Source: Sphingobacteriales bacterium (GTDB lineage Bacteria; Bacteroidota; Bacteroidia; Chitinophagales; CAIOSU01). Taken from it: 52,942 nt of DNA. Both the position numbers and the translations under genes were made by a program. Position 1 is the first letter of the stretch; the number at the start of each line of letters is the position of its first letter. The notes below the pieces were generated by a model. The model had not been told where the DNA came from, ran no database searches, and was given only the letters and a program-made list of their open reading frames with translations. Location of the stretch: positions 1-52,942 of the forward strand of contig JAIXOI010000005.1 in NCBI GenBank assembly GCA_027486795.1, read 5' to 3'. This document shows positions 1-52,942 of this stretch, one piece after another.

Positions 1-656
1 CCGGGCGCATCGTTGCCCAATACGATGACGTTCACGTCGGCATTAATGGGCCCGTCAAGGTCGAGGTTGTTGGCCACCTGTATGCTGTTCACCAACTCGG
101 CACTGGCGCCGGTGGCTATCTGTAGGTCGTAGAAAAAGCCGGCCATATCTAAAGTGGCACCCGTGCCGGTAATGCTCACCTTGCCGCCGTGGGGCGAGAA
201 GTAAGGCCCTTCCTCAATGATGCCATCGGCAATGCTGGTGGTGCCCGTGGTGGCATGGTACTCGCCGCCGATAATGTGCAACAGGCCGCCGATGGCAATG
301 TTGGCGGTGCTGCCCTGGAACACGCCCGCATGTTGGGTGAAGTTGCCCGATACGGCAAGAGTGTTGCCATATAGGGATAGGTCGGCGGTAGTATTGTCCA
401 GTATCAGCAGTTCGGCTACCGACACGGTAACATCGGCCGCGCAATTGTTGGTGGCGCCGGTAGTAAACACCACGGTGGTGGTGCTAGTGGGAGCAGCTGC
501 TGCGGCACTGCCGCCCGGTGTGGCGCTCCAGTTGGTGTTTTTAGACCATACGGTATCGGTGCCGCCGGTCCAATATAGGGTATCCTGCGCGCGCAGGGTG
601 GCCAACGAGAGGGTTACGAGCACCCCGATGGCTATCAGTTGTTTGGTAAAGGTCAT
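1..656 (-). CDS. Secreted surface protein, N-terminal part (runs off left edge)
   Basis: The frame is open on the minus strand from an ATG at 656 to the window edge, so the C-terminus is missing. Residues 1-24 are a signal peptide ending LRAQ. The mature protein opens with YWTGGTDTVWSKNTNW (about residues 28-43), a Trp/Asn-rich start often seen in Bacteroidota surface proteins with beta-helical or filamentous bodies. The rest is rich in Gly, Ala and Thr with alternating short hydrophobic strands, and no catalytic motif is visible. It starts 29 bases after the stop of the upstream gene at 686-1072, so the two are probably co-transcribed. A T9SS sorting domain beyond the edge would be expected but cannot be seen. 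Confidence 0.8.
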   Translation of the reverse strand, partial: MTFTKQLIAIGVLVTLSLATLRAQDTLYWTGGTDTVWSKNTNWSATPGGSAAAAAPTSTTTVVFTTGATNNCAADVTVSVAELLILDNTTADLSLYGNTLAVSGNFTQHAGVFQGSTANIAIGGLLHIIGGEYHATTGTTSIADGIIEEGPYFSPHGGKVSITGTGATLDMAGFFYDLQIATGASAELVNSIQVANNLDLDGPINADVNVIVLGNDAP

Positions 657-685
657 GGCTGTATGTTTTTGGGAGTGTTGGCGGT

Positions 686-1072
686 TTATTGGGCAGTGGC
701 ACTAAAAGGGGCCCCTAATGTTTCATCGGCATCTTCTAGCTGCACCGATATGGTTGCGTCGGCGAGGCTGGCGGCGGTAAAGAACTTGAGCGAGAGCAGG
801 TAGCCGCCGCTTTTTAGGGGCACGGCCACGCGGGCAATATCGTAGGTTTGGGTGTGCAGTGTGTTGTTGCTACCATCGGTAACGGTTACCTGTACCTTGG
901 CGATACCGGCAATGCTTGGCACGCTGGCCTTTACGGTGGTGGCGCTCTTGGGGCTGTTGCCCACGGGGGCTACGGTCTCATAGGTTGCGGAGGTAATGGT
1001 GGGAAGGGTTTGGGCTTGGCCGAAGGCAACGAGACAGGCCCACAGACCGAGGGTAAAGAGTGCTTTTTTCAT
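686..1072 (-). CDS. Small secreted protein of unknown function
   Basis: A 128-residue protein. The frame extends upstream to 1120, but the start chosen is the ATG at 1072 because it opens a normal signal peptide (MKKALFTLGLWACLVAFGQA). The mature part has Ser/Thr/Val-rich alternating strands (TTVKASVPSIAGIAKVQVTV and similar), which suggests one immunoglobulin-like beta-sandwich. No family is recognised. It is the first gene of a probable two-gene unit with the larger surface protein that follows, and may be secreted or anchored with it; that role is inference. Confidence 0.75.
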   Translation of the reverse strand: MKKALFTLGLWACLVAFGQAQTLPTITSATYETVAPVGNSPKSATTVKASVPSIAGIAKVQVTVTDGSNNTLHTQTYDIARVAVPLKSGGYLLSLKFFTAASLADATISVQLEDADETLGAPFSATAQ

Positions 1073-1217
1073 GGGAGTGGATTTTATTGTTAAACCCAAT
1101 ATAAACGTTATTTTAAGCATTCCAAACTTTTTGGTGTAATTTTATTGTTATCTGTTGGTTTTTGCATTCAATTACGTGTTTACGCTTAGGGGCAGTTTGC
1201 CTTAGATTTACACGCCC

Positions 1218-1300
1218 CCCGCCATTCTGCTCGTAGGCTATTTCAGGCCTATGTGCCACTGATAGCGCCAAGCTGCGGCTAGCTTTCCGCCTTAGAGAAA
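1218..1300 (-). repeat. Solo half of the RAYT terminal repeat
   Basis: It shares the order CATTCTGC, CGTAGGCTATTTCAGGCCTA, GTGC, CTGATAG and CTTTCCGCCTTAG with the right-hand terminal repeats at 6369-6454 and 8510-8591, read as reverse complement. The inner stems are partly decayed (CTTAGAGAAA instead of CTTAGCGGAAA). No transposase remnant is beside it. Confidence 0.75.
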
Positions 1301-1387
1301 ATTAACTTAAAAAAATCCGTATATGTTATTAATTTTGTGTCTATTATATATTAATAATAGTTACTTTTATGCAGCTCTTTGACATAG

Positions 1388-1408
1388 AAAAGTACACGAC
1401 AAAACCCC
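1388..1408. repeat. Left arm of a 21-base perfect inverted repeat around rpsA
   Basis: The sequence AAAAGTACACGACAAAA followed by CCCC is the exact reverse complement of 3815-3835. The two arms lie about 150 bases beyond each end of rpsA. The identity stops sharply at both ends of the arm. Function unknown. Confidence 0.8.
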
Positions 1409-1428
1409 ATGCAGTGTGCAGGTACTAG

Positions 1429-1500
1429 TAACCCACCAGCCGCAACTATTGTCACACAGAGTCTCGCCTTGGGCGAGAAAGTGAGCAACCCATAACCCAC
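1429..1500. repeat. 7-base-word and hairpin element, copy 1
   Basis: Three 7-base words (TAACCCA, CCAGCCG, CAACTAT), then TGTCACACAGAG (12), then the hairpin TCTCGCCTTGGGCGAGA (17, at 1462-1478), then AAGTGAG (7) and two more words (CAACCCA, TAACCCA). The segment lengths 21-12-17-7-14 are identical in the copies at 11477-11547 and 13587-13657. Confidence 0.8.
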
Positions 1501-1534
1501 AAAAAAAGGGGGACACCTTGCGGTATCCCCCTTT
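1501..1534 (-). terminator. Rho-independent terminator of rpsA
   Basis: Read on the minus strand, a 13-base stem beginning AAAGGGGGATACC with a GCAA tetraloop pairs through GGTGTCCCCC and runs into seven T. The only imperfect pair is a wobble on the minus-strand RNA, so the terminator faces rpsA. Confidence 0.9.
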
Positions 1535-1555
1535 GGGTATGTTAAGCTAATGAGC

Positions 1556-3655
1556 TTACGCTTCTGCTTCGCCTTCAGCTTCTTCAGCTTTTGGCGCTGC
1601 AGCTTTCGGTGCTTCTGCTTTGGCAGCGGCCTTAGCGGCTTTGCCTTTAGCTGTTGCAGCTTCTGATTCCTCCATCTGAGATTTCAGTTGGCTCAATACG
1701 TCCAAGTCGCCTAGGGTGGTTTTTTCCACTTTAGCGTTGGCTGCTTTCACTGCTTTGTTGGTTTTATCCTTCTCTACAGTTTTAGCTTTCTCGCCAGCTT
1801 TCTTCTCTTCGTATTTAGCCTCTTCGTGCAAGCGGGCGTGAGAAAGGATGATACGCTTGTCTTTGCGATCAAACTCGATCACTTTGAACTCAATCGTTTC
1901 CTCTACTTCTACGTTTTTGCCGTCTTCTTTCTTCAAGTGCTTGTTAGGTGCGAAACCTTCCAAACCGTATGGCAACTGAACGATAGCGCCGGCGTCTTCT
2001 TTACGCACTACAGTACCTTCGTGTACTGAGCCTTCTGGGAAGATGCTCTCGAAGGTATCCCATGGATCTTCTTCGATTTGCTTGTGGCCTAAAGTCAATT
2101 TGCGGTCTTCGGTATCAATGTTCAATACCACTACCTCAAGTTGCTCACCAGCTTTGGTAAACTCTGCAGGGTGACCGAAACGCTTGGTCCAGCTCAAATC
2201 GCTGATGTGAACCATACCACCGATTCCGTCAGACAACTCTACAAACACACCGTAAGGGGTAATGTTTTGTACTTTGCCCGTGTGGCGGCTGCCAACTGGG
2301 AACTGGTTGGCAATTTGGCCCCAAGGGTCTTCTTGCAAGCGTTTCAAGCTCAATGACATTTTGCGTTGGTCGCGGTCAAGAGTCATGATTACGGCTTCGT
2401 AAGTCTCGCCCGATTTGAAGTACTCTTTGCTGTTTACCGGTTGGTTGCTCCAGCTAACTTCGCTAACGTGGATCAAACCTTCAACACCTGGAGTGATTTC
2501 TAGGAATGCACCGTAGTCTTCGATGTTAACGATTTTACCTTTAACGGTAGAACCTACTTCCAACTCGCCACTCAATACATCCCAAGGGTGCGACTGCAAC
2601 TGTTTCAAGCCAAGGCTGATACGTTTTTTCTCGTCGTCGAAATCCAACACTACCACGTTCAACTTCTGGTTCAATGATAGAACCTCGGTTGGGTGGTTTA
2701 TGCGGCCCCAAGAGATATCGGTGATGTACAACAAGCCATCTACGCCGCCAAGGTCGATAAACGCGCCAAAGTCGGTGATGTTTTTGATAGTACCTTCCAA
2801 TACTTGGCCTTTCTCCAACTTGCCGATGATTTCTTGGCGTTGAGCCTCCAAATCGCTTTCGATAAGTGCTTTGTGAGATACCACGGCGTTTTTGATGGCT
2901 TCGTTGATTTTCACAACTTTAAACTCCATCTTTTGGCCAACGTATTGGTCATAATCCAAAATAGGTTTCACATCGATTTGTGAACCTGGCAAGAAAGTCT
3001 CCAAGCCATATACGTCCACAATCAATCCACCTTTGGTTTTGCTCGTTACGCGACCAGTAACCACGGTTTCGTTGGTATAAGCGTCCACAATGTTGTCCCA
3101 AGCCTTGATAAGCTTGGCATTTTTGCGAGACAATACCAACTGGCCACGGTAATCTTCTTTTTCAACTACGTATACGTCGTATTCTTGGCCTACTTTCAGT
3201 TCTTCCACATCTCGGAATTCTGATAGTGATACCAAGCCATCAGATTTGAATCCAATGTTCAATACTACATCGCTGCTAGTAATACCAACTACTTGGCCTT
3301 TTACTATCTCGTTTTCGCTAACGGCTTTCAAAGTACCATCGTACAAGTCTTCCAACTCTTGACGGCGCTCTTCGGTGTAGTTAGCTAGGCTGCGTTTGCC
3401 TTGGTCCCAATCAAAGTCATCGTGCGGACCGCTAAGCTCTTCGTCCAATTCGTAAGTAGCTACTGGTGCAGCTACCACTTCAGGTGCGATGGCTGCAGCG
3501 GCTTGTGCGCCTGATGTAGCTGTTGAGGTTTCTTCAGCGCTGGTTTCAGCTACTGGTTCAGCGCTGGTTTCTTCAGCTACTGTTTCTGAGGTAGTTTCTT
3601 CCGCTTGCGGCTCCAACTGCTCTTCGTTTTCTTGAGGAATGTTTTCTTCAGTCAA
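1556..3655 (-). CDS. rpsA: 30S ribosomal protein S1
   Basis: A 699-residue protein with six tandem S1 (OB-fold) RNA-binding repeats between about residues 115 and 615. The clearest are those with ITDFGAFIDLGGVDGLLYIT and IEDYGAFLEITPGVEGLIHV. S1 binds mRNA and docks it on the 30S subunit. The first 90 or so residues are acidic and Thr/Ala/Glu-rich, and the last 80 are Ala/Lys/Glu-rich; both tails are unstructured in appearance and make it longer than the E. coli protein (about 557 residues), as is usual in this phylum. It is monocistronic, with its own promoter at about 3746 and a strong terminator. A 21-base inverted repeat brackets the whole unit. Confidence 0.97.
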   Translation of the reverse strand: MTEENIPQENEEQLEPQAEETTSETVAEETSAEPVAETSAEETSTATSGAQAAAAIAPEVVAAPVATYELDEELSGPHDDFDWDQGKRSLANYTEERRQELEDLYDGTLKAVSENEIVKGQVVGITSSDVVLNIGFKSDGLVSLSEFRDVEELKVGQEYDVYVVEKEDYRGQLVLSRKNAKLIKAWDNIVDAYTNETVVTGRVTSKTKGGLIVDVYGLETFLPGSQIDVKPILDYDQYVGQKMEFKVVKINEAIKNAVVSHKALIESDLEAQRQEIIGKLEKGQVLEGTIKNITDFGAFIDLGGVDGLLYITDISWGRINHPTEVLSLNQKLNVVVLDFDDEKKRISLGLKQLQSHPWDVLSGELEVGSTVKGKIVNIEDYGAFLEITPGVEGLIHVSEVSWSNQPVNSKEYFKSGETYEAVIMTLDRDQRKMSLSLKRLQEDPWGQIANQFPVGSRHTGKVQNITPYGVFVELSDGIGGMVHISDLSWTKRFGHPAEFTKAGEQLEVVVLNIDTEDRKLTLGHKQIEEDPWDTFESIFPEGSVHEGTVVRKEDAGAIVQLPYGLEGFAPNKHLKKEDGKNVEVEETIEFKVIEFDRKDKRIILSHARLHEEAKYEEKKAGEKAKTVEKDKTNKAVKAANAKVEKTTLGDLDVLSQLKSQMEESEAATAKGKAAKAAAKAEAPKAAAPKAEEAEGEAEA

Positions 3656-3745
3656 AATACTGACCCTCGGTTTTTAAAAGGTTAAGAAATAAATTACAAA
3701 CGCCGCATTTTCAAGGTTTTATCAACCCCTCCACATACGGGATTG

Positions 3746-3753
3746 CAAAGGTA
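3746..3753 (-). promoter_or_regulatory. rpsA promoter, -7 box TACCTTTG
   Basis: The minus strand reads TTG, about 21 bases, then TACCTTTG, matching the Bacteroidota TTG/TAnnTTTG promoter. The box is about 90 bases before the rpsA ATG. Confidence 0.65.
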
Positions 3754-3814
3754 CGATTTTTTATACCAATTTGACAATGAGTTGATTCTAAATATTGAAA
3801 TTAGTACCCCCACT

Positions 3815-3835
3815 GGGGTTTTGTCGTGTACTTTT
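3815..3835. repeat. Right arm of the 21-base inverted repeat around rpsA
   Basis: Exact reverse complement of 1388-1408 (GGGGTTTTGTCGTGTAC followed by TTTT). It lies upstream of the rpsA promoter box. Confidence 0.8.
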
Positions 3836-3981
3836 TGCCTCTAAATGCTGGCTAACAATAGGGGGCCACAAAACGACATTAAAATGTAATTTATTGATAA
3901 TCAATTAGTTATAATTACGCCTAGCAATTTCTGCAAAAACCGCTTGCACTATCGCGAATCGGGTGGTAAATTTATAAATAT

Positions 3982-4079
3982 TGTTTATAGTTGATGGTCC
4001 ACAGTCCATGCTTGCCTCGTTTCAAACGAGGGTCCACAGTTCATGGTAGGTGTTTGGTGTTTAGTGTTTTTAGTTGTTG
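3982..4079. repeat. 7-base-word array with central hairpin
   Basis: Words TGTTTAT, AGTTGAT, GGTCCAC and AGTCCAT are followed by a 21-base hairpin unit (4010-4030, core CCTCGTTTCAAACGAGG at 4015-4031). GGTCCAC and AGTTCAT then resume in the same 7-base register, and AGGTGTT, TGGTGTT and TAGTGTT follow. The hairpin unit is itself three words long. Confidence 0.75.
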
Positions 4080-4108
4080 GTTCATTTAAGATTTACCACT
4101 CTACCCAG

Positions 4109-4210
4109 CAACCCGCAACTCGCAACTCAAAAATCGCACTTCCCCAATCGTAAATCGTAAATCGTAAATCGTAAATCGGCAATCGTAAATCGTAAATCGG
4201 CAATCGTAAA
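4109..4210. repeat. 7-base-word array ending 5 bases before a start codon
   Basis: CAACCCG, CAACTCG and CAACTCA, then, after a short gap, nine consecutive words from 4148 to 4210 (TCGTAAA with TCGGCAA variants). The array stops 5 bases before the ATG at 4216, so it occupies the whole leader of that gene. Confidence 0.85.
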
Positions 4211-4215
4211 TTAAA

Positions 4216-5274
4216 ATGCGCCCCACTAAGCTCACCCACCAATTGTTAGATGCTTTCCGTGCCGTGCTCGATGATGAGCTGGCCGTTATTGCCTTTACCG
4301 AAGAGGAACTCGTTTGGCAGGCCAACCAGCACCTGCCCGTGGCGGAACAAATATCTTACCGCACCTACCAACGCTATAAGGCCGATATACTTTTAAATGA
4401 GACACAACCTGCCTGCCGGCAGGCAGGGACACAAGACCTGCTTCAAGAAATTAATGAAGAAAACCAACATATAGACACCGAAAACACCGAACTGGTGCGC
4501 CAAATGCACGTAACGCTTACCAGCGCCCTCCTGAAACAAAAGCTAGCACTGGTAAAGGGCATATATGCCGCACAGCCCAACTGGCGCCGCTATAGCTGGA
4601 TGCTGGAGCGCAAGTTCCCCGATTTTAGATTGAAGATGCCCGCGAGGTCCACGGTCGAGGGTCCACAGTCCACGGACAAAAGCATTCAACCCTCGCCCGA
4701 GGCGAGGCAAGCACCCCCAAAACCCGAACTTACCGAACTAGAGCGAATTGAGCGCAAATGGGGCAAAGGCAGCAACTATACATCGCCGTGGTATCAAGGC
4801 CCTGAGTATTACGTGTTTTATTTAACGCCCGAAAGTGTACGCGAAAGGGAGGAAGAAATGGCCAACGATATAGCGAAGGGCTATGTAAACCCTTACGCCA
4901 ACCTGGGCTACCAGCCCGCTACCTGCCCGCCGGGCATTGATTACAACGACTACGAAAACGGCTGGTACAACTTTTTTGCCATGGGCACCCATACCCCGCG
5001 CCTGCCCCTGCGCCTATGGATGCCTGAGCATATAGAACCGGCCGATATACCCAGTAACGCCACCAAAGAAATATTGTGGGCCAGGCAAGAGTGGCAGCGC
5101 CAGCACCCCAACGAGCCATACCTGAACGAAAACGGCGAGCCTGAAAACATTGACGTATTTGTGCCACCGCCCTGGCAACGAAACCGCCGCGAGCACCTTA
5201 CCGACCCGTGGGACAATGACCCCACCGAACCCACCCCCAGCAACGGTCAAATTTGGGGCAGCAGTGTGGGGTAA
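4216..5274 (+). CDS. Unknown protein, possibly terminase-small-subunit-like, carrying repeat insertions
   Basis: A 352-residue protein with no confident family. Residues 1-65 are helical and may form a helix-turn-helix (FTEEELVWQANQHL ... SYRTYQRYKA). The segment around 105-140 (LVKGIYAAQPNWRRYSWMLE) resembles small terminase or phage-associated proteins, a weak similarity. The C-terminal half is Pro/Trp/Asn-rich (NEPYLNENGEPENID, PPPWQRNRRE). Two pieces come from mobile repeats: PACRQAG from a 20-base palindrome at 4408-4427, and STVEGPQSTDKS...PSPEARQA from 7-base words plus a hairpin at 4646-4710. The frame survives both. Its leader is a word array. It may be a phage remnant kept intact. 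Confidence 0.6.
   Translation: MRPTKLTHQLLDAFRAVLDDELAVIAFTEEELVWQANQHLPVAEQISYRTYQRYKADILLNETQPACRQAGTQDLLQEINEENQHIDTENTELVRQMHVTLTSALLKQKLALVKGIYAAQPNWRRYSWMLERKFPDFRLKMPARSTVEGPQSTDKSIQPSPEARQAPPKPELTELERIERKWGKGSNYTSPWYQGPEYYVFYLTPESVREREEEMANDIAKGYVNPYANLGYQPATCPPGIDYNDYENGWYNFFAMGTHTPRLPLRLWMPEHIEPADIPSNATKEILWARQEWQRQHPNEPYLNENGEPENIDVFVPPPWQRNRREHLTDPWDNDPTEPTPSNGQIWGSSVG
4408..4427. repeat. 20-base perfect palindrome inside a coding sequence
   Basis: CCTGCCTGCCGGCAGGCAGG is its own reverse complement and encodes PACRQAG in frame in the gene at 4216-5274. Confidence 0.85.
4646..4710. repeat. 7-base words and hairpin inside a coding sequence
   Basis: GGTCCAC, GGTCGAG, GGTCCAC, AGTCCAC and GGACAAA run in 7-base steps from 4646. 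CCTCGCCCGAGGCGAGG (4691-4707) is the 17-base hairpin, followed by CAAGCA; it is the reverse complement of the hairpin unit at 4010-4030 and 39250-39271. All of it is translated. Confidence 0.8.
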
Positions 5275-5805
5275 TTTGGCAGGTTAAAGTTGATGAGCGT
5301 TGCGTGCTAACCACCCCCATCACTATCAGTTGCACGTAGGCCTGAAATAGACTATGAGCAGCATGGGGTAGCTAGACATCCCGTTTAAAACGGGACGCCA
5401 GATAGTGGGAAGCATTCTTGTTTATAACTATTTGATCTCCAACACCCTTAAAAAAACAAAACCCAAACACCGAAGCATTTGGGCAGCAAGCAAGTTTTGT
5501 GGCGCATCTCGTAACGTGTTACGTTACCTGCCGTAGCGGCTTGCTTGGGTAATGTAAAGATACTATGGTTGCATTGAAACATTTAAAAACAACACCCCTA
5601 ATTTTTTGCCCCCACTCCTGCGCGTAGGCTATTTCAGGCCTACGTGCAATTAGTGATGAGAGGCTATGCCTCGCTTTCCGCCTTAGCGGAAACACGCCCG
5701 GGCACTGCACAACCAACTTCTTCTGTAGCCCGTTCGTGAAACAGAGCCTCAACTAACGCCGCACAATACAATGCTAATATAAAACTATTTGCATAAATTT
5801 CGGTC
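5275..5805. other. Intergenic stretch: solo RAYT repeat and left end of the RAYT element
   Basis: No gene. It holds a half terminal repeat (5320-5366), a 17-base hairpin TCCCGTTTAAAACGGGA (5379-5395) followed by CGCCAGATAG, then AT-rich sequence, and the left end and leader of the RAYT element from 5609. A minus-strand frame at 5519-5752 is only the translated terminal repeat. Confidence 0.7.
5320..5366 (+). repeat. Solo half of the RAYT terminal repeat
   Basis: It matches the right terminal repeat from CTATCAGTTGCACGTAGGCC to the terminal ATGGGG with a few changes. It lacks the hairpins nearer the transposase. Confidence 0.75.
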
Positions 5806-6454
5806 ATGCCAAAATATGCCATACACGACCATGCCGAGCGGCATTATATGACCTTTCAGATTATCGGTTGGGTCGATATTTTTACGCGCCAGCGTTACAG
5901 GGATATAGTGCTGGAAAGCTTTACGTATTGCCGTGCCCATAAAGGCCTAGAATTGAATGCTTATGTGATAATGAGCAACCACATACACTTGATAATAGCA
6001 GCTAAGCACGGAAACCTTGGCGACGTAGTGCGCGACCTGAAAGCACATACAGCCAGGCAGATACTGGCATCGGTGCAGCAAGAACCAGAAAGCCGAAGGG
6101 AATGGATGCTGTCGGTTTTTAAGTATGCTGCAGGCGGCCATAGCCGTAACACCCATTACCAACTTTGGACACACGAGAACCATGCGGTTTTTATGAACCC
6201 AATGATACCCGAAATGTTCGCGCAACGGCTTAACTACATTCACCAGAACCCTGTAAGGGCTGGGTTAGTTGCCCAGGCTGATGAATACTTATATAGCAGC
6301 GCAGCTAACTACACGGGCAAGGGTGGCCTGATTGAAATAGATGCGCTTTTGTAGCTGTACCACCCACTCGTGTTTCCGCTAAGGCGGAAAAGTAGGCACA
6401 GCCTACCTTTATCAGTTGCACGTAGGCCTGAAATAGCCTACACGCAGAATGGGG
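5609..6454 (+). mobile_element. Complete RAYT (IS200-like) element
   Basis: About 846 bases bounded by imperfect inverted repeats of about 86 bases (5609-5696 and 6369-6454). Each arm carries three hairpins: CGTAGGC/GCCTACG with an 8-base loop, a middle stem (GAGGC/GCCTC on the left; GTAGGC/GCCTAC on the right), and TTCCGC/GCGGAA. One intact transposase gene lies inside. Elements of this type move as single strands recognised through end hairpins and are not expected to make target duplications; none is obvious. Two shortened copies follow at 7059 and 8206. Confidence 0.85.
5806..6354 (+). CDS. REP-associated tyrosine transposase (Y1 HUH family)
   Basis: A 182-residue single-strand transposase. 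The HUH motif is MSNHIHLI (about residues 57-64), in which the two His residues bind the metal. Typical RAYT features follow: a long helix region with QLWTHENHAVFMN, then the conserved FAQRLNYIHQNPVRAGLV. The catalytic Tyr should lie in this last region, where a Tyr is present in LNYIHQNP. The length fits the family (about 150-220). It sits alone between hairpin-rich inverted repeats, its probable substrates. The ATG at 5806 opens the conserved fold. It looks intact. Confidence 0.93.
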   Translation: MPKYAIHDHAERHYMTFQIIGWVDIFTRQRYRDIVLESFTYCRAHKGLELNAYVIMSNHIHLIIAAKHGNLGDVVRDLKAHTARQILASVQQEPESRREWMLSVFKYAAGGHSRNTHYQLWTHENHAVFMNPMIPEMFAQRLNYIHQNPVRAGLVAQADEYLYSSAANYTGKGGLIEIDALL

Positions 6455-6491
6455 GGCGACCGTGATAGTCGCCCCGCTTTTAGGTTTTTTT
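6453..6491 (+). terminator. Terminator-like hairpin at the right end of the RAYT element
   Basis: GGGGCGAC, a 7-base loop, GTCGCCCC, then GCTTTTAGG and a run of eight T. It overlaps the terminal GGGG of the element and could stop transposase transcripts. Confidence 0.5.
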
Positions 6492-6581
6492 TACTTTTGC
6501 ATCGGGCTGTTTAGGTTGGTAATCTTCCTGTTTTATATTAACAATACCAATATGTGCTAGTTTGCTGCATTACCCACCCCG

Positions 6582-7028
6582 CTACCAACAAATCCTAACA
6601 AAAGAACCCCTCCTATCTGGTTTCTTTATTTTAACTCCTTTGTCTGATATATCAATTATCTGATTACGGTGTATCCCCTTTAATTTTTTGGTGTAGTACA
6701 ATGTTAAATCTTCAATATCAATAACTACTGCATTCTCTCTAAATACAAACGCATCAGGACTGGAAGAATAATTTTTGTAATTGGATATATCAACTAATAT
6801 TTTTTTTCTCCTAAAAAAGAATATTGTGCATTCTGAGCCTTCAGGGCAGGAAAACACATTTTTATCATTTATAAACACATTTTCTTGATTAATAAATACT
6901 TTTTTATAGTATATGCTTCCTGAATCAGTTTGGCTAACAATATTAATTTCCCCCTTTGATTTGATCTTTTGGGCAGAAGTAAAAATGATTATTGTTATAA
7001 ACATTAAAAATAAAAGTATTTTTTTCAT
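6582..7028 (-). CDS. Small secreted protein, AT-rich, unknown function
   Basis: A 148-residue protein with a signal peptide (MKKILLFLMFITIIIFTSA, residues 1-19). The mature part is Lys/Ile/Asn/Phe-rich with predicted beta strands (SGSIYYKKVFINQENVFIND) and two Cys (CPEGSEC). No family is recognised. It is strikingly more AT-rich than neighbouring housekeeping genes and lies between an intact RAYT element and a deleted copy, so it may be cargo or foreign DNA. Confidence 0.65.
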   Translation of the reverse strand: MKKILLFLMFITIIIFTSAQKIKSKGEINIVSQTDSGSIYYKKVFINQENVFINDKNVFSCPEGSECTIFFFRRKKILVDISNYKNYSSSPDAFVFRENAVVIDIEDLTLYYTKKLKGIHRNQIIDISDKGVKIKKPDRRGSFVRICW

Positions 7029-7058
7029 AAGCTATTTTGTTTCATCGCTTTCTACGGG

Positions 7059-7445
7059 CCCCCCTCCTGCGCATAGGCTATTGCCTATGTGCAATTAGTG
7101 CTGAGAGGCTGTGCCTCGCTTTCCGCCTTAGCGGAAACACGCGCGGGCACTGCACAACCCACTTCTTTAAAAGCACGTTCGTGAAACAGAGCCTCAACTA
7201 CCACCGTACAACACAATGCTAATATAAAACTTTTTGCATAAATTAACCAAAGGCCAGAATATACAAACGCTGATGAATATTTATACAGCAGTGCTGCTAA
7301 TTATACGGGCAAAAGTGGCCTGATTTAGATTGATGCAATTTGGAACCTCACTGCTCACATTGGTTTCCGCTAAGGCGGAAAAGTAGGCACAGCCTACCAC
7401 TATCAGTTGCACGTAGGCCTGAAATAGCCTACGAGCAGAATGGGG
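7059..7445 (+). mobile_element. Internally deleted RAYT element (copy A)
   Basis: A 387-base element with both terminal repeats. It keeps the leader of the full element up to GCATAAATT and the last codons of the transposase (ADEYLYSSAANYTGKSGLI, then a stop), but lacks the start codon and about 150 codons, including HUH. The junction (AACCAAAGGCCAGAATATAC then AAACGCTGATG) is the same as in copy B. Confidence 0.85.
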
Positions 7446-7472
7446 AGTCATGAACGGATAACCTATGGACAT

Positions 7473-7997
7473 TTAATGCTCTTCGTGAAAAGGAGTAAGA
7501 AAACAACTTCTAACTCTGTCTTCTAACTGCAACCATTCATCCAAAACTACTAAAGCATTATGTAATAAATCATAGTTTCTAGATATTTCCGGTTGGAAAC
7601 TATCTTCAAATTTAGCGCCATGAAACAAATTATTGCGGATGTCTCGAATATGCTGCCCAAGCTTTTCTATTTCCGATTCATTTTTGTAAAACACTTGTGA
7701 TTCCCAAATTAGGTTATTACTAGCAAACCGTTGGACTCTTGGGGGATTATTTAATATGCTTGTAACGGCATTTAAAAGTACTTCATGCTTGTTCTTATCG
7801 AAACTACCATTTATGGTATTAATAAATTTTTTCCAATCAGGTTCTGCACTATTATACTTATTACTTTTTGCAAACACAATAGATGATTTAAGTGCAAATT
7901 CGAACCTAGAAAAAGTCACAAAAAACTTAAACACCATTTCCATCCCAACAGGATGTGTCTGATTTACTTGGTCAAGAAATTGATTAACTAGATGCAT
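7473..7997 (-). CDS. Unknown protein with HEPN-like RNNLFHG motif
   Basis: A 174-residue, mostly helical protein. Near the C-terminus is DIRNNLFHGAKF, matching the R-x4-H motif of HEPN ribonucleases and their inactive relatives; the motif lies between predicted helices, as in that fold. HEPN proteins often serve in toxin-antitoxin or anti-phage systems. No partner nucleotidyltransferase (MNT) gene is adjacent. The gene is AT-rich, has no signal peptide and sits between two non-autonomous RAYT copies, which suits an acquired accessory gene. Both ribonuclease activity and a defence role are inference. Confidence 0.6.
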   Translation of the reverse strand: MHLVNQFLDQVNQTHPVGMEMVFKFFVTFSRFEFALKSSIVFAKSNKYNSAEPDWKKFINTINGSFDKNKHEVLLNAVTSILNNPPRVQRFASNNLIWESQVFYKNESEIEKLGQHIRDIRNNLFHGAKFEDSFQPEISRNYDLLHNALVVLDEWLQLEDRVRSCFLTPFHEEH

Positions 7998-8088
7998 CGA
8001 TTACACATTTCATATTAAATAATAATTAACTGCAATCAAATTTCATTGCTTAATTTACAAAATCAGTGAATATGACTTGAAAATAAAA

Positions 8089-8631
8089 CTTCCCCCTATC
8101 TGGCGCAAGTATGTACTTGTGCCTTAGCATTGGGCAAGCATTTGCTTACGTTTAGTTACAGCTCCAATACCCCGCTATCTGGCGTCCCGTTTAAAACGGG
8201 ATGCTCCCATTCCTGCGCATAGGCTATGGCCTAGGTGCAATTAGTGCTGAGAGGCTATGCCTCGCTTTCCGCCTTAGCGGAAAAACAGGCGAGTGCTGCA
8301 AAACCAACTTCTTCATTAGCCCGTTCGTGAAACAGAGCCTCAACTACCACCGCACAACACAATGCTAATATAAAACTTTTTGCATAAATTAACCAAAGGC
8401 CAGAATATACAAACGCTGATGAATACTTATACTGCAGTGCTGCTAACTATACAGGCAAGAATGGTCTGATTGAAATAGATGCGCTTTTGTAGCCGCACCG
8501 CCCAAACCCGTTTCCGCTAAGGCGGAAAAGTAGGCATAGCCTACCGCTATCAATTGCACGTAGGCCTGAAATAGCCTACGAGCAGAATGGGTGATTAAAC
8601 AATTGCAAACTTGCGCCAGATAGAGGGAAAG
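8089..8631. repeat. Short inverted ends around deleted RAYT copy B
   Basis: CTATCTGGCGCAAGT at 8096-8110 is matched in reverse complement at 8609-8623, with similar pyrimidine-rich flanks. A second CTATCTGGCG (8175-8184) is followed by the hairpin TCCCGTTTAAAACGGGA (8185-8201). The same hairpin plus CGCCAGATAG occurs at 5379-5405. Confidence 0.6.
8206..8591 (+). mobile_element. Internally deleted RAYT element (copy B)
   Basis: 386 bases with the same ends, leader and deletion junction as copy A. The residual C-terminal frame (ADEYLYCSAANYTGKNGLIE, then IDALL and a stop) is closer to the intact transposase than copy A's. The shared junction means both descend from one deletion product. Confidence 0.85.
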
Positions 8632-8725
8632 CCCCCTTTGCATTTTTAATAACCAAAAAATAAAGCAAACCGTTAGCACCGAAACAAACCGTTACTTATA
8701 TTTAAGCCTGCCAATAGCAAATGTT

Positions 8726-10510
8726 ATGAAATATATTCTCCCCTTAGTTATAGTGCTGTTATGGTTGGTAGTGCCGGCAAAGGCCCAATTTGTTACCCAT
8801 GGGCCAGTGGTTGGCGGGGCTACGGCAAGCAGTGCACGCATGTATGTGCGCACCACTACCGCCATGCCCATCGAGATTGAGCTATCAACCGATAGCCTTT
8901 TCAGCACCGTGATAAGCGTGCTAGATACTACCGTGGCTGCCAACGATAGCTCGTGCATTGCCGATATTGGCAACCTGCAGGCCTACACTACCTATTACTA
9001 CCGCATAAAGGGCAACGGCACCACCGATACCATACAGGGGCATTTTAAGACCTTTCCGCAGCCGGGCGTGCGCGGCCAATACGATTGGGTGGTGCTTAGC
9101 TGCCAAGAGTTTGGCAGCTACAATTCATTTGATGCTATTATGCAACACCGCCCCGAACTGGTGCTGCACACTGGCGACTGGACCTACCCCGACTACCAAG
9201 TGCCCGGCGATGAGCGACTGGATTGGGAAGGCATGAAACTATCGTATCGCCAAAGATACAACGAGCGCAAAATGCCGCAATTGCTGCGCAGCTCGATAAC
9301 CGATTATGTGACCGATAACCACGATGGGGCCTATGGCCATTTCAACAACTCCGATTTTAGCACTTATGTTGATAGTGCCACCAATACGGTGGTAAACAAT
9401 ATTAGTTTTCAGCCGATACCGCCACAGGCATACGACAATGTAATGGAGGCCTATGGCACTTATTTCCCGGGCTATACCCCACAGGTGCCCGGTTTTGGTA
9501 TGTACCATAACTACACCTTTGGCAATGCCGAAGTGTTTTTTGTGGATGTGCGCCACTGCGGCAATGGCCTCGACTCGACGTTTACTTTCGATAGCGCCAC
9601 CGGTACTTGGGCCTTTAACCCCAGCCCGGGCCAAACCCTACTGGGCCAGCAACAGATGGATTGGCTGAAACAGGGCCTTGCCAACTCCACCGCCGATTGG
9701 AAGTTTATTGTGAGCGGGGTAATGTTCAACCGCCAGTTTTTGAAAGTGATACAACTGGGTATAGCGCTACAAGGCATTCGGCTCAGCGTTGGTAACGAAA
9801 GCGGCTCGGGTATGCGCCTAGCGCACTCGCTGGCCTGGAACTGGGCAGGATACCCGCAAGAGCAAAACGACTTTTTGCAATACCTAGCCAACAATGAGAT
9901 AAAAGACGTAATTGTGCTTAGTGGCCATGTGCACACCAACGTAATGGACGATGGACGCAATGCCGGCTTGCCCGAACTGAACACGGGCCCAGTAGCTAGC
10001 TATGGCCCCGAACTGACCTACTACATCGATTCGTTTATGCAGATACTGGGCTACGGACAGGCTATTGACTCGCTGTGGAACGGCGGCGGACACGGCGTGG
10101 AAAACCGAAATTTTAAAAGCGGTTTCGGCAAAATAGAAATATATGCCAACGACTCGGTGGTGCTGCGCACTATTGATGAGGACAACTTTGTGGTAAGCTC
10201 TATGGTGATACCGCACTCAAGCAAAGTAACCGGTGTGCCCTTGTACACCCCTACCCCAGCGTGTGTGGTAAACAAGGTTTTCCCGAACCCCACGGGCTCG
10301 GTGTTTAATGTTGAGCTGTGCACCGAGTACAACCCCAAGAGCACCGATAGGGGCTATTTGATAGATGTATCGGGCAAAATGACCCCGATACTGCTCAATT
10401 CCTCAAAACTGGTAAAGGTGGATGTAAGCAAACTGCCCGTGGGCAATTATTTGTTGGTATACGATTACGGCGAAGCCATTTACACCACCCGCATTAGCGT
10501 TGCAAGATAA
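8726..10510 (+). CDS. PhoD-like metallophosphatase with T9SS sorting domain
   Basis: A 594-residue protein. A signal peptide (residues 1-20, ending AKA) is followed by a fibronectin-like N-terminal domain (about 22-110) and a PhoD/alkaline phosphatase D core. Metal-binding stretches are visible: HTGDWTYPDY, YVTDNHDGAYG (DDHD in many relatives) and VLSGHVHTNV near residue 400. These enzymes hydrolyse phosphomonoesters or diesters outside the cell. The last 80 residues (VFPNPTGSVFNVEL ... LPVGNYLLVYDYG) are a type A T9SS sorting domain, so it should cross the outer membrane and be surface-bound or released. No phosphate-regulated site was recognised upstream. Confidence 0.88.
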   Translation: MKYILPLVIVLLWLVVPAKAQFVTHGPVVGGATASSARMYVRTTTAMPIEIELSTDSLFSTVISVLDTTVAANDSSCIADIGNLQAYTTYYYRIKGNGTTDTIQGHFKTFPQPGVRGQYDWVVLSCQEFGSYNSFDAIMQHRPELVLHTGDWTYPDYQVPGDERLDWEGMKLSYRQRYNERKMPQLLRSSITDYVTDNHDGAYGHFNNSDFSTYVDSATNTVVNNISFQPIPPQAYDNVMEAYGTYFPGYTPQVPGFGMYHNYTFGNAEVFFVDVRHCGNGLDSTFTFDSATGTWAFNPSPGQTLLGQQQMDWLKQGLANSTADWKFIVSGVMFNRQFLKVIQLGIALQGIRLSVGNESGSGMRLAHSLAWNWAGYPQEQNDFLQYLANNEIKDVIVLSGHVHTNVMDDGRNAGLPELNTGPVASYGPELTYYIDSFMQILGYGQAIDSLWNGGGHGVENRNFKSGFGKIEIYANDSVVLRTIDEDNFVVSSMVIPHSSKVTGVPLYTPTPACVVNKVFPNPTGSVFNVELCTEYNPKSTDRGYLIDVSGKMTPILLNSSKLVKVDVSKLPVGNYLLVYDYGEAIYTTRISVAR

Positions 10511-10541
10511 ATGCCGCGATTTTTAAATAATAGGGGGTCAG

Positions 10542-11288
10542 TTAAAGAACACCCAGTGCTCTAAGCAACCCAAATATGCCCCCTGCGGTTAGCAGCCCTA
10601 TCAATCCTAGTATTACGTAGGCACCTTTGGTAATATTAGCTATCGTAGCTTTTATCTCGGCCCTATCGTTCACGTTTGGAAACGGCGTATTGGGTACCTC
10701 TTTACCTACAAATTCGCAAAGTGGCCCCCAACCTTCGTTTACTTGGTACACCAAAAGCCTCTCTGGTGGCACGGTAGCAATTACGTCTTTAATATGCCAG
10801 TTATAGTGCGCTATGGCCTTGGCTTTATCGGTCATGGTGCCTTTGTGCGAGTATTGCCAAATAAGTTTAGTCGACAGGTTGCCCATCTTTTTACCAAACG
10901 GCGTAAACATCTTGAGTACCTTAAACTGCCACATGATTTCGGTAAAGTATATCGTATCTATCGTGCTTTCATACCAAGCCTCTGCCCCTTTCGGGTGCAA
11001 AGTAAGTAGCACCTTGGCATCGGGGTATTTTACCATCAACTCTTTATAAACGCAGCAGCCAGGGTTATCTACCATCGCCTCATAACCATTGAACACTTCA
11101 TCGTAATTGTATGTACCTGCCTCCGGATTATTGGCTACATTACTCCAAAACCCTAAATGGGTTTTGTTGTCCTTGTTCTCTATAACCTCAAACATATGGT
11201 AGCAGCGCAGCCCCAGTTGGTTAAGTGCAGTGTATGTTGATAGGGTTCCTGTTCTGCCAAAGCCGGCACCAATTACTTTTAGGCTCAT
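10542..11288 (-). CDS. Sulfotransferase-family protein with C-terminal membrane helix
   Basis: A 248-residue protein starting MSLKVIGAGFGRTGTLSTYT. The GxGRTGT loop is the PAPS-binding site of the group related to Sulfotransfer_4 (P-loop sulfotransferase-like). Other matches are the long basic/aromatic middle and a Trp/Tyr-rich WYESTIDTIYF. A hydrophobic helix near the C-terminus (AYVILGLIGLLTAGGIFGLL) should anchor it in the membrane. The acceptor is unknown. It converges with the PhoD-like gene and stands alone. Relatives are often mislabelled NAD-dependent epimerase; the GRTGT loop here is not a Rossmann dinucleotide motif. Confidence 0.75.
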   Translation of the reverse strand: MSLKVIGAGFGRTGTLSTYTALNQLGLRCYHMFEVIENKDNKTHLGFWSNVANNPEAGTYNYDEVFNGYEAMVDNPGCCVYKELMVKYPDAKVLLTLHPKGAEAWYESTIDTIYFTEIMWQFKVLKMFTPFGKKMGNLSTKLIWQYSHKGTMTDKAKAIAHYNWHIKDVIATVPPERLLVYQVNEGWGPLCEFVGKEVPNTPFPNVNDRAEIKATIANITKGAYVILGLIGLLTAGGIFGLLRALGVL

Positions 11289-11549
11289 AGTTAGTGGTTT
11301 TGTGTGGCCTTAAAAGTATAAATTGGTACGATAAATATGCAAAAAGCAGTCGATTAAATGTTTACATAGTAAGGTTTGCGAATCAAACGGAAAGATAGGA
11401 TACTTTAGTGTAAACCAGCAAGTCTGCCCTTCTCAGTCGGCCAAAGGATTGTGATGACATAAACGATATTGCAAATCAACCCGCAACCTGTAACCTATGT
11501 CATACTGAGTCTCGCCTAAGGCGAGAAAGTGCGTAACCCGCAACTGCCC
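11289..11549. other. Intergenic stretch between sulfotransferase and acetate kinase fusion
   Basis: It holds the upstream region of the sulfotransferase gene and, against the 3' end of the next gene, the word/hairpin element at 11477-11547. Nothing else is seen. Confidence 0.6.
11477..11547. repeat. 7-base-word and hairpin element, copy 2
   Basis: CAACCCG, CAACCTG, TAACCTA; TGTCATACTGAG; hairpin TCTCGCCTAAGGCGAGA (11510-11526); AAGTGCG; TAACCCG, CAACTGC. It ends 2 bases before the stop codon of the acetate kinase fusion (11550). Same segment lengths as copies 1 and 3. Confidence 0.85.
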
Positions 11550-13373
11550 TCAAACCACTTCCTCCACCCTCGGCTGCCTAGTCAGCAACGAGGCACTGCC
11601 CTCGGTGTGGATGAGCACGCCTTGTGCGCCCGGTGATAGGTTGGCGGCGTTGCCCTCATCGGTATCAATGTGCATCTCTAGCTTATAGTTGGGCGATACG
11701 CGCACCAGCACATTGCCGAAGGTTAGGCTGCGGTTGTCGTTTCCTATACGCACCTCTACAATGTCTTTATCGCTTACACCAAAGTTATCGGCATCTTGCG
11801 GGGTCATGTGTATATGGCGCCAAGCGCAGATAACGCCAGTTTGCAGCGCCGCCTCGCCATACGGGCCAATTAGGGTGCAGCCGGGCGTGTTTTCTATTTT
11901 ACCCGATTCGCGCACGGGTGCATCTATGCCAAGAAAAAACTCATCGGTGCGGCTAATTTCAACTTGATCGGCAGGGCGCACGGGGCCAAGTATGCGCACG
12001 CGCTCAATACGGTTTTTGGGACCTACTACGGTCACAGTCTCGTTGCAACTAAACTGCCCAGGCTGCGATAGCGGTGCCCGCTCGGTGAGCTGATAGCCTG
12101 GACCGAAAAGCGCTTCAACAGTTTCCTGCCTGAGGTGCACGTGCCTTGCCGAAACCGCCACGGGTATAACTGATATGCTGTTCACCTTATCCATTTCGGC
12201 AGCCACTTGCGCGGTTTGGCGCGCAATGGAATATTGCTCGTCGGTTTTGATGGCCAGTAGCTTAACACGCCCGTGTGGCATAGAGAAAACTCCCACTGGT
12301 TGCTCGTGGCTCAGTTTCAGGTCGCGGTTAAGGTCTTCATCAATCACCGCCCCCAGATAATCGAGCCGCTGGCAGGCACGGTGGCGCACCACCGAGCTAT
12401 TTTCGCCAATGCCACCCGTAAACACAATGGCATCAACCCCAGCCATTACGGCGGTATAGGCACCAATATACTTGCGCAAGCGATGACTGAAAACGTGTAA
12501 GGCCAAGCGCGCATCTTCATTGTTGCCCGAGGCTTGTTCTACAATATCGCGCATGTCGTTGCCTGTGCCAGAAATACCCAATAGGCCACTTTCGTTATTC
12601 AATAACCTATCCAAGCTATGACCATCCAATCCTTCTTCGCGCACCAGCATGGCCAGCACGCCAGGGTCAACGTCTCCGCTACGGGTACCCATTACCAGCC
12701 CCTCGAGCGGGGTCATGCCCATAGAGGTCTCCACGCTTCGGCCAAACTCCACGGCCGCTACCGAGCAACCATTGCCCAAATGGCAGGTAATGATGCGCAG
12801 TTGACTGATGTCGGTTTTGAGGTGCTCGGCGGCCTTGTGCGCCACATACTCGTGGCTAGTGCCATGAAAACCGTAGCGACGGATGCCATATTTCTGGGTC
12901 AATGCCTTGGGCAACGCATAGGCCTGCGCCCTAGTGGGCAAAGTATGATGGAAGGCGGTATCGAACACGGCTACGTGCGGCACATCGGGTAGTACCTTGC
13001 GCGCCAAACGAATACCATCAATATTAACGGGGTTGTGCAGCGGCGCTAAGTGGTTTAGGCCCTCGCACTTTGCCAGTACTTCATCGGTAACCAAGGTAGC
13101 TTGCGTAAAATGCTCACCACCGTGTACCACGCGGTGACCCACAGCGTGTATGGTTTGCCCGGCGGTATGCGCCAATAGTTGCTCAAGCAAAAAAGGCACG
13201 GCATTGCTATGCCCGGTTGGGCAATTGGTAAACACCTCGCCATTAATAACCATCAATGGGGTGTCGCTTTGTATGCGCTCAACTGTAGCTGTGGCCAGGC
13301 GCTCACCCGTAACGGAATTGATGATATCAGCCTTTACAGACGAACTACCTGAATTGATGACCAGAATATTCAT
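11550..13373 (-). CDS. Acetate kinase fused to PduL-type phosphate acyltransferase
   Basis: A 607-residue two-enzyme protein. Residues 1 to about 393 are a complete acetate kinase: INSGSSSVK (6-14), GHRVVHGG, HNP, FDTAFH, YGFHGTSHEY, CHLGNGCS, GTRSGDVDPG and FTGGIGENS. Residues about 400-590 are a PduL-type phosphotransacylase: SARHVHL (His411 and His413 expected zinc ligands), WRHIHMTPQDA (His520, His522) and KLEMHIDTDEGN (His568). PduL makes acetyl-phosphate from acetyl-CoA; the kinase makes acetate and ATP from it. The fusion therefore holds the whole acetyl-CoA to acetate branch. No separate pta, microcompartment gene or frame break is seen. The C-terminal extension (about residues 590-607) is nondescript. 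Confidence 0.93.
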   Translation of the reverse strand: MNILVINSGSSSVKADIINSVTGERLATATVERIQSDTPLMVINGEVFTNCPTGHSNAVPFLLEQLLAHTAGQTIHAVGHRVVHGGEHFTQATLVTDEVLAKCEGLNHLAPLHNPVNIDGIRLARKVLPDVPHVAVFDTAFHHTLPTRAQAYALPKALTQKYGIRRYGFHGTSHEYVAHKAAEHLKTDISQLRIITCHLGNGCSVAAVEFGRSVETSMGMTPLEGLVMGTRSGDVDPGVLAMLVREEGLDGHSLDRLLNNESGLLGISGTGNDMRDIVEQASGNNEDARLALHVFSHRLRKYIGAYTAVMAGVDAIVFTGGIGENSSVVRHRACQRLDYLGAVIDEDLNRDLKLSHEQPVGVFSMPHGRVKLLAIKTDEQYSIARQTAQVAAEMDKVNSISVIPVAVSARHVHLRQETVEALFGPGYQLTERAPLSQPGQFSCNETVTVVGPKNRIERVRILGPVRPADQVEISRTDEFFLGIDAPVRESGKIENTPGCTLIGPYGEAALQTGVICAWRHIHMTPQDADNFGVSDKDIVEVRIGNDNRSLTFGNVLVRVSPNYKLEMHIDTDEGNAANLSPGAQGVLIHTEGSASLLTRQPRVEEVV

Positions 13374-13654
13374 AAAACGCCACTTGTTTTGGTTGTGGGG
13401 CTAAAATAGGGAAAGTGCGGGGAACCTTGATTAACTTGATTGGAGGATTTGAAAAGGATTTTAATTTTTAGATTGAGATATCCATTTTACCTGGCGTGAG
13501 CGAAACTATCAAGTTAACTCAAATTCATTGCCATATCGCTGGAAGGCCCCTCCGAAAAGTCGGGGTGACAAACGTGTTAAAACATTCAACCAGTAACTCA
13601 TAACCTATGTCATACTGAGTCTCGCCTAAGGCGATAAAGTGCGTAACCCCGTAA
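13374..13654. other. Intergenic stretch: solo repeat end and word/hairpin element
   Basis: A copy of the CCCCTCCGAAAAGTCGGGGT end-repeat lies at 13547-13574 (related to 18330-18357), followed directly by word/hairpin copy 3. The rest is AT-rich leader of the acetate kinase fusion with no clear promoter box. Confidence 0.6.
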
Positions 13655-13657
13655 CTA
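13587..13657. repeat. 7-base-word and hairpin element, copy 3
   Basis: CAACCAG, TAACTCA, TAACCTA; TGTCATACTGAG; TCTCGCCTAAGGCGATA (13620-13636, one stem mismatch); AAGTGCG; TAACCCC, GTAACTA. The last word overlaps the stop codon of the aminotransferase gene (13655-13657). Confidence 0.85.
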
Positions 13658-14488
13658 CCCTCTCACCCTCTCCAACCAGGCCGAATGCAGCTTGCGGGCT
13701 ATTTGGTTGCCATACGTTTTGGTTCCATATTGCCCTACCCAACGGATGCCTTGTATGGCGTTGGTGAGGATAATTTCGTCGGCATCTAACAGCATTTTTC
13801 CCTCCACTGGGCCAGCCGAAATGTTGTAGCCTTTTTCCATGGCCAACTCAAAAACCAGCTTGCGGGTTGCCCCGTCTAGTGGGCCTTCTTTTAGGGGCGG
13901 TGTATGCAGTGCACTACCCTTCACCAAGAACAAATTACTGCTCGTGGCTTCAATGATATTGCCTTTAGCGTTTAGCATTAGGGCATCGTCCCAACCTTGT
14001 TCTTTTGCATACTGTATTGCTAAACAATATAGCAAAGCACTGGTGGTTTTAATATTGGCAAGCGGCCCCGTACTTTTTAAATTTTCTTTATAAAGCCCAA
14101 CTAGTACTCCGCTTTCAACAAACTCTAACTGTTTAACATCAATTAACTGGCAATCAATAGTAAACCCTGTCTTATTTGATAAAGTTTTGTAAGTGCCTTC
14201 ACTGTCCCTATACAGGGTAATGCGGATGCGGGCGGGGCCTTCTATTTGGTTTTGGTTGATTAAAATGAGTAGTTGTTCGGCGAGATATGCTTCGGTAAAA
14301 TAAGTGGGTAAATCCATGCCCAAATAGGCTGCACTTTGGCTCAAACGCGACCAATGGAGCGATAGAAATGGAGCCTTGCCGTGGTGCCAAAGGATGGTCT
14401 CAAACAACCCATCGCCATACCGAAAACTGCGGTTGGTGGTTGCCCATTCTGGGGTTTCTATGAGGTGGTTGTTGTGGATTATTTGCAT
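13655..14488 (-). CDS. Class IV aminotransferase, PabC-like (aminodeoxychorismate lyase)
   Basis: A 277-residue PLP enzyme of fold type IV. Signature pieces are RSFRYGDGLFETILW (20-34), RIRITLYRD, the PLP Lys in NIKTTSALLY (Lys147) and MLNAKGNIIEATSSNLFLV, followed by the LDGATRKLVFELA loop. The short length and lone position fit 4-amino-4-deoxychorismate lyase (folate synthesis, releasing pyruvate and p-aminobenzoate), but a D-amino-acid or branched-chain aminotransferase cannot be excluded from sequence. Its stop codon lies within a word/hairpin element. Confidence 0.8.
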   Translation of the reverse strand: MQIIHNNHLIETPEWATTNRSFRYGDGLFETILWHHGKAPFLSLHWSRLSQSAAYLGMDLPTYFTEAYLAEQLLILINQNQIEGPARIRITLYRDSEGTYKTLSNKTGFTIDCQLIDVKQLEFVESGVLVGLYKENLKSTGPLANIKTTSALLYCLAIQYAKEQGWDDALMLNAKGNIIEATSSNLFLVKGSALHTPPLKEGPLDGATRKLVFELAMEKGYNISAGPVEGKMLLDADEIILTNAIQGIRWVGQYGTKTYGNQIARKLHSAWLERVRG

Positions 14489-14681
14489 GGTAAAATGCGT
14501 TTAAAATTTTAAGCTCCTGACTTCAAGGCATGTCATCCTGAGTCTCGTTTGAAACGAGATCGAAGGGTGCGCGCGTTGGCTGTTCGGACGAGTGGGAAAC
14601 ATACAAAATCAAGCTCAATTCTCGCACGAGCAACCCCCTCCCAACCTCCCCCTAAAAAGGAGGAGGAGCTTAAAACTCAAT
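14489..14681. repeat. Intergenic repeats: GTCATCCTGAG hairpin and CCTCC/GGAGG element
   Basis: TGTCATCCTGAG is followed by the 17-base hairpin TCTCGTTTGAAACGAGA (14543-14559) and TCGAAGGG. A second small element with CCCCTAAAAAGGAGG lies at 14632-14668, similar to the stretch at 34041-34071. Confidence 0.65.
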
Positions 14682-15344
14682 TCATTCCAACTTCATTTCA
14701 GGTATCTCGCCTTCTACTAGTAATCTTCCAGCAGTAGCCTTTTTAATCTCCTCTACAGACACGCCAGGGGCACGCTCTAGCAGTTTAAATCCACCACTGT
14801 TGGGCAGTACGTCCAGCACAGCCAGTTCGGTTACTATGCGCTTTACCACGCCAAGGCCCGTAATGGGCAAGGAGCATTCAGGCAAAAGCTTGCTCTCGCC
14901 TGCTTTGTTTTGGTGCATCATGGCTACGATGATGTTCTCGGTGCCGGCCACTAAGTCCATAGCACCGCCCATGCCTTTTACCATTTTGCCCGGAATCTTC
15001 CAGTTGGCAATGTCGCCGTTTTCGGATACCTCCATAGCACCCAGCACAGTAAGATCAATATGACCGCCGCGAATCATGCCAAAGCTAAAGGCCGAATCGA
15101 AGAAGCTGCTGCCCGGCAAGGTAGTAACGGTCTGTTTACCCGCATTTATCAAGTCGGCATCTACTTGTTCCTCAGTAGGGAACGGCCCCATACCCAGCAA
15201 CCCGTTTTCGGAATGCAGGGTAATGTCGATGCCATCGGGGATATAATTTGCCACCAGCGTTGGGATGCCGATACCAAGGTTTACGTAGTATCCGTCCTTC
15301 AACTCCTGTGCAATGCGTTTCGCGATTCCTTCTTTGTTCAACAT
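14682..15344 (-). CDS. scoB: Succinyl-CoA:3-ketoacid CoA-transferase subunit B
   Basis: A 220-residue beta subunit. [19 protein letters not shown] is the N-terminal signature and [13 protein letters not shown] carries the catalytic Glu (Glu46), which forms the enzyme-CoA thioester. The C-terminal half ([36 protein letters not shown]) is typical. With subunit A it moves CoA from succinyl-CoA to acetoacetate. The subunit A gene lies upstream on the same strand at 15804-16496, but about 460 bases with a four-helix-bundle gene separate them, which is unusual because the pair is normally adjacent. A word array ends about 12 bases before its ATG. Confidence 0.95.
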
Positions 15345-15355
15345 AGTCTTAAATT

Positions 15356-15390
15356 ATGTACCAATGTGCTAATGTACCAATGTACCAATT
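15356..15390 (+). repeat. 8-base-word array, left arm of an inverted pair
   Basis: ATGTACCA, ATGTGCTA, ATGTACCA, ATGTACCA, ATT in exact 8-base steps. The reverse complement of 15770-15804 matches it at 32 of 35 bases; all three differences are A/G changes at the last position of a word. Confidence 0.9.
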
Positions 15391-15395
15391 CTTTA

Positions 15396-15755
15396 TTATT
15401 GGATGATTTTCTTTTTTGACGTGGTAATTATTTTTCCCAAAACCTTATCAATTGCTTGCAGCTGTGTAATTAGGGCAAGGGAAGATGGATAACTTTCAGA
15501 GCGCTCACATAGCATTAGCCAATACTTAGTCTCGTTTGCCTCTTTACCAGCAATCTTAAGTTTATGAACAAAATCCACTTTGCTTTCCGCATTCTGTGCC
15601 TCCCAAACATTTGCCCCTACTGATGTACCACTTCTTAATAACTGACGAGCAACCACATACTTGCGCCTCTCTTCAAGTAACTCACAGAATTTAATTATCT
15701 CTAGTGAGAACTCGAATGTGAGGTTAACAATAAGATTTTCCTTTTCCGCTGTCAT
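15396..15755 (-). CDS. Four-helix-bundle protein (S23/IVS, Avd-like family)
   Basis: A 119-residue all-helical protein of the family found in 23S rRNA intervening sequences. Typical are FSLEIIKFCELLEERRKYVV, the turn QLLRSGTSVGANVWEAQNAE, KLKIAGKEANETKYWLMLCE and a basic Lys-rich tail (TTSKKKIIQ). Family members form homopentamers and are structurally related to Avd, the partner of reverse transcriptase in diversity-generating retroelements; no reverse transcriptase is in this window. The gene interrupts scoA-scoB and is bracketed by inverted 8-base-word arrays only a few bases beyond its ends, so it looks like a mobile cassette. Function is unknown; nucleic-acid binding is inferred. Confidence 0.88.
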   Translation of the reverse strand: MTAEKENLIVNLTFEFSLEIIKFCELLEERRKYVVARQLLRSGTSVGANVWEAQNAESKVDFVHKLKIAGKEANETKYWLMLCERSESYPSSLALITQLQAIDKVLGKIITTSKKKIIQ

Positions 15756-15769
15756 TATTGCATATTTTC

Positions 15770-15804
15770 AATCGGTACATTGGTACATCAGCACATCGGT
15801 ACAT
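15770..15804 (-). repeat. 8-base-word array, right arm of an inverted pair
   Basis: Read on the minus strand: ATGTACCG, ATGTGCTG, ATGTACCA, ATGTACCG, ATT. Its outer base is the first plus-strand base of the scoA stop triplet (15804-15806), so the array begins exactly where scoA ends. Confidence 0.9.
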
Positions 15805-16496
15805 CACTTGCGTGTAGTTCTCTGCTCAATCCGCTTCTCATAATTAGCTCCTTGGAAAATGCGCTGCACAAAAATGCCGGGCGTGTGTATTTCGTTGGGG
15901 TCCAGTTCGCCGGGCTGCACCAGTTCTTCCACTTCTGCAATGGTTACTTTGCCAGCCGTGGCCATCATGGGGTTGAAGTTGCGGGCTGTGGCCTTGAAAA
16001 CCAAGTTACCCATAGTGTCGCCTTTCCATGCCTTTACAATAGCAAAATCGGCAGTAAGGCTTTGCTCCATGATGTAGTTTTTGCCATCAAACACCTTTAC
16101 TTCCTTACCCTCGGCCACTTCGGTACCATAGCCCGTAGCGGTATAAAAGGCAGGGATGCCCGCGCCACCGGCCCGTATCTTTTCGGCAAGGGTGCCTTGT
16201 GGGGTAAGCTCTACTTCCAACTCGCCGGCCAATAGTTGACGCTCAAACTCGGCATTCTCGCCCACATAGCTGCTTATCATCTTCTTTATCTGACGGGTTT
16301 CGAGCAACAAACCCAGCCCAAAACCATCCACCCCGGCATTGTTGCTGATGCAAGTAAGGCCCTTTACACCTTTTTTTACCAAGGCCGTAATACTGTTTTC
16401 GGGTATGCCACACAGGCCAAAACCACCGAGCATAATGGTGGCGTTGTCGGGTATGTCGTGTATCGCCTCATCGGCGTTGCGGAACACTTTTTTCAT
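15804..16496 (-). CDS. scoA: Succinyl-CoA:3-ketoacid CoA-transferase subunit A
   Basis: A 230-residue alpha subunit. [17 protein letters not shown] is the glycine-rich CoA-transferase signature, and [20 protein letters not shown] and [20 protein letters not shown] are typical. With ScoB it activates acetoacetate at the expense of succinyl-CoA, linking ketone-body or leucine breakdown to the TCA cycle. It is first in the operon order. Its stop codon shares a base with the octamer array that opens the four-helix-bundle cassette, and the C-terminal [13 protein letters not shown] looks undamaged, so the insertion spared the protein. Confidence 0.95.
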
Positions 16497-16531
16497 AGCG
16501 GTATGCGTTTGCTACGAAGATAGAAAAGATT

Positions 16532-16626
16532 ATGTATCGATGTGCTAATGTGCTGATGTGCTAATGTGCTGATGTGCCGATTTACCAATTTACCGATGTG
16601 CTGATTTGACAATGTACGATGTGCTG
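16532..16626 (+). repeat. Long 8-base-word array upstream of scoA
   Basis: Twelve words in a row: ATGTATCG, ATGTGCTA, ATGTGCTG, ATGTGCTA, ATGTGCTG, ATGTGCCG, ATTTACCA, ATTTACCG, ATGTGCTG, ATTTGACA, a 7-base ATGTACG, ATGTGCTG. It begins 36 bases upstream of the scoA start. Confidence 0.9.
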
Positions 16627-16700
16627 GTTGGTTTTGACTTGGACATTCAGGCACCCGTCATTACAAAAAATGGCTACGAGTTTTTCTCGAGGTATTATTT

Positions 16701-16951
16701 TGGAACGCCCCAAAGGGGCACTATACCCTAGCGTCGGGCACCGCCCGACGAACAGGATGCGTTTCCGGAAACACGTTGCGTTCATAGGGTGTTGCCCCAA
16801 TGCCAAAATGGATTATCACCGTTGCAGAAACCGTTTTGACGAGTATCATTTGGAACGCCCCAAAGGGGCATCATACCGCTAGCGTCGGGCACCGCCCGAC
16901 GAACATGATGCGTTTCCGGAAACACGCTGCGTTCATCGGGCGTTGCCCCAT
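16701..16951. repeat. Tandem pair of hairpin-rich repeats
   Basis: Two copies about 150 bases apart (16701-16799 and 16851-16951) share GGAACGCCCCAAAGGGGCA, CTAGCGTCGGGCACCGCCCG, GATGCGTTTCCGGAAACACG and GCGTTCAT...GTTGCCCCA. Each has three strong hairpins (GCCCC/GGGGC, GTCGGGC/GCCCGAC, GTTTCC/GGAAAC). The sequence between copies is only loosely repeated. Confidence 0.85.
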
Positions 16952-16992
16952 GCTATTATTATGCGACCCCGTTGGGATCAAAAGGAATGGAA

Positions 16993-17433
16993 TTATTTTA
17001 TCGAATCCATTGTCAACGACTTAGGCACAACGCCGCTATCGGGGGCACTGGTGCGGTAGTTGCTTTCGCGCTCCACGAGGGCATCCACCACCTTTTGATA
17101 AAGCGAGTCCATTTGGGCGGGATTATGCTCGTAATAGGCAAAAGTGGCACCAAAGGCGGCACTATCAATATCTAAGTTGGTAAAAATATCTTGGTACTGG
17201 GTTTGTAACAAGGGCAACAGGCTATCCTTAGGTATGCCCATAATATCGGCACGCGCCTCTACCAAATGCAGCTCAACCAATGCCGAAACCATTACCTCAT
17301 CGCTGAGCATTTTCTTGGGCTTGGGGTTGGGGGTGTTGCAGGCAGCTATAAATAAAACGATGGAAAGGATGTACCGATTTACCGATGTACCGATGTGCCA
17401 ATTGGTTGCGGGTTTTAAACTATTAGTTATCAT
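16993..17433 (-). CDS. DUF4296-type lipoprotein with repeat-derived N-terminus
   Basis: A 146-residue protein. The hydrophobic stretch RYILSIVLFIAAC (about residues 20-32) is a lipoprotein signal with Cys32 as the lipidated residue. The rest (MLSDEVMVSALVELHLVEAR, YYEHNPAQMDSLYQKVVDAL) fits the DUF4296 family of Bacteroidota lipoproteins. The only in-frame start is the ATG at 17433, and residues about 11-20 (NWHIGTSVNR) are encoded by an 8-base-word array (17369-17400). The array therefore lengthens the n-region of the signal peptide or supplied a new start. Function unknown. Confidence 0.78.
   Translation of the reverse strand: MITNSLKPATNWHIGTSVNRYILSIVLFIAACNTPNPKPKKMLSDEVMVSALVELHLVEARADIMGIPKDSLLPLLQTQYQDIFTNLDIDSAAFGATFAYYEHNPAQMDSLYQKVVDALVERESNYRTSAPDSGVVPKSLTMDSIK
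17369..17405 (-). repeat. 8-base-word array inside the 5' coding end of the DUF4296 lipoprotein
   Basis: On the plus strand: ATGTACCG, ATTTACCG, ATGTACCG, ATGTGCCA, ATTGG in 8-base steps. It lies between the only possible start codon and the hydrophobic core of the signal peptide. Confidence 0.8.
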
Positions 17434-17460
17434 TAAATTTTAAATTTTTCAATCCCAAAA

Positions 17461-17516
17461 TTGTACATCGTACCTCGTACTTCGTACATAACTCTTGATA
17501 CTGACTTCGTACATTT
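17461..17516 (+). repeat. 7-base-word array forming the yggS leader
   Basis: TTGTACA, TCGTACC, TCGTACT, TCGTACA, an 18-base interruption, TCGTACA, then TTTGTAAG and the ATG at 17522. The array fills the space between the divergent lipoprotein gene and yggS. Confidence 0.8.
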
Positions 17517-17521
17517 GTAAG

Positions 17522-18175
17522 ATGTCGTACCAAAGTATTGTAACAAAACTAACGCAAAAAAACGTGACACTGGTGGCGGTTTCGAAAACCAAACCCGCTA
17601 GTGCCATTCAAGAACTATACAACCAAGGCCAACGGCACTTTGGCGAAAACAAGGTGCAAGAACTGATGGCCAAAGCCGAAGAACTGCCCAACGACATCCA
17701 ATGGCACCTAATCGGACACTTACAACGCAACAAGGTAAAATACATTGCCCCGTTTGTGCACCTGATACATTCGGTGGATAGCTTGGAGCTATTGCAGGAA
17801 ATAAACAAACAGGGCGCCAAGGCCAACCGCACCATTGATTGCCTGCTGCAAATATTCATCGCTACCGAAGAAACCAAGTTTGGGTTGAGTGTGGAGGAGT
17901 TGAATGCTTTGCTCACTAGCCCCGAGTATGCCCCAATGCAACACATCCGCATTCTTGGGTTGATGGGCATGGCCAGCAACACAGACGATGAGGCACAAGT
18001 AAAAAGGGAGTTTGCAAGCCTCAAGCAGCTTCATACCCAAATAAAGCAACGCTATTTTGAAAATGACCCATTGTTTGATATCCTCTCAATGGGCATGAGC
18101 ACCGACCACGACCTCGCCATTGCCGAAGGCTCAACGATGGTCAGGATTGGGAGTTTGTTGTTTGGTGGGCGGTGA
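17522..18175 (+). CDS. yggS: PLP-homeostasis protein, YggS/PLPBP family
   Basis: A 217-residue protein. The start is placed at the ATG at 17522 because the fold opens MSYQSIVTKL; the longer frame from 17495 would translate the word array. PLP is held by Lys22 in VAVSKTKP. RHFGENKVQEL, WHLIGHLQRNKVKYI, GLMGMAS and the C-terminal LSMGMSTDHDLAIAEGSTMV with RIGSLLFG complete the TIM-barrel family signature. It binds PLP and balances vitamin B6 and amino-acid pools without known catalysis. It stands alone. Confidence 0.95.
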   Translation: MSYQSIVTKLTQKNVTLVAVSKTKPASAIQELYNQGQRHFGENKVQELMAKAEELPNDIQWHLIGHLQRNKVKYIAPFVHLIHSVDSLELLQEINKQGAKANRTIDCLLQIFIATEETKFGLSVEELNALLTSPEYAPMQHIRILGLMGMASNTDDEAQVKREFASLKQLHTQIKQRYFENDPLFDILSMGMSTDHDLAIAEGSTMVRIGSLLFGGR

Positions 18176-18207
18176 GGGCCTGCGCCAAGTTTTTCCTCAT
18201 AGCACCT

Positions 18208-18352
18208 GTCATTCCGACCTTTTCGGGAGGAAACCCTTTGCACCGATGAACTACCCTTAAATTACTTAATTCCTCCCTCAATTTAGGTTTATTGCTTCGT
18301 GCACACCCTGCTCCGTTTTTAAACAGTCCCCTCCCGAAAAGGTCGGGGTGAC
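18208..18352. mobile_element. Small element with GTCATTCCGACC ends, next to a GIY-YIG gene
   Basis: About 145 bases bounded by 23-base inverted repeats: GTCATTCCGACCTTTTCGGG at 18208 and its near-complement at 18330-18352 (21 of 23 match). The interior has no gene. The end sequence recurs alone at 13547-13574. The GIY-YIG gene begins 72 bases to the right. Confidence 0.65.
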
Positions 18353-18424
18353 ATACGTTTTGAATAAAAAACCAACTAATATAGTTGTGAAATAAAATTC
18401 ATTATTTTAACAAAAAAAATAGCG

Positions 18425-18724
18425 ATGCAACACAATTATTACGTGTACATTACTACTAACTCTGACAAAGAAGTACTTTACACAGGAGTAACCAACAACT
18501 TATTGAGAAGGATTATCGAACATCAAGAAAATAGAGGTGAAAAAAGGACCTTTGCTGGTAGGTATTTTAGTAACAAATTGGTTTACTATGAACATTTTAC
18601 TGATATAGTTGCGGCGATAGCAAGAGAAAAACAAATCAAAGGCTGGCGAAGGGAGAAGAAAATAGCCTTAATAGAATCCATGAACCCCGATTGGAATTTT
18701 TACGACCCCTATAATTTTGCCTAG
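18425..18724 (+). CDS. Small GIY-YIG endonuclease-domain protein
   Basis: A 99-residue single-domain protein of the YhbQ/UPF0213-like group. YYVYITTNSD is the GIY strand, VLYTGVTNNLLRRIIEH the YIG strand with the conserved Arg, YYEHFTDIVAAIAREKQIK the catalytic-Glu helix region, and WNFYDPY closes the fold. It has no extra DNA-recognition domain. Such genes are often scattered near intergenic repeats; here an inverted-repeat element lies directly upstream. The gene is AT-rich compared with its neighbours, suggesting recent arrival. A role in moving or copying the adjacent repeat is speculation. Confidence 0.88.
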   Translation: MQHNYYVYITTNSDKEVLYTGVTNNLLRRIIEHQENRGEKRTFAGRYFSNKLVYYEHFTDIVAAIAREKQIKGWRREKKIALIESMNPDWNFYDPYNFA

Positions 18725-18754
18725 TTTTGGTAACTACTCTCTCTACAGGTCTTT

Positions 18755-18780
18755 TTGAATTTTAAATTTTCAATTCCTTT
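18755..18780 (-). repeat. 7-base words TTGAAAA/TTTAAAA/TTCAAAA
   Basis: On the minus strand TTGAAAA, TTTAAAA and TTCAAAA follow each other in 7-base steps. The same three words start the array at 30119-30146 in the other orientation. Confidence 0.6.
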
Positions 18781-18852
18781 TCCCCTACCCAAGGTAGATA
18801 AAACAAACACCTACCACATTTTGCCATTTGCAAAAACCTTTGGTATATTCAC

Positions 18853-18866
18853 CAAACGACCGTTTG
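18853..18866. promoter_or_regulatory. Palindromic operator before the acyl-CoA dehydrogenase
   Basis: CAAACGACCGTTTG is a perfect 6-2-6 palindrome 7 bases before the ATG at 18874 and just after a possible -7 box (ACCTTTG near 18836-18842). Such sites are typical of TetR-family repressors, which often control fatty-acid degradation. No regulator gene is adjacent. Confidence 0.5.
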
Positions 18867-18873
18867 ATAACGT

Positions 18874-20466
18874 ATGGAGCAATCCCCTTTTTTTAACGAA
18901 GACCACGAGCTGTTTAGGCAGAGTGTGCGCCAGTTTGTAGATGCTGAGGTAAAGCCCCACGCCGACGAATGGGAGCGCAATCAGCGTATACCCCGCCATG
19001 TTTGGCAGCGTATGGGCGAGCTGGGCTTTTTGGGTATCAATCACCCGGAAGCTTATGGCGGTAGCAATAACGATTTCTTTTACTCAGTGGTGTTGCTCGA
19101 AGAATGCGCTCGTAGCGGGTTGGCAGGTTTTGCCGCCGCACACAGTGTACACCAATACATGAGCACTGCTCACCTAGCCAAAGCTGGCAGCGAAGCATTG
19201 AAACAACGCTATCTGCCTGGTGCCATTAACGGTAACCTTTGGGGCTCGCTAGCCGTGAGCGAACCAGGCGCAGGCTCAGATGTGGCTAACATACGCACCA
19301 CAGCCAAGCGCGACGGCGACCACTACATCATCAACGGACAAAAGACCTTTATTACCAACGGCGTATATGGCGACTTTGTGACGGTGGCCGTTAAAACCGA
19401 CCCTAATGCGGGCCCTGCTGGCATTAGTTTGATTATGGTAGATCAAGGTACACCGGGTTTTACTACTCGCAAGTTGGAGAAAATGGGCTGGCACAGTAGC
19501 GATACAGGCGAGCTGTTTTTTGATAACGTAAAAGTACCAGCTAGCAACCTCGTAGGCAAAGAAGGACAAGGTTTTTATTACATTATGGAGAGCTTTCAAT
19601 TGGAGCGCTTGGTGGGTGGCATTGCTGCTTGCGAAGGCGCGCAATTGGTGCTCGATACTACTTTGAAATACATCCGCGAGCGGGAGGCCTTTGGCAAGAA
19701 GCTACAGAAGTTTCAGACCATACGCCATACGCTTAGCGACTTAGCTACCGAAATTGAAGCCTGCCGCGCACTAGTGTACCAAACCAGCTGGAAATTTGAC
19801 AAAGGCATATTTGCCGTTAAGGAGTGCAGCATGGTAAAACTGCTGGGCACCGAGCTGGGCAAAAAAGCAGCCGACGTTTGCTTGCAGTACTTTGGCGGCT
19901 ATGGCTACATGGAGAGTTTCCCGATGGCGCGCATGTACCGCGATGCTCGGGTGGGCACCATAGTAGGCGGTGCCTCTGAGATTATGCGCGAAATAATCAG
20001 TAAAGTGGTGATAGACGGCATTAGCTACGAGTCGGCATACAAGACCATGAAAGCCCAAGCCGATGAACCAACCCCTGCAACCGAAAACATTTCTGAACCA
20101 ATATCTGTTAAAACCCAAAACAATAAAAACATGGCAGCTCCAGAAACAGCTAAAGAGATTATTCAATCATTACCAGCACGCTTGAAAAAGGACAAAGCGG
20201 AAGGCATTGAAACTGTATTCCATTTTAAAATTGAAGGAGAACGTGGTGGTGATTTTACCGTAAACCTTAAAGATCAAAATGTAACCGTATCAGAAGGCCT
20301 AACTGGCGATGCTAACTGTGTAGTAACCACTACCGATAGCGTTTATGAAGATACCGAGTTGGGTCGCATCAACCCACAAATGGCCGTAATGATGGGAAAA
20401 ATCAAAATAAGCAACCTAGGCGAGATGATGAAGTTTGTAGGCTTGTTTGGCAAAGTGCCTGCTTAA
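18874..20466 (+). CDS. Acyl-CoA dehydrogenase fused to an SCP2 sterol-carrier domain
   Basis: A 530-residue protein. Residues 1 to about 385 are an acyl-CoA dehydrogenase: LWGSLAVSEPGAGSDVANI and YIINGQKTFITNG bind FAD and substrate, EREAFGKKLQKFQTIRHTLS is the dimer/FAD helix, and GYGYMESFPMARMYRDARVG with GTIVGGASEIMREI forms the C-terminal active site. A linker (about 386-419, Pro/Thr/Asn-rich) leads to an SCP2-like lipid-binding domain (about 420-530: FHFKIEGERGGDFTVNLKD, MMGKIKISNLGEMMKFVGLF). The reading frame is continuous. Met420, after an A-rich stretch, could allow separate synthesis of the SCP2 part. The SCP2 domain may present long-chain or poorly soluble acyl-CoAs; that is inference. 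Confidence 0.93.
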   Translation: MEQSPFFNEDHELFRQSVRQFVDAEVKPHADEWERNQRIPRHVWQRMGELGFLGINHPEAYGGSNNDFFYSVVLLEECARSGLAGFAAAHSVHQYMSTAHLAKAGSEALKQRYLPGAINGNLWGSLAVSEPGAGSDVANIRTTAKRDGDHYIINGQKTFITNGVYGDFVTVAVKTDPNAGPAGISLIMVDQGTPGFTTRKLEKMGWHSSDTGELFFDNVKVPASNLVGKEGQGFYYIMESFQLERLVGGIAACEGAQLVLDTTLKYIREREAFGKKLQKFQTIRHTLSDLATEIEACRALVYQTSWKFDKGIFAVKECSMVKLLGTELGKKAADVCLQYFGGYGYMESFPMARMYRDARVGTIVGGASEIMREIISKVVIDGISYESAYKTMKAQADEPTPATENISEPISVKTQNNKNMAAPETAKEIIQSLPARLKKDKAEGIETVFHFKIEGERGGDFTVNLKDQNVTVSEGLTGDANCVVTTTDSVYEDTELGRINPQMAVMMGKIKISNLGEMMKFVGLFGKVPA

Positions 20467-20486
20467 TCGTTCAACCTAATAATTAC

Positions 20487-20527
20487 AAAAAAGCCGCTAC
20501 AATCCATAGGTTGTAGCGGCTTTTTTT
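20487..20527. terminator. Bidirectional terminator between convergent genes
   Basis: Six A, stem GCCGCTACAA, loop TCCATAGG, stem TTGTAGCGGC, then seven T. The perfect stem with A and T runs on either side serves both the acyl-CoA dehydrogenase and the leucine dehydrogenase. Confidence 0.92.
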
Positions 20528-20550
20528 GTGTTCTACAGATAGCTAACCCA

Positions 20551-21657
20551 CTACCACTTCCCACTCAACTTAGCGATAGCGGCTATGCGCTCTTCGGCAA
20601 GTTTTAAGGCAGCGAAGTGCGGGGTGAGGCCCTCTGCTTCGGCTTTGGCAAATATCTCGAGTGTGCGGTCGTATATGCGCTCAGTGCCCACCATAGCGCG
20701 ATCGCGGTTGTAGCCGCCCAACTCCATGTAGCAATTAATAACGCCTCCGGCGTTAATCAAAAAGTCGGGGGCATACACAATGCCTTTATCAATCAACATT
20801 TTACCATGCTCTAGTTCGTCCTCCAACTGGTTGTTGGCAGCACCGGCAATCACGCGGCATTTTAGGCGTTCAATGTTATCGGTATCCAAGGTAGCACCCA
20901 TAGCACAAGGCGCATAAATATCAATATCCAAATCGTAGGCAATACCCGGGGCCACCACATTCACGGGCAGGCGGTTGGCCAAGGCTTTTAGTTTTGCTTC
21001 GTTTAGGTCGCATACATATACAATGGCACCTTCGGCAACCAAGCGCTCGGTAAGGAAAGTGCCTACGTTGCCTACGCCCTCAACCAATACCTTTTTGCCC
21101 ACCAGGCTGTCAGTGCCCCAAGCTTTTTTAGCTGCGGCTTTCATGCCCAAGTAAACACCATAGGCCGTAAATGGCGAAGGGTCTCCGCCACCACCTAGGT
21201 AATCGGGTTTACCTGCCACATACTTGGTTTCTAACGATACATATTCCATATCGGCAGTGCTGGTGCCCACGTCTTCGGCAGTGTAGTACTTGCCGTTTAG
21301 GCTATTAACAAACTGCCCATAGCGGCGCCAAAATGCTTCTGATGATAGCTTAGCTGGGTCGCCAATGATAACGGCCTTGCCACCACCTAAATGAATGCCG
21401 CTAATGGAGTTTTTGTAGCTCATGCCGCGGCTCAGGCGCAAAACGTCGCGCAGGGCCTCGGCCTCGTTCTTGTAGTTCCAGAAACGAGTACCACCCAGGG
21501 CAGGACCCAAGATAGAGCTGTGCACTGCAATAATGGCCTTTAGGCCCGTCTCACGGTCTTGGCAGAAAACCACTTGCTCGTGGCCGAGCTTATCAATCTG
21601 CCCAAACACGCCCGCTTTGTTCACGGTCTCTTGCGTTATCTCTTGTTGCGTCAGCAT
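20551..21657 (-). CDS. Leucine dehydrogenase (Glu/Leu/Phe/Val dehydrogenase family)
   Basis: A 368-residue NAD-dependent amino-acid dehydrogenase. LKAIIAVHSSILGPALGGTR contains the substrate-binding glycine-rich segment. SGIHLGGGKAVIIGDP carries the catalytic Lys, YYTAEDVGTSTADM the Asp region, and VLVEGVGNVGTFLTERLVAE the Rossmann GxGxxG. NAGGVIN completes the family. It deaminates leucine and other branched-chain amino acids to 2-oxoacids, the first step towards HMG-CoA lyase and the CoA-transferase in this window. The length agrees with leucine dehydrogenases (about 360-370). It is divergent from the ABC transporter gene. Confidence 0.92.
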   Translation of the reverse strand: MLTQQEITQETVNKAGVFGQIDKLGHEQVVFCQDRETGLKAIIAVHSSILGPALGGTRFWNYKNEAEALRDVLRLSRGMSYKNSISGIHLGGGKAVIIGDPAKLSSEAFWRRYGQFVNSLNGKYYTAEDVGTSTADMEYVSLETKYVAGKPDYLGGGGDPSPFTAYGVYLGMKAAAKKAWGTDSLVGKKVLVEGVGNVGTFLTERLVAEGAIVYVCDLNEAKLKALANRLPVNVVAPGIAYDLDIDIYAPCAMGATLDTDNIERLKCRVIAGAANNQLEDELEHGKMLIDKGIVYAPDFLINAGGVINCYMELGGYNRDRAMVGTERIYDRTLEIFAKAEAEGLTPHFAALKLAEERIAAIAKLSGKW

Positions 21658-21698
21658 TACACTATATTTTGCTTAATATTGCATACCCTCTTACGAAA

Positions 21699-21706
21699 CA
21701 AAATTA
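21699..21706 (-). promoter_or_regulatory. Leucine dehydrogenase promoter, TAATTTTG
   Basis: TAATTTTG on the minus strand, 42 bases before the ATG at 21657, fits the TAnnTTTG box. The -33 part is not clear. Confidence 0.5.
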
Positions 21707-21745
21707 CGCTTTTTTGCATTAATAGGCCGGAGCACCTACCCCCCG

Positions 21746-23533
21746 ATGAAGCATTTATCCTATTTGAATAAGTACCTTTGGAAGTACCGCTACCGCCTGT
21801 TTTTGGGCGTACTTTTTGTAGTTATTTCTAACTATTTCAACGTATTATCTCCGCAAGTTATCCGCTATTCGTTCGATTTGGTACAGGAAAACATCGCCTA
21901 TTATCAAATGTTCGAAGGGTTCGAGTTGCAAGAGGATTTCCGCACCGTATTCAGCGCCGGGCTGCTGTTTACGGGCATAGTGGTATTGCTGTTGGCTATA
22001 CTCAAAGGCGTGTTCATGTTTTTTATGCGGCAAACCATTATCGTTATGTCGCGGTTGATTGAGTACGACCTCAAAAACGAACTATATGCCCACTACCAAG
22101 AGCTAGACTTAGCGTTTTATAAGCGCAATAACACTGGCGATATGATGTCGCGCATATCAGAAGACGTATCGCGCGTTCGCGATTACCTAGGGCCTGCTTT
22201 TATGTACGGCATCAACCTACTGGTGCTGTTTGTAATGGTTACCTATGCCATGATAAACGTAAGCCCTACCCTCACCCTTTGGGTGCTTACGCCCCTACCC
22301 CTTTTGTCTATCTCTATCTACTACATCAATACCATCATCAACAAACGCAGCGAGAAAATACAAGAGCAGTTGTCGTTTTTAACCACTAATGCTCAAGAAA
22401 CCTATTCGGGCATACGGGTTATCAAATCGTTTGTGCAAGAGAAACAGATGCACCGTTTTTTTGAACGTGAAAGCGATAATTACAAAGAAACATCATTGCG
22501 ACTTGCCCGGGTAGAGGCGTTCTTTTTCCCGTTGATGTTATTGCTCATTGGCATTAGCACCATCCTTACCATATATGTTGGCGGTATGGGTGTGATTAAT
22601 GGCAGCCTTACCCCCGGCAATGTGGCCGAGTTTGTGATATACGTAAACATGCTCACCTGGCCCGTAACCGCTATTGGTTGGGTAGCCAGCATGACCCAAA
22701 GGGCAGCGGCATCGCAAAAACGCATCAATGCTTTTCTCGAAGTAAAACCCACTATTGCCAACCCAACTGAAGAGCCTTTAGACTTAAAAGGCAATATCGA
22801 GTTTCGCAATGTGAGCTTTACTTATCCTGATACTGGCATTGTGGCCTTAAAAGATGTGAGCTTCACATTAAAAAGTGGTGAAAAAATGGCCATTGTGGGC
22901 CGAACGGGCACCGGAAAAACCACTATTGCCGATTTGCTGGTGCGCATGTACGACACCACATCGGGCCAAATTTTGTTGGATGGCAAACTGCTTACTGAAG
23001 TGAATTTGGGCGGTATTAGGTCGCAAATTGGGTATGTTCCGCAAGATGTTTTTCTTTTTTCGGATACAGTTGCAGAAAATATTGCCTTCGGAACAGCCAA
23101 TTTTGAGCATCATAAAATAGAAGAAGCAGCACTGAATGCCGCCATACACGAAGACATAATGGCACTACCCCTAGGCTACGAAACCCTTGTAGGAGAGCGA
23201 GGTGTAACACTTTCGGGCGGACAAAAGCAGCGCATTAGCATAGCCCGCGCATTTGTTAAAGACCCTCGCATATTGGTGCTCGACGACTGTCTTTCAGCGG
23301 TTGACGCTAGAACCGAAAAGTTGATACTTAAAAATTTAAAAACTATATTAGAAGCGAAAACAGCTATAATCATTACACATCGTATCTCATCATTGCTAGA
23401 ATTTGATAAGATAATAGTGCTTGATGAAGGCCGTATTGCTGAAACCGGAACGCACGAGAGCTTGATGGCCACTAAAGGCTTGTACTGCGAAATGTTTGAG
23501 CGCCAACAGCAAGAAGAAACTGTGGCAAACTAA
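21746..23533 (+). CDS. ABC exporter, fused permease and ATPase (MdlA/MsbA-like)
   Basis: A 595-residue half-transporter that should work as a dimer in the inner membrane. Six membrane helices fill about residues 1-310, then a nucleotide-binding domain: Walker A GRTGTGKTT (about 388), Q-loop YVPQDVFLFS, signature LSGGQKQR, Walker B ILVLDDCLSAVD, H-loop ITHRIS. The residue after Walker B is Asp (LDD) rather than Glu, as in MdlA-type and other asymmetric exporters, so it may pair with another half or be a slow ATPase. Substrate unknown; lipids or drugs are typical. It is followed after 76 bases by the PUR gene. Confidence 0.9.
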   Translation: MKHLSYLNKYLWKYRYRLFLGVLFVVISNYFNVLSPQVIRYSFDLVQENIAYYQMFEGFELQEDFRTVFSAGLLFTGIVVLLLAILKGVFMFFMRQTIIVMSRLIEYDLKNELYAHYQELDLAFYKRNNTGDMMSRISEDVSRVRDYLGPAFMYGINLLVLFVMVTYAMINVSPTLTLWVLTPLPLLSISIYYINTIINKRSEKIQEQLSFLTTNAQETYSGIRVIKSFVQEKQMHRFFERESDNYKETSLRLARVEAFFFPLMLLLIGISTILTIYVGGMGVINGSLTPGNVAEFVIYVNMLTWPVTAIGWVASMTQRAAASQKRINAFLEVKPTIANPTEEPLDLKGNIEFRNVSFTYPDTGIVALKDVSFTLKSGEKMAIVGRTGTGKTTIADLLVRMYDTTSGQILLDGKLLTEVNLGGIRSQIGYVPQDVFLFSDTVAENIAFGTANFEHHKIEEAALNAAIHEDIMALPLGYETLVGERGVTLSGGQKQRISIARAFVKDPRILVLDDCLSAVDARTEKLILKNLKTILEAKTAIIITHRISSLLEFDKIIVLDEGRIAETGTHESLMATKGLYCEMFERQQQEETVAN

Positions 23534-23559
23534 CATACTAATAAAGTTTATAAAAATAT

Positions 23560-23567
23560 TACCTTTG
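23560..23567 (+). promoter_or_regulatory. Promoter box TACCTTTG for the PUR-domain gene
   Basis: TACCTTTG lies 43 bases before the GTG start at 23610, so the gene is not only read through from the ABC transporter. Confidence 0.6.
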
Positions 23568-23609
23568 TATACCAACACACATTGACTAACCCAATAAAGC
23601 AGCATTAAA

Positions 23610-24083
23610 GTGGAGAACGAGCGCGATAACCGGTTTAAAAAGTCGGCAGCGGTGTATTCAAAAACCATCCGTGCCGGTAAGAGGAGAACGTATTTCTTTG
23701 ATGTGAGGACCACCAAGTCGAACGACTATTACATTACCCTCACCGAAAGCAAAAAGAAGTTTAACGACGACGGCTACGATAGGCACAAAATCTTTTTGTA
23801 CAAAGAAGATTTCAACAAATTTGTTGAAGCCCTGAACGAGGCCGTGAACCACGTAAAACAAGATTTGCTGCCTGAGTACGACTTTGATGAATTCAGCAAC
23901 AACTACGACGACGATGATGACGACTACGACCGCGGCGAAGACGAATTTAACGAAGAGCGTAAATCGTTTGCTAAAAAAACAGTTGAGCCAGCCGAGGCCC
24001 CTGCACCACCGGTAGAAGCCAAAGTTGTAGCCGAAGTAAAGCCAGAGGAGCCCATTAACGATGACGATTTGAAATGGGATTGA
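23610..24083 (+). CDS. PUR-domain nucleic-acid-binding protein (DUF3276)
   Basis: A 157-residue protein. Residues 8-95 form a PUR repeat (SKTIRAGKRRTYFFDVRTTK, DYYITLTESKK, KIFLYKEDFNKFVEALNEAV), a family that binds single-stranded DNA and RNA. The following 60 residues are disordered: an Asp run (YDDDDDDYDRGEDEF) and a Pro/Ala/Glu tail ending INDDDLKWD. The start is GTG at 23610 because the conserved MENERDN opening follows it and no ATG lies upstream in frame. DUF3276 is widespread in Bacteroidota; its exact targets are not known. A terminator follows. Confidence 0.88.
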   Translation: MENERDNRFKKSAAVYSKTIRAGKRRTYFFDVRTTKSNDYYITLTESKKKFNDDGYDRHKIFLYKEDFNKFVEALNEAVNHVKQDLLPEYDFDEFSNNYDDDDDDYDRGEDEFNEERKSFAKKTVEPAEAPAPPVEAKVVAEVKPEEPINDDDLKWD

Positions 24084-24118
24084 TATAACAACCGACTACA
24101 AACCACAAACATAATTGA

Positions 24119-24152
24119 GAAACCCTGCCCAACGGCGGGGTTTCTTGTTTTT
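24119..24152 (+). terminator. Terminator of the PUR-domain gene
   Basis: GAAACCCTGCC, loop CAAC, GGCGGGGTTTC, then TTGTTTTT. One pair is a wobble on the plus-strand RNA. Confidence 0.85.
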
Positions 24153-24223
24153 AGGGCAATTCCGCAACAAATAACGCTGGCAACCAAACACTTAACACAT
24201 TACTATTTATCCAATAAAAGCCT

Positions 24224-24252
24224 TTGCAATTTAAAAACAACCCGTAACTTTG
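24224..24252 (+). promoter_or_regulatory. Promoter TTG-18-TAACTTTG
   Basis: A TTG at 24224 and TAACTTTG at 24245-24252 match the Bacteroidota promoter, with the ATG of the SRPBCC/GyrI gene 25 bases downstream. Confidence 0.7.
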
Positions 24253-24277
24253 CACCAACTCACCAAACCACCACCAA

Positions 24278-25291
24278 ATGAAAGCCCTTAAAATTATTGG
24301 AGGAATTGCACTTGTTTTAGTTTTGGCAGTCGCAATAGCCTTGTTTGTATTCCCTACCAAATTGCTGGTAGAGCGCAGTATTGAAATTAATGCACCCAAA
24401 GCACTGGTTCATGAATATGTAAGCCAATTTAAACTGATGCACGAATGGTCGCCGTGGACCAGGCTAGACCCGAACATGAAGAGCGAGATTACAGGTGAAG
24501 ACGGCACGGTAGGCGCCAAATATTCTTGGGAAAGCGAGCTAGACAATGTAGGTAAAGGAGTGCAAGAGCTTACCTTGATTACCGAAGACTCAGTGCATAC
24601 CCTAGTAACCTTTACAAGCCCATTTCAATCGGTAGCCAAAGGCTATGTGTTGCTTGAAGCGCTTACCCCCAATACCACCAAAGTAACTTGGGGCTTTGTG
24701 AGCGATGCTGGCCGCCCGGGCAACGTGTTTATGGGGCTAATGAACGCAGCAGAAACGGTTAATGCCGACTACCAAAAAGGCTTGGACTCATTAAAAGTAA
24801 TTACCGAAAGAGTGGCCGCCAACAAAACCTACCGCGGCTATAAAATAGAAGAAGTAACGATGCCCGAAACACACTTTGGCGTGGTGCGCGATACCGTGAA
24901 ATGGGCCGATATGGATGCTTTTTACCAAACCAACTTACCAGCGGTATATGAAACCGTTGGCAAAAACGGCAAAAAACCTGGTACCGCGGCTGGGCTGGTA
25001 TATGTTTGGGACGAGGTAAACCAACAGGCCGATATGTGCGTTGGCGTGGCATACACCCCAGCTGGCGATATACCGGGCCTAACGACCATAACCCGCAGCG
25101 GACAGGCCTTTAAAATAAACTACTATGGTGCCTACGAAGGTTCTGGCGAAGCGCACATGGCGCTGGAGGAGTACTTTACCGAAAAGGGCCTGAAAACAAA
25201 CCTTCCGGTGCTGGAGCTGTACATAACCGACCCAACCACCGAACCCGATACCAGCAAATGGCTTACCGAGATATACTACCTGCCTGAATAA
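24278..25291 (+). CDS. Membrane-anchored SRPBCC plus GyrI-like ligand-binding protein
   Basis: A 337-residue protein. One membrane helix at the N-terminus (GGIALVLVLAVAIALFVFP) is followed by a SRPBCC/polyketide-cyclase-like fold (about 28-175: RSIEINAPKALVHEYVSQFK, HEWSPWTRLDP, VTWGF) and then a GyrI-like/AraC-effector-binding fold (about 185-337: YKIEEVTMPETHFGVVRD ... VGVAYTPAGDIPGL). Both domains bind small ligands in cavities; the ligand is unknown. No DNA-binding domain is present, so it is not a normal AraC regulator. It is a single gene with its own promoter and terminator. Confidence 0.85.
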   Translation: MKALKIIGGIALVLVLAVAIALFVFPTKLLVERSIEINAPKALVHEYVSQFKLMHEWSPWTRLDPNMKSEITGEDGTVGAKYSWESELDNVGKGVQELTLITEDSVHTLVTFTSPFQSVAKGYVLLEALTPNTTKVTWGFVSDAGRPGNVFMGLMNAAETVNADYQKGLDSLKVITERVAANKTYRGYKIEEVTMPETHFGVVRDTVKWADMDAFYQTNLPAVYETVGKNGKKPGTAAGLVYVWDEVNQQADMCVGVAYTPAGDIPGLTTITRSGQAFKINYYGAYEGSGEAHMALEEYFTEKGLKTNLPVLELYITDPTTEPDTSKWLTEIYYLPE

Positions 25292-25324
25292 CTATTGGGT
25301 AAAACACCAACGATAAATAACTGA

Positions 25325-25352
25325 AGAGCGGGCAATGTGCCCGCTCTTTTTG
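25325..25352 (+). terminator. Terminator of the SRPBCC/GyrI gene
   Basis: AGAGCGGGCA, loop ATG, TGCCCGCTCT, then TTTTG. Confidence 0.88.
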
Positions 25353-25429
25353 TTGCAACTATGTTTGGGTGGTTCGCAAACGCGGGCCCATCTATTCTTC
25401 CTTGGGCCTTTGCCTTTTTTAGCTACCAT

Positions 25430-25461
25430 TTCCAAATTAGCACATTAGCACATTTTCAAAT
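25430..25461 (-). repeat. 8-base-word array in the ychF promoter region
   Basis: On the minus strand: ATTTGAAA, ATGTGCTA, ATGTGCTA, ATTTGGAA. It ends 8 bases before the ychF -7 box, so it supplies the -33 region. Confidence 0.85.
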
Positions 25462-25469
25462 TAAGACGT

Positions 25470-25477
25470 TACCTTTG
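25470..25477 (+). promoter_or_regulatory. ychF promoter box TACCTTTG
   Basis: It lies 26 bases before the ATG. The upstream element falls inside the octamer array. Confidence 0.65.
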
Positions 25478-25503
25478 CAGGCTTAAATAAAACAGCACGC
25501 ACC

Positions 25504-26604
25504 ATGAGTTTGCAATGTGGTATAGTAGGATTGCCAAACGTAGGCAAGTCAACCCTTTTCAATGCGCTATCAAACGCCAAGGCACAATCGGCCAACTACC
25601 CGTTTTGTACCATTGAGCCTAATGTGGGTACCATAACCGTACCCGATGACCGTTTGATAAAATTGGAGAGCCTAGTAAGCCCGGAGCGCGTAGTACCTAC
25701 CACCATTGAGATTGTGGACATTGCCGGCTTAGTAAAAGGCGCTAGCAAAGGCGAAGGATTGGGCAACCAGTTTTTGGGCAACATACGCAGCACCGATGCC
25801 ATTATACACGTATTACGTTGCTTTGATAACGACAACGTGGTGCACGTTGATGGTAGCGTAAACCCAGTTCGCGACAAAGAAATTATCGACATCGAGCTGC
25901 AATTGAAAGATTTGGAGACCGTGGACAAGGTAGTGAGCAAGGTACATCGCCAAGCTACCACCGGTGCCGATAAGGAAGCCAAGCGCATATACGATGTAAT
26001 GAGCGGCCTTAAAGCCCACTTAGAGCAAGGCAAATCGGCCCGTAGCTTTGAGACCGATAAAGACGGACAAGATACCATTAACGAATATCAACTACTTACC
26101 AGCAAGCCAATATTATACGTTTGCAACGTGGACGACAAATCGGTAGTGAGCGGCAACCAACACACCCGTGCCGTTATGGAGGCCGTGAAACATGAGAATG
26201 CAGAAGTGCTTTTGGTAAGCGCTTCGGCTGAGGCCGATATTGCCGAGCTAGAAAGCTACGAAGACCGCCAAATGTTTTTGGAGGAAATGGGCCTTACCGA
26301 AAGCGGCGTTACACGCTTGATTCAGAAATCGTATAGCCTACTGAACTTAATCACCTACTTTACCGCAGGGGTAAAAGAAGTGCGCGCCTGGACCATAACC
26401 AACGGCACCAAAGCGCCACAAGCGGCTGCCGTAATCCATACCGATTTCGAGAAAGGCTTTATTCGCGCCGAAGTGATACACTACGCCGACTTTGTAAAGT
26501 TTGGCAGCGAAAGCGCCTGCCGCGACAACGGCAAACTGGGCGTGGAAGGCAAAGAATACGTAGTGCAAGACGGCGACGTGATGCACTTTAGGTTTAATGT
26601 GTAG
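25504..26604 (+). CDS. ychF: Ribosome-binding ATPase YchF (Obg-like ATPase)
   Basis: A 366-residue P-loop ATPase. G1 is GIVGLPNVGKSTLFNALS, followed by NYPFCTIEPNVG, the G3 region DIAGLVKGASKGEGLGNQFL and an OLA1-type coiled coil. The C-terminal TGS domain ends FGSESACRDNGKLGVEGKEY and VVQDGDVMHFRFNV. YchF binds ribosomes, prefers ATP and takes part in translation quality control and stress responses. The length matches E. coli YchF (363). It is monocistronic. Confidence 0.97.
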   Translation: MSLQCGIVGLPNVGKSTLFNALSNAKAQSANYPFCTIEPNVGTITVPDDRLIKLESLVSPERVVPTTIEIVDIAGLVKGASKGEGLGNQFLGNIRSTDAIIHVLRCFDNDNVVHVDGSVNPVRDKEIIDIELQLKDLETVDKVVSKVHRQATTGADKEAKRIYDVMSGLKAHLEQGKSARSFETDKDGQDTINEYQLLTSKPILYVCNVDDKSVVSGNQHTRAVMEAVKHENAEVLLVSASAEADIAELESYEDRQMFLEEMGLTESGVTRLIQKSYSLLNLITYFTAGVKEVRAWTITNGTKAPQAAAVIHTDFEKGFIRAEVIHYADFVKFGSESACRDNGKLGVEGKEYVVQDGDVMHFRFNV

Positions 26605-26649
26605 TTGTTTGGAATTAAAAAAAATAAAATTCCCTAACAATATAATACA

Positions 26650-26679
26650 ATGGGGATTTTTTGTTGTTAAAATCCCCAT
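26650..26679. terminator. Hairpin downstream of ychF
   Basis: ATGGGGATTTT, loop TTGTTGTT, AAAATCCCCAT. It is a perfect 11-base stem without a T run directly after it, so it is a weak or factor-dependent terminator or an mRNA stabiliser. Confidence 0.5.
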
Positions 26680-26814
26680 CTGTCCCATAGTCTTTTTAGG
26701 AAGACGGAAACTGACATTGATTAAAGGACAATGAACAAACTTGTCCGCATTAACCTAGATATAATATAAATAGATATTTATTTATTATTTTAAGTTACTT
26801 TATTTCGTTTAGAT

Positions 26815-27777
26815 ATGAATAAAGAACAACGAAAAAAAGCTTCTAGGGATTTAACGGTTACTTATTTAGCTAGTTATTATCCAGATTGGAGACTAGCAAA
26901 GGTATTAACTTGTCAAAAGCTCTTGAATGAGAAATACGAATTCTACAAGGAAATTGTCAATCATGTTAAAGAATCCGGGGATATTGATGGCACTGCAACC
27001 ATAGCCCAAGAAATAAGACATGGACTTTATTTTGATACCATTGCCCAATGCATTCAATACATCGAGGATTTGTTTGCATTGGATAGATCAGCTAGAAACC
27101 CCGATTTTTTCATCAGAAATATTGTAACCTATAAAGCAGGCGAAGTAACGAACTCCATAAAAAAATTTAAGCCCGATAAAAAGAATATTGGAGCTATGTA
27201 CCATTTCCCTACTGACATTAAATTTTCAGATGAGCAAAGTCAGATTCGTTTTGATGATGGCGTACAAACGTTAGAGACGCTTACGGAAGACATCATTGCT
27301 TTCTATAAAGGGTATGAATTCATGTATAATCAATATAAACATGGACTATCTGTGCCTATGCGACCATTTGGCAACACATATACGCAGGAGCAAATAAATC
27401 GAGAAAAATCTGGAGACTTTGAACCTTTTATAGTGGTTTATGATAATTTCAATCTTCATACAGCTTCAAAAAACGGGAGATTCAACTCCAAGCACGGTGT
27501 GTTTATGCCCGGCTTTACCGAAAATGTTAGACCTTACATTGGCGAATTGAGCAGAGAAGACAACTACCTGCGATTTGTTTACCCACCCGACTACCCAGGC
27601 TTTTCAATGGACTTACTTGTAGAGGTTGCTATGAAAACAAGAGCTTGCATACAAACCTTTATCAATAACTATTATAGAGAAGTTACTTGGATTGAAGGGG
27701 AACGTAAATTTCAGCTACCTCTTGATTACAAAAACAACAATAGTTATGTGTGCACATATGTACCAAGCAACCATTGA
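26815..27777 (+). CDS. Unknown AT-rich helical protein
   Basis: A 320-residue protein without signal peptide or membrane helix. The N-terminal half is helical (EIVNHVKESGDIDGTATIAQ, TIAQCIQYIEDLFALDRSAR), with the motif FYKGYEFMYNQYKHGLSVPM near the middle. The QYKHG piece recalls HEPN or AbiV-like helical proteins, but the match is weak. The C-terminal half has strands (PFIVVYDNFNLHTASKNGR). It is clearly richer in A and T than ychF and hflX on either side and has no partner gene, so it may be acquired. An accessory or defence role is a guess from composition only. Confidence 0.6.
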   Translation: MNKEQRKKASRDLTVTYLASYYPDWRLAKVLTCQKLLNEKYEFYKEIVNHVKESGDIDGTATIAQEIRHGLYFDTIAQCIQYIEDLFALDRSARNPDFFIRNIVTYKAGEVTNSIKKFKPDKKNIGAMYHFPTDIKFSDEQSQIRFDDGVQTLETLTEDIIAFYKGYEFMYNQYKHGLSVPMRPFGNTYTQEQINREKSGDFEPFIVVYDNFNLHTASKNGRFNSKHGVFMPGFTENVRPYIGELSREDNYLRFVYPPDYPGFSMDLLVEVAMKTRACIQTFINNYYREVTWIEGERKFQLPLDYKNNNSYVCTYVPSNH

Positions 27778-28069
27778 ATTTTACAACTTATAATAAAGTT
27801 AAAGTCTCCCAACTCCTTTTCGAGTTTCTATTTTTGACTAATAATGCACCATTCCTTTTCAAAAAACAATTTGTAATTTTGCGTCAGTGCCAAGCGCACC
27901 AAAACAGAGGATTAATACCCATGAAGTAGTCATTGAGCGAGTTTTATTTGGTTTTTAATATTTTACGGTAGCCCGTAAACATTAGCTCGCAGCCCCCTCC
28001 CCCAATTTACAATTTCGTATTTTTAATGTTGAATCGAATCGGCACCATGTTTGCCGTAATTATGGATGT
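27778..28069. promoter_or_regulatory. hflX upstream region with possible promoter
   Basis: TAATTTTG at 27874-27881 fits the -7 box and would give a leader of about 180 bases. No riboswitch or word array is recognised; the rest is plain AT-rich sequence. Confidence 0.35.
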
Positions 28070-29293
28070 ATGACGAAAGAACACAAAGCACTAGATAGAA
28101 CTGAGCCTGAAAAGGCAGTGTTAGTTGGCCTAATTACCCCTTCGCAAAACGAAACCATGCTCCGCGAATATTTGGATGAGCTGGAGTTTTTGGCCATGAC
28201 GGCCGGTGCGGTTACCTTGAAACGATTTTTCCAGAAGCTGCCGCATCCCGATGTGAAATTTTATGTGGGCAAGGGCAAAATGGAAGAAATTGCGGAATAT
28301 GTGCGCGTTAAGGAAATTGACTTAGTAATATTTGATGACGAAATAAGCCCCAGCCAACAGCGTAACCTGGAAGCCGAATTCAAATGTAAGGTGGTTGATA
28401 GGCCCATGCTGATATTGGACATCTTCGCCACCCGCGCGCAAACGCTGCAAGCCCGCACGCAAGTAGAGCTTGCCCAAACCCAATACCTGCTGCCCCGCCT
28501 GCGTGGTATGTGGGAACACTTAGACCGTATAAAAGGCGGTATCGGTATGCGTGGTTCGGGTGAGAAAGAGATTGAGACCGACAGAAGGGTAATGCGCGAC
28601 AAAATTACCAAACTAAAGGTGCAGTTGCAGAAGATAGATAAGCAGAGCTTTACGCAGCGCAAAAATCGTGGTAAAGTTATACGTGTGGCACTGGTGGGCT
28701 ATACCAACGTGGGTAAGAGCACGCTAATGAACATACTGAGCAAATCGGATGTGTTTGCGGAGAACAAGCTATTTGCCACACTAGATACTACAGTACGCAA
28801 GGTGGTGATTGATATGGTGCCCTTTTTGCTATCCGATACGGTAGGGTTTATACGCAAGTTGCCCCATCACCTAGTGGAGAGTTTTAAATCGACACTAGAT
28901 GAGGTGCGCGAGAGCGACATTTTGCTGCATGTGGTAGATATTAGCCACCCAGCCCACGAAGACCAGATTGAAGTGGTAAATAAAACCTTGGCCGAACTGA
29001 ACGTTACGGATAAGCCTACCATGATGGTTTTTAATAAAATGGACCAATACCGCGAACGCAACTTCGATGAGTTTTTGGAAGATGAAGTGAAGCAGGAACT
29101 ATTGGCTGAACTAGCAACCTCATGGGAGAAACGCACCAACGGCAACGCCGTGTTTATATCGGCCATCGACAAGGAAAATATTGACCAATTGCGCACTAAA
29201 GTTGCCGACGAGGTACGCATGCTCTACCAAGAACGCTACCCCTACGAAACCGATATATTTAAGCTGGCTGGCGGAAGTAGACAAATTGACTAA
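28070..29293 (+). CDS. hflX: Ribosome-dissociating GTPase HflX
   Basis: A 407-residue GTPase. The N-terminal HflX domain has FYVGKGKMEEIAEYVRVKEI and FDDEISPSQQRNLE, the signature GGIGMRGSGEKEIETDRR (about 161-178) precedes a coiled coil, and the G domain carries GYTNVGKSTLMNIL (G1, about 210), LSDTVGFIRKLPHHLVESFK (G3) and FNKMD (G4). It splits stalled or heat-damaged ribosomes. The length is normal. An octamer array starts on its stop codon. Confidence 0.96.
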   Translation: MTKEHKALDRTEPEKAVLVGLITPSQNETMLREYLDELEFLAMTAGAVTLKRFFQKLPHPDVKFYVGKGKMEEIAEYVRVKEIDLVIFDDEISPSQQRNLEAEFKCKVVDRPMLILDIFATRAQTLQARTQVELAQTQYLLPRLRGMWEHLDRIKGGIGMRGSGEKEIETDRRVMRDKITKLKVQLQKIDKQSFTQRKNRGKVIRVALVGYTNVGKSTLMNILSKSDVFAENKLFATLDTTVRKVVIDMVPFLLSDTVGFIRKLPHHLVESFKSTLDEVRESDILLHVVDISHPAHEDQIEVVNKTLAELNVTDKPTMMVFNKMDQYRERNFDEFLEDEVKQELLAELATSWEKRTNGNAVFISAIDKENIDQLRTKVADEVRMLYQERYPYETDIFKLAGGSRQID

Positions 29294-29324
29294 TTTGGAA
29301 ATGTGCTGATGTGCTGATTTGAAA
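29293..29324 (+). repeat. 8-base-word array starting at the hflX stop codon
   Basis: ATTTGGAA, ATGTGCTG, ATGTGCTG, ATTTGAAA in 8-base steps. The first A is the last base of the hflX TAA. Confidence 0.88.
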
Positions 29325-29374
29325 ATGCATGTTTTCGGTTCGTACAAAAAAAATAAGTTTGGTAACTTTATTAT

Positions 29375-29614
29375 ATGCCAACCATACTTCGAATTCTGGG
29401 TTACCGTTTCTTCTTTTATAGCAATGAAGGGAACGAACCACCACATATACACGTAGAAAAGGGAGATGATGTTGCTAAATTTTGGCTTCAACCTATTGAA
29501 TTAGCGAATTCATATGGTTTTAATGCTTCGCAGATAAATCAATTGCGTAAATTAGTTATCGAGAATCAAGAACTTTTTATCAAAAAATGGAATGAGTACT
29601 TTACTGATAAATAA
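29375..29614 (+). CDS. DUF4160 protein (candidate toxin-antitoxin partner)
   Basis: A 79-residue protein of the DUF4160 family: MPTILRILGYRFFFYSNEGN, then EPPHIHVEKGDDVAKFWL with the HIHV motif. It overlaps the next gene by 23 bases, so the two are translationally coupled. DUF4160/DUF2442 pairs are frequent in bacterial genomes and are suspected toxin-antitoxin modules; no activity is proven by sequence. AT-rich, unlike hflX upstream. Confidence 0.85.
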   Translation: MPTILRILGYRFFFYSNEGNEPPHIHVEKGDDVAKFWLQPIELANSYGFNASQINQLRKLVIENQELFIKKWNEYFTDK

Positions 29615-29831
29615 AGAATCCGTTTTTGCGGTTAAGGTTTGGTTTGAAAACCATAAACTATGCGTGCAATTGCACGATGGTAGGGAATTGGCCGTGCCAT
29701 TGGATTGGTTCCCTAAGCTTCGGGATGCGACCGATGCCCAACGCCTTGATTTTAGATTAATCGGCAGGGGAATTGGTATTCATTGGCAAGAATTGGACGA
29801 AGACATCTCCATTGCAAGACTATTGCATTAA
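29592..29831 (+). CDS. DUF2442 protein (candidate toxin-antitoxin partner)
   Basis: A 79-residue protein. KVWFENHKLCVQLHDGRELA, VPLDWFPKLRDATDAQR and GIHWQELDEDISIARLL are the DUF2442 signature. The ATG at 29592 lies inside the DUF4160 gene. It is followed after 6 bases by the acylphosphatase gene, so all three may share a transcript. Confidence 0.87.
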   Translation: MSTLLINKESVFAVKVWFENHKLCVQLHDGRELAVPLDWFPKLRDATDAQRLDFRLIGRGIGIHWQELDEDISIARLLH

Positions 29832-29837
29832 ACTCCC

Positions 29838-30107
29838 ATGCCCCACCTCAACCTCCACATTACTGGCAAAGTACAGGGCGTGTTCTATAGGGATACAACT
29901 AAGCGCAAGGCGCATGAGTTTGGCGTGCATGGCTTTGTGCGCAACCAACCCGATGGTAGCGTGTATGCCGAAGTGGAAGGCCCGCAGGAGGCGCTGGATG
30001 CCTTGGTAGCCTGGTGCCACGAAGGACCTGAGCAAGCGGTGGTTGCGGGTGTTGTGGTTAGTGAAAGCGATATGGTCGGGTTTGAGGGTTTCGAGATTCG
30101 CCGCTGA
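29838..30107 (+). CDS. acyP: Acylphosphatase
   Basis: An 89-residue protein. GKVQGVFYRDTTKRKA holds the catalytic Arg and the phosphate loop, and HGFVRNQPDGSVYAEVEGPQ the catalytic Asn. The small fold is complete. It hydrolyses acyl-phosphates such as acetyl-phosphate, the intermediate of the acetate kinase-PduL fusion elsewhere in the window. The Cys/His-containing ALVAWCHEGPEQA is typical. Confidence 0.95.
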   Translation: MPHLNLHITGKVQGVFYRDTTKRKAHEFGVHGFVRNQPDGSVYAEVEGPQEALDALVAWCHEGPEQAVVAGVVVSESDMVGFEGFEIRR

Positions 30108-30118
30108 TTTTTTTTGAA

Positions 30119-30225
30119 TTGAAAATTTAAAATTCAAAATTTAAAATTGGCTTTTCAATTCACATTATTCCTTAAATCGTACTTCGTACCTCGTAAATCG
30201 TACATTGTAAATCGTACCTCGTACA
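30119..30225 (+). repeat. Two 7-base-word arrays upstream of the enoyl-CoA hydratase
   Basis: First TTGAAAA, TTTAAAA, TTCAAAA, TTTAAAA, TTGGCTT, TTCAATT (30119-30160). Then seven exact steps at 30177-30225: TCGTACT, TCGTACC, TCGTAAA, TCGTACA, TTGTAAA, TCGTACC, TCGTACA. Confidence 0.88.
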
Positions 30226-30261
30226 TTCAAATTCCCTATTTTTACGGCAAACCCGCCAACC

Positions 30262-31041
30262 ATGAGCTTCGAACACATACTTGTTGAACCCCAACATGCT
30301 CCGCAAATTGCATTGATACGCCTCAATCGCCCGAAGGAACTGAATGCCCTGAACCTACAATTGATGCGCGAGCTGCGCGATGCTTTGAAGGAGCTGGACA
30401 ACAACGATGAGGTGCGCGTCATCATTCTCACTGGCAACGAGCGTGCTTTTGCGGCTGGTGCCGACATCAAAGAAATGGCAGGCCGCACCACGGTGGACAT
30501 GATGAAGATTGACCAGTTTAGCACTTGGGACCAAATCAAAAGAACCAAAAAACCATTGATTGCAGCCGTTTCTGGATTTGCATTGGGCGGTGGTTGCGAG
30601 TTGGTAATGACTTGTGATATGATTATCGCATCGGAGTCGGCGCAGTTTGGGCAGCCAGAAATAAAAATAGGTGTAATGCCCGGTGCAGGCGGCACCCAGC
30701 GCCTTACTCGTGCCGTGGGCAAAGCCTTGGCCATGGAAATTGTGCTTACCGGCCGCTTTATCAATGCCGAGGAGGCGTTGAGGGCTGGCCTAATCAATAA
30801 AATAGTACCCACCGAAACCTACCTGCAAGAAACCGTGAAGTTTGCCCAGCAAATAGCAGCGCTATCGCCACTGGCGGTGCAGTTGGCCAAAGAGGCAGTA
30901 TTGAGCAGCTTTGAAAACAACCTCAGCGAGGGCTTATTGTTCGAGCGCAAAAACTTCTACATGCTCTTCAGTACCGAAGACCAGAAGGAAGGCATGGCGG
31001 CTTTTGTAGAGAAACGTGCTGCTACCTTTCAAGGGAAGTAA
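30262..31041 (+). CDS. Enoyl-CoA hydratase (crotonase family)
   Basis: A 259-residue crotonase. The oxyanion-hole segments are ERAFAAGADIKEMA and AAVSGFALGGGCELVMTCDM. The two catalytic Glu residues are expected in GGGCELV and GQPEIKIGVMPGAGGTQRLT. The C-terminal TEDQKEGMAAFVEKR is typical of true hydratases. It hydrates 2-enoyl-CoA to 3-hydroxyacyl-CoA in beta-oxidation or in branched-chain amino-acid breakdown. It is a single gene behind word arrays, with no other beta-oxidation gene adjacent. Confidence 0.93.
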   Translation: MSFEHILVEPQHAPQIALIRLNRPKELNALNLQLMRELRDALKELDNNDEVRVIILTGNERAFAAGADIKEMAGRTTVDMMKIDQFSTWDQIKRTKKPLIAAVSGFALGGGCELVMTCDMIIASESAQFGQPEIKIGVMPGAGGTQRLTRAVGKALAMEIVLTGRFINAEEALRAGLINKIVPTETYLQETVKFAQQIAALSPLAVQLAKEAVLSSFENNLSEGLLFERKNFYMLFSTEDQKEGMAAFVEKRAATFQGK

Positions 31042-31134
31042 AGTTTACTTTACAATCGATAGAAATTCTTTGGTTTTAGGGCTAAAGCGCTGTGCTTGTG
31101 GCAATAAGTAACGCAACGCTCCGTTACAATTGCT

Positions 31135-31917
31135 ATGAAAAAGGTGTTGCGGCTATTGCTACTAGGCTATATACTATGCTGGTGCCCTGCAACCACGCTG
31201 GCAGCACCGGGCAAGGGCGAAAACAAAACCCTACTTTTCCTGCGCAACCATGTAAGCATTGAAAGTGGCTTTTCGCTGTTAAGGGTAAAACCCCTTAGCG
31301 AGCTCGGACTGGGAAACATGAGCCTATGCGCTCGGCCGGGCATGTTTGTGGGTTTTATGTACCATGTAAACCTAAGCAACAACTTCTCGTTGCGCATTGG
31401 CGAAATTATGGGTGTAAATGCCTTTCGCTTTGAGTTTGACCCTGGTAAAAACGATACTGCCAGCTACACACCCGTGCACATGAGCTTGGTTAAGCCCTAT
31501 TTATCAATCCCTTTGGAGTTTAATGCCCGAATACTGGTGCAGCGCCGCCATGTATTGGGTTTGGTATTGGGCGCTTCAGCCAATTTTGTTGCCGCTGAAA
31601 AACTTACCGCCAGCAGCCGCTTATCAAGTAATAATAATAGCCAAGATATTTATACCATGCGCTTTAACTACGCGCGGCCCAACCCTTTTATAAACCTCAT
31701 AGCGGGCATTGAATATTTAAGGGTGTTGAACAACTTAGATATGGTAAGTTTTTCGTTGAAATGCAGCGCTGGGCTAAGACCTATTTTTTATGCCCAATAC
31801 GAGCACCGCGAAAATGACTTGGTAATATCCTCTGGCAGTTTCAACTCCTTTAACGATTATGTGAGCCTAAACGTAGGTTACGTATTTACGCGAGTAAACA
31901 AACTGCGCGACAAGTAA
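31135..31917 (+). CDS. Outer-membrane beta-barrel protein
   Basis: A 260-residue protein with a signal peptide (residues 1-23, ending TLAA). The rest is alternating amphipathic strands (NNFSLRIGEIMGVNAFRFEF, RHVLGLVLGASANFVAAEKL) ending in an aromatic strand (DYVSLNVGYVFTRV) before a short basic tail, as in PorT-like or OmpW-sized barrels of 8-10 strands. No specific function. Confidence 0.72.
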   Translation: MKKVLRLLLLGYILCWCPATTLAAPGKGENKTLLFLRNHVSIESGFSLLRVKPLSELGLGNMSLCARPGMFVGFMYHVNLSNNFSLRIGEIMGVNAFRFEFDPGKNDTASYTPVHMSLVKPYLSIPLEFNARILVQRRHVLGLVLGASANFVAAEKLTASSRLSSNNNSQDIYTMRFNYARPNPFINLIAGIEYLRVLNNLDMVSFSLKCSAGLRPIFYAQYEHRENDLVISSGSFNSFNDYVSLNVGYVFTRVNKLRDK

Positions 31918-31985
31918 AATTTTACTTTACAAATTCAACTGGCAACTGTATATTGAATATTGAGCTTGGATTTCATATTCAAGGG

Positions 31986-32060
31986 GAATCTCATACGGAC
32001 AGTAGCGCTTTAACTAACAGCAAATTAGGCACAAATTGCTTACTTGCCCGTATGAGATTC
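31986..32060. repeat. 13-base inverted repeat
   Basis: GAATCTCATACGG (31986-31998) and CCGTATGAGATTC (32048-32060) are exact complements 49 bases apart in the space between convergent genes. There is no T run; the role is unclear. Confidence 0.6.
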
Positions 32061-32160
32061 TTATCTTGATGGAAATTATTTTAATACGTGGATTGCGCAA
32101 TAGGTAAAAATACGCAATTGTATCTTATTCTCAAGCGAAAATAATGAGTTGTGAATAACT

Positions 32161-33114
32161 TTAAAAGAAAGTATAATTAAATCGGAGCAACACTTTGGTG
32201 TTGGTGAGTAGGTTTAGTGTACTCTGCGAAAGCGGCAAACCATTGGTACCATAAGTGTACACCACCTTGTTGTTCACTAGCAACTCACCATTGGTATATG
32301 AGTTAAAGGTAATTTCTTTCAACTGCTTTTGGGTATCGTACTTATAATTTTCGGCCATACTTGCCGAAACCGATGCCGTGGCGGTAACTGTATTGCCTAC
32401 TGGTGCAGCATACAGTATGGTTTCCGATGATTTGGGGCCACCCTCTGTAAACAGCTTGGTGTTGGTTTGCAACACATTTCCATCTTCGTCTTTTAGGGTA
32501 GTGGCGGTAAGCCTGCCTTTACTGTCGTAGGTATTTTCCTTTAAACTGGTTAGCAGGCCATTCTCGTTATAGTTTTTTACCAGTTGCACTTGGCCCTTTG
32601 CATAAAAAAACGAATCGACATATACACCCCAAGTGTTTTTGCTTACAGTGCACACCTTCCTATCCAAGGTATCAAAAAAATGAACTACTCTGGTGCGCGA
32701 TTTATCGGCACCCCAGTACCAGGTCTCTTCAACCAGTTTGTTGCCTTTATACTTAAATGTTACCGAGTCGGTGTAATCTTGAGTCCAAACTTCTTTAACA
32801 ATGCGGTTATCGGCGGTATAAAAGCTTTGATACTTCTTCACTACCTCGCCCATAGAGCCATACACCAGCTCAAAAGTGAGGTTTCCGTTGGCGTTATACT
32901 CCCTGTAGTAGGCCTTTATTTGCTCGCCAGCTGTTGGCCCGGCTTCGTATGCGGTAATGCTTTTTACCTTTTTAAGCTTGTACAACGATGTCAACGGGTC
33001 GTCAGTGCTGGGCTGCTGGGCAAATACAGGTAGCCCAACGATGCAAATAGCTAAAAAAACAAAACTCGAGAAAACGAGTTTATAGGGATTTGAAAGGCTA
33101 TTGCCTGTGTACAT
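32161..33114 (-). CDS. Secreted protein with YD/MORN-like variant repeats
   Basis: A 317-residue protein. The frame extends to 33318, but the start is set at the ATG at 33114 because it precedes a signal sequence (YKLVFSSFVFLAICIVGLPVFA), and a TACCTTTG promoter box at 33177-33184 lies inside the longer frame. The mature part repeats units of the type YNANGNLTFELVYG, YNENGLLTSLKENTYDSKGR and YDTQKQLKEITFNSYTNGEL, beta-hairpins like those of YD or DUF3352-type toxin-repeat and antitoxin proteins. Extracytoplasmic; function unknown. Confidence 0.75.
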   Translation of the reverse strand: MYTGNSLSNPYKLVFSSFVFLAICIVGLPVFAQQPSTDDPLTSLYKLKKVKSITAYEAGPTAGEQIKAYYREYNANGNLTFELVYGSMGEVVKKYQSFYTADNRIVKEVWTQDYTDSVTFKYKGNKLVEETWYWGADKSRTRVVHFFDTLDRKVCTVSKNTWGVYVDSFFYAKGQVQLVKNYNENGLLTSLKENTYDSKGRLTATTLKDEDGNVLQTNTKLFTEGGPKSSETILYAAPVGNTVTATASVSASMAENYKYDTQKQLKEITFNSYTNGELLVNNKVVYTYGTNGLPLSQSTLNLLTNTKVLLRFNYTFF

Positions 33115-33176
33115 ATAGGTTGGAGGGGTGTAGTGGTAAGTAGCGTACATTGGAGTTGGATCCAAATAAGCTAATG

Positions 33177-33184
33177 CAAAGGTA
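33177..33184 (-). promoter_or_regulatory. Promoter box TACCTTTG
   Basis: On the minus strand TTGCTACC, about 20 bases, then TACCTTTG, 62 bases before the ATG at 33114. It decides against the longer reading frame. Confidence 0.62.
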
Positions 33185-33369
33185 TGTTGATTTTTTGGAT
33201 GGTAGCAAGGGTGGCAAATAATATTTATTAATTGTTTATCAACACTTTTTATGTAAACACTATTTATCATAATAGCAGGCAGTAAAGCGCACCAGCCTTT
33301 AAACCAAATTCGTACCAAAACCCTTTATAAAAACAGCAACATGGATTAGACACTCAAACGGATGCTATT

Positions 33370-33789
33370 TTACATTTGCAAAAAGTACCTAACGGCAACC
33401 TCGTAACCATATAGCCCCAATCCGGAAACGGTTCCTATGGCTTTGGCACTGATGTATGAAACATGCCTAAATTCTTCCCGTGCCATTGGGTTGCTTATGT
33501 GCACCTCAATTACAGGTGTATCAATGGCCGCAATAACATCGGCAAGGCCCACTGATGTGTGGGTAAGACTGGCAGCATTAAGTATTATACCGGTATACTG
33601 TTGGTTGCTTTGTTGCAGCTTATCAATGATAGCTCCTTCGTGGTTACTTTGATAGTAAGATAGCTCCACTTCTGGGAACATAGCTTGCAAGGTCTTTAAA
33701 TAGCTATCAAAATCTTGGTTACCATAAATATGCGGTTCGCGCTTACCAAGCAGGTTCAGGTTCGGTCCGTTAATGATGAGCAGCTTCAT
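33370..33789 (-). CDS. aroQ: Type II 3-dehydroquinate dehydratase
   Basis: A 139-residue protein. INGPNLNLLGKREPHIYG contains the catalytic Tyr22 and Arg. SNHEGAIIDKL and LNAASLTHTSV (with the active-site His) follow, then VIEVHISNPMAREEFRHVSY. It performs step three of the shikimate pathway, forming a dodecamer. The usual INPGA is replaced by LNAAS. The ATG is preceded by only a few bases before a five-fold 36-base repeat, so its promoter and leader lie in or beyond that array. Confidence 0.95.
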   Translation of the reverse strand: MKLLIINGPNLNLLGKREPHIYGNQDFDSYLKTLQAMFPEVELSYYQSNHEGAIIDKLQQSNQQYTGIILNAASLTHTSVGLADVIAAIDTPVIEVHISNPMAREEFRHVSYISAKAIGTVSGLGLYGYEVAVRYFLQM

Positions 33790-33794
33790 GGTTT

Positions 33795-33991
33795 GGTTAT
33801 TGGTTATTTGCTTGTCTCGCCTTGGGCGAGGGTTATTGGTTATTTGCTTGCCTCGCCTTGGGCGAGGGTCATTGGTTATTTGCTTGCCTCGCCTTGGGCG
33901 AGGGTTATTGGTTATTTGCTTGCCTCGCCTTGGGCGAGGGTTATTGGTTATTTGCTTGTCTCGCCTTGGGCGAGGGTTATTGGTTGATTGG
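33795..33991. repeat. Five 36-base tandem repeats directly upstream of aroQ
   Basis: Units at 33795, 33831, 33867, 33903 and 33939 plus a partial sixth. Each is GGTTATT twice followed by TGCTTGCCTCGCCTTGGGCG and AG; unit 3 has a GGTCATT word, and units 1 and 5 have TGTC for TGCC. There are no spacers. All six frames read through in part, giving spurious ORFs. Confidence 0.93.
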
Positions 33992-34040
33992 TGCTCGAAT
34001 GAAATGGTTTTGAAACCAGTAAAGTAGCACTCCGAATTAC

Positions 34041-34120
34041 ACCTCCCCTACCCCTCCTTTTTACGAGGGAAGTACTATATACTAATTAACTAATAAACAA
34101 GTTAACCAATAACCAATACA
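34041..34120. repeat. CCTCC element and 7-base words at the 3' end of HMG-CoA lyase
   Basis: CCTCCCCTACCCCTCCTTTT is followed by ACGAGGGAAG. Then, on the minus strand, GGTTATT, GGTTAAC, TTGTTTA, TTAGTTA and ATTAGTA run in 7-base steps (about 34078-34112). Confidence 0.65.
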
Positions 34121-34993
34121 CTAAACCGGAAATACCTCACCGGCCATGGCCATAGCCTTTCCGAAAGCTTTGCTGTCCAGTCCGGTTGGCAATCCCATTT
34201 CGTCAAAAAACTCTACTAGTCGTTCTGTTGGCATATTGCCCACCAACTCATCCTTAGCCATTGGGCAGCCGCCAAAGCCCTTCATGGCGCCGTCAAATCT
34301 GCGGCAACCGCTATGATATGCTGGTGCTATCTTATCCCTCCAGGTAGCAGGGTTGGTATGGAAATGCGCCCCAAACTCCAGTTTCGGGAAACGACGTATC
34401 AACTCGGTATATAAGTAAGTAATAGTATCAGCTTGTGCCACACCAACCGTATCGGATAACGAAAGATATTTAATGCCGAGTTTCTGCATCTCATCCACCC
34501 ACTTTTCTACTACTTCAATGTTCCAAGTATCGCCATATGGGTTGCCAAACGCCATTGATATGTACAGCACAAACTCCTTATTGCTGTTCACGCAAATCTC
34601 TTGAATCTGTTTCACGGTCTCCAACGACTGCATAATGTTGCTATTGGTGTTGCGCACCTGAAACGTTTCGGATATAGAGAACGGGTAGCCCATAAAGTTA
34701 ACCTGCTCAAAAGTGGCGGCTTCTTCGGCACCACGGGCATTAGCCACTATAACCGATAGGCGGGTTTTGGTATTACTTAGGTCTAATGCTCGCAATACCT
34801 CGGCCGTATCTGACATTTGGGGAATGTATTTGGGCGACACAAAACTGCCACAATCCAACGTATCGAAGCCCACCGACAGCAAGGCTTGTATGTATCGTAC
34901 TTTGGTAGCGGTAGGAATGAAATCGTGAATACCTTGCATGGCATCGCGAGGGCATTCAATAATCTGTACTCTGTTAGCAGCAGGCTGTGGCAT
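34121..34993 (-). CDS. Hydroxymethylglutaryl-CoA lyase
   Basis: A 290-residue TIM-barrel lyase of the HMGL family. The N-terminal IIECPRDAMQGIHDFIPTAT matches the metal/substrate segment usually reading RDGLQ. DCGSFVSPKYIPQMSDT (VSPKWVPQ-like), SLSDTVGVA, FGAHFHTN (metal-binding His) and FGGCPMAKDELVGNMPTE (the catalytic Cys in GGCP) follow. It cleaves HMG-CoA to acetoacetate and acetyl-CoA, the last step of leucine breakdown. Acetoacetate would then be used by ScoAB. Ala replaces Gly in RDA, which is common in Bacteroidota members. Confidence 0.9.
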   Translation of the reverse strand: MPQPAANRVQIIECPRDAMQGIHDFIPTATKVRYIQALLSVGFDTLDCGSFVSPKYIPQMSDTAEVLRALDLSNTKTRLSVIVANARGAEEAATFEQVNFMGYPFSISETFQVRNTNSNIMQSLETVKQIQEICVNSNKEFVLYISMAFGNPYGDTWNIEVVEKWVDEMQKLGIKYLSLSDTVGVAQADTITYLYTELIRRFPKLEFGAHFHTNPATWRDKIAPAYHSGCRRFDGAMKGFGGCPMAKDELVGNMPTERLVEFFDEMGLPTGLDSKAFGKAMAMAGEVFPV

Positions 34994-35065
34994 ATATATT
35001 CAGCTGCCAAATTACGGAGACATTGGTGGTTGTGCAAATAAGAAACACTAAATAATGCACAATCT

Positions 35066-35121
35066 AGTTGCGAGTTGCAGCTTGCCTCGCCTTTGGCAAG
35101 GGGTTACGGGTTAGCAGTTAA
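35066..35121. repeat. 7-base words with 21-base hairpin unit
   Basis: AGTTGCG, AGTTGCA, then GCTTGCCTCGCCTTTGGCAA and G (35080-35100), then GGGTTAC, GGGTTAG, CAGTTAA. The 7-7-21-7-7 spacing equals that at 3996-4044. The hairpin has one mismatch. Confidence 0.8.
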
Positions 35122-35390
35122 AAACGCAATAAATGTATTCAGTTAATCATCACACAAGTTTAGGTTTTTGGCGAAATAACTTTTACTAGAAGCCAGGAAA
35201 CTAAAATTAACATGCTGATAATCAATACAGTAAGAGCCTTGATAAAATAAAGTGTTGACAAATGGGTACAGAAGTATTAATTAACAGACAGAAAAGCGCA
35301 GTAACCGTTCTAAGATACGTAACAAGAAATTGAATATAACGTAAAAAGGAAGGATTGTGTGAAGTGCGGAGATTGAACAATTTTAAACTG

Positions 35391-35396
35391 AGGAGG
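35391..35396 (+). promoter_or_regulatory. Strong Shine-Dalgarno AGGAGG
   Basis: AGGAGG lies 6 bases before the ATG at 35403. This is unusual in a phylum that rarely uses SD sites, and it selects that start over ATGs at 35355 and 35397. Confidence 0.75.
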
Positions 35397-35402
35397 ATGA
35401 TT

Positions 35403-35789
35403 ATGAGGAAGGTGATTTACTTAACTATGTTGGCAATGGTATTTGCGTTAGTGCATGCCTGTTCATTGAACAATGATATTCTAAGACCTAGCTGCGAAGT
35501 TTTTGAAGTAGAAATGGTTGAAAAATGGTGGGCACCCGTTGGTTCGAAAACGGATAACAAAATAATGTTCCACTCAAACGGCTTAATGGAAGAAACCAAC
35601 CCTAACAACGGTTGGATGTTTAAGAGCGCCGGCGACAGCGTATCATACAGCCTTACCAATTGCAACAAATTGGTGGTAACCAACCATACATCTGGCGATA
35701 TTGAAGAAATGGAAGTGTTTGATTTGATGCCGACCGTAATGGTAATACAAGTAAATGCTGAGGAGCAAATTACATTTAAGAAACAATAA
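35403..35789 (+). CDS. Small lipoprotein, lipocalin-like
   Basis: A 128-residue protein from the ATG at 35403. MRKVIYLTMLAMVFALVHAC is a lipoprotein signal with Cys20 lipidated. The body (VEKWWAPVGSKTDNKIMFHS, SVSYSLTNCNKLVVTNHTSG) resembles the small lipocalin-like lipoproteins common in Bacteroidota. Family not certain. A terminator follows. Confidence 0.75.
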   Translation: MRKVIYLTMLAMVFALVHACSLNNDILRPSCEVFEVEMVEKWWAPVGSKTDNKIMFHSNGLMEETNPNNGWMFKSAGDSVSYSLTNCNKLVVTNHTSGDIEEMEVFDLMPTVMVIQVNAEEQITFKKQ

Positions 35790-35823
35790 TTAACAGCAAA
35801 TATAGTTTTTTGGTGAAATGGTG

Positions 35824-35856
35824 AAAGCCGAGCTGTGGTGAGCTCGGCTTTTTTTA
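35824..35856 (+). terminator. Terminator of the small lipoprotein gene
   Basis: AAAGCCGAGCT, loop GTGGTG, AGCTCGGCTTT, then TTTTT. Confidence 0.9.
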
Positions 35857-35870
35857 TTTGCGATTTTTTG

Positions 35871-35995
35871 AGGTACGACTTACGATTTGTAGTTCCTGAA
35901 TTTAATGACATTGATTTAAACCATAAGTGCAATCGTAATTCGTAATTCGTAATTCGTAATTCGTAAATCGTAATTCGTAAATCGTACCTCGTACT
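35871..35995. repeat. 7-base-word arrays upstream of the deoxyhypusine synthase homologue
   Basis: Nine exact words fill 35933-35995: TCGTAAT four times, TCGTAAA, TCGTAAT, TCGTAAA, TCGTACC, TCGTACT. A short inverted group (TCGTAAG, TCGTACC on the minus strand) lies at 35871-35887. The array ends 24 bases before the -7 box. Confidence 0.9.
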
Positions 35996-36019
35996 TAATT
36001 AAAGCAATGAGTATTTCAC

Positions 36020-36027
36020 TATCTTTG
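36020..36027 (+). promoter_or_regulatory. Promoter box TATCTTTG
   Basis: It lies 35 bases before the ATG at 36063. The -33 region directly abuts the word array. Confidence 0.65.
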
Positions 36028-36062
36028 CACGGCGTTTTAAAATCAAGAAAAAACCTATAGAA

Positions 36063-37112
36063 ATGCAAAAAACTAAACAGGACTACCTACAGGAAACCAT
36101 TGAACACATTGACATAACTAAGTATGATGTGGTACCTATGGTAGATGCTATGGGCAATATGGCTTTCCAAGCCCGTAACCTGCACAATGCAGCCCGTATA
36201 TTTGATATGATGCAACAAGACAAGGACGCCGTGGTGTTTCTTACCTTGGCTGGCTCACTCATCAGCGCTGGTTTGAAAAAGACCATCCTTACTATGGTGG
36301 AGAACCACATGGTAGATTCGATAGTATCGACCGGTGCCAACATTGTTGACCAAGACTTTTTTGAGGCCCTTGGATTTAAACACTACAAAGGCACGCAGTT
36401 TGTTGACGACCAAGAGCTACGTGGCTTAATGATTGACCGTATTTACGATACCTATATCGACGAGGAAGACCTGCGAATTTGCGATGACGTGATTGCTAAG
36501 ATTTGCGATAGCCTAGAGCGCCGCCCATATAGCAGCCGTGAGTTTATCTGGGAAATGGGTAAATTTTTGGACGAGAACGAACAGTATGCCGAAAGCCGCA
36601 AAGAATCTATCGTATACCAAGCTTACAAATTAGGTGTGCCTATTTTTGTTCCTGCATTTAGCGATTGCTCTGCCGGTTTTGGTTTAATTTACCACCAATA
36701 CCACGCTGGCAATGGCCCTAAAGTAACATTGGACAGTGCTGCCGATTTCCTTGAAATCACTAAAATTAAACTGGAGCATACTGATAGTGGCTTGTTTATG
36801 ATTGGTGGTGGTGTACCTAAAAACTTTGTGCAAGATATAGTAGTGGCTACCGAAATATTGGAGAAAGATGCCCCGATGCACAAATATGCTATTCAAGTTA
36901 CCGTTGCCGATGAGCGCGATGGTGCCCTTTCGGGCTCTACCTTGAAAGAGGCTTGCAGCTGGGGTAAGGTTGATACTGTAAACGAGCAAATGGTATGGGC
37001 CGAAGCAACTATTGCTATGCCTTTGATTGCAGGCTATGCTTACCATAAGAAAAACTGGAAGCATCGTGTTGCCAAAAACCTGAACGCGATATTCGCTACC
37101 GTAAACGCTTAA
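36063..37112 (+). CDS. Deoxyhypusine synthase family protein
   Basis: A 349-residue NAD-dependent enzyme. VFLTLAGSLISAGLKKTILT, MVDSIVSTGANIVDQDFFEA, PIFVPAFSDCSAGFGL and FMIGGGVPKNFVQDIV are family blocks. LKEACSWGKVDTVNEQMVWA keeps the active-site Lys that forms the butylamine intermediate in the eukaryotic enzyme. Bacteria lack eIF5A, so hypusine formation is not expected; some bacterial members are thought to act on polyamines (homospermidine-synthase-like), but the reaction here is not known. Single gene with own promoter and terminator. Confidence 0.9.
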   Translation: MQKTKQDYLQETIEHIDITKYDVVPMVDAMGNMAFQARNLHNAARIFDMMQQDKDAVVFLTLAGSLISAGLKKTILTMVENHMVDSIVSTGANIVDQDFFEALGFKHYKGTQFVDDQELRGLMIDRIYDTYIDEEDLRICDDVIAKICDSLERRPYSSREFIWEMGKFLDENEQYAESRKESIVYQAYKLGVPIFVPAFSDCSAGFGLIYHQYHAGNGPKVTLDSAADFLEITKIKLEHTDSGLFMIGGGVPKNFVQDIVVATEILEKDAPMHKYAIQVTVADERDGALSGSTLKEACSWGKVDTVNEQMVWAEATIAMPLIAGYAYHKKNWKHRVAKNLNAIFATVNA

Positions 37113-37136
37113 TAGCGATTACCTTAATACCGATAC

Positions 37137-37178
37137 AAACGGCCCTGCTTGGTTTATACTAAGCAGGGCCGTTTTAGT
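37137..37178 (+). terminator. Terminator of the deoxyhypusine synthase homologue
   Basis: A 16-base stem (AAACGGCCCTGCTTGG paired with CTAAGCAGGGCCGTTT, with one G-T wobble), loop TTTATA, then TTAGTTTT. Confidence 0.9.
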
Positions 37179-37263
37179 TTTAGCGTATTTATGTGATGGT
37201 TTTGGGCTAGTGTAGTTCCTTAATATTTCACGTCCGTACATATTTTGTGCTAACCACCCCCCT

Positions 37264-37331
37264 ACCCCCTTCCTTCGGCTACCGCTCAGGACAGGCTCTT
37301 TTCCAAGAGCGCATTGCCCAACGAAGGAGGG
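37264..37331. repeat. CCTTCCTTCG element with inverted ends
   Basis: CCCCTTCCTTCGG at the left and CGAAGGAGGGG at the right are near-complements, with GCTCAGGACAGGCTCTTTTC between. It is in the spacer of convergent genes and is probably another dispersed repeat. Confidence 0.45.
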
Positions 37332-37357
37332 GAGCGAGTTATGTGACCCATGTTGGC

Positions 37358-37384
37358 ACAAAAAAAGCGGCCCGAAAGCCGCTT
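37358..37384 (-). terminator. Terminator of the T9SS-tagged gene
   Basis: On the minus strand AAGCGGC, loop TTTCGG, GCCGCTT, then TTTTT. Confidence 0.85.
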
Positions 37385-37409
37385 CTGTATTTTATACTGA
37401 GCTAAAAAC

Positions 37410-37919
37410 TCAATACGTAAGTTTCTGTATTTTGAACTGGCCCAATAGGTTGCCGTCTTTATCAGATAGCATGAGCATGTAGTTGGCAGCAGCCAAATTA
37501 GTTAGGTCGTATTGTTGGTTGGTAACCCCGTCAACCATAACCTTACGGTTAAGCTCGGTCAGTTCGCGGCCCAACATATCGTGCAACGAAATATTTACTT
37601 CCACCAATTTATCGGCACTCAACTGCACGGTCAGTTGGTTTACGGTTGGGTTAGGAAAAATAGAATAATCCATTTTTATTTTCACCACATCGTTTATGCC
37701 CACGGTAACATCATCGGGCTGTTGGAAACCTTGGGTAAGCACCAAAGTACCAGTAATTGCTGTTTCTACAACAGGCTCGCCAACGGTAAAAGAAAGGCTG
37801 TAACCGCCTTGTTCTTCGTAGCCGCCTGCCGAGCCAATTACTTGGCGGTCTAATGACTGCGCTTGTGCTGCAAAGCCAAAACCTACCATAACTAAACCGA
37901 AAAGGAAAATATTTTTCAT
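37410..37919 (-). CDS. Small secreted protein with T9SS type A sorting domain
   Basis: A 169-residue protein. Signal peptide 1-20 (ending AQA). Residues 21-70 (VIGSAGGYEEQGGYSLSFTV, GEPVVETAI, LVLTQGFQQP) are a short domain seen before sorting signals in Bacteroidota. Residues about 82-169 (YSIFPNPTVNQLTVQLSAD ... LAAANYMLMLSDKDGNLLG) are a type A T9SS domain. So nearly the whole mature protein is an export tag plus a small beta domain; its job outside the cell is unknown. Own terminator. Confidence 0.9.
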   Translation of the reverse strand: MKNIFLFGLVMVGFGFAAQAQSLDRQVIGSAGGYEEQGGYSLSFTVGEPVVETAITGTLVLTQGFQQPDDVTVGINDVVKIKMDYSIFPNPTVNQLTVQLSADKLVEVNISLHDMLGRELTELNRKVMVDGVTNQQYDLTNLAAANYMLMLSDKDGNLLGQFKIQKLTY

Positions 37920-38114
37920 AGCTCCATTTATGTTGTGTACGTAAAAATACGCTAAAGGTTATTGAGAATGCTATAGTCAGCATACAATTTTACAATATTT
38001 TTGTCGCTAACAATTACTTTCCCGACGTTGAAAAATACTAGTTGTGATAATATAGCAATCAGCATAACCAAACCGAATATAGCTTGGCTAAATTCAACTT
38101 CGCTTTATCTTCTG

Positions 38115-38122
38115 TAATTTTG
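38115..38122 (+). promoter_or_regulatory. Promoter box TAATTTTG
   Basis: It is followed by a leader of about 60 bases that contains an octamer array, then the ATG at 38186. Confidence 0.5.
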
Positions 38123-38148
38123 TGTAAGCAAACTGTTTTGAAACCCAT

Positions 38149-38180
38149 TTTCAAATTTCCAAATTTCCAAACTAGCACAT
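38149..38180 (-). repeat. 8-base-word array ending 5 bases before a start codon
   Basis: On the minus strand: ATGTGCTA, GTTTGGAA, ATTTGGAA, ATTTGAAA in 8-base steps. It lies within the mRNA leader of the DUF2185 gene. Confidence 0.85.
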
Positions 38181-38185
38181 AAATA

Positions 38186-38515
38186 ATGGTCGATTTCCTA
38201 AATAACCCAGACGCATTGAAAGACATTGTTTCGGGCATTGGTGCTTGCATGGCCAGCAACCGCATAACTATTGATGGGCAGCCAGTAGGTTTTATGTACC
38301 GCGAGCGACCAGAGTTTGAAGGCGATAGTGGCTGGCGCTTTTTAGCTGGCGATGAAAATGACGAATACATGGCTAACGACTTGAACTCAAAGGTGTTTGA
38401 CGTGAACACAATAGCCAACTATGATATTGCCGTGGTGCCATACTTAAAGCTGGCCTTTGGCATTGAATTGGAGCGTATTGAAGGCACCGATGATTTTCAG
38501 CAGATTAATGCTTAG
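38186..38515 (+). CDS. DUF2185 (Imm33-like) protein
   Basis: A 109-residue cytosolic protein. GACMASNRITIDGQPVGFMY, GDSGWRFLAGDENDEYMAN and DVNTIANYDIAVVPYL form the DUF2185 family signature; the family includes immunity proteins of polymorphic toxins. No toxin gene is adjacent, so it may be a stand-alone member. Confidence 0.85.
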   Translation: MVDFLNNPDALKDIVSGIGACMASNRITIDGQPVGFMYRERPEFEGDSGWRFLAGDENDEYMANDLNSKVFDVNTIANYDIAVVPYLKLAFGIELERIEGTDDFQQINA

Positions 38516-38586
38516 GCCACCGTTGGTCTAATTTTTGCGTTACGTTTATATCCATTCTCGTATCTTCGCCCGAAATTTTCAAGTTT

Positions 38587-39159
38587 ATGAAACATGTTTT
38601 GTTCGGTTTGTTGTTGGCAATAACTTTTGCTAGCTGCACCAAAGACACCACCCCACGTTATATTCAAAAAAAATGCTGCAATAGTGAAGAAACCCAATGG
38701 GTGTTTGCACAAAGCGCCAACGATACTGGCGCCGCCAGCTTCTTCTTTTTGCCACAGATTTTTGCACCGGGCACCGAAGGGGCAAATTCAAACTTCAAGT
38801 CGGTTGATTCGGGCGTAGCAAATTACAAAATGAGCATTCGTATTGGCGAGGATGCCGTTTGGGTATATGATGGCCCTGCGCCCATTAACTGGAACGGCCT
38901 TGTGGCCTCTAGCCAATTGGCGGCACAATCGGGTATTTACAATTACGACCTAGTGGCCACCTTTACGAATGGCGAAGCCGTAACTATTAGTAAACAATAT
39001 TTTTGCTTAATCAGGGAGTTTGCTACCTGCCCCGATAATGCAAGTACTTGCGTGTTCAACTCCATGTTCAACATAAACGACACTACAGCGCCATACCCAT
39101 ATATTATGGAAGACTCCATTGTAAAGACTAGGGTCTACGACCGCTGCGCCAATCCGTGA
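38587..39159 (+). CDS. Lipoprotein of unknown function
   Basis: A 190-residue protein with signal MKHVLFGLLLAITFASC, lipidated at Cys17. The body holds many Cys (KKCCNSEE, FCLIREFATCPDNASTC, YDRCANP) and a segment FLPQIFAPGTEGANSNFK that resembles the start of gliding-motility-associated C-terminal domains, so it may be a single domain of that type on a lipid anchor. Unrecognised otherwise. Confidence 0.75.
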   Translation: MKHVLFGLLLAITFASCTKDTTPRYIQKKCCNSEETQWVFAQSANDTGAASFFFLPQIFAPGTEGANSNFKSVDSGVANYKMSIRIGEDAVWVYDGPAPINWNGLVASSQLAAQSGIYNYDLVATFTNGEAVTISKQYFCLIREFATCPDNASTCVFNSMFNINDTTAPYPYIMEDSIVKTRVYDRCANP

Positions 39160-39163
39160 TTTC

Positions 39164-39285
39164 GGTTGATTGGTTATTGGTTATTGGTTACTGGTTATTG
39201 GTTATTAGTTATTGGGTATTTGCTTGCCTCGCCTTGGGCTAGGGTTGAATGCTTGCCTCGCCTTGGGCGAGGGTTATTGGTGTGC
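39164..39285. repeat. 7-base-word array with two hairpin units
   Basis: GGTTGAT, then from 39172 GGTTATT, GGTTATT, GGTTACT, GGTTATT, GGTTATT, AGTTATT, GGGTATT; a 22-base hairpin unit (39221-39242); GGTTGAA; a second hairpin unit (39250-39271); GGTTATT. It starts 4 bases after a stop codon and uses the same parts as the aroQ array. Confidence 0.9.
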
Positions 39286-39327
39286 CAAATTATGTAAGCC
39301 CCTTACCCTTTTCTTTATTGTTGGCTT

Positions 39328-40419
39328 TTAAAGCTTGCGCCTGCGCAAATCGCGCAGGTAATCATGACCGCTAAACTGCTCTATAGTAGCCGCATCAATT
39401 CGTTTGGTACGGCTTTTTAGCAGGGCTATCACTTCGTCTTTGGTTTTTGGGGTCTCATCCAAATCCACATAAAAACTGGCAAGGGTGCCGTACTGCTTGG
39501 TCATCAAGAACAACCACACGGCAAAGAAATCGATAGTACGGAACACAATAGCCCCTTGCTCGCGGTACTTAGCTAAGTTGTCTTGAAACTCCTTGGGCAT
39601 ATCAGTCCAGTGCATGGCAGGGCGCACGTGGTGGCCAATGTGGTATCCATCGTTAAAGCAGGTTTGGTTGTAGCGCGAGTTGATGCAGGTAATACTATTT
39701 TTGTAGCTATTACCTGGGTCGGTAGCGTCCACAAAAGCATGTTGTCCCCAGTTGCCAGCCATCATCAAAAAGCGGGTCATGCAAAACGGGATAACGAACA
39801 TAACCACCGTGGCCTTTACGCTTATCAAACACATAATGGCTACCAGTATAAAAAACGAAAACTCGCCAACCAGTATATTGCGCATCCATTCTTTACGGTT
39901 CTTTTTAACAAAGTACTGCGACAATGCATAAATGCCCAAAAAGAAGAAACTAGCAAAATAGTGCATAAAGCCCCAGAAGCTATCGCGTTGGTACTTCATG
40001 GTGCTGCTCAGGTCGTCTTTAAGGTTGCCCTCGGTGTGGTGCATGCAAATGTGGTGGGCGTAGTAGGTTTCGGGGGTTTCGCCAAAAAACGGCCCCAAAA
40101 ACCACGGAATGATGTTGTTCATCCATTCGTACTCTTTTTTGAAAAGCTTACGGTGGCAAATGTTGTGCAGCATTAGTATATATGGCCCTAACAACACGGC
40201 AAACAATACAATTAAATACGGCACGGCCAACCACCACGTAAACCAACCATACAACACCACCGCCACCGGCAAAATGATAGCCGAAAGACCCAAAAACAAA
40301 TGGATAAAAGGCAGATCGCGCTCATCGTTAATAAAGCGCATAATCAACCGATCGAAAGCACCCAACTGGCGCTCTTTAAGCATAGGGTCGCTAATGGTAA
40401 TTTGGGATATGTGTTGCAT
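39328..40419 (-). CDS. Membrane fatty-acid desaturase family protein
   Basis: A 363-residue integral-membrane di-iron enzyme. The His boxes are HNICHRK (about 85), HHICMHH (about 122-128) and DGYHIGHHVRP (about 262); membrane helices surround them (LFLGLSAIILPVAVVLYGWF, SFFILVAIMCLISVKATVVM). It introduces a double bond or hydroxyl into acyl chains in the inner membrane using O2, so the organism should meet oxygen. Exact substrate and position of action are unknown. Single gene. Confidence 0.88.
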   Translation of the reverse strand: MQHISQITISDPMLKERQLGAFDRLIMRFINDERDLPFIHLFLGLSAIILPVAVVLYGWFTWWLAVPYLIVLFAVLLGPYILMLHNICHRKLFKKEYEWMNNIIPWFLGPFFGETPETYYAHHICMHHTEGNLKDDLSSTMKYQRDSFWGFMHYFASFFFLGIYALSQYFVKKNRKEWMRNILVGEFSFFILVAIMCLISVKATVVMFVIPFCMTRFLMMAGNWGQHAFVDATDPGNSYKNSITCINSRYNQTCFNDGYHIGHHVRPAMHWTDMPKEFQDNLAKYREQGAIVFRTIDFFAVWLFLMTKQYGTLASFYVDLDETPKTKDEVIALLKSRTKRIDAATIEQFSGHDYLRDLRRRKL

Positions 40420-40585
40420 GGGGTAATATGCTGTTTAACTAGGCTTGTAAAATTAAGGAATAATGGGGAGATGGGTAACGCTCGGTTACATATACATTTT
40501 AGGATAGTGTAACCTCAAACTTTGGGGTTGAGCTACCAATAATCCAACATTTTAATTGTTACTGGAGTTTTGAAAGCAAATTCCA

Positions 40586-41434
40586 TTGCGTGCGCTCCGT
40601 AATGGCAAAAAACCTAACTTCACGCTGGAGACATTTGCATCTATGCCCAATGGTGATTTTAAGATATTAGCTATCCCATTGCTTGAGGAATATAAAACCC
40701 AAGTAACGCTTCCGATGTTGGAAGCTTACCATCAGTTGCAGGAGAGCGAACTATCAATGGATAATTTTAGCTTCTACACCTCCGTGTCGGCAGTATTTTC
40801 ATCTAAAATAGAAGGTGAGCCAATAGAGCTGGATTCTTACGTAAAATATAAACGTTTCGGCATCGAGTTTTTGCCCGATTATACCCGAAAGATAGACGAC
40901 CTATACGATGCCTATCAGTTTGCCAAGCTTAATGCGTTGAACCAACCAAATCTTGAAGCGGCACATGCTACGCTCACCAAAAACATATTGCCCAAAAGCC
41001 AGCAAGGCCAAACCCGTGCAAGCAATATGTATGTAACTACCAGCGATGGCAAAATAGAGTATGTAGCTGCACAACCACAAAGCTTGCCCAATGAGTTGGG
41101 CAAGTTTTACCACGACCTCGATATACTGCTAAATGCCGACCTTGCTTTGCACGAAACGTTTTACTATGCAGCAGTGCTGCATTTAGTATTCGTAAAAATC
41201 CATCCATTTGATGATGGCAATGGCAGGACTGGCCGTTTGCTGGAGAAATGGTTTTTAGGTGCCAAACTCGGTGAAAAAGCATGGCTTATACAATCGGAAA
41301 AGATGTATTACCAGCACCACCAACTATACTACCAAAACTTGCGCAAACTGGGGTTGGAATACGATCACTTGGATTATCACCTAGCCTTACCTTTCTTGTT
41401 GATGCTGCCTCAGGGTTTAATAGTAGCTAAATAA
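40586..41434 (+). CDS. Fic-domain protein with N-terminal inhibitory helix
   Basis: A 282-residue protein. The Fic motif is HPFDDGNGRTGRLLEKW (about residues 208-224), complete with catalytic His, Asp and Arg residues. SSKIEGEPIE (about 71-80) fits the inhibitory [S/T]xxxE[G/N] motif in the N-terminal helix (class II). Fic proteins usually transfer AMP to protein hydroxyls; the target is unknown. The longest frame begins with TTG at 40586; the first ATG is at 40643 (MPNGDFKILA), so the true start is uncertain. A hairpin-rich MITE follows directly. Confidence 0.9.
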   Translation: MRALRNGKKPNFTLETFASMPNGDFKILAIPLLEEYKTQVTLPMLEAYHQLQESELSMDNFSFYTSVSAVFSSKIEGEPIELDSYVKYKRFGIEFLPDYTRKIDDLYDAYQFAKLNALNQPNLEAAHATLTKNILPKSQQGQTRASNMYVTTSDGKIEYVAAQPQSLPNELGKFYHDLDILLNADLALHETFYYAAVLHLVFVKIHPFDDGNGRTGRLLEKWFLGAKLGEKAWLIQSEKMYYQHHQLYYQNLRKLGLEYDHLDYHLALPFLLMLPQGLIVAK

Positions 41435-41445
41435 TTATTGAAATT

Positions 41446-41597
41446 TAGCCCATGGTTTCAACCATGGGTAACCAATCGAAATACCACCCCAATCGTTTTA
41501 ACGGTTTCCGCAATAAATACTATCCAATTAACCCAAAACCGTTAAAACGGTTAAATGCTTTAGGACTTCACGCTCCCACGGTTGAAACCGTGGGCTA
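41446..41597. mobile_element. MITE-like element with palindromic ends
   Basis: 152 bases. The left end TAGCCCATGGTTTCAACCAT plus GGG (41446-41468) and right end (41575-41597) are inverted copies matching at 21 of 23 bases. Each end is also a palindrome by itself, and the two differences are a paired change (CATGG/CCATG versus CACGG/CCGTG). An inner inverted pair (41491-41507, 41536-41552) contains CGTTTTAACGG. No gene. Confidence 0.8.
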
Positions 41598-41610
41598 TTA
41601 TTGTAACCAC

Positions 41611-42366
41611 CTAAAAACTCACCCCAAACAGCACCCCAAACCTGCGGTAGGTGCGCTTATCGGTGCTGAAGGAGCCATCGTTGCCCCACCACCAATTGTT
41701 ATAATAGCTGCGCTCGGCATTGTATTGGCGGTATATGGCGTTCAGAGTTAAACTAACGCGGCTAGCCGTGCGGAACGTGACCCCTAGCCCACCCTCGTAG
41801 TAAGCACCTCCCTTGGCATCGAAAAAACCATCGGGCGTTTTGTAGGGGAAGGCATACCCGCTGGCAAAAAAGTAATTGGGCGTTATCCTGGTTTTCATGG
41901 CCTCGCCACCAATGCGCACGTATATGGGTGCAAACTTATCGCCGCTATTAGGGTGAATATCGGTGCCGCCGCCCGCAGCCAAATACAACTGCGGCAAAAA
42001 CCGATAACCAATAGCAGCCCCACAGGTAAACGAAACGGGCTCTTGCTCAATGTTACCAAACAAAAACCCAGTGGCTATAGTAGCATACAAGCCCTTGCTT
42101 TGCACTTGGTGCGGCTTACGCGGTGCGCGACTTGGAGGTATGTCTTTGCGTATTTCGGCCACGCTCTCTATCGGGAACTCCACTTCGGTGCCATCGGCCA
42201 TGCGCAGGCGTATATGGCCGGGTTTTAAGGCATCTATGCGCTGACCCTTGATGATACTGCCATCGTTGAGCACCAATACTGCCGGTTGGGTGGTATCGGG
42301 TTGTTGGGCATGTGCATAAAAAAAGATACCTAACAGCATGACAATCATTAGTAACAGCGGTTTCAT
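41611..42366 (-). CDS. Outer-membrane beta-barrel protein
   Basis: A 251-residue protein. Signal peptide 1-21 (ending AHAQ). Residues 28-75 (LVLNDGSIIKGQRIDALKPG, HIRLRMADGTEVEFPIESVA) form a small SH3-like domain of the kind that precedes barrels in this phylum. Residues 90-251 are an outer-membrane barrel of about eight strands, ending RRFGVLFGVSF with a terminal Phe for BAM recognition. Function unknown. Confidence 0.78.
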   Translation of the reverse strand: MKPLLLMIVMLLGIFFYAHAQQPDTTQPAVLVLNDGSIIKGQRIDALKPGHIRLRMADGTEVEFPIESVAEIRKDIPPSRAPRKPHQVQSKGLYATIATGFLFGNIEQEPVSFTCGAAIGYRFLPQLYLAAGGGTDIHPNSGDKFAPIYVRIGGEAMKTRITPNYFFASGYAFPYKTPDGFFDAKGGAYYEGGLGVTFRTASRVSLTLNAIYRQYNAERSYYNNWWWGNDGSFSTDKRTYRRFGVLFGVSF

Positions 42367-42486
42367 ACCAGTATATTTGAGTAGTAAATGTAGTTATTTT
42401 TTGCGCCGTGCAGTTGCCGAGGCAACCGAACGATTTTGTATGCCGTTATACCCTTGAAACAAGCCAACCAACAAAAACACTAGGCT

Positions 42487-43800
42487 ATGAAAACCAACAC
42501 CGCTCATCGTTTTTTGCTGCTACTTACTATGTTTGTGGCACTCGCGTTTCAAGGTTGTATTAAAGACAAGTGCCAAAACGAGTACACCTACTACCGTTAT
42601 GAGCCTATCTATATCACATACGAAGAATTGCGCTCATCCGTTGCCTCTGAGGCACCACGAGCTTTAAAAAACCCGGGCAAGATTTGGTTTAGCGATAACT
42701 ACATTTTCATCAACGAAAAAAATGAAGGTATACACGTTATCAATAACGTAAACCCTTCGAGCCCAATCAACGAAGCATTTATAAAAATACCGGGCAACCT
42801 TGACTTGGCCGTGCGCAACAATACGCTGTATGCCGATAGCTACATCGATTTACTGGCCATTGATGTAACTACACCAAACAGCATTGCCGTTACCAAGCGC
42901 ATCGAAAACGCCTTGCCACAGCGCGGCACTGCCGGTTTTAGCAACGCTTGGGACTTTGCAGCCATCGACCCGAACGGCGTAATAACCGACTATAAAAAAA
43001 TAGCCGTAACCGAAGCCTACGAAACTGATTGCAACGGCGGCACCACCACCGATGGCCCAATAATGATTGAAGATGGAGGGTTTGTAAACACTTTTGATGG
43101 TGTAAGCAGCGACAATAGTGCCAACAGTGGCGGCGACGTGGGCAACAAAGGTGGAAGTATGGCGCGCTTTGCCATGTACCAAAACTACTTGTATATAGTT
43201 GATAACAGCTTTATGCATTTGTACGATATAGCTAATGCTACTACACCAGTATTCAGCACCCAAATACAGGTAGGATGGGAAATTGAAACCATTTTTATGC
43301 GCGGCAGTTTTATTTACATTGGCAGCACCAGCGGTATGCACATTTACGACAATTCGTCGCCATCAAACCCAACTTGGCTATCAACGTATAGCCACGTTAA
43401 CAGCTGCGACCCAGTAGTAGTTGAGGGCAACTATGCCTATGTAACGTTGCGCAGCGGCACTGCTTGCGATGGGTTTACCAACCAATTGGATGTGGTAGAC
43501 ATTAGCAACAAAACCAACCCAACCCTGGTAGCCAGCTACCCTATGACCAACCCGCACGGGCTAGGCATCGCCAGCGGCATCTTGTTTATTTGCGATGGTG
43601 CCGATGGCCTAAAAGTATACGACGCCAGCAACCCACTTACTATTGGCGACAACCAATTGCAGCACTTTGCTGGTATTGATGCCTACGATGTAATTCCTTT
43701 CCAGAAGCGATTGTTTATGATTGGTAATAATGGATTTTATCAATATGATTATACCGACCCAACTAATTTGGTGCTTTTGAGCACGATAAGTGCACAATGA
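42487..43800 (+). CDS. LVIVD-repeat beta-propeller lipoprotein
   Basis: A 437-residue lipoprotein (signal MKTNTAHRFLLLLTMFVALA followed by FQGC). From about residue 70 it repeats blades of the type LYIVDNSFMHLYDIANATTP, FIYIGSTSGMHIYDNSSPSN, NQLDVVDISNKTNPTLVASY and LFICDGADGLKVYDASNPLT, which are LVIVD beta-propeller repeats. It should sit on the outer membrane or face the periplasm. Binding partner unknown. The sigma-factor operon begins directly after it. Confidence 0.88.
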   Translation: MKTNTAHRFLLLLTMFVALAFQGCIKDKCQNEYTYYRYEPIYITYEELRSSVASEAPRALKNPGKIWFSDNYIFINEKNEGIHVINNVNPSSPINEAFIKIPGNLDLAVRNNTLYADSYIDLLAIDVTTPNSIAVTKRIENALPQRGTAGFSNAWDFAAIDPNGVITDYKKIAVTEAYETDCNGGTTTDGPIMIEDGGFVNTFDGVSSDNSANSGGDVGNKGGSMARFAMYQNYLYIVDNSFMHLYDIANATTPVFSTQIQVGWEIETIFMRGSFIYIGSTSGMHIYDNSSPSNPTWLSTYSHVNSCDPVVVEGNYAYVTLRSGTACDGFTNQLDVVDISNKTNPTLVASYPMTNPHGLGIASGILFICDGADGLKVYDASNPLTIGDNQLQHFAGIDAYDVIPFQKRLFMIGNNGFYQYDYTDPTNLVLLSTISAQ

Positions 43801-43806
43801 TATGCG

Positions 43807-43814
43807 TAACTTTG
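43807..43814 (+). promoter_or_regulatory. Promoter box TAACTTTG deciding the sigma factor start
   Basis: TAACTTTG lies just after the stop of the LVIVD gene and 31 bases before the ATG at 43845. The frame also has an ATG at 43797, but that lies upstream of this promoter. Confidence 0.68.
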
Positions 43815-43844
43815 CCAAGGACTGGCCACCAGCCAGCAACATTT

Positions 43845-44402
43845 ATGAGTTTAGAGGACATTGTTAAAGGCTGTATTGCGGGCAAAAGAGTAGCCCAAAG
43901 TAAGTTGTACGAGCACTACCACGCCCGTATGGTGGGCGTATGCTTGCGCTATGCCGGAAGCAAAGACGAGGCTCGCGAAATAATGAACTTGGGGTTTCTT
44001 AAGGTGTTTCAAACCATGGAGCGTTTCGAAAACGGGGGTGGCAATTTGGATGCCTGGATATACCGAATCATGATCAATACCTCGATAGACTATTACCGCA
44101 AAGAACTAAAGCATCGCTACCAAGACGACGTTGAGAACCACTACCACTTGCACGATGAAAGCGCCGATGCCATAAGCGACATGAGCGCCACCGAATTGAT
44201 ACATCTGGTGCAAGAGTTAAGCCCAGCCTATAGAACCGTATTTAATCTTTATGTAATTGAAGGTTTTTCGCACAAAGAAATAGCAGACCAATTGAACATC
44301 TCAGAAGGCACTTCAAAATCGAACCTAGCCAAGGCAAGAGGCAACTTACAAACCATGATACGCGAACGTGAATCCTTTAAATCTACGAGCTATGCCGGAT
44401 AA
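43845..44402 (+). CDS. ECF RNA polymerase sigma factor
   Basis: A 185-residue sigma-70 family ECF factor. Region 2 is MVGVCLRYAGSKDEAREIMN ... KVFQTMERFENGGGNLDAWI, followed by YRIMINTSIDYYRKE. Region 4 is ELIHLVQELSPAYRTVFNLY and VIEGFSHKEIADQLNISEGT with SKSNLAKAR, the helix-turn-helix for the -35 element. The start chosen follows the promoter at 43807. The next gene overlaps by 11 bases and is its likely anti-sigma factor. Confidence 0.93.
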   Translation: MSLEDIVKGCIAGKRVAQSKLYEHYHARMVGVCLRYAGSKDEAREIMNLGFLKVFQTMERFENGGGNLDAWIYRIMINTSIDYYRKELKHRYQDDVENHYHLHDESADAISDMSATELIHLVQELSPAYRTVFNLYVIEGFSHKEIADQLNISEGTSKSNLAKARGNLQTMIRERESFKSTSYAG

Positions 44403-45891
44403 CTACATGGACGATATTTGGAAGGATAAACTGGGCAACTATCAAGCCCCTGCCGACCCGCAAGACTGGGCCGACATGGCCGCCATGCTTGATGCTAAGG
44501 CAGATAAACGTGCTGCATTCTATTGGTGGTGGTTGGTGGCTGCTGCCCTTGTTGTAACTGTTGGGGGTGGTATTTTCCATTTAATGAATGTTGAAGCTAA
44601 CCAACTGGATGCTTTTGCAATAAATGGCAACGGTGATGCGGAGAATAGCGCTAACAACAACACTTTTAACTCCGGCAGCATAGCTGAAAGCGATAATACA
44701 AACACCAATATCGACACTACTGGCAACCCAAAAAATTCGTCCTCTGGGGTATTAGGCCATGATAATAATAGCCTAAACAAAACTCACACCAATACTGATG
44801 GCAAAGGCGCTAACAACCTAAACACGAATATTGCAGCCAACAAAAAACCAGCAAATGGCAATAACAGCAATAGACCAGCTACAAAAAAAGGGAAACAAGG
44901 CAAAGCTGGCAAAGGCAACAAAAATGGTTCTTTAACAAACACCGATAACAGCAACAACATAAGTGGCAATGGCAACAATATAGCTAATAAAGGTGATGCC
45001 AATAATGGAACCAGTAGCCACGGAACAAGCAACAAGGCAATAGTTGATGGTACTACTGCTGCCGATAATTATGAAAAGCCAGTAGGCACCATTAGCGTGA
45101 AACGCTTGAAAGAACTACCAAATCCGCTTGCCCTTTCCATTAGTCGCGATACCATAATACGCAACTGGCGCGATAAGGTGCTACGCCCAAAAGCAGTGCA
45201 GCACTATCTTGGGTTGAGTGTTGGCTGGGTTACCGCCCGAGTTGACCGCAGCGGCGATTTCCGCCCAGGGTATAATTTTGGGTTGCAATATAGCATGATG
45301 GTAAAACACCGCGCAGGATTCCATGCAGGGCTGGCTTTCCGCCGATACCAATACTACACCGATTTGGTAGCCTGCAATTATGAACTTTATCAATGCCCTA
45401 ATAGCTATAGCAGCGCGTTGCAAACTATTGACTTAAATGTGGGCGCCCAAGTAAATTTGGTAAAAACCGATAAAGTGGAATGGTACGTAATGGCTGGTGT
45501 AAACAACCAATTTATGCTTTCCGAAACCTTTGAGTACAACCTTCCTAAAATTGATACCGTAAGTCCTACCCCGATACCTGTTGAACCGCCTACGAATACT
45601 AGTTTCACCGGTGGCGGTGTGAGCAATTACAACGAAAGTTTAGATGTAAGTGCCGATTTCAATTCGCTTACCTCAAACGGAGCTGGCAGTGCTTCGGGTA
45701 AATTTTTGCGCGAACGCTACCTAGGGGCTTGGTATGTTGGCACTGGTGTTACTTGGCACTTTGCCAGCCGCATGAACCTGCAAGTAGAGCCCGTTATTGG
45801 CAGCACGATGCAGTTTGTGGGCATACAAGACAAGAAAATGTGGAACAGTGGCGTGAATGTGAGACTGAACGTAAGATTGGGAAAATTTTAA
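44392..45891 (+). CDS. Dual-membrane-spanning anti-sigma/beta-barrel protein (Dma-like)
   Basis: A 499-residue protein from the ATG at 44392, overlapping the sigma factor stop; an upstream GTG in frame is less likely. Residues 1-43 (MDDIWKDKLGNYQAPADPQD, WADMAAMLDAKA) are a short cytosolic anti-sigma-like segment, residues about 44-68 a membrane helix (FYWWWLVAAALVVTVGGGIF), residues about 70-225 an Asn/Gly/Ser/Lys-rich flexible linker, and residues about 255-499 an outer-membrane beta-barrel ending RLNVRLGKF. One chain could thus join the cytoplasm, inner membrane, periplasm and outer membrane. The order matches the Dma proteins described in Bacteroides. Signal and regulon unknown. Confidence 0.85.
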   Translation: MPDNYMDDIWKDKLGNYQAPADPQDWADMAAMLDAKADKRAAFYWWWLVAAALVVTVGGGIFHLMNVEANQLDAFAINGNGDAENSANNNTFNSGSIAESDNTNTNIDTTGNPKNSSSGVLGHDNNSLNKTHTNTDGKGANNLNTNIAANKKPANGNNSNRPATKKGKQGKAGKGNKNGSLTNTDNSNNISGNGNNIANKGDANNGTSSHGTSNKAIVDGTTAADNYEKPVGTISVKRLKELPNPLALSISRDTIIRNWRDKVLRPKAVQHYLGLSVGWVTARVDRSGDFRPGYNFGLQYSMMVKHRAGFHAGLAFRRYQYYTDLVACNYELYQCPNSYSSALQTIDLNVGAQVNLVKTDKVEWYVMAGVNNQFMLSETFEYNLPKIDTVSPTPIPVEPPTNTSFTGGGVSNYNESLDVSADFNSLTSNGAGSASGKFLRERYLGAWYVGTGVTWHFASRMNLQVEPVIGSTMQFVGIQDKKMWNSGVNVRLNVRLGKF

Positions 45892-46058
45892 GGTGCTAAT
45901 TGGTATCAGTTAGATAAAGCTAAGCAGTACAAACTTTTTAGGCCAATACTAATTAATGCTCCAACCGACCTTCTCGGTGTGCGCTACAAACCAAACGGAA
46001 AACCTTATTAGCAAGTTTAGTGGCACTTCAAAACTCCATCAACAGCTAGCTAAAGCCA

Positions 46059-46532
46059 TCACTGCTCATTATATGTTGCCACTATCTCGTCCACGCGCTT
46101 GCCGTTTACGCCAAGGTCGCTGCGGCCCAGGCGCGAGGCGCTGCGATAATGAATCACATTTTGCTGCGCATCGACATAAAACTCTACATCATCAATATAC
46201 CGCATGGCAAAGGTGCGAAACTCGGCATATAGATAGTCCGGCTTTTGCTCCACAATAATGGTACGAGGCATTTTTTCGATAATAGCAACGAGTTTTTTCA
46301 TGGCTGCTTCGGCGCTTTCGCCAGGTTGCAATGCTATAGCTTGGCGCTTCTCATAGGCGTTATCGCTGGTGCTTTGGGTGCTTACACAATTGGGCGTGCC
46401 GGGGCAGGGCTTTAATTGACCATTGTTTACGCCCAACCCCTCGGGCCGTGGGCTAAGGCGCGGCACTGCCAATAGCAAACCAACATACACAACCAATACC
46501 ACTAAGCCAATGCGGAACAACCATTTCTTCAT
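46059..46532 (-). CDS. DUF1499 membrane-anchored protein
   Basis: A 157-residue protein. N-terminal anchor (LFRIGLVVLVVYVGLLLAVP), then the DUF1499 body: GQLKPCPGTPNCVSTQSTSD, the region KPDYLYAEFRTFAMRYIDDV and YRSASRLGRSDLGVNGKRV. The CPGTPNCVS motif with two Cys is diagnostic. Function unknown; in other bacteria it occurs near envelope genes. Confidence 0.88.
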   Translation of the reverse strand: MKKWLFRIGLVVLVVYVGLLLAVPRLSPRPEGLGVNNGQLKPCPGTPNCVSTQSTSDNAYEKRQAIALQPGESAEAAMKKLVAIIEKMPRTIIVEQKPDYLYAEFRTFAMRYIDDVEFYVDAQQNVIHYRSASRLGRSDLGVNGKRVDEIVATYNEQ

Positions 46533-46630
46533 AAAGCCAATATTAAAGTGAAAATTTGAGAGTGTGTTAATGTAAACTTCAATATTCGTATCATTCTTCC
46601 AAAAAGAGCACCAATAAAAAGGTTGTCATT

Positions 46631-46671
46631 AAAAAAATAACCGGAGATGGAACTACAATTCCACCTCCGGT
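46631..46671 (-). terminator. Terminator downstream of the two-component operon
   Basis: On the minus strand a 13-base stem (ACCGGAGGTGGAA, loop TTGTAG, TTCCATCTCCGGT) leads into TATTTTTTT. The only non-Watson-Crick pair is a G-U wobble on the minus RNA and would be a mismatch on the plus RNA, so it acts on transcripts coming from the kinase side. Confidence 0.85.
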
Positions 46672-46737
46672 CTCCAAAACCTACCCTGAAAATCTTTAGA
46701 AAGTAACCTTTCGAATATTTTTAAACCTATCGGGCTG

Positions 46738-46947
46738 CTAACGTTTAGCTTGTGAGCTAGCATATAACCCTGGATAACATTTTTTCACTATTTGCTTTTT
46801 TAGCCCCTTTAGATTACCATTTTTCTGCTGCAATTTAACGAACGCAGTATGCCATTGGGCAGCGCTGTGGTTAGCATCGCTCAGTTGGCTGCTAAGTTCA
46901 TTGTTTTTGCCACTTAGCGCTTTTACATTGTTCTTAATGCGACTATA
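46738..46947 (-). pseudogene. Start-less short coding remnant, coiled-coil-like
   Basis: An open frame of 69 codons ending with TAG at 46738 and preceded by TGA at 46948. It reads NVKALSGKNNELSSQLSDAN then HSAAQWHTAFVKLQQKNGN and GLKKQIVKKCYPGLYAS, a plausible helical, basic protein. No ATG, GTG or TTG lies early in frame. It sits between the histidine kinase stop and a terminator on the same strand, so it may be a damaged third gene of that operon, or one using a rare start. Confidence 0.35.
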
Positions 46948-47011
46948 TCAATATAAAGGTGGTAGCGCGAAATTAAACGGACATTTAAATAGCGTTAAAA
47001 TAGCATTAAAA

Positions 47012-48382
47012 CTATTTCATAGTAGGAAACACAAGCGTAAATGCCGTTCCCTGCTTTAGTTTGGAACTTACCTTGATGGTACCTTTATGCAAGGTTACTA
47101 CCCTATCAACAAGAGATAGGCCAATGCCATGGCCCTTTATGGTTATTGCATCGGGGCTGCGATAAAAGGGCTCAAAAATATGATTAAGGTCTTTAGAGTT
47201 GATACCCATACCCTGGTCTTTAAACACAAGCTCAATTCGTTTGGGCAAAACATTAAGCAACACCGTAACTTTATGGTCATTTGAAAACTTGCAGGCATTC
47301 TCCATTAAGTTCAGGAAAGCCGTTTTTATCAATTGGTCGTTTCCTTTTATGGTAAGTGCGGCCTCATCATCCAATTCTCCACCAAATTCAATGGATACTT
47401 TATAATCTGGTTTTCGGCGGCGCAGCTCGGTTTCGGCTTGCCATAGTATATCGTCAATGCGCACTGCCGCAAAACCTGCTTCAGCATTTTCGGCACTGGC
47501 TTGCGCCAGTAAAAGCAAGCGGTTGCTGGTTCTGTTTAGGCTAGTGATGTCGTCAAGCACCGATGCTACAGCAGTTTTATAATCGTCGGTGCTTCTATCC
47601 TTCATTAACAATACTTCTAGCTGGCCCGAAATAGCAGTGAGCGGGGTGCGCAGCTCGTGACTAGCATTGCTCACAAAGTGCCGCTGCATTTTTACTGCTG
47701 CCTCTAGCCTATCTAACATTTTATTGAAAGTTTGGGTCAGTTGGGCTATCTCATCCTTGCCGTTGCCTTCAGATAGCCGGATATCAAGACTCCCGTATTC
47801 AATCGATTCTACATCTTTGATAACATTGGTAATCGGTTTCAAAACCCTATTAGAGAATATGCTACCTGCCACAATAACAACAACCATGCTTATGCCGAAC
47901 ACTACAAACAATACGGTTTGCAGGTTTCTTATCTTGCTCAAACCAAAACGATCCATAGCCGATGCAAACACTACAAACCGATCAAATTTGGAGGTAAACA
48001 GCAAGCCCACAACCTCGATACTATCCTCTTTGAAACGCACCTCTTTTTCAAGCCGCACTTTATCAATCAAAGCTGGCGAAATGTGCATAGAGTTAAGTGT
48101 ATCAGTAGTATAGAGGATGTCGTTTTTGTAGTTATAAATGGTAATATTCTCAGAAGGAAGGGTACCCGCATCTTTGGCGGTAATAATACGCAGCAAATCA
48201 ATGCTCACTTCATCAACTTCTAACAATAAAGTTGCGGTGGTATTGGCTTTGTTTATCAACCGGCTGTAAAACTCCTCTTCGCGGTATTCGGATGAGAAAA
48301 AGAAAATAGCTTGCGATGCCGCGAACATGATAACGCCAAAAATGGCAATAAAAGTAATGGCCAACCGCGAGCGTATAGGCAT
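47012..48382 (-). CDS. Sensor histidine kinase
   Basis: A 456-residue membrane kinase. Two membrane helices (about 8-28 and 155-178) bracket a periplasmic sensor of about 125 residues. HAMP follows (NRVLKPITNVIKDVESIEYG), then the phosphoacceptor box RHFVSNASHELRTPLTAISG and the ATPase with LNLMENACKFSNDHK (N), FKDQGMGI (G1), FEPFYRSP (F) and GHGIGLSLV (G2). All catalytic parts are present. It follows its response regulator by 2 bases. The signal is unknown. Confidence 0.93.
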   Translation of the reverse strand: MPIRSRLAITFIAIFGVIMFAASQAIFFFSSEYREEEFYSRLINKANTTATLLLEVDEVSIDLLRIITAKDAGTLPSENITIYNYKNDILYTTDTLNSMHISPALIDKVRLEKEVRFKEDSIEVVGLLFTSKFDRFVVFASAMDRFGLSKIRNLQTVLFVVFGISMVVVIVAGSIFSNRVLKPITNVIKDVESIEYGSLDIRLSEGNGKDEIAQLTQTFNKMLDRLEAAVKMQRHFVSNASHELRTPLTAISGQLEVLLMKDRSTDDYKTAVASVLDDITSLNRTSNRLLLLAQASAENAEAGFAAVRIDDILWQAETELRRRKPDYKVSIEFGGELDDEAALTIKGNDQLIKTAFLNLMENACKFSNDHKVTVLLNVLPKRIELVFKDQGMGINSKDLNHIFEPFYRSPDAITIKGHGIGLSLVDRVVTLHKGTIKVSSKLKQGTAFTLVFPTMK

Positions 48383-48384
48383 AG

Positions 48385-49062
48385 CTAGCTCTCTTTAAAA
48401 ATATACCCCATACCAATTTGGGTATGGATGAGCTTGTTCTGAAAATCTTTGTCAATCTTCTTCCTCAAAAAATTAACATACACATCTACCACATTGGTGC
48501 CGGTATCAAACTGTATATCCCAAACCTTGTCAGCTATCTCGTTTCGGGCCAACACACGGCCTTTGTTGCGCATAAAGTACTCCAACAAGGCATATTCTTT
48601 GGCAGTAAGAAATATCTCGGCACCACCCCTCGAAACTGTTTTACGGTCAAGGTTCAATTCCAAATCGGCAGCCTTAAGCACATTGCCCGCTTGTACCAAG
48701 CCCGATGCGCGCTTGGTAAGCGCCTTTATGCGGGCCAGCAGCTCTTGAAACTCGAATGGTTTAACTAAATAGTCGTCGGCACCAGCATCAAAACCCGTTA
48801 CTTTATCGTCGGTGGTACCTAGTGCGGTAAGCATGATAACGGGTGTTTGTATTCCCTGCTCTCTAAACTCTTTGCAAAGCTCCAACCCGTTTTGGTACGG
48901 AATTATAACATCGAGCAAAATGATATCGTAATGGTTTTTTAGGGCAAGTTTTTTACCAATCAGCCCATCAAAAGCAACATCTACTTCATGTTGCTGCTCC
49001 TCCAGTCCTTGCTTTAAAAAGGCATTTACTTTAGGCTCGTCTTCTATCACCAATATTTTCAT
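48385..49062 (-). CDS. OmpR/PhoB-family response regulator
   Basis: A 225-residue regulator. The start is set at the ATG at 49062 (MKILVIEDEPKVNAFL); a longer frame to 49164 lacks homology and runs through a word array. Receiver domain 1-118: acidic pocket EDE, phosphorylated Asp51 in IILLDVIIPYQNG, Thr in MLTALGT, Lys in DYLVKPFEF. Winged-helix output domain 130-225: LTAKEYALLEYFMRNKGRVL, VDVYVNFLRKKID, IHTQIGMGYIF. First gene of the operon with the kinase. Confidence 0.95.
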   Translation of the reverse strand: MKILVIEDEPKVNAFLKQGLEEQQHEVDVAFDGLIGKKLALKNHYDIILLDVIIPYQNGLELCKEFREQGIQTPVIMLTALGTTDDKVTGFDAGADDYLVKPFEFQELLARIKALTKRASGLVQAGNVLKAADLELNLDRKTVSRGGAEIFLTAKEYALLEYFMRNKGRVLARNEIADKVWDIQFDTGTNVVDVYVNFLRKKIDKDFQNKLIHTQIGMGYIFKES

Positions 49063-49091
49063 ATCGGTATAAAGATAAGGGTAAAAAGGGA

Positions 49092-49248
49092 TGTACAATG
49101 CACGAGGTACGAAGTACGATTGAGGTTTTGAATGTAGGGAAGGCGAGTTGTTCCCAAAATTCAAATTTTGGCACTGCCACTTTTTACCTATCTTTAATTC
49201 AGACTTTATAGCATTACAAATCGTAAATCTAAAATCGTACTTCGTACT
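49092..49248. repeat. Pair of inverted 7-base-word arrays between divergent genes
   Basis: 49092-49119 on the minus strand: TCGTACT, TCGTACC, TCGTGCA, TTGTACA. 49221-49248 on the plus strand: TCGTAAA, TCTAAAA, TCGTACT, TCGTACT, ending 6 bases before the ATG at 49255. Between them is the small hairpin CCAAAATTCAAATTTTGG (about 49154-49171). Confidence 0.85.
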
Positions 49249-49254
49249 TAAGCT

Positions 49255-50481
49255 ATGTTTCTCAACTTCTTTTACTTACTTAAAAAAGATGGACTGCCGG
49301 TAAGCTTGCACGAGTTTTTGGCGTTGATGGAGGCATTGGAGCAGCAGGTGGTAGCCCCTACCCTCGAGGAATTTTACTTTTTGAGCAAAAGCATACTGGT
49401 AAAGCACGAAAACCAGCTAGACCGTTTCGACCAACTATTTGGGCAGTACTTTCATGGCAAAGAGGCTGAGAGCCGCGTACAATCAATAGAGCTGCCCGAA
49501 GAGTGGCTGCGCAAATTTTTAGAGCGCAACCTCACCGACGAAGAAAAGGCACTGATTGAGGCCATGGGCGGATTGGAAAAACTGCAAGAACGATTTGAAC
49601 AACTACTACGCGAGCAAAAAGAACGCCACGAAGGTGGCAATAAATGGATAGGTACAGGTGGCACTTCGCCATTTGGCGCCAATGGTTACAACCCCGAGGG
49701 GTACAGGATAGGGCAAGACAAAAGCCGCAACCGCAGTGCCGTAAAGGTTTGGGACCAGCGCAAGTATGCCAACCTGGACGATGACCTGGAACTGAATACC
49801 CGTAACCTAAAGCTGGCCTTGAAACGGTTACGCATACTAACCCGCGAGGGTGCACCTATTGAGCTTGACTTGGATGGCACCATAAAAAAGACCTCGGAGA
49901 ATGCGGGTATGCTGGATATACACATGGTGCCCAGCAAAAAAAACCACGTAAAGGTGCTACTGTTTATTGATGTAGGTGGCAGCATGGACGACCACATTGA
50001 AACTTGCGCCCAGTTGTTTTCGGCAGCGCGGTATGAGTTGAAACACTTGGAGTATTTCTATTTTCATAACTGCCTATACGAAAGCGTTTGGAAAGACAAT
50101 AACCGCCGCGGCGACCGCACCCCTACTTGGGAGGTGCTGCACAAATATAACCGCGACTATAAAGTAATATTTCTGGGCGATGCGGCCATGTCGCCATACG
50201 AGGTAGTAACGCCTGGTGCAAGTGTAGAGCACTACAACCAAGAAAGCGGCGCCGTTTGGATGCAGCGCGTGCTAGAGCAGTTTCCATATGCCTGCTGGAT
50301 AAACCCCAACCACGAAACTGATTGGCGCTATTACGAATCAACTACCGTGCTAAGAGAACTGATGGGCGACCGTATGTTTCCGATGACGCTAAAAGGCATA
50401 GGCCAAGCCGTGCGAAGCCTTAAAGACAAACGTATAACCTTTACACCCATTAAAGCCCATAACCTAGATGGACGCGGTTAA
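49255..50481 (+). CDS. VWA-domain protein, CoxE-like
   Basis: A 408-residue protein of the CoxE-like VWA group. The N-terminus (FFYLLKKDGLPVSLHEFLAL) is typical. A helical, charged region to about 130 is followed by a linker, and the VWA domain (about 235-400) begins VKVLLFIDVGGSMDDHIETC, where DVGGS stands in for the DxSxS metal site, with Gly for Ser at one ligand position. Such proteins normally work with a MoxR AAA+ ATPase in metal-centre or complex assembly; none is adjacent here. It overlaps the next gene by 14 bases. Confidence 0.88.
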   Translation: MFLNFFYLLKKDGLPVSLHEFLALMEALEQQVVAPTLEEFYFLSKSILVKHENQLDRFDQLFGQYFHGKEAESRVQSIELPEEWLRKFLERNLTDEEKALIEAMGGLEKLQERFEQLLREQKERHEGGNKWIGTGGTSPFGANGYNPEGYRIGQDKSRNRSAVKVWDQRKYANLDDDLELNTRNLKLALKRLRILTREGAPIELDLDGTIKKTSENAGMLDIHMVPSKKNHVKVLLFIDVGGSMDDHIETCAQLFSAARYELKHLEYFYFHNCLYESVWKDNNRRGDRTPTWEVLHKYNRDYKVIFLGDAAMSPYEVVTPGASVEHYNQESGAVWMQRVLEQFPYACWINPNHETDWRYYESTTVLRELMGDRMFPMTLKGIGQAVRSLKDKRITFTPIKAHNLDGRG

Positions 50482-51130
50482 GAATATCATGTTAACCTCA
50501 CATATATGGGCAGGGTTTGCCCTATTGGCACTGTTTTGGCTACCCCTCATCTTTCGGAAAGGTAGCCGTGGGCACGTATGGGTGGGTCGCATTTACACAT
50601 GGGTAATGTTTGGGGTACTTTTTAGTGCTGCTGTGCTATGCATACACCGGGTATTTACAGGCAACTGGGCACAAGGTTTTGCCTTGGGTTTTCTTACCCT
50701 CATTTCGTTCAACTCGTTGTGGTACGGCTATGCCATTGCCATTAAAAAACGGCTAACCAACAGCATAGCCAATGCCCGCAATGCCATGTTCACCATTATA
50801 TCTATTTACTCCGTAGCGCTCATATATGTGGGTGTTCAATACAATCAGGTGCTGTTTATCATATTCGGCTTACTGGGCACCTTGCCTTTTATACCGCTGG
50901 CTTTGGCCATAGCGCGCCGCACCGTGCAGCCAGAGTTTAATTGGCTACGTGAGCACTACACCAATATGCTAGTAAGCGGTGGCGCCGCCTACACCGCGTT
51001 TTTTGCCTTCGGTTCGCGCATATTCTTCACCTTCCCCGACAATACCCTGCTGGCAGTGTTGCCCTGGGTATTGCCCACCTTCATCGCCCTTATGGGAGTT
51101 ACGTGGTTCAATAGGCGGTATGTAAAGTGA
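50468..51130 (+). CDS. Multi-pass membrane protein, DUF2306-like
   Basis: A 220-residue protein with about six membrane helices (HIWAGFALLALFWLPLIF, WVMFGVLFSAAVLCIHRVF, AMFTIISIYSVALIYVGVQY and others). HIWAGF, RGHVWVGRIYTW and WLREHYTNMLVSGGAAYTAF resemble DUF2306/YozB-type proteins with conserved membrane His that may bind haem or metal. The 14-base overlap shows it is coupled to the VWA protein, so they probably act together; the role is unknown. Confidence 0.75.
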   Translation: MDAVKNIMLTSHIWAGFALLALFWLPLIFRKGSRGHVWVGRIYTWVMFGVLFSAAVLCIHRVFTGNWAQGFALGFLTLISFNSLWYGYAIAIKKRLTNSIANARNAMFTIISIYSVALIYVGVQYNQVLFIIFGLLGTLPFIPLALAIARRTVQPEFNWLREHYTNMLVSGGAAYTAFFAFGSRIFFTFPDNTLLAVLPWVLPTFIALMGVTWFNRRYVK

Positions 51131-51143
51131 GAGGATTTCTCAC

Positions 51144-51172
51144 AAAAAAACCCGACCAATCGGCCAGGCTTT
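51144..51172 (-). terminator. Terminator of the His-containing lipoprotein gene
   Basis: On the minus strand AAGCCTGGCC, loop GATT, GGTCGGGTTT, then TTTT. Several wobble pairs favour the minus strand. Confidence 0.65.
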
Positions 51173-51196
51173 CAATAATATTAGATAACCAAAGGC

Positions 51197-52042
51197 TTAT
51201 TCTGCAGCCATTAGTTTTACGGTACGCTCAACTGGATTGTACGGGGCTTTTACCAAGTTGCCGTCTTTATCCAACAGCTCCAATTTAATGCTCACGTCTC
51301 CCAAAGGAAGGCCCTCGATAAACATCGATTGCCATTTGGTAATCATAAAATCGGTACCGTTAATAGTAGCACGAACCTTGTAACCATCTTCAGATAACGT
51401 TACGTTCGACAAAAAGAAATCGAGCAAAAGCTTGTCAGTTTCTTTCGGGCCTTTATACTCGCCTTTTGGGCGGCTATAAAACATCATTGGCTTGGTAAGG
51501 TCAATCTTCTCTGGTTTCGCTTTGCCAACCGTAAACTGTATCAATTGGCTGGCGGTGCCGTTTTTGATACTCTCATGGTACGAGCGCGAAAGGAAAGACA
51601 ATGCCACATAGTTGCCATCTGGCACCTCCAAATCAAATTGCGGAGTGTAGTGTGCTGTATATGGCTCATTGTTCAAAATAAGGTGTATGTGCTGGCCTTT
51701 ATCGCTATTCGCACAGTGTACATGCTCGCTGCTGGTTTGGGTACCTAGCTCATAGTTGCTCACCTCATATACAAAAGTAGTATTACCCGTTTTTAGCTTA
51801 GCGCCTTCTACAGGGTTCGTTATTTTCAAAGTTGCTTCCGGAAAATCGGGCGAGCCAACCACGGTGGTCAGTTTTAGTCCGTTTTTTTCGGCAATCAGTT
51901 CGCCCGCAGGGTGTTCTGGTTCAGGGGTTGCTACCACCTCTTCGGTGGGGGTAACAGCTGGTACTTCCTCGGCACCATCTCCAGCGCATGAGGCAAAAGA
52001 AGCTAGGCAAATAGAGGCTAGCAATAGTTTAAAGTTGTTCAT
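51197..52042 (-). CDS. Lipoprotein with metal-ligand-like HVHC/HIHL motifs
   Basis: A 281-residue lipoprotein. The start is placed at the ATG at 52042 (MNNFKLLLASICLASFASC), giving lipidated Cys19; the upstream ATG at 52054 adds only four residues. An acidic, Pro/Thr/Glu-rich spacer (to about 50) precedes a beta-rich body with SSEHVHCANSDKGQHIHLIL, whose His, Cys and Asp are good metal-ligand candidates, and a C-terminal domain from about 175. Relatives in Bacteroidota carry the vague label phosphopeptide-binding protein. The neighbouring copper ATPase and His-rich lipoprotein suggest a role in copper handling; this is inference. Confidence 0.8.
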   Translation of the reverse strand: MNNFKLLLASICLASFASCAGDGAEEVPAVTPTEEVVATPEPEHPAGELIAEKNGLKLTTVVGSPDFPEATLKITNPVEGAKLKTGNTTFVYEVSNYELGTQTSSEHVHCANSDKGQHIHLILNNEPYTAHYTPQFDLEVPDGNYVALSFLSRSYHESIKNGTASQLIQFTVGKAKPEKIDLTKPMMFYSRPKGEYKGPKETDKLLLDFFLSNVTLSEDGYKVRATINGTDFMITKWQSMFIEGLPLGDVSIKLELLDKDGNLVKAPYNPVERTVKLMAAE

Positions 52043-52084
52043 AATAAAACACATAAATGAGGGTTAAAAAAAGCATTATAATTG

Positions 52085-52112
52085 GCAAGGCCAGTGTAAA
52101 CACTGGCCTTGC
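52085..52112. terminator. Perfect 12-base hairpin between two lipoprotein genes
   Basis: GCAAGGCCAGTG, loop TAAA, CACTGGCCTTGC. It is perfectly paired and lies between genes on the same (minus) strand, without a T run on either side. It may be an attenuator, a processing site or a weak terminator for the small lipoprotein. Confidence 0.6.
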
Positions 52113-52126
52113 TTGTAAGTTTTGGT

Positions 52127-52288
52127 TTAGTGGTCGTGGCCAGTATGGTCCTCTCCCGCATGGTCACCTTCAACGTGCGTTGAATCGGTAGTGGCCGCAT
52201 CGCCAGCAGGTGCTGCTGTTTCGCCGCTATTGCAAGCATACATACCTACAACCAATAATACTGCAAGCATTAGTTTGAATTTTCTCAT
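52127..52288 (-). CDS. 53-residue His-rich lipoprotein
   Basis: A short gene read from the ATG at 52288 to TAA at 52127. MRKFKLMLAVLLVVGMYAC is a lipoprotein signal with Cys19 lipidated; an Ala/Thr spacer follows and the C-terminus is STHVEGDHAGEDHTGHDH, with five His among Asp/Glu/Gly. Such tails bind copper, zinc or nickel. It is divergent from the copper ATPase gene 95 bases away and upstream of another His-bearing lipoprotein on the same strand. It probably buffers copper on the envelope side; the metal is inferred. Confidence 0.82.
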   Translation of the reverse strand: MRKFKLMLAVLLVVGMYACNSGETAAPAGDAATTDSTHVEGDHAGEDHTGHDH

Positions 52289-52382
52289 GGGTTGGTTTGT
52301 TGTTTGTGTGAACTATAATAGCTAAAGCTAGCACTTTTTTGATAAATTTAGTGTAAAAATTATATCCATAATATCCGAAGAC

Positions 52383-52942
52383 ATGCCAGAAACTGAAGAA
52401 GCGGTTGCCGAAAATGTGAGATTTAACGTGGAAGGCATGACCTGCACCAATTGTGCGTTGGGCATATCTAAATATCTCGAAAAACAAGGGCTAGAAAATG
52501 TATCGGTAAATTTTGCCACGAACGAAGTGCGTTTTAAAGCCAACCATGCGGTAAAGCTGCCCGATATTGAAGCTGGCATTGAAAAATTGGGTTTTCAGGT
52601 GATAAAAGCCCCCACTGTTGATGAACACGGCCATGCACACCCGGTAAGCAAAGGATTCACCATAGAACGCAAGCTGCTGTTTTGTGCCATATTTACCATA
52701 CCGCTGTTGCTGCACATGTTTTGGCACCACCCGTTTTTAATGAACCCTTGGGTGCAATTGGCCCTTAGCACGCCAGTAATGTTGGTGGGGCTTTGGTACT
52801 TTGGCCGCAGCGCCATTGCATCGCTGCGCACAGGCGTGCCCAATATGGATGTGCTAATTACTATTGGTTCAAGCGCGGCGTTTAGCTACAGCCTAGCCGG
52901 AGCCATAATGCAATTGGGGCCTAACTTTCTTTTCTTCGAAAC
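52383..52942 (+). CDS. Copper-type P1B ATPase, N-terminal part (runs off right edge)
   Basis: The frame is open from the ATG at 52383 to the window edge (about 186 residues). An N-terminal heavy-metal-associated domain carries NVEGMTCTNCALGISKYL (the GMTCxxC metal site) and ends near residue 75. A His-rich linker (VDEHGHAHPVSK) leads to the first membrane helices (LLFCAIFTIPLLLHMFWHHP, VMLVGLWYFGRSAIASLRTG) and the conserved VPNMDVLITIGSSAAFSYSL. This matches CopA/CtpA-type exporters of Cu(I). The CPC motif and ATPase domains lie outside the window. No CueR- or CsoR-type regulator is visible nearby. Confidence 0.92.
   Translation, partial: MPETEEAVAENVRFNVEGMTCTNCALGISKYLEKQGLENVSVNFATNEVRFKANHAVKLPDIEAGIEKLGFQVIKAPTVDEHGHAHPVSKGFTIERKLLFCAIFTIPLLLHMFWHHPFLMNPWVQLALSTPVMLVGLWYFGRSAIASLRTGVPNMDVLITIGSSAAFSYSLAGAIMQLGPNFLFFE

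Follow-up and report, generated by a model that had tools for sequence, protein, structure and literature searches.

An IVP gene between octamer arrays in the scoA-scoB operon

The window analyzed here is a stretch of 52,942 nt (contig C38 of a 3.90-Mb draft genome in 59 contigs) from a Sphingobacteriales bacterium, and it raises the question of what a gene for a small four-helix-bundle protein, enclosed by short repeated words in inverted orientation, is doing between scoA and scoB. The gene (positions 15396 to 15755, minus strand, 119 amino acids) belongs to the S23, or 23S rRNA-intervening-sequence protein (IVP), family, with scores of 73.6 bits against PF05635 (cutoff, 33.8) and 87.2 bits against TIGR02436 (cutoff, 24). 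Together with its arms it forms an element (15351 to 15809, minus strand) that fills the spacer between the upstream host gene scoA (15804 to 16496, minus strand; TIGR02429, 276.5 bits) and the downstream host gene scoB (14682 to 15344, minus strand; TIGR02428, 320.8 bits). IVP is the sole gene of the element, and no transposase or recombinase is encoded.

A 40-nt inverted repeat, 88% complementary, brackets the IVP gene. In the sense of the gene, the 5′ arm (15770 to 15809, minus strand) is an array of ATGTRCYR octamers that overlaps the scoA stop codon, and the 3′ arm (15351 to 15390, minus strand) is the inverted array, located just ahead of the scoB start. An earlier note on this DNA had described two inverted 35-nt arrays matching at 32 of 35 positions, and remeasurement of this locus (L066) returned the same count and coordinates, 15356 to 15390 and 15770 to 15804. 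On the left, the core stops 5 nt short of the IVP stop triplet (15396 to 15398) and is separated by 11 nt from the scoB start, whose ATG ends at 15344; the right core starts 14 nt past the IVP ATG (15753 to 15755), and its last base falls in the scoA stop triplet (15804 to 15806). The octamer pattern, searched as three words, had 30 matches in the window genome and none when read backwards, placing its abundance above chance.

Other repeats flank the two host genes. After scoB, further repeat-like DNA containing inverted parts of its own (GTCTCGTTTGAAACGAGA; CCTCCCCCTAAAAAGGAGGAGG) occupies 14520 to 14680, and similar stretches are present in two congeners (G002 and G003) at what we take to be an aminotransferase site. 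Upstream of scoA, a stretch at 16690 to 16970 occurs in two tandem copies with the palindromes GCCCCAAAGGGGC, CGTCGGGCACCGCCCGACG, and TTTCCGGAAA.

The AlphaFold model of the window IVP is a four-helix bundle (mean pLDDT, 92.4). The best PDB matches came from two entries, 2rld and 2gsc, with five chains each and query-normalized TM-scores of up to 0.84 and 0.79, respectively, and the protein is accordingly modeled as a four-helix bundle like those pentamers. Chains of diversity-generating retroelement (DGR) ribonucleoproteins (8ub7 and 8ub8) and Avd (4dwl) were lower matches (E ≥ 0.05), ranked after or among unrelated helical bundles. The kinship with rRNA intervening-sequence proteins and Avd suggested from the sequence was thus upheld by Pfam and by fold. 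A pentamer has been stated for a Xanthomonas S23-family protein, and the same source states no known function for S23/IVP proteins (PMC4990558); a resemblance of PF05635 to Avd has also been mentioned (PMC10053308). The median dN/dS was 0.10 for pairs with finite dS among 147 nonindependent pairs, with one pair at or above 1, indicating maintenance of the IVP protein by purifying selection.

Inverted arms bracket IVP genes across genomes

The window genome contains five IVP genes (L001 to L005), all with inverted arms (scores of 27, 27.5, 29.5, 15.5, and 24) and each with a different word. PF05635 matches were present in 52 of 60 relatives. A custom HMM seeded with the IVPs of the window genome yielded a first set of 91 full-length IVP genes, 86 of which were flanked on each side by 140 nt or more and could be tested. 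A gene was considered bracketed if the best local inverted match between its flanks scored at least 14. By this measure, inverted arms were found at 61 of 86 IVP genes but at only 15 of the 509 other genes located on these stretches, and the controls were also low (direct orientation, 13/86; dinucleotide shuffles, 7/430; mispaired flanks, 26/1,282). The remaining 25 of 86 IVP genes had no arms at this threshold.

Because the threshold of 14 was chosen after the first loci had been inspected, the test was repeated on a second set of loci. This set represents the window's IVP subfamily in named genomes, taken as the best 80 of 553 confirmed, of which 78 had both flanks; almost all of these best 80 are from Bacteroidota, and one Bifidobacterium breve record (L242) may be a binning error. 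The two sets overlap at two loci by protein (L204 is L147, and L195 is L146). Among the best 80 of 553, inverted arms were present at 57 of 78 IVP genes, compared to 6 of 112 other genes, 3 of 390 shuffles, and 10 of 78 flank pairs in direct orientation, and 21 of 78 lacked arms at the threshold. Mispaired flanks from these best 80 of 553 reached a score of 14 in 248 of 1,159 cases and were rejected as a null, since words are shared within the subfamily. The proposal that the IVP gene and its inverted arrays form a cassette therefore holds as a general rule (61/86 in the first set; 57/78 in the second, best 80 of 553). Comparison across genomes, which had been suggested as a check, gave an association above that of other genes in both sets, and the opposite outcome, no association in related genomes, was sought but did not appear.

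The 15 bracketed control genes include one Y1-transposase-like gene (L117, 6892 to 7405) and one GIY-YIG-like gene (L148, 14242 to 14608), both labels being assigned from sequence. Small genes other than IVP may also form cassettes. Insertion in rRNA was considered as an explanation for the IVP genes sampled here and rejected, as a search of 16 of the 91 full-length loci returned no Rfam matches.

Word, word length, polarity, and orientation

In 116 of 118 bracketed elements, each arm is built as an array of a 7- or 8-nt word, comprising 59 of 61 in the first set and 57 of 57 in the second (best 80 of 553). The best period in the first set was 7 or 14 in 41 of 61 elements and 8 or 15 in 18 of 61, and shuffled first-set arms gave one of these four periods in 19 of 61. 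Within the window's own subfamily (second set, best 80 of 553), the period was 8 in 56 of 57, with words such as AATTTGAA and GATGTGCT. Median arm length was 32 nt, equivalent to 4.4 words (59 elements); the median element was 487 bp (61 elements).

A simple SGTSIGA-like motif rule for word length proved leaky, with 7 motif-bearing proteins of the first set having period 7, and word length was therefore tested on a protein tree. Across the 116 bracketed elements, the period label changed 9 times on the tree, compared to at least 27 times in 200 shuffles. The first-set tree alone (59 rows) also showed 9 changes (shuffle mean, 15.5) and is only suggestive because the shuffle minimum equals the observed value. 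Word length thus follows the lineage of the IVP protein. Arm similarity fell with protein identity: 59% of pairs at 70 to 80% protein identity had an arm score of at least 14, compared to 13% at 50 to 60% identity and none of the pairs sampled below 30%. The word is specific to the element.

The arms also have a polarity. In the sense of the gene, first-set 5′ arms contain 37% A, 7% C, 24% G, and 32% T, with G exceeding C in 54 of 61 and the reverse in 4 of 61; in second-set 5′ arms (best 80 of 553), C falls to 5.5%, with G above C in 54 of 57 and below it in 3 of 57. The base counts indicate a strict polarity in which the C-poor strand of the word runs with the gene. Function of the arrays as all-frame stop codons was considered and set aside: 24 of 61 first-set 5′ arms had stops in three frames, a weak signal next to a mean of about 15 of 61 in shuffles and 10 of 61 in reverse complements.

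Elements are also seated in a preferred orientation. The upstream neighbor was codirectional with the bracketed IVP gene in 58 of 61 first-set and 55 of 57 second-set cases (best 80 of 553). Both neighbors shared the sense of the IVP gene in 51 of 60 and 50 of 55 cases, respectively, and both opposed it in 1 of 60 and 2 of 55 (second set again the best 80 of 553), against a baseline in long stretches of 370 adjacent gene pairs on the same strand and 126 on opposite strands. Random insertion between codirectional genes would leave half of the elements antisense, indicating that sense seating is either imposed or selected.

Turnover at fixed genomic sites

Presence or absence was compared at four sites in genomes of the same genus or family. 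ScoA and ScoB of three congeners (G001 to G003) are 92 to 99% identical to those of the window, yet the window element is missing or replaced in each. G002 and G003 carry another IVP element between scoA and scoB, with the word ATTTGAAA and an IVP 55 to 56% identical to that of the window and 70% identical to the L003 IVP of the window genome, and G001 has no IVP match in a spacer of about 135 nt. In a wider survey, scoB was matched in 32 of 40 genomes and 30 loci were taken, of which 23 gave readable spacers (7 had no scoA match). None of the 19 spacers read outside the genus, one of them (L073) partly masked, contained an IVP gene. Eleven of these 19 spacers do not exceed 35 nt, and inspection by eye shows stretches resembling arrays in a few of them (e.g., L076 and L078). 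The unit had been suspected of being inserted, and sites without IVP were indeed found in relatives; the contrary pattern, the gene present at this site in all relatives, was sought and not seen.

Three other sites behaved similarly, and the names given to their host genes are presumptive. At what is presumably a PaaB-PaaC-like pair, the L001 element is present in the window genome and G002, a different IVP element is present in G003, and another inverted repeat without an IVP gene is present in G001; arrays at this site share bases with the stop codon of the upstream gene and reach the next start codon or stop a few bases short of it. At a presumed malate-synthase/isocitrate-lyase-like pair, the same element is found in the window genome, G002, and G003, with none in G005 and with different downstream genes in G001 and G004. 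At the presumed aminotransferase site, the window genome has an IVP element, and G002 and G003 have a heptamer array of another word and no gene. Two sites thus hold different IVP elements in species of the same genus, and spacers at the compared sites are replaced whole between genomes. What congeners hold at a fixed site ranges from the same element through a different one to gene-less arrays or no element at all, and the presence/absence at orthologous sites that is typical of transposons and MITEs is apparent at all four.

Individual spacers had further features. The malate-synthase-site elements of the window genome and G003 (L168 and L169) are nearly identical, with 4 coding differences, while the genes upstream of them diverge by about 6%, which would fit a recent exchange of the element side. 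The 3′ side of the G003 scoA-scoB spacer (L067) contains a tandem duplication of about 90 nt with ATTTTCAA-like words that is absent from G002, suggesting that arrays also grow in larger steps. In G001, the scoA-scoB spacer (L069) has CACGAAGGGCGCAAAG/CTTAGTG-type words and the PaaB-PaaC-like spacer (L323) has a GTCATTGCGAGGAACGA-type inverted pair, each without an IVP gene.

Gene-less arrays

The earlier note had also counted five other places in the window with the element's words and no gene. Such places exist, and when at least two tandem words of the element's type were required, four were found, counted at 16540, 17369, 25438, and 29301. They comprise an array of the element's word family upstream of scoA (16540 to 16608, plus strand), another that matches arms of its own genome (17368 to 17402, plus strand), an octamer array containing words of both the ATGTGCTA and the ATTTGGAA type (25428 to 25462, minus strand), and two tandem ATGTGCTG words (29301 to 29316, plus strand). 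The window also carries gene-less period-7 arrays of other words: three have the GTACGA-type word of the window genome's L005 element (17460 to 17487, 30177 to 30224, and 35933 to 35994, all minus strand), and one (30117 to 30148, unstranded) resembles the L001 arms by eye. A gene-less inverted pair, GTCATTCCGACCTTTTCGGGAGG ... CCTCCCGAAAAGGTCGGGGTGAC, lies at 18209 to 18354; just downstream is a small open reading frame (18425 to 18724, plus strand), which we take from its sequence to be GIY-YIG-like, followed by an AAATTTT-type array near 18757.

Three-word matches to the octamer family numbered 30 in the window genome; 15, 8, 11, and 6 in four congeners; 1 in G005; and 11 in G033; the remaining 53 of 60 genomes had none. 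To count arrays of any word, tandem arrays were scored by period with IVP regions masked, comparing periods 7 and 8 with six other periods at a score of 15. Eight IVP-less genomes (652 kb) had 0 arrays of period 7 or 8 and 6 of the other periods, compared to 5 and 1 in eight IVP-rich genomes (348 kb), 25 and 5 in stretches around IVP genes (663 kb), and 7 and 0 in the masked window. At a score of 12, the IVP-less genomes had 4 and 24, again no excess of period 7 or 8, although these data points are not independent because three of the eight genomes come from one family. Gene-less arrays of period 7 or 8 are thus common in IVP-rich genomes, and the IVP-less genomes sampled have no more of them than the background level.

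At a score of 13, 63 arrays were collected, at least two of which are unmasked IVP arms (L132, 10394 to 10424; L149, 10348 to 10385); 44, mostly intergenic, were submitted for matching to IVP arms and 43 were scored, with the L001 arms left out of the matching set for too little flank. For 23 of the 43, the fit to IVP arms from the same genome surpassed that to 95% of foreign arm sets of equal size. In outline, these matches and the lack of excess in IVP-less genomes agree with the suggestion that gene-less copies behave as a nonautonomous family. In all five gene-less inverted pairs identified by eye (two in L130 and one each in L134, L149, and L151), the C-poor arm came first. The arrays themselves had no sense preference, 13 running with both neighbors and 18 against them, two listed arrays being unmasked IVP arms.

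These orientations bear on whether the system is a transferable posttranscriptional regulator, in which an IVP ring would bind arrays near stop and start codons and tune operon genes, with the gene-less arrays as its regulon. Arrays do adjoin stop and start codons, the IVP protein is under purifying selection, and translational regulation has been proposed for TAACTGA heptamer arrays near start codons (PMC4679880). We nonetheless regard a regulator as unlikely, given that gene-less arrays lie in both orientations, that whole elements are exchanged at one site between congeners, and that the host genes at the four examined sites share no evident function.

Candidate helper enzymes

Two enzymes were considered as helpers. 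Matches to RVT_1 were present in 19 of 60 relatives and absent from 41 (mostly drafts), and the window genome had one, on another contig (C40). None was found in G001 to G006, all of which have IVP matches and which include the four congeners. Dependence of IVP elements on reverse transcriptase was rejected by this distribution. A retroelement in which IVP acts in the manner of Avd, relies on a reverse transcriptase provided in trans, and moves via sense RNA is very unlikely: similarity of fold to Avd and the DGR chains and sense-only seating in operons are what such a retroelement would predict, but the IVP-bearing relatives G001 to G006 (genomes here being mostly drafts) have no RVT_1 match and arm differences are not limited to one base.

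Y1 transposase matches were found in 42 of 60 relatives, including the window genome (6 matches), and were absent from 18 (mostly drafts). Bracketing was seen at 59 of 79 IVPs in Y1-positive genomes and at 7 of 14 in Y1-negative genomes (Fisher P = 0.11). A requirement for Y1 was rejected on the basis of these 7 of 14, with the caveat that absence from a draft is not certain. Y1 may help disperse gene-less arrays, since 6 of the 8 IVP-less genomes also lacked Y1 and arrays were scarce in Y1-less IVP-bearing genomes (260 kb; 3 of period 7 or 8 and 3 of the six other periods together). Within the window, a weak Y1 transposase match (E = 3.9e−7) lies at 5881 to 6141 (plus strand).

The prevalence of Y1, the higher proportion bracketed alongside it, and the few arrays where it is missing would all fit arrays made by Y1 (RAYT/IS200-like) transposases, or by general slippage, with IVP genes hitchhiking. 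This origin seems quite unlikely, as clear arms occur in genomes without a Y1 match (L327, L328, L329, L331, L332, and L050), 180 kb of the Y1-positive, IVP-less genomes G026 and G050 contained 0 arrays at a score of 15, word length tracks the IVP protein, and genes other than IVP are rarely bracketed. Neither search, nor the element itself, provided an enzyme for element movement.

RNA level and proposed mechanism

The sense RNA of 15345 to 15812 has a predicted folding energy of −136.8 kcal/mol (z score, −5.1) with the arms paired, compared to −109.4 kcal/mol (z score, −3.9) for the antisense RNA. By predicted fold, the window element thus has at its ends the stem-forming inverted repeats that characterize an intervening sequence (IVS). 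All three mismatches in its arm core (L066) are G·U in sense RNA, but this pattern is not general. Selection for sense-RNA pairing was rejected, as arm mismatches that are G·U in sense versus antisense numbered 64:54 in the first set and 51:68 in the second (best 80 of 553), a null result in both. This parity weighs against a strict requirement for an RNA stem, and arm pairing may serve without fine selection.

At the level of sequence comparison, these data establish the bracketed unit, its generality, a word-length lineage, polarity, site turnover, gene-less relatives, and purifying selection. These are probably minimal mobile intervening-sequence elements of about 0.49 kb, in which an IVP gene lies between inverted arrays of an element-specific word and the IVP pentamer reads its own word. 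Such an element would be seated in sense between codirectional operon genes and express its gene by readthrough from the host operon, which would explain its orientation. The arms would form a stem in the transcript that could be cut by RNase III, as in an rRNA IVS, allowing the operon to tolerate the insert. The pentamer would bind the array, perhaps with one word per subunit, as arms contain about 4 to 5 words; such binding would make propagation word specific and let gene-less arrays of the same word spread. The DNA step would fall to host enzymes, possibly by recombination or template switching at the arrays.

A wider reading can be offered only tentatively: these could represent a mobile class that encodes neither a transposase nor a recombinase nor a reverse transcriptase, in which a 5-fold ring protein recognizes about five copies of a short word, the length of that word (7 or 8) is inherited with the protein lineage, and recognition plus host enzymes propagates both the cassette and gene-less arrays. 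If true, this class of ring-protein elements would be a source of heptamer and octamer arrays in many bacterial genomes.

Comparison with known systems

The literature consulted, as far as its available text extends, knows S23/IVP from rRNA interruptions; here it marks a widespread, operon-dwelling element of Bacteroidota. None of the best-matching open-access titles and abstracts connects S23/IVP genes with inverted arrays of words at sites other than rRNA. The element is real and general, with no earlier description found among those titles and abstracts. Its grammar is readable as word, word length, polarity, and orientation, making testable the binding target of S23, the origin of dispersed heptamer and octamer arrays, and whether a ring protein reads two word lengths.

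The nearest relative is the 23S rRNA IVS of Coxiella burnetii, described as an S23p open reading frame inside stem-forming inverted repeats, 428 nt long compared to a median of 487 here, with tandem GACAGAT heptamers upstream of S23p and an RNase III site at the first repeat (PMC4990558). Unlike that IVS, the elements here lie between protein genes (scoA and scoB in the window) rather than in 23S rRNA (0 Rfam matches in 16 loci), their arms are arrays of element-specific words, and gene-less arrays are dispersed. The IVP gene here is under purifying selection, whereas S23p is said to decay in Coxiella (PMC4990558).

Intergenic 7-nt tandem arrays (TAACTGA and others) are also known from Beggiatoaceae, Cyanobacteria, and Bacteroidetes, where they are sometimes missing between the same genes in close relatives, and, according to a speculation by their author, the mobile element may be a protein that binds the repeats (PMC4679880). 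The portion of that report available to us describes neither a link to S23/IVP genes nor inverted bracketing, and words here can also be 8 nt.

Two further systems share part of the design. REP sequences and REPINs are short dispersed sequences, single or in inverted pairs, with a related single gene (RAYT); the elements described here differ in that their gene encodes no transposase, their arms are built of repeated 7- or 8-nt words, and bracketed IVPs occur also without a Y1 match. Avd of DGRs (4dwl and 8ub7) has the four-helix-bundle fold in common with IVP, but by distribution no reverse transcriptase is needed here. Located outside rRNA, and separated from DGRs by the reverse transcriptase and from RAYT systems by Y1, the element is nevertheless IVS-like in its anatomy.
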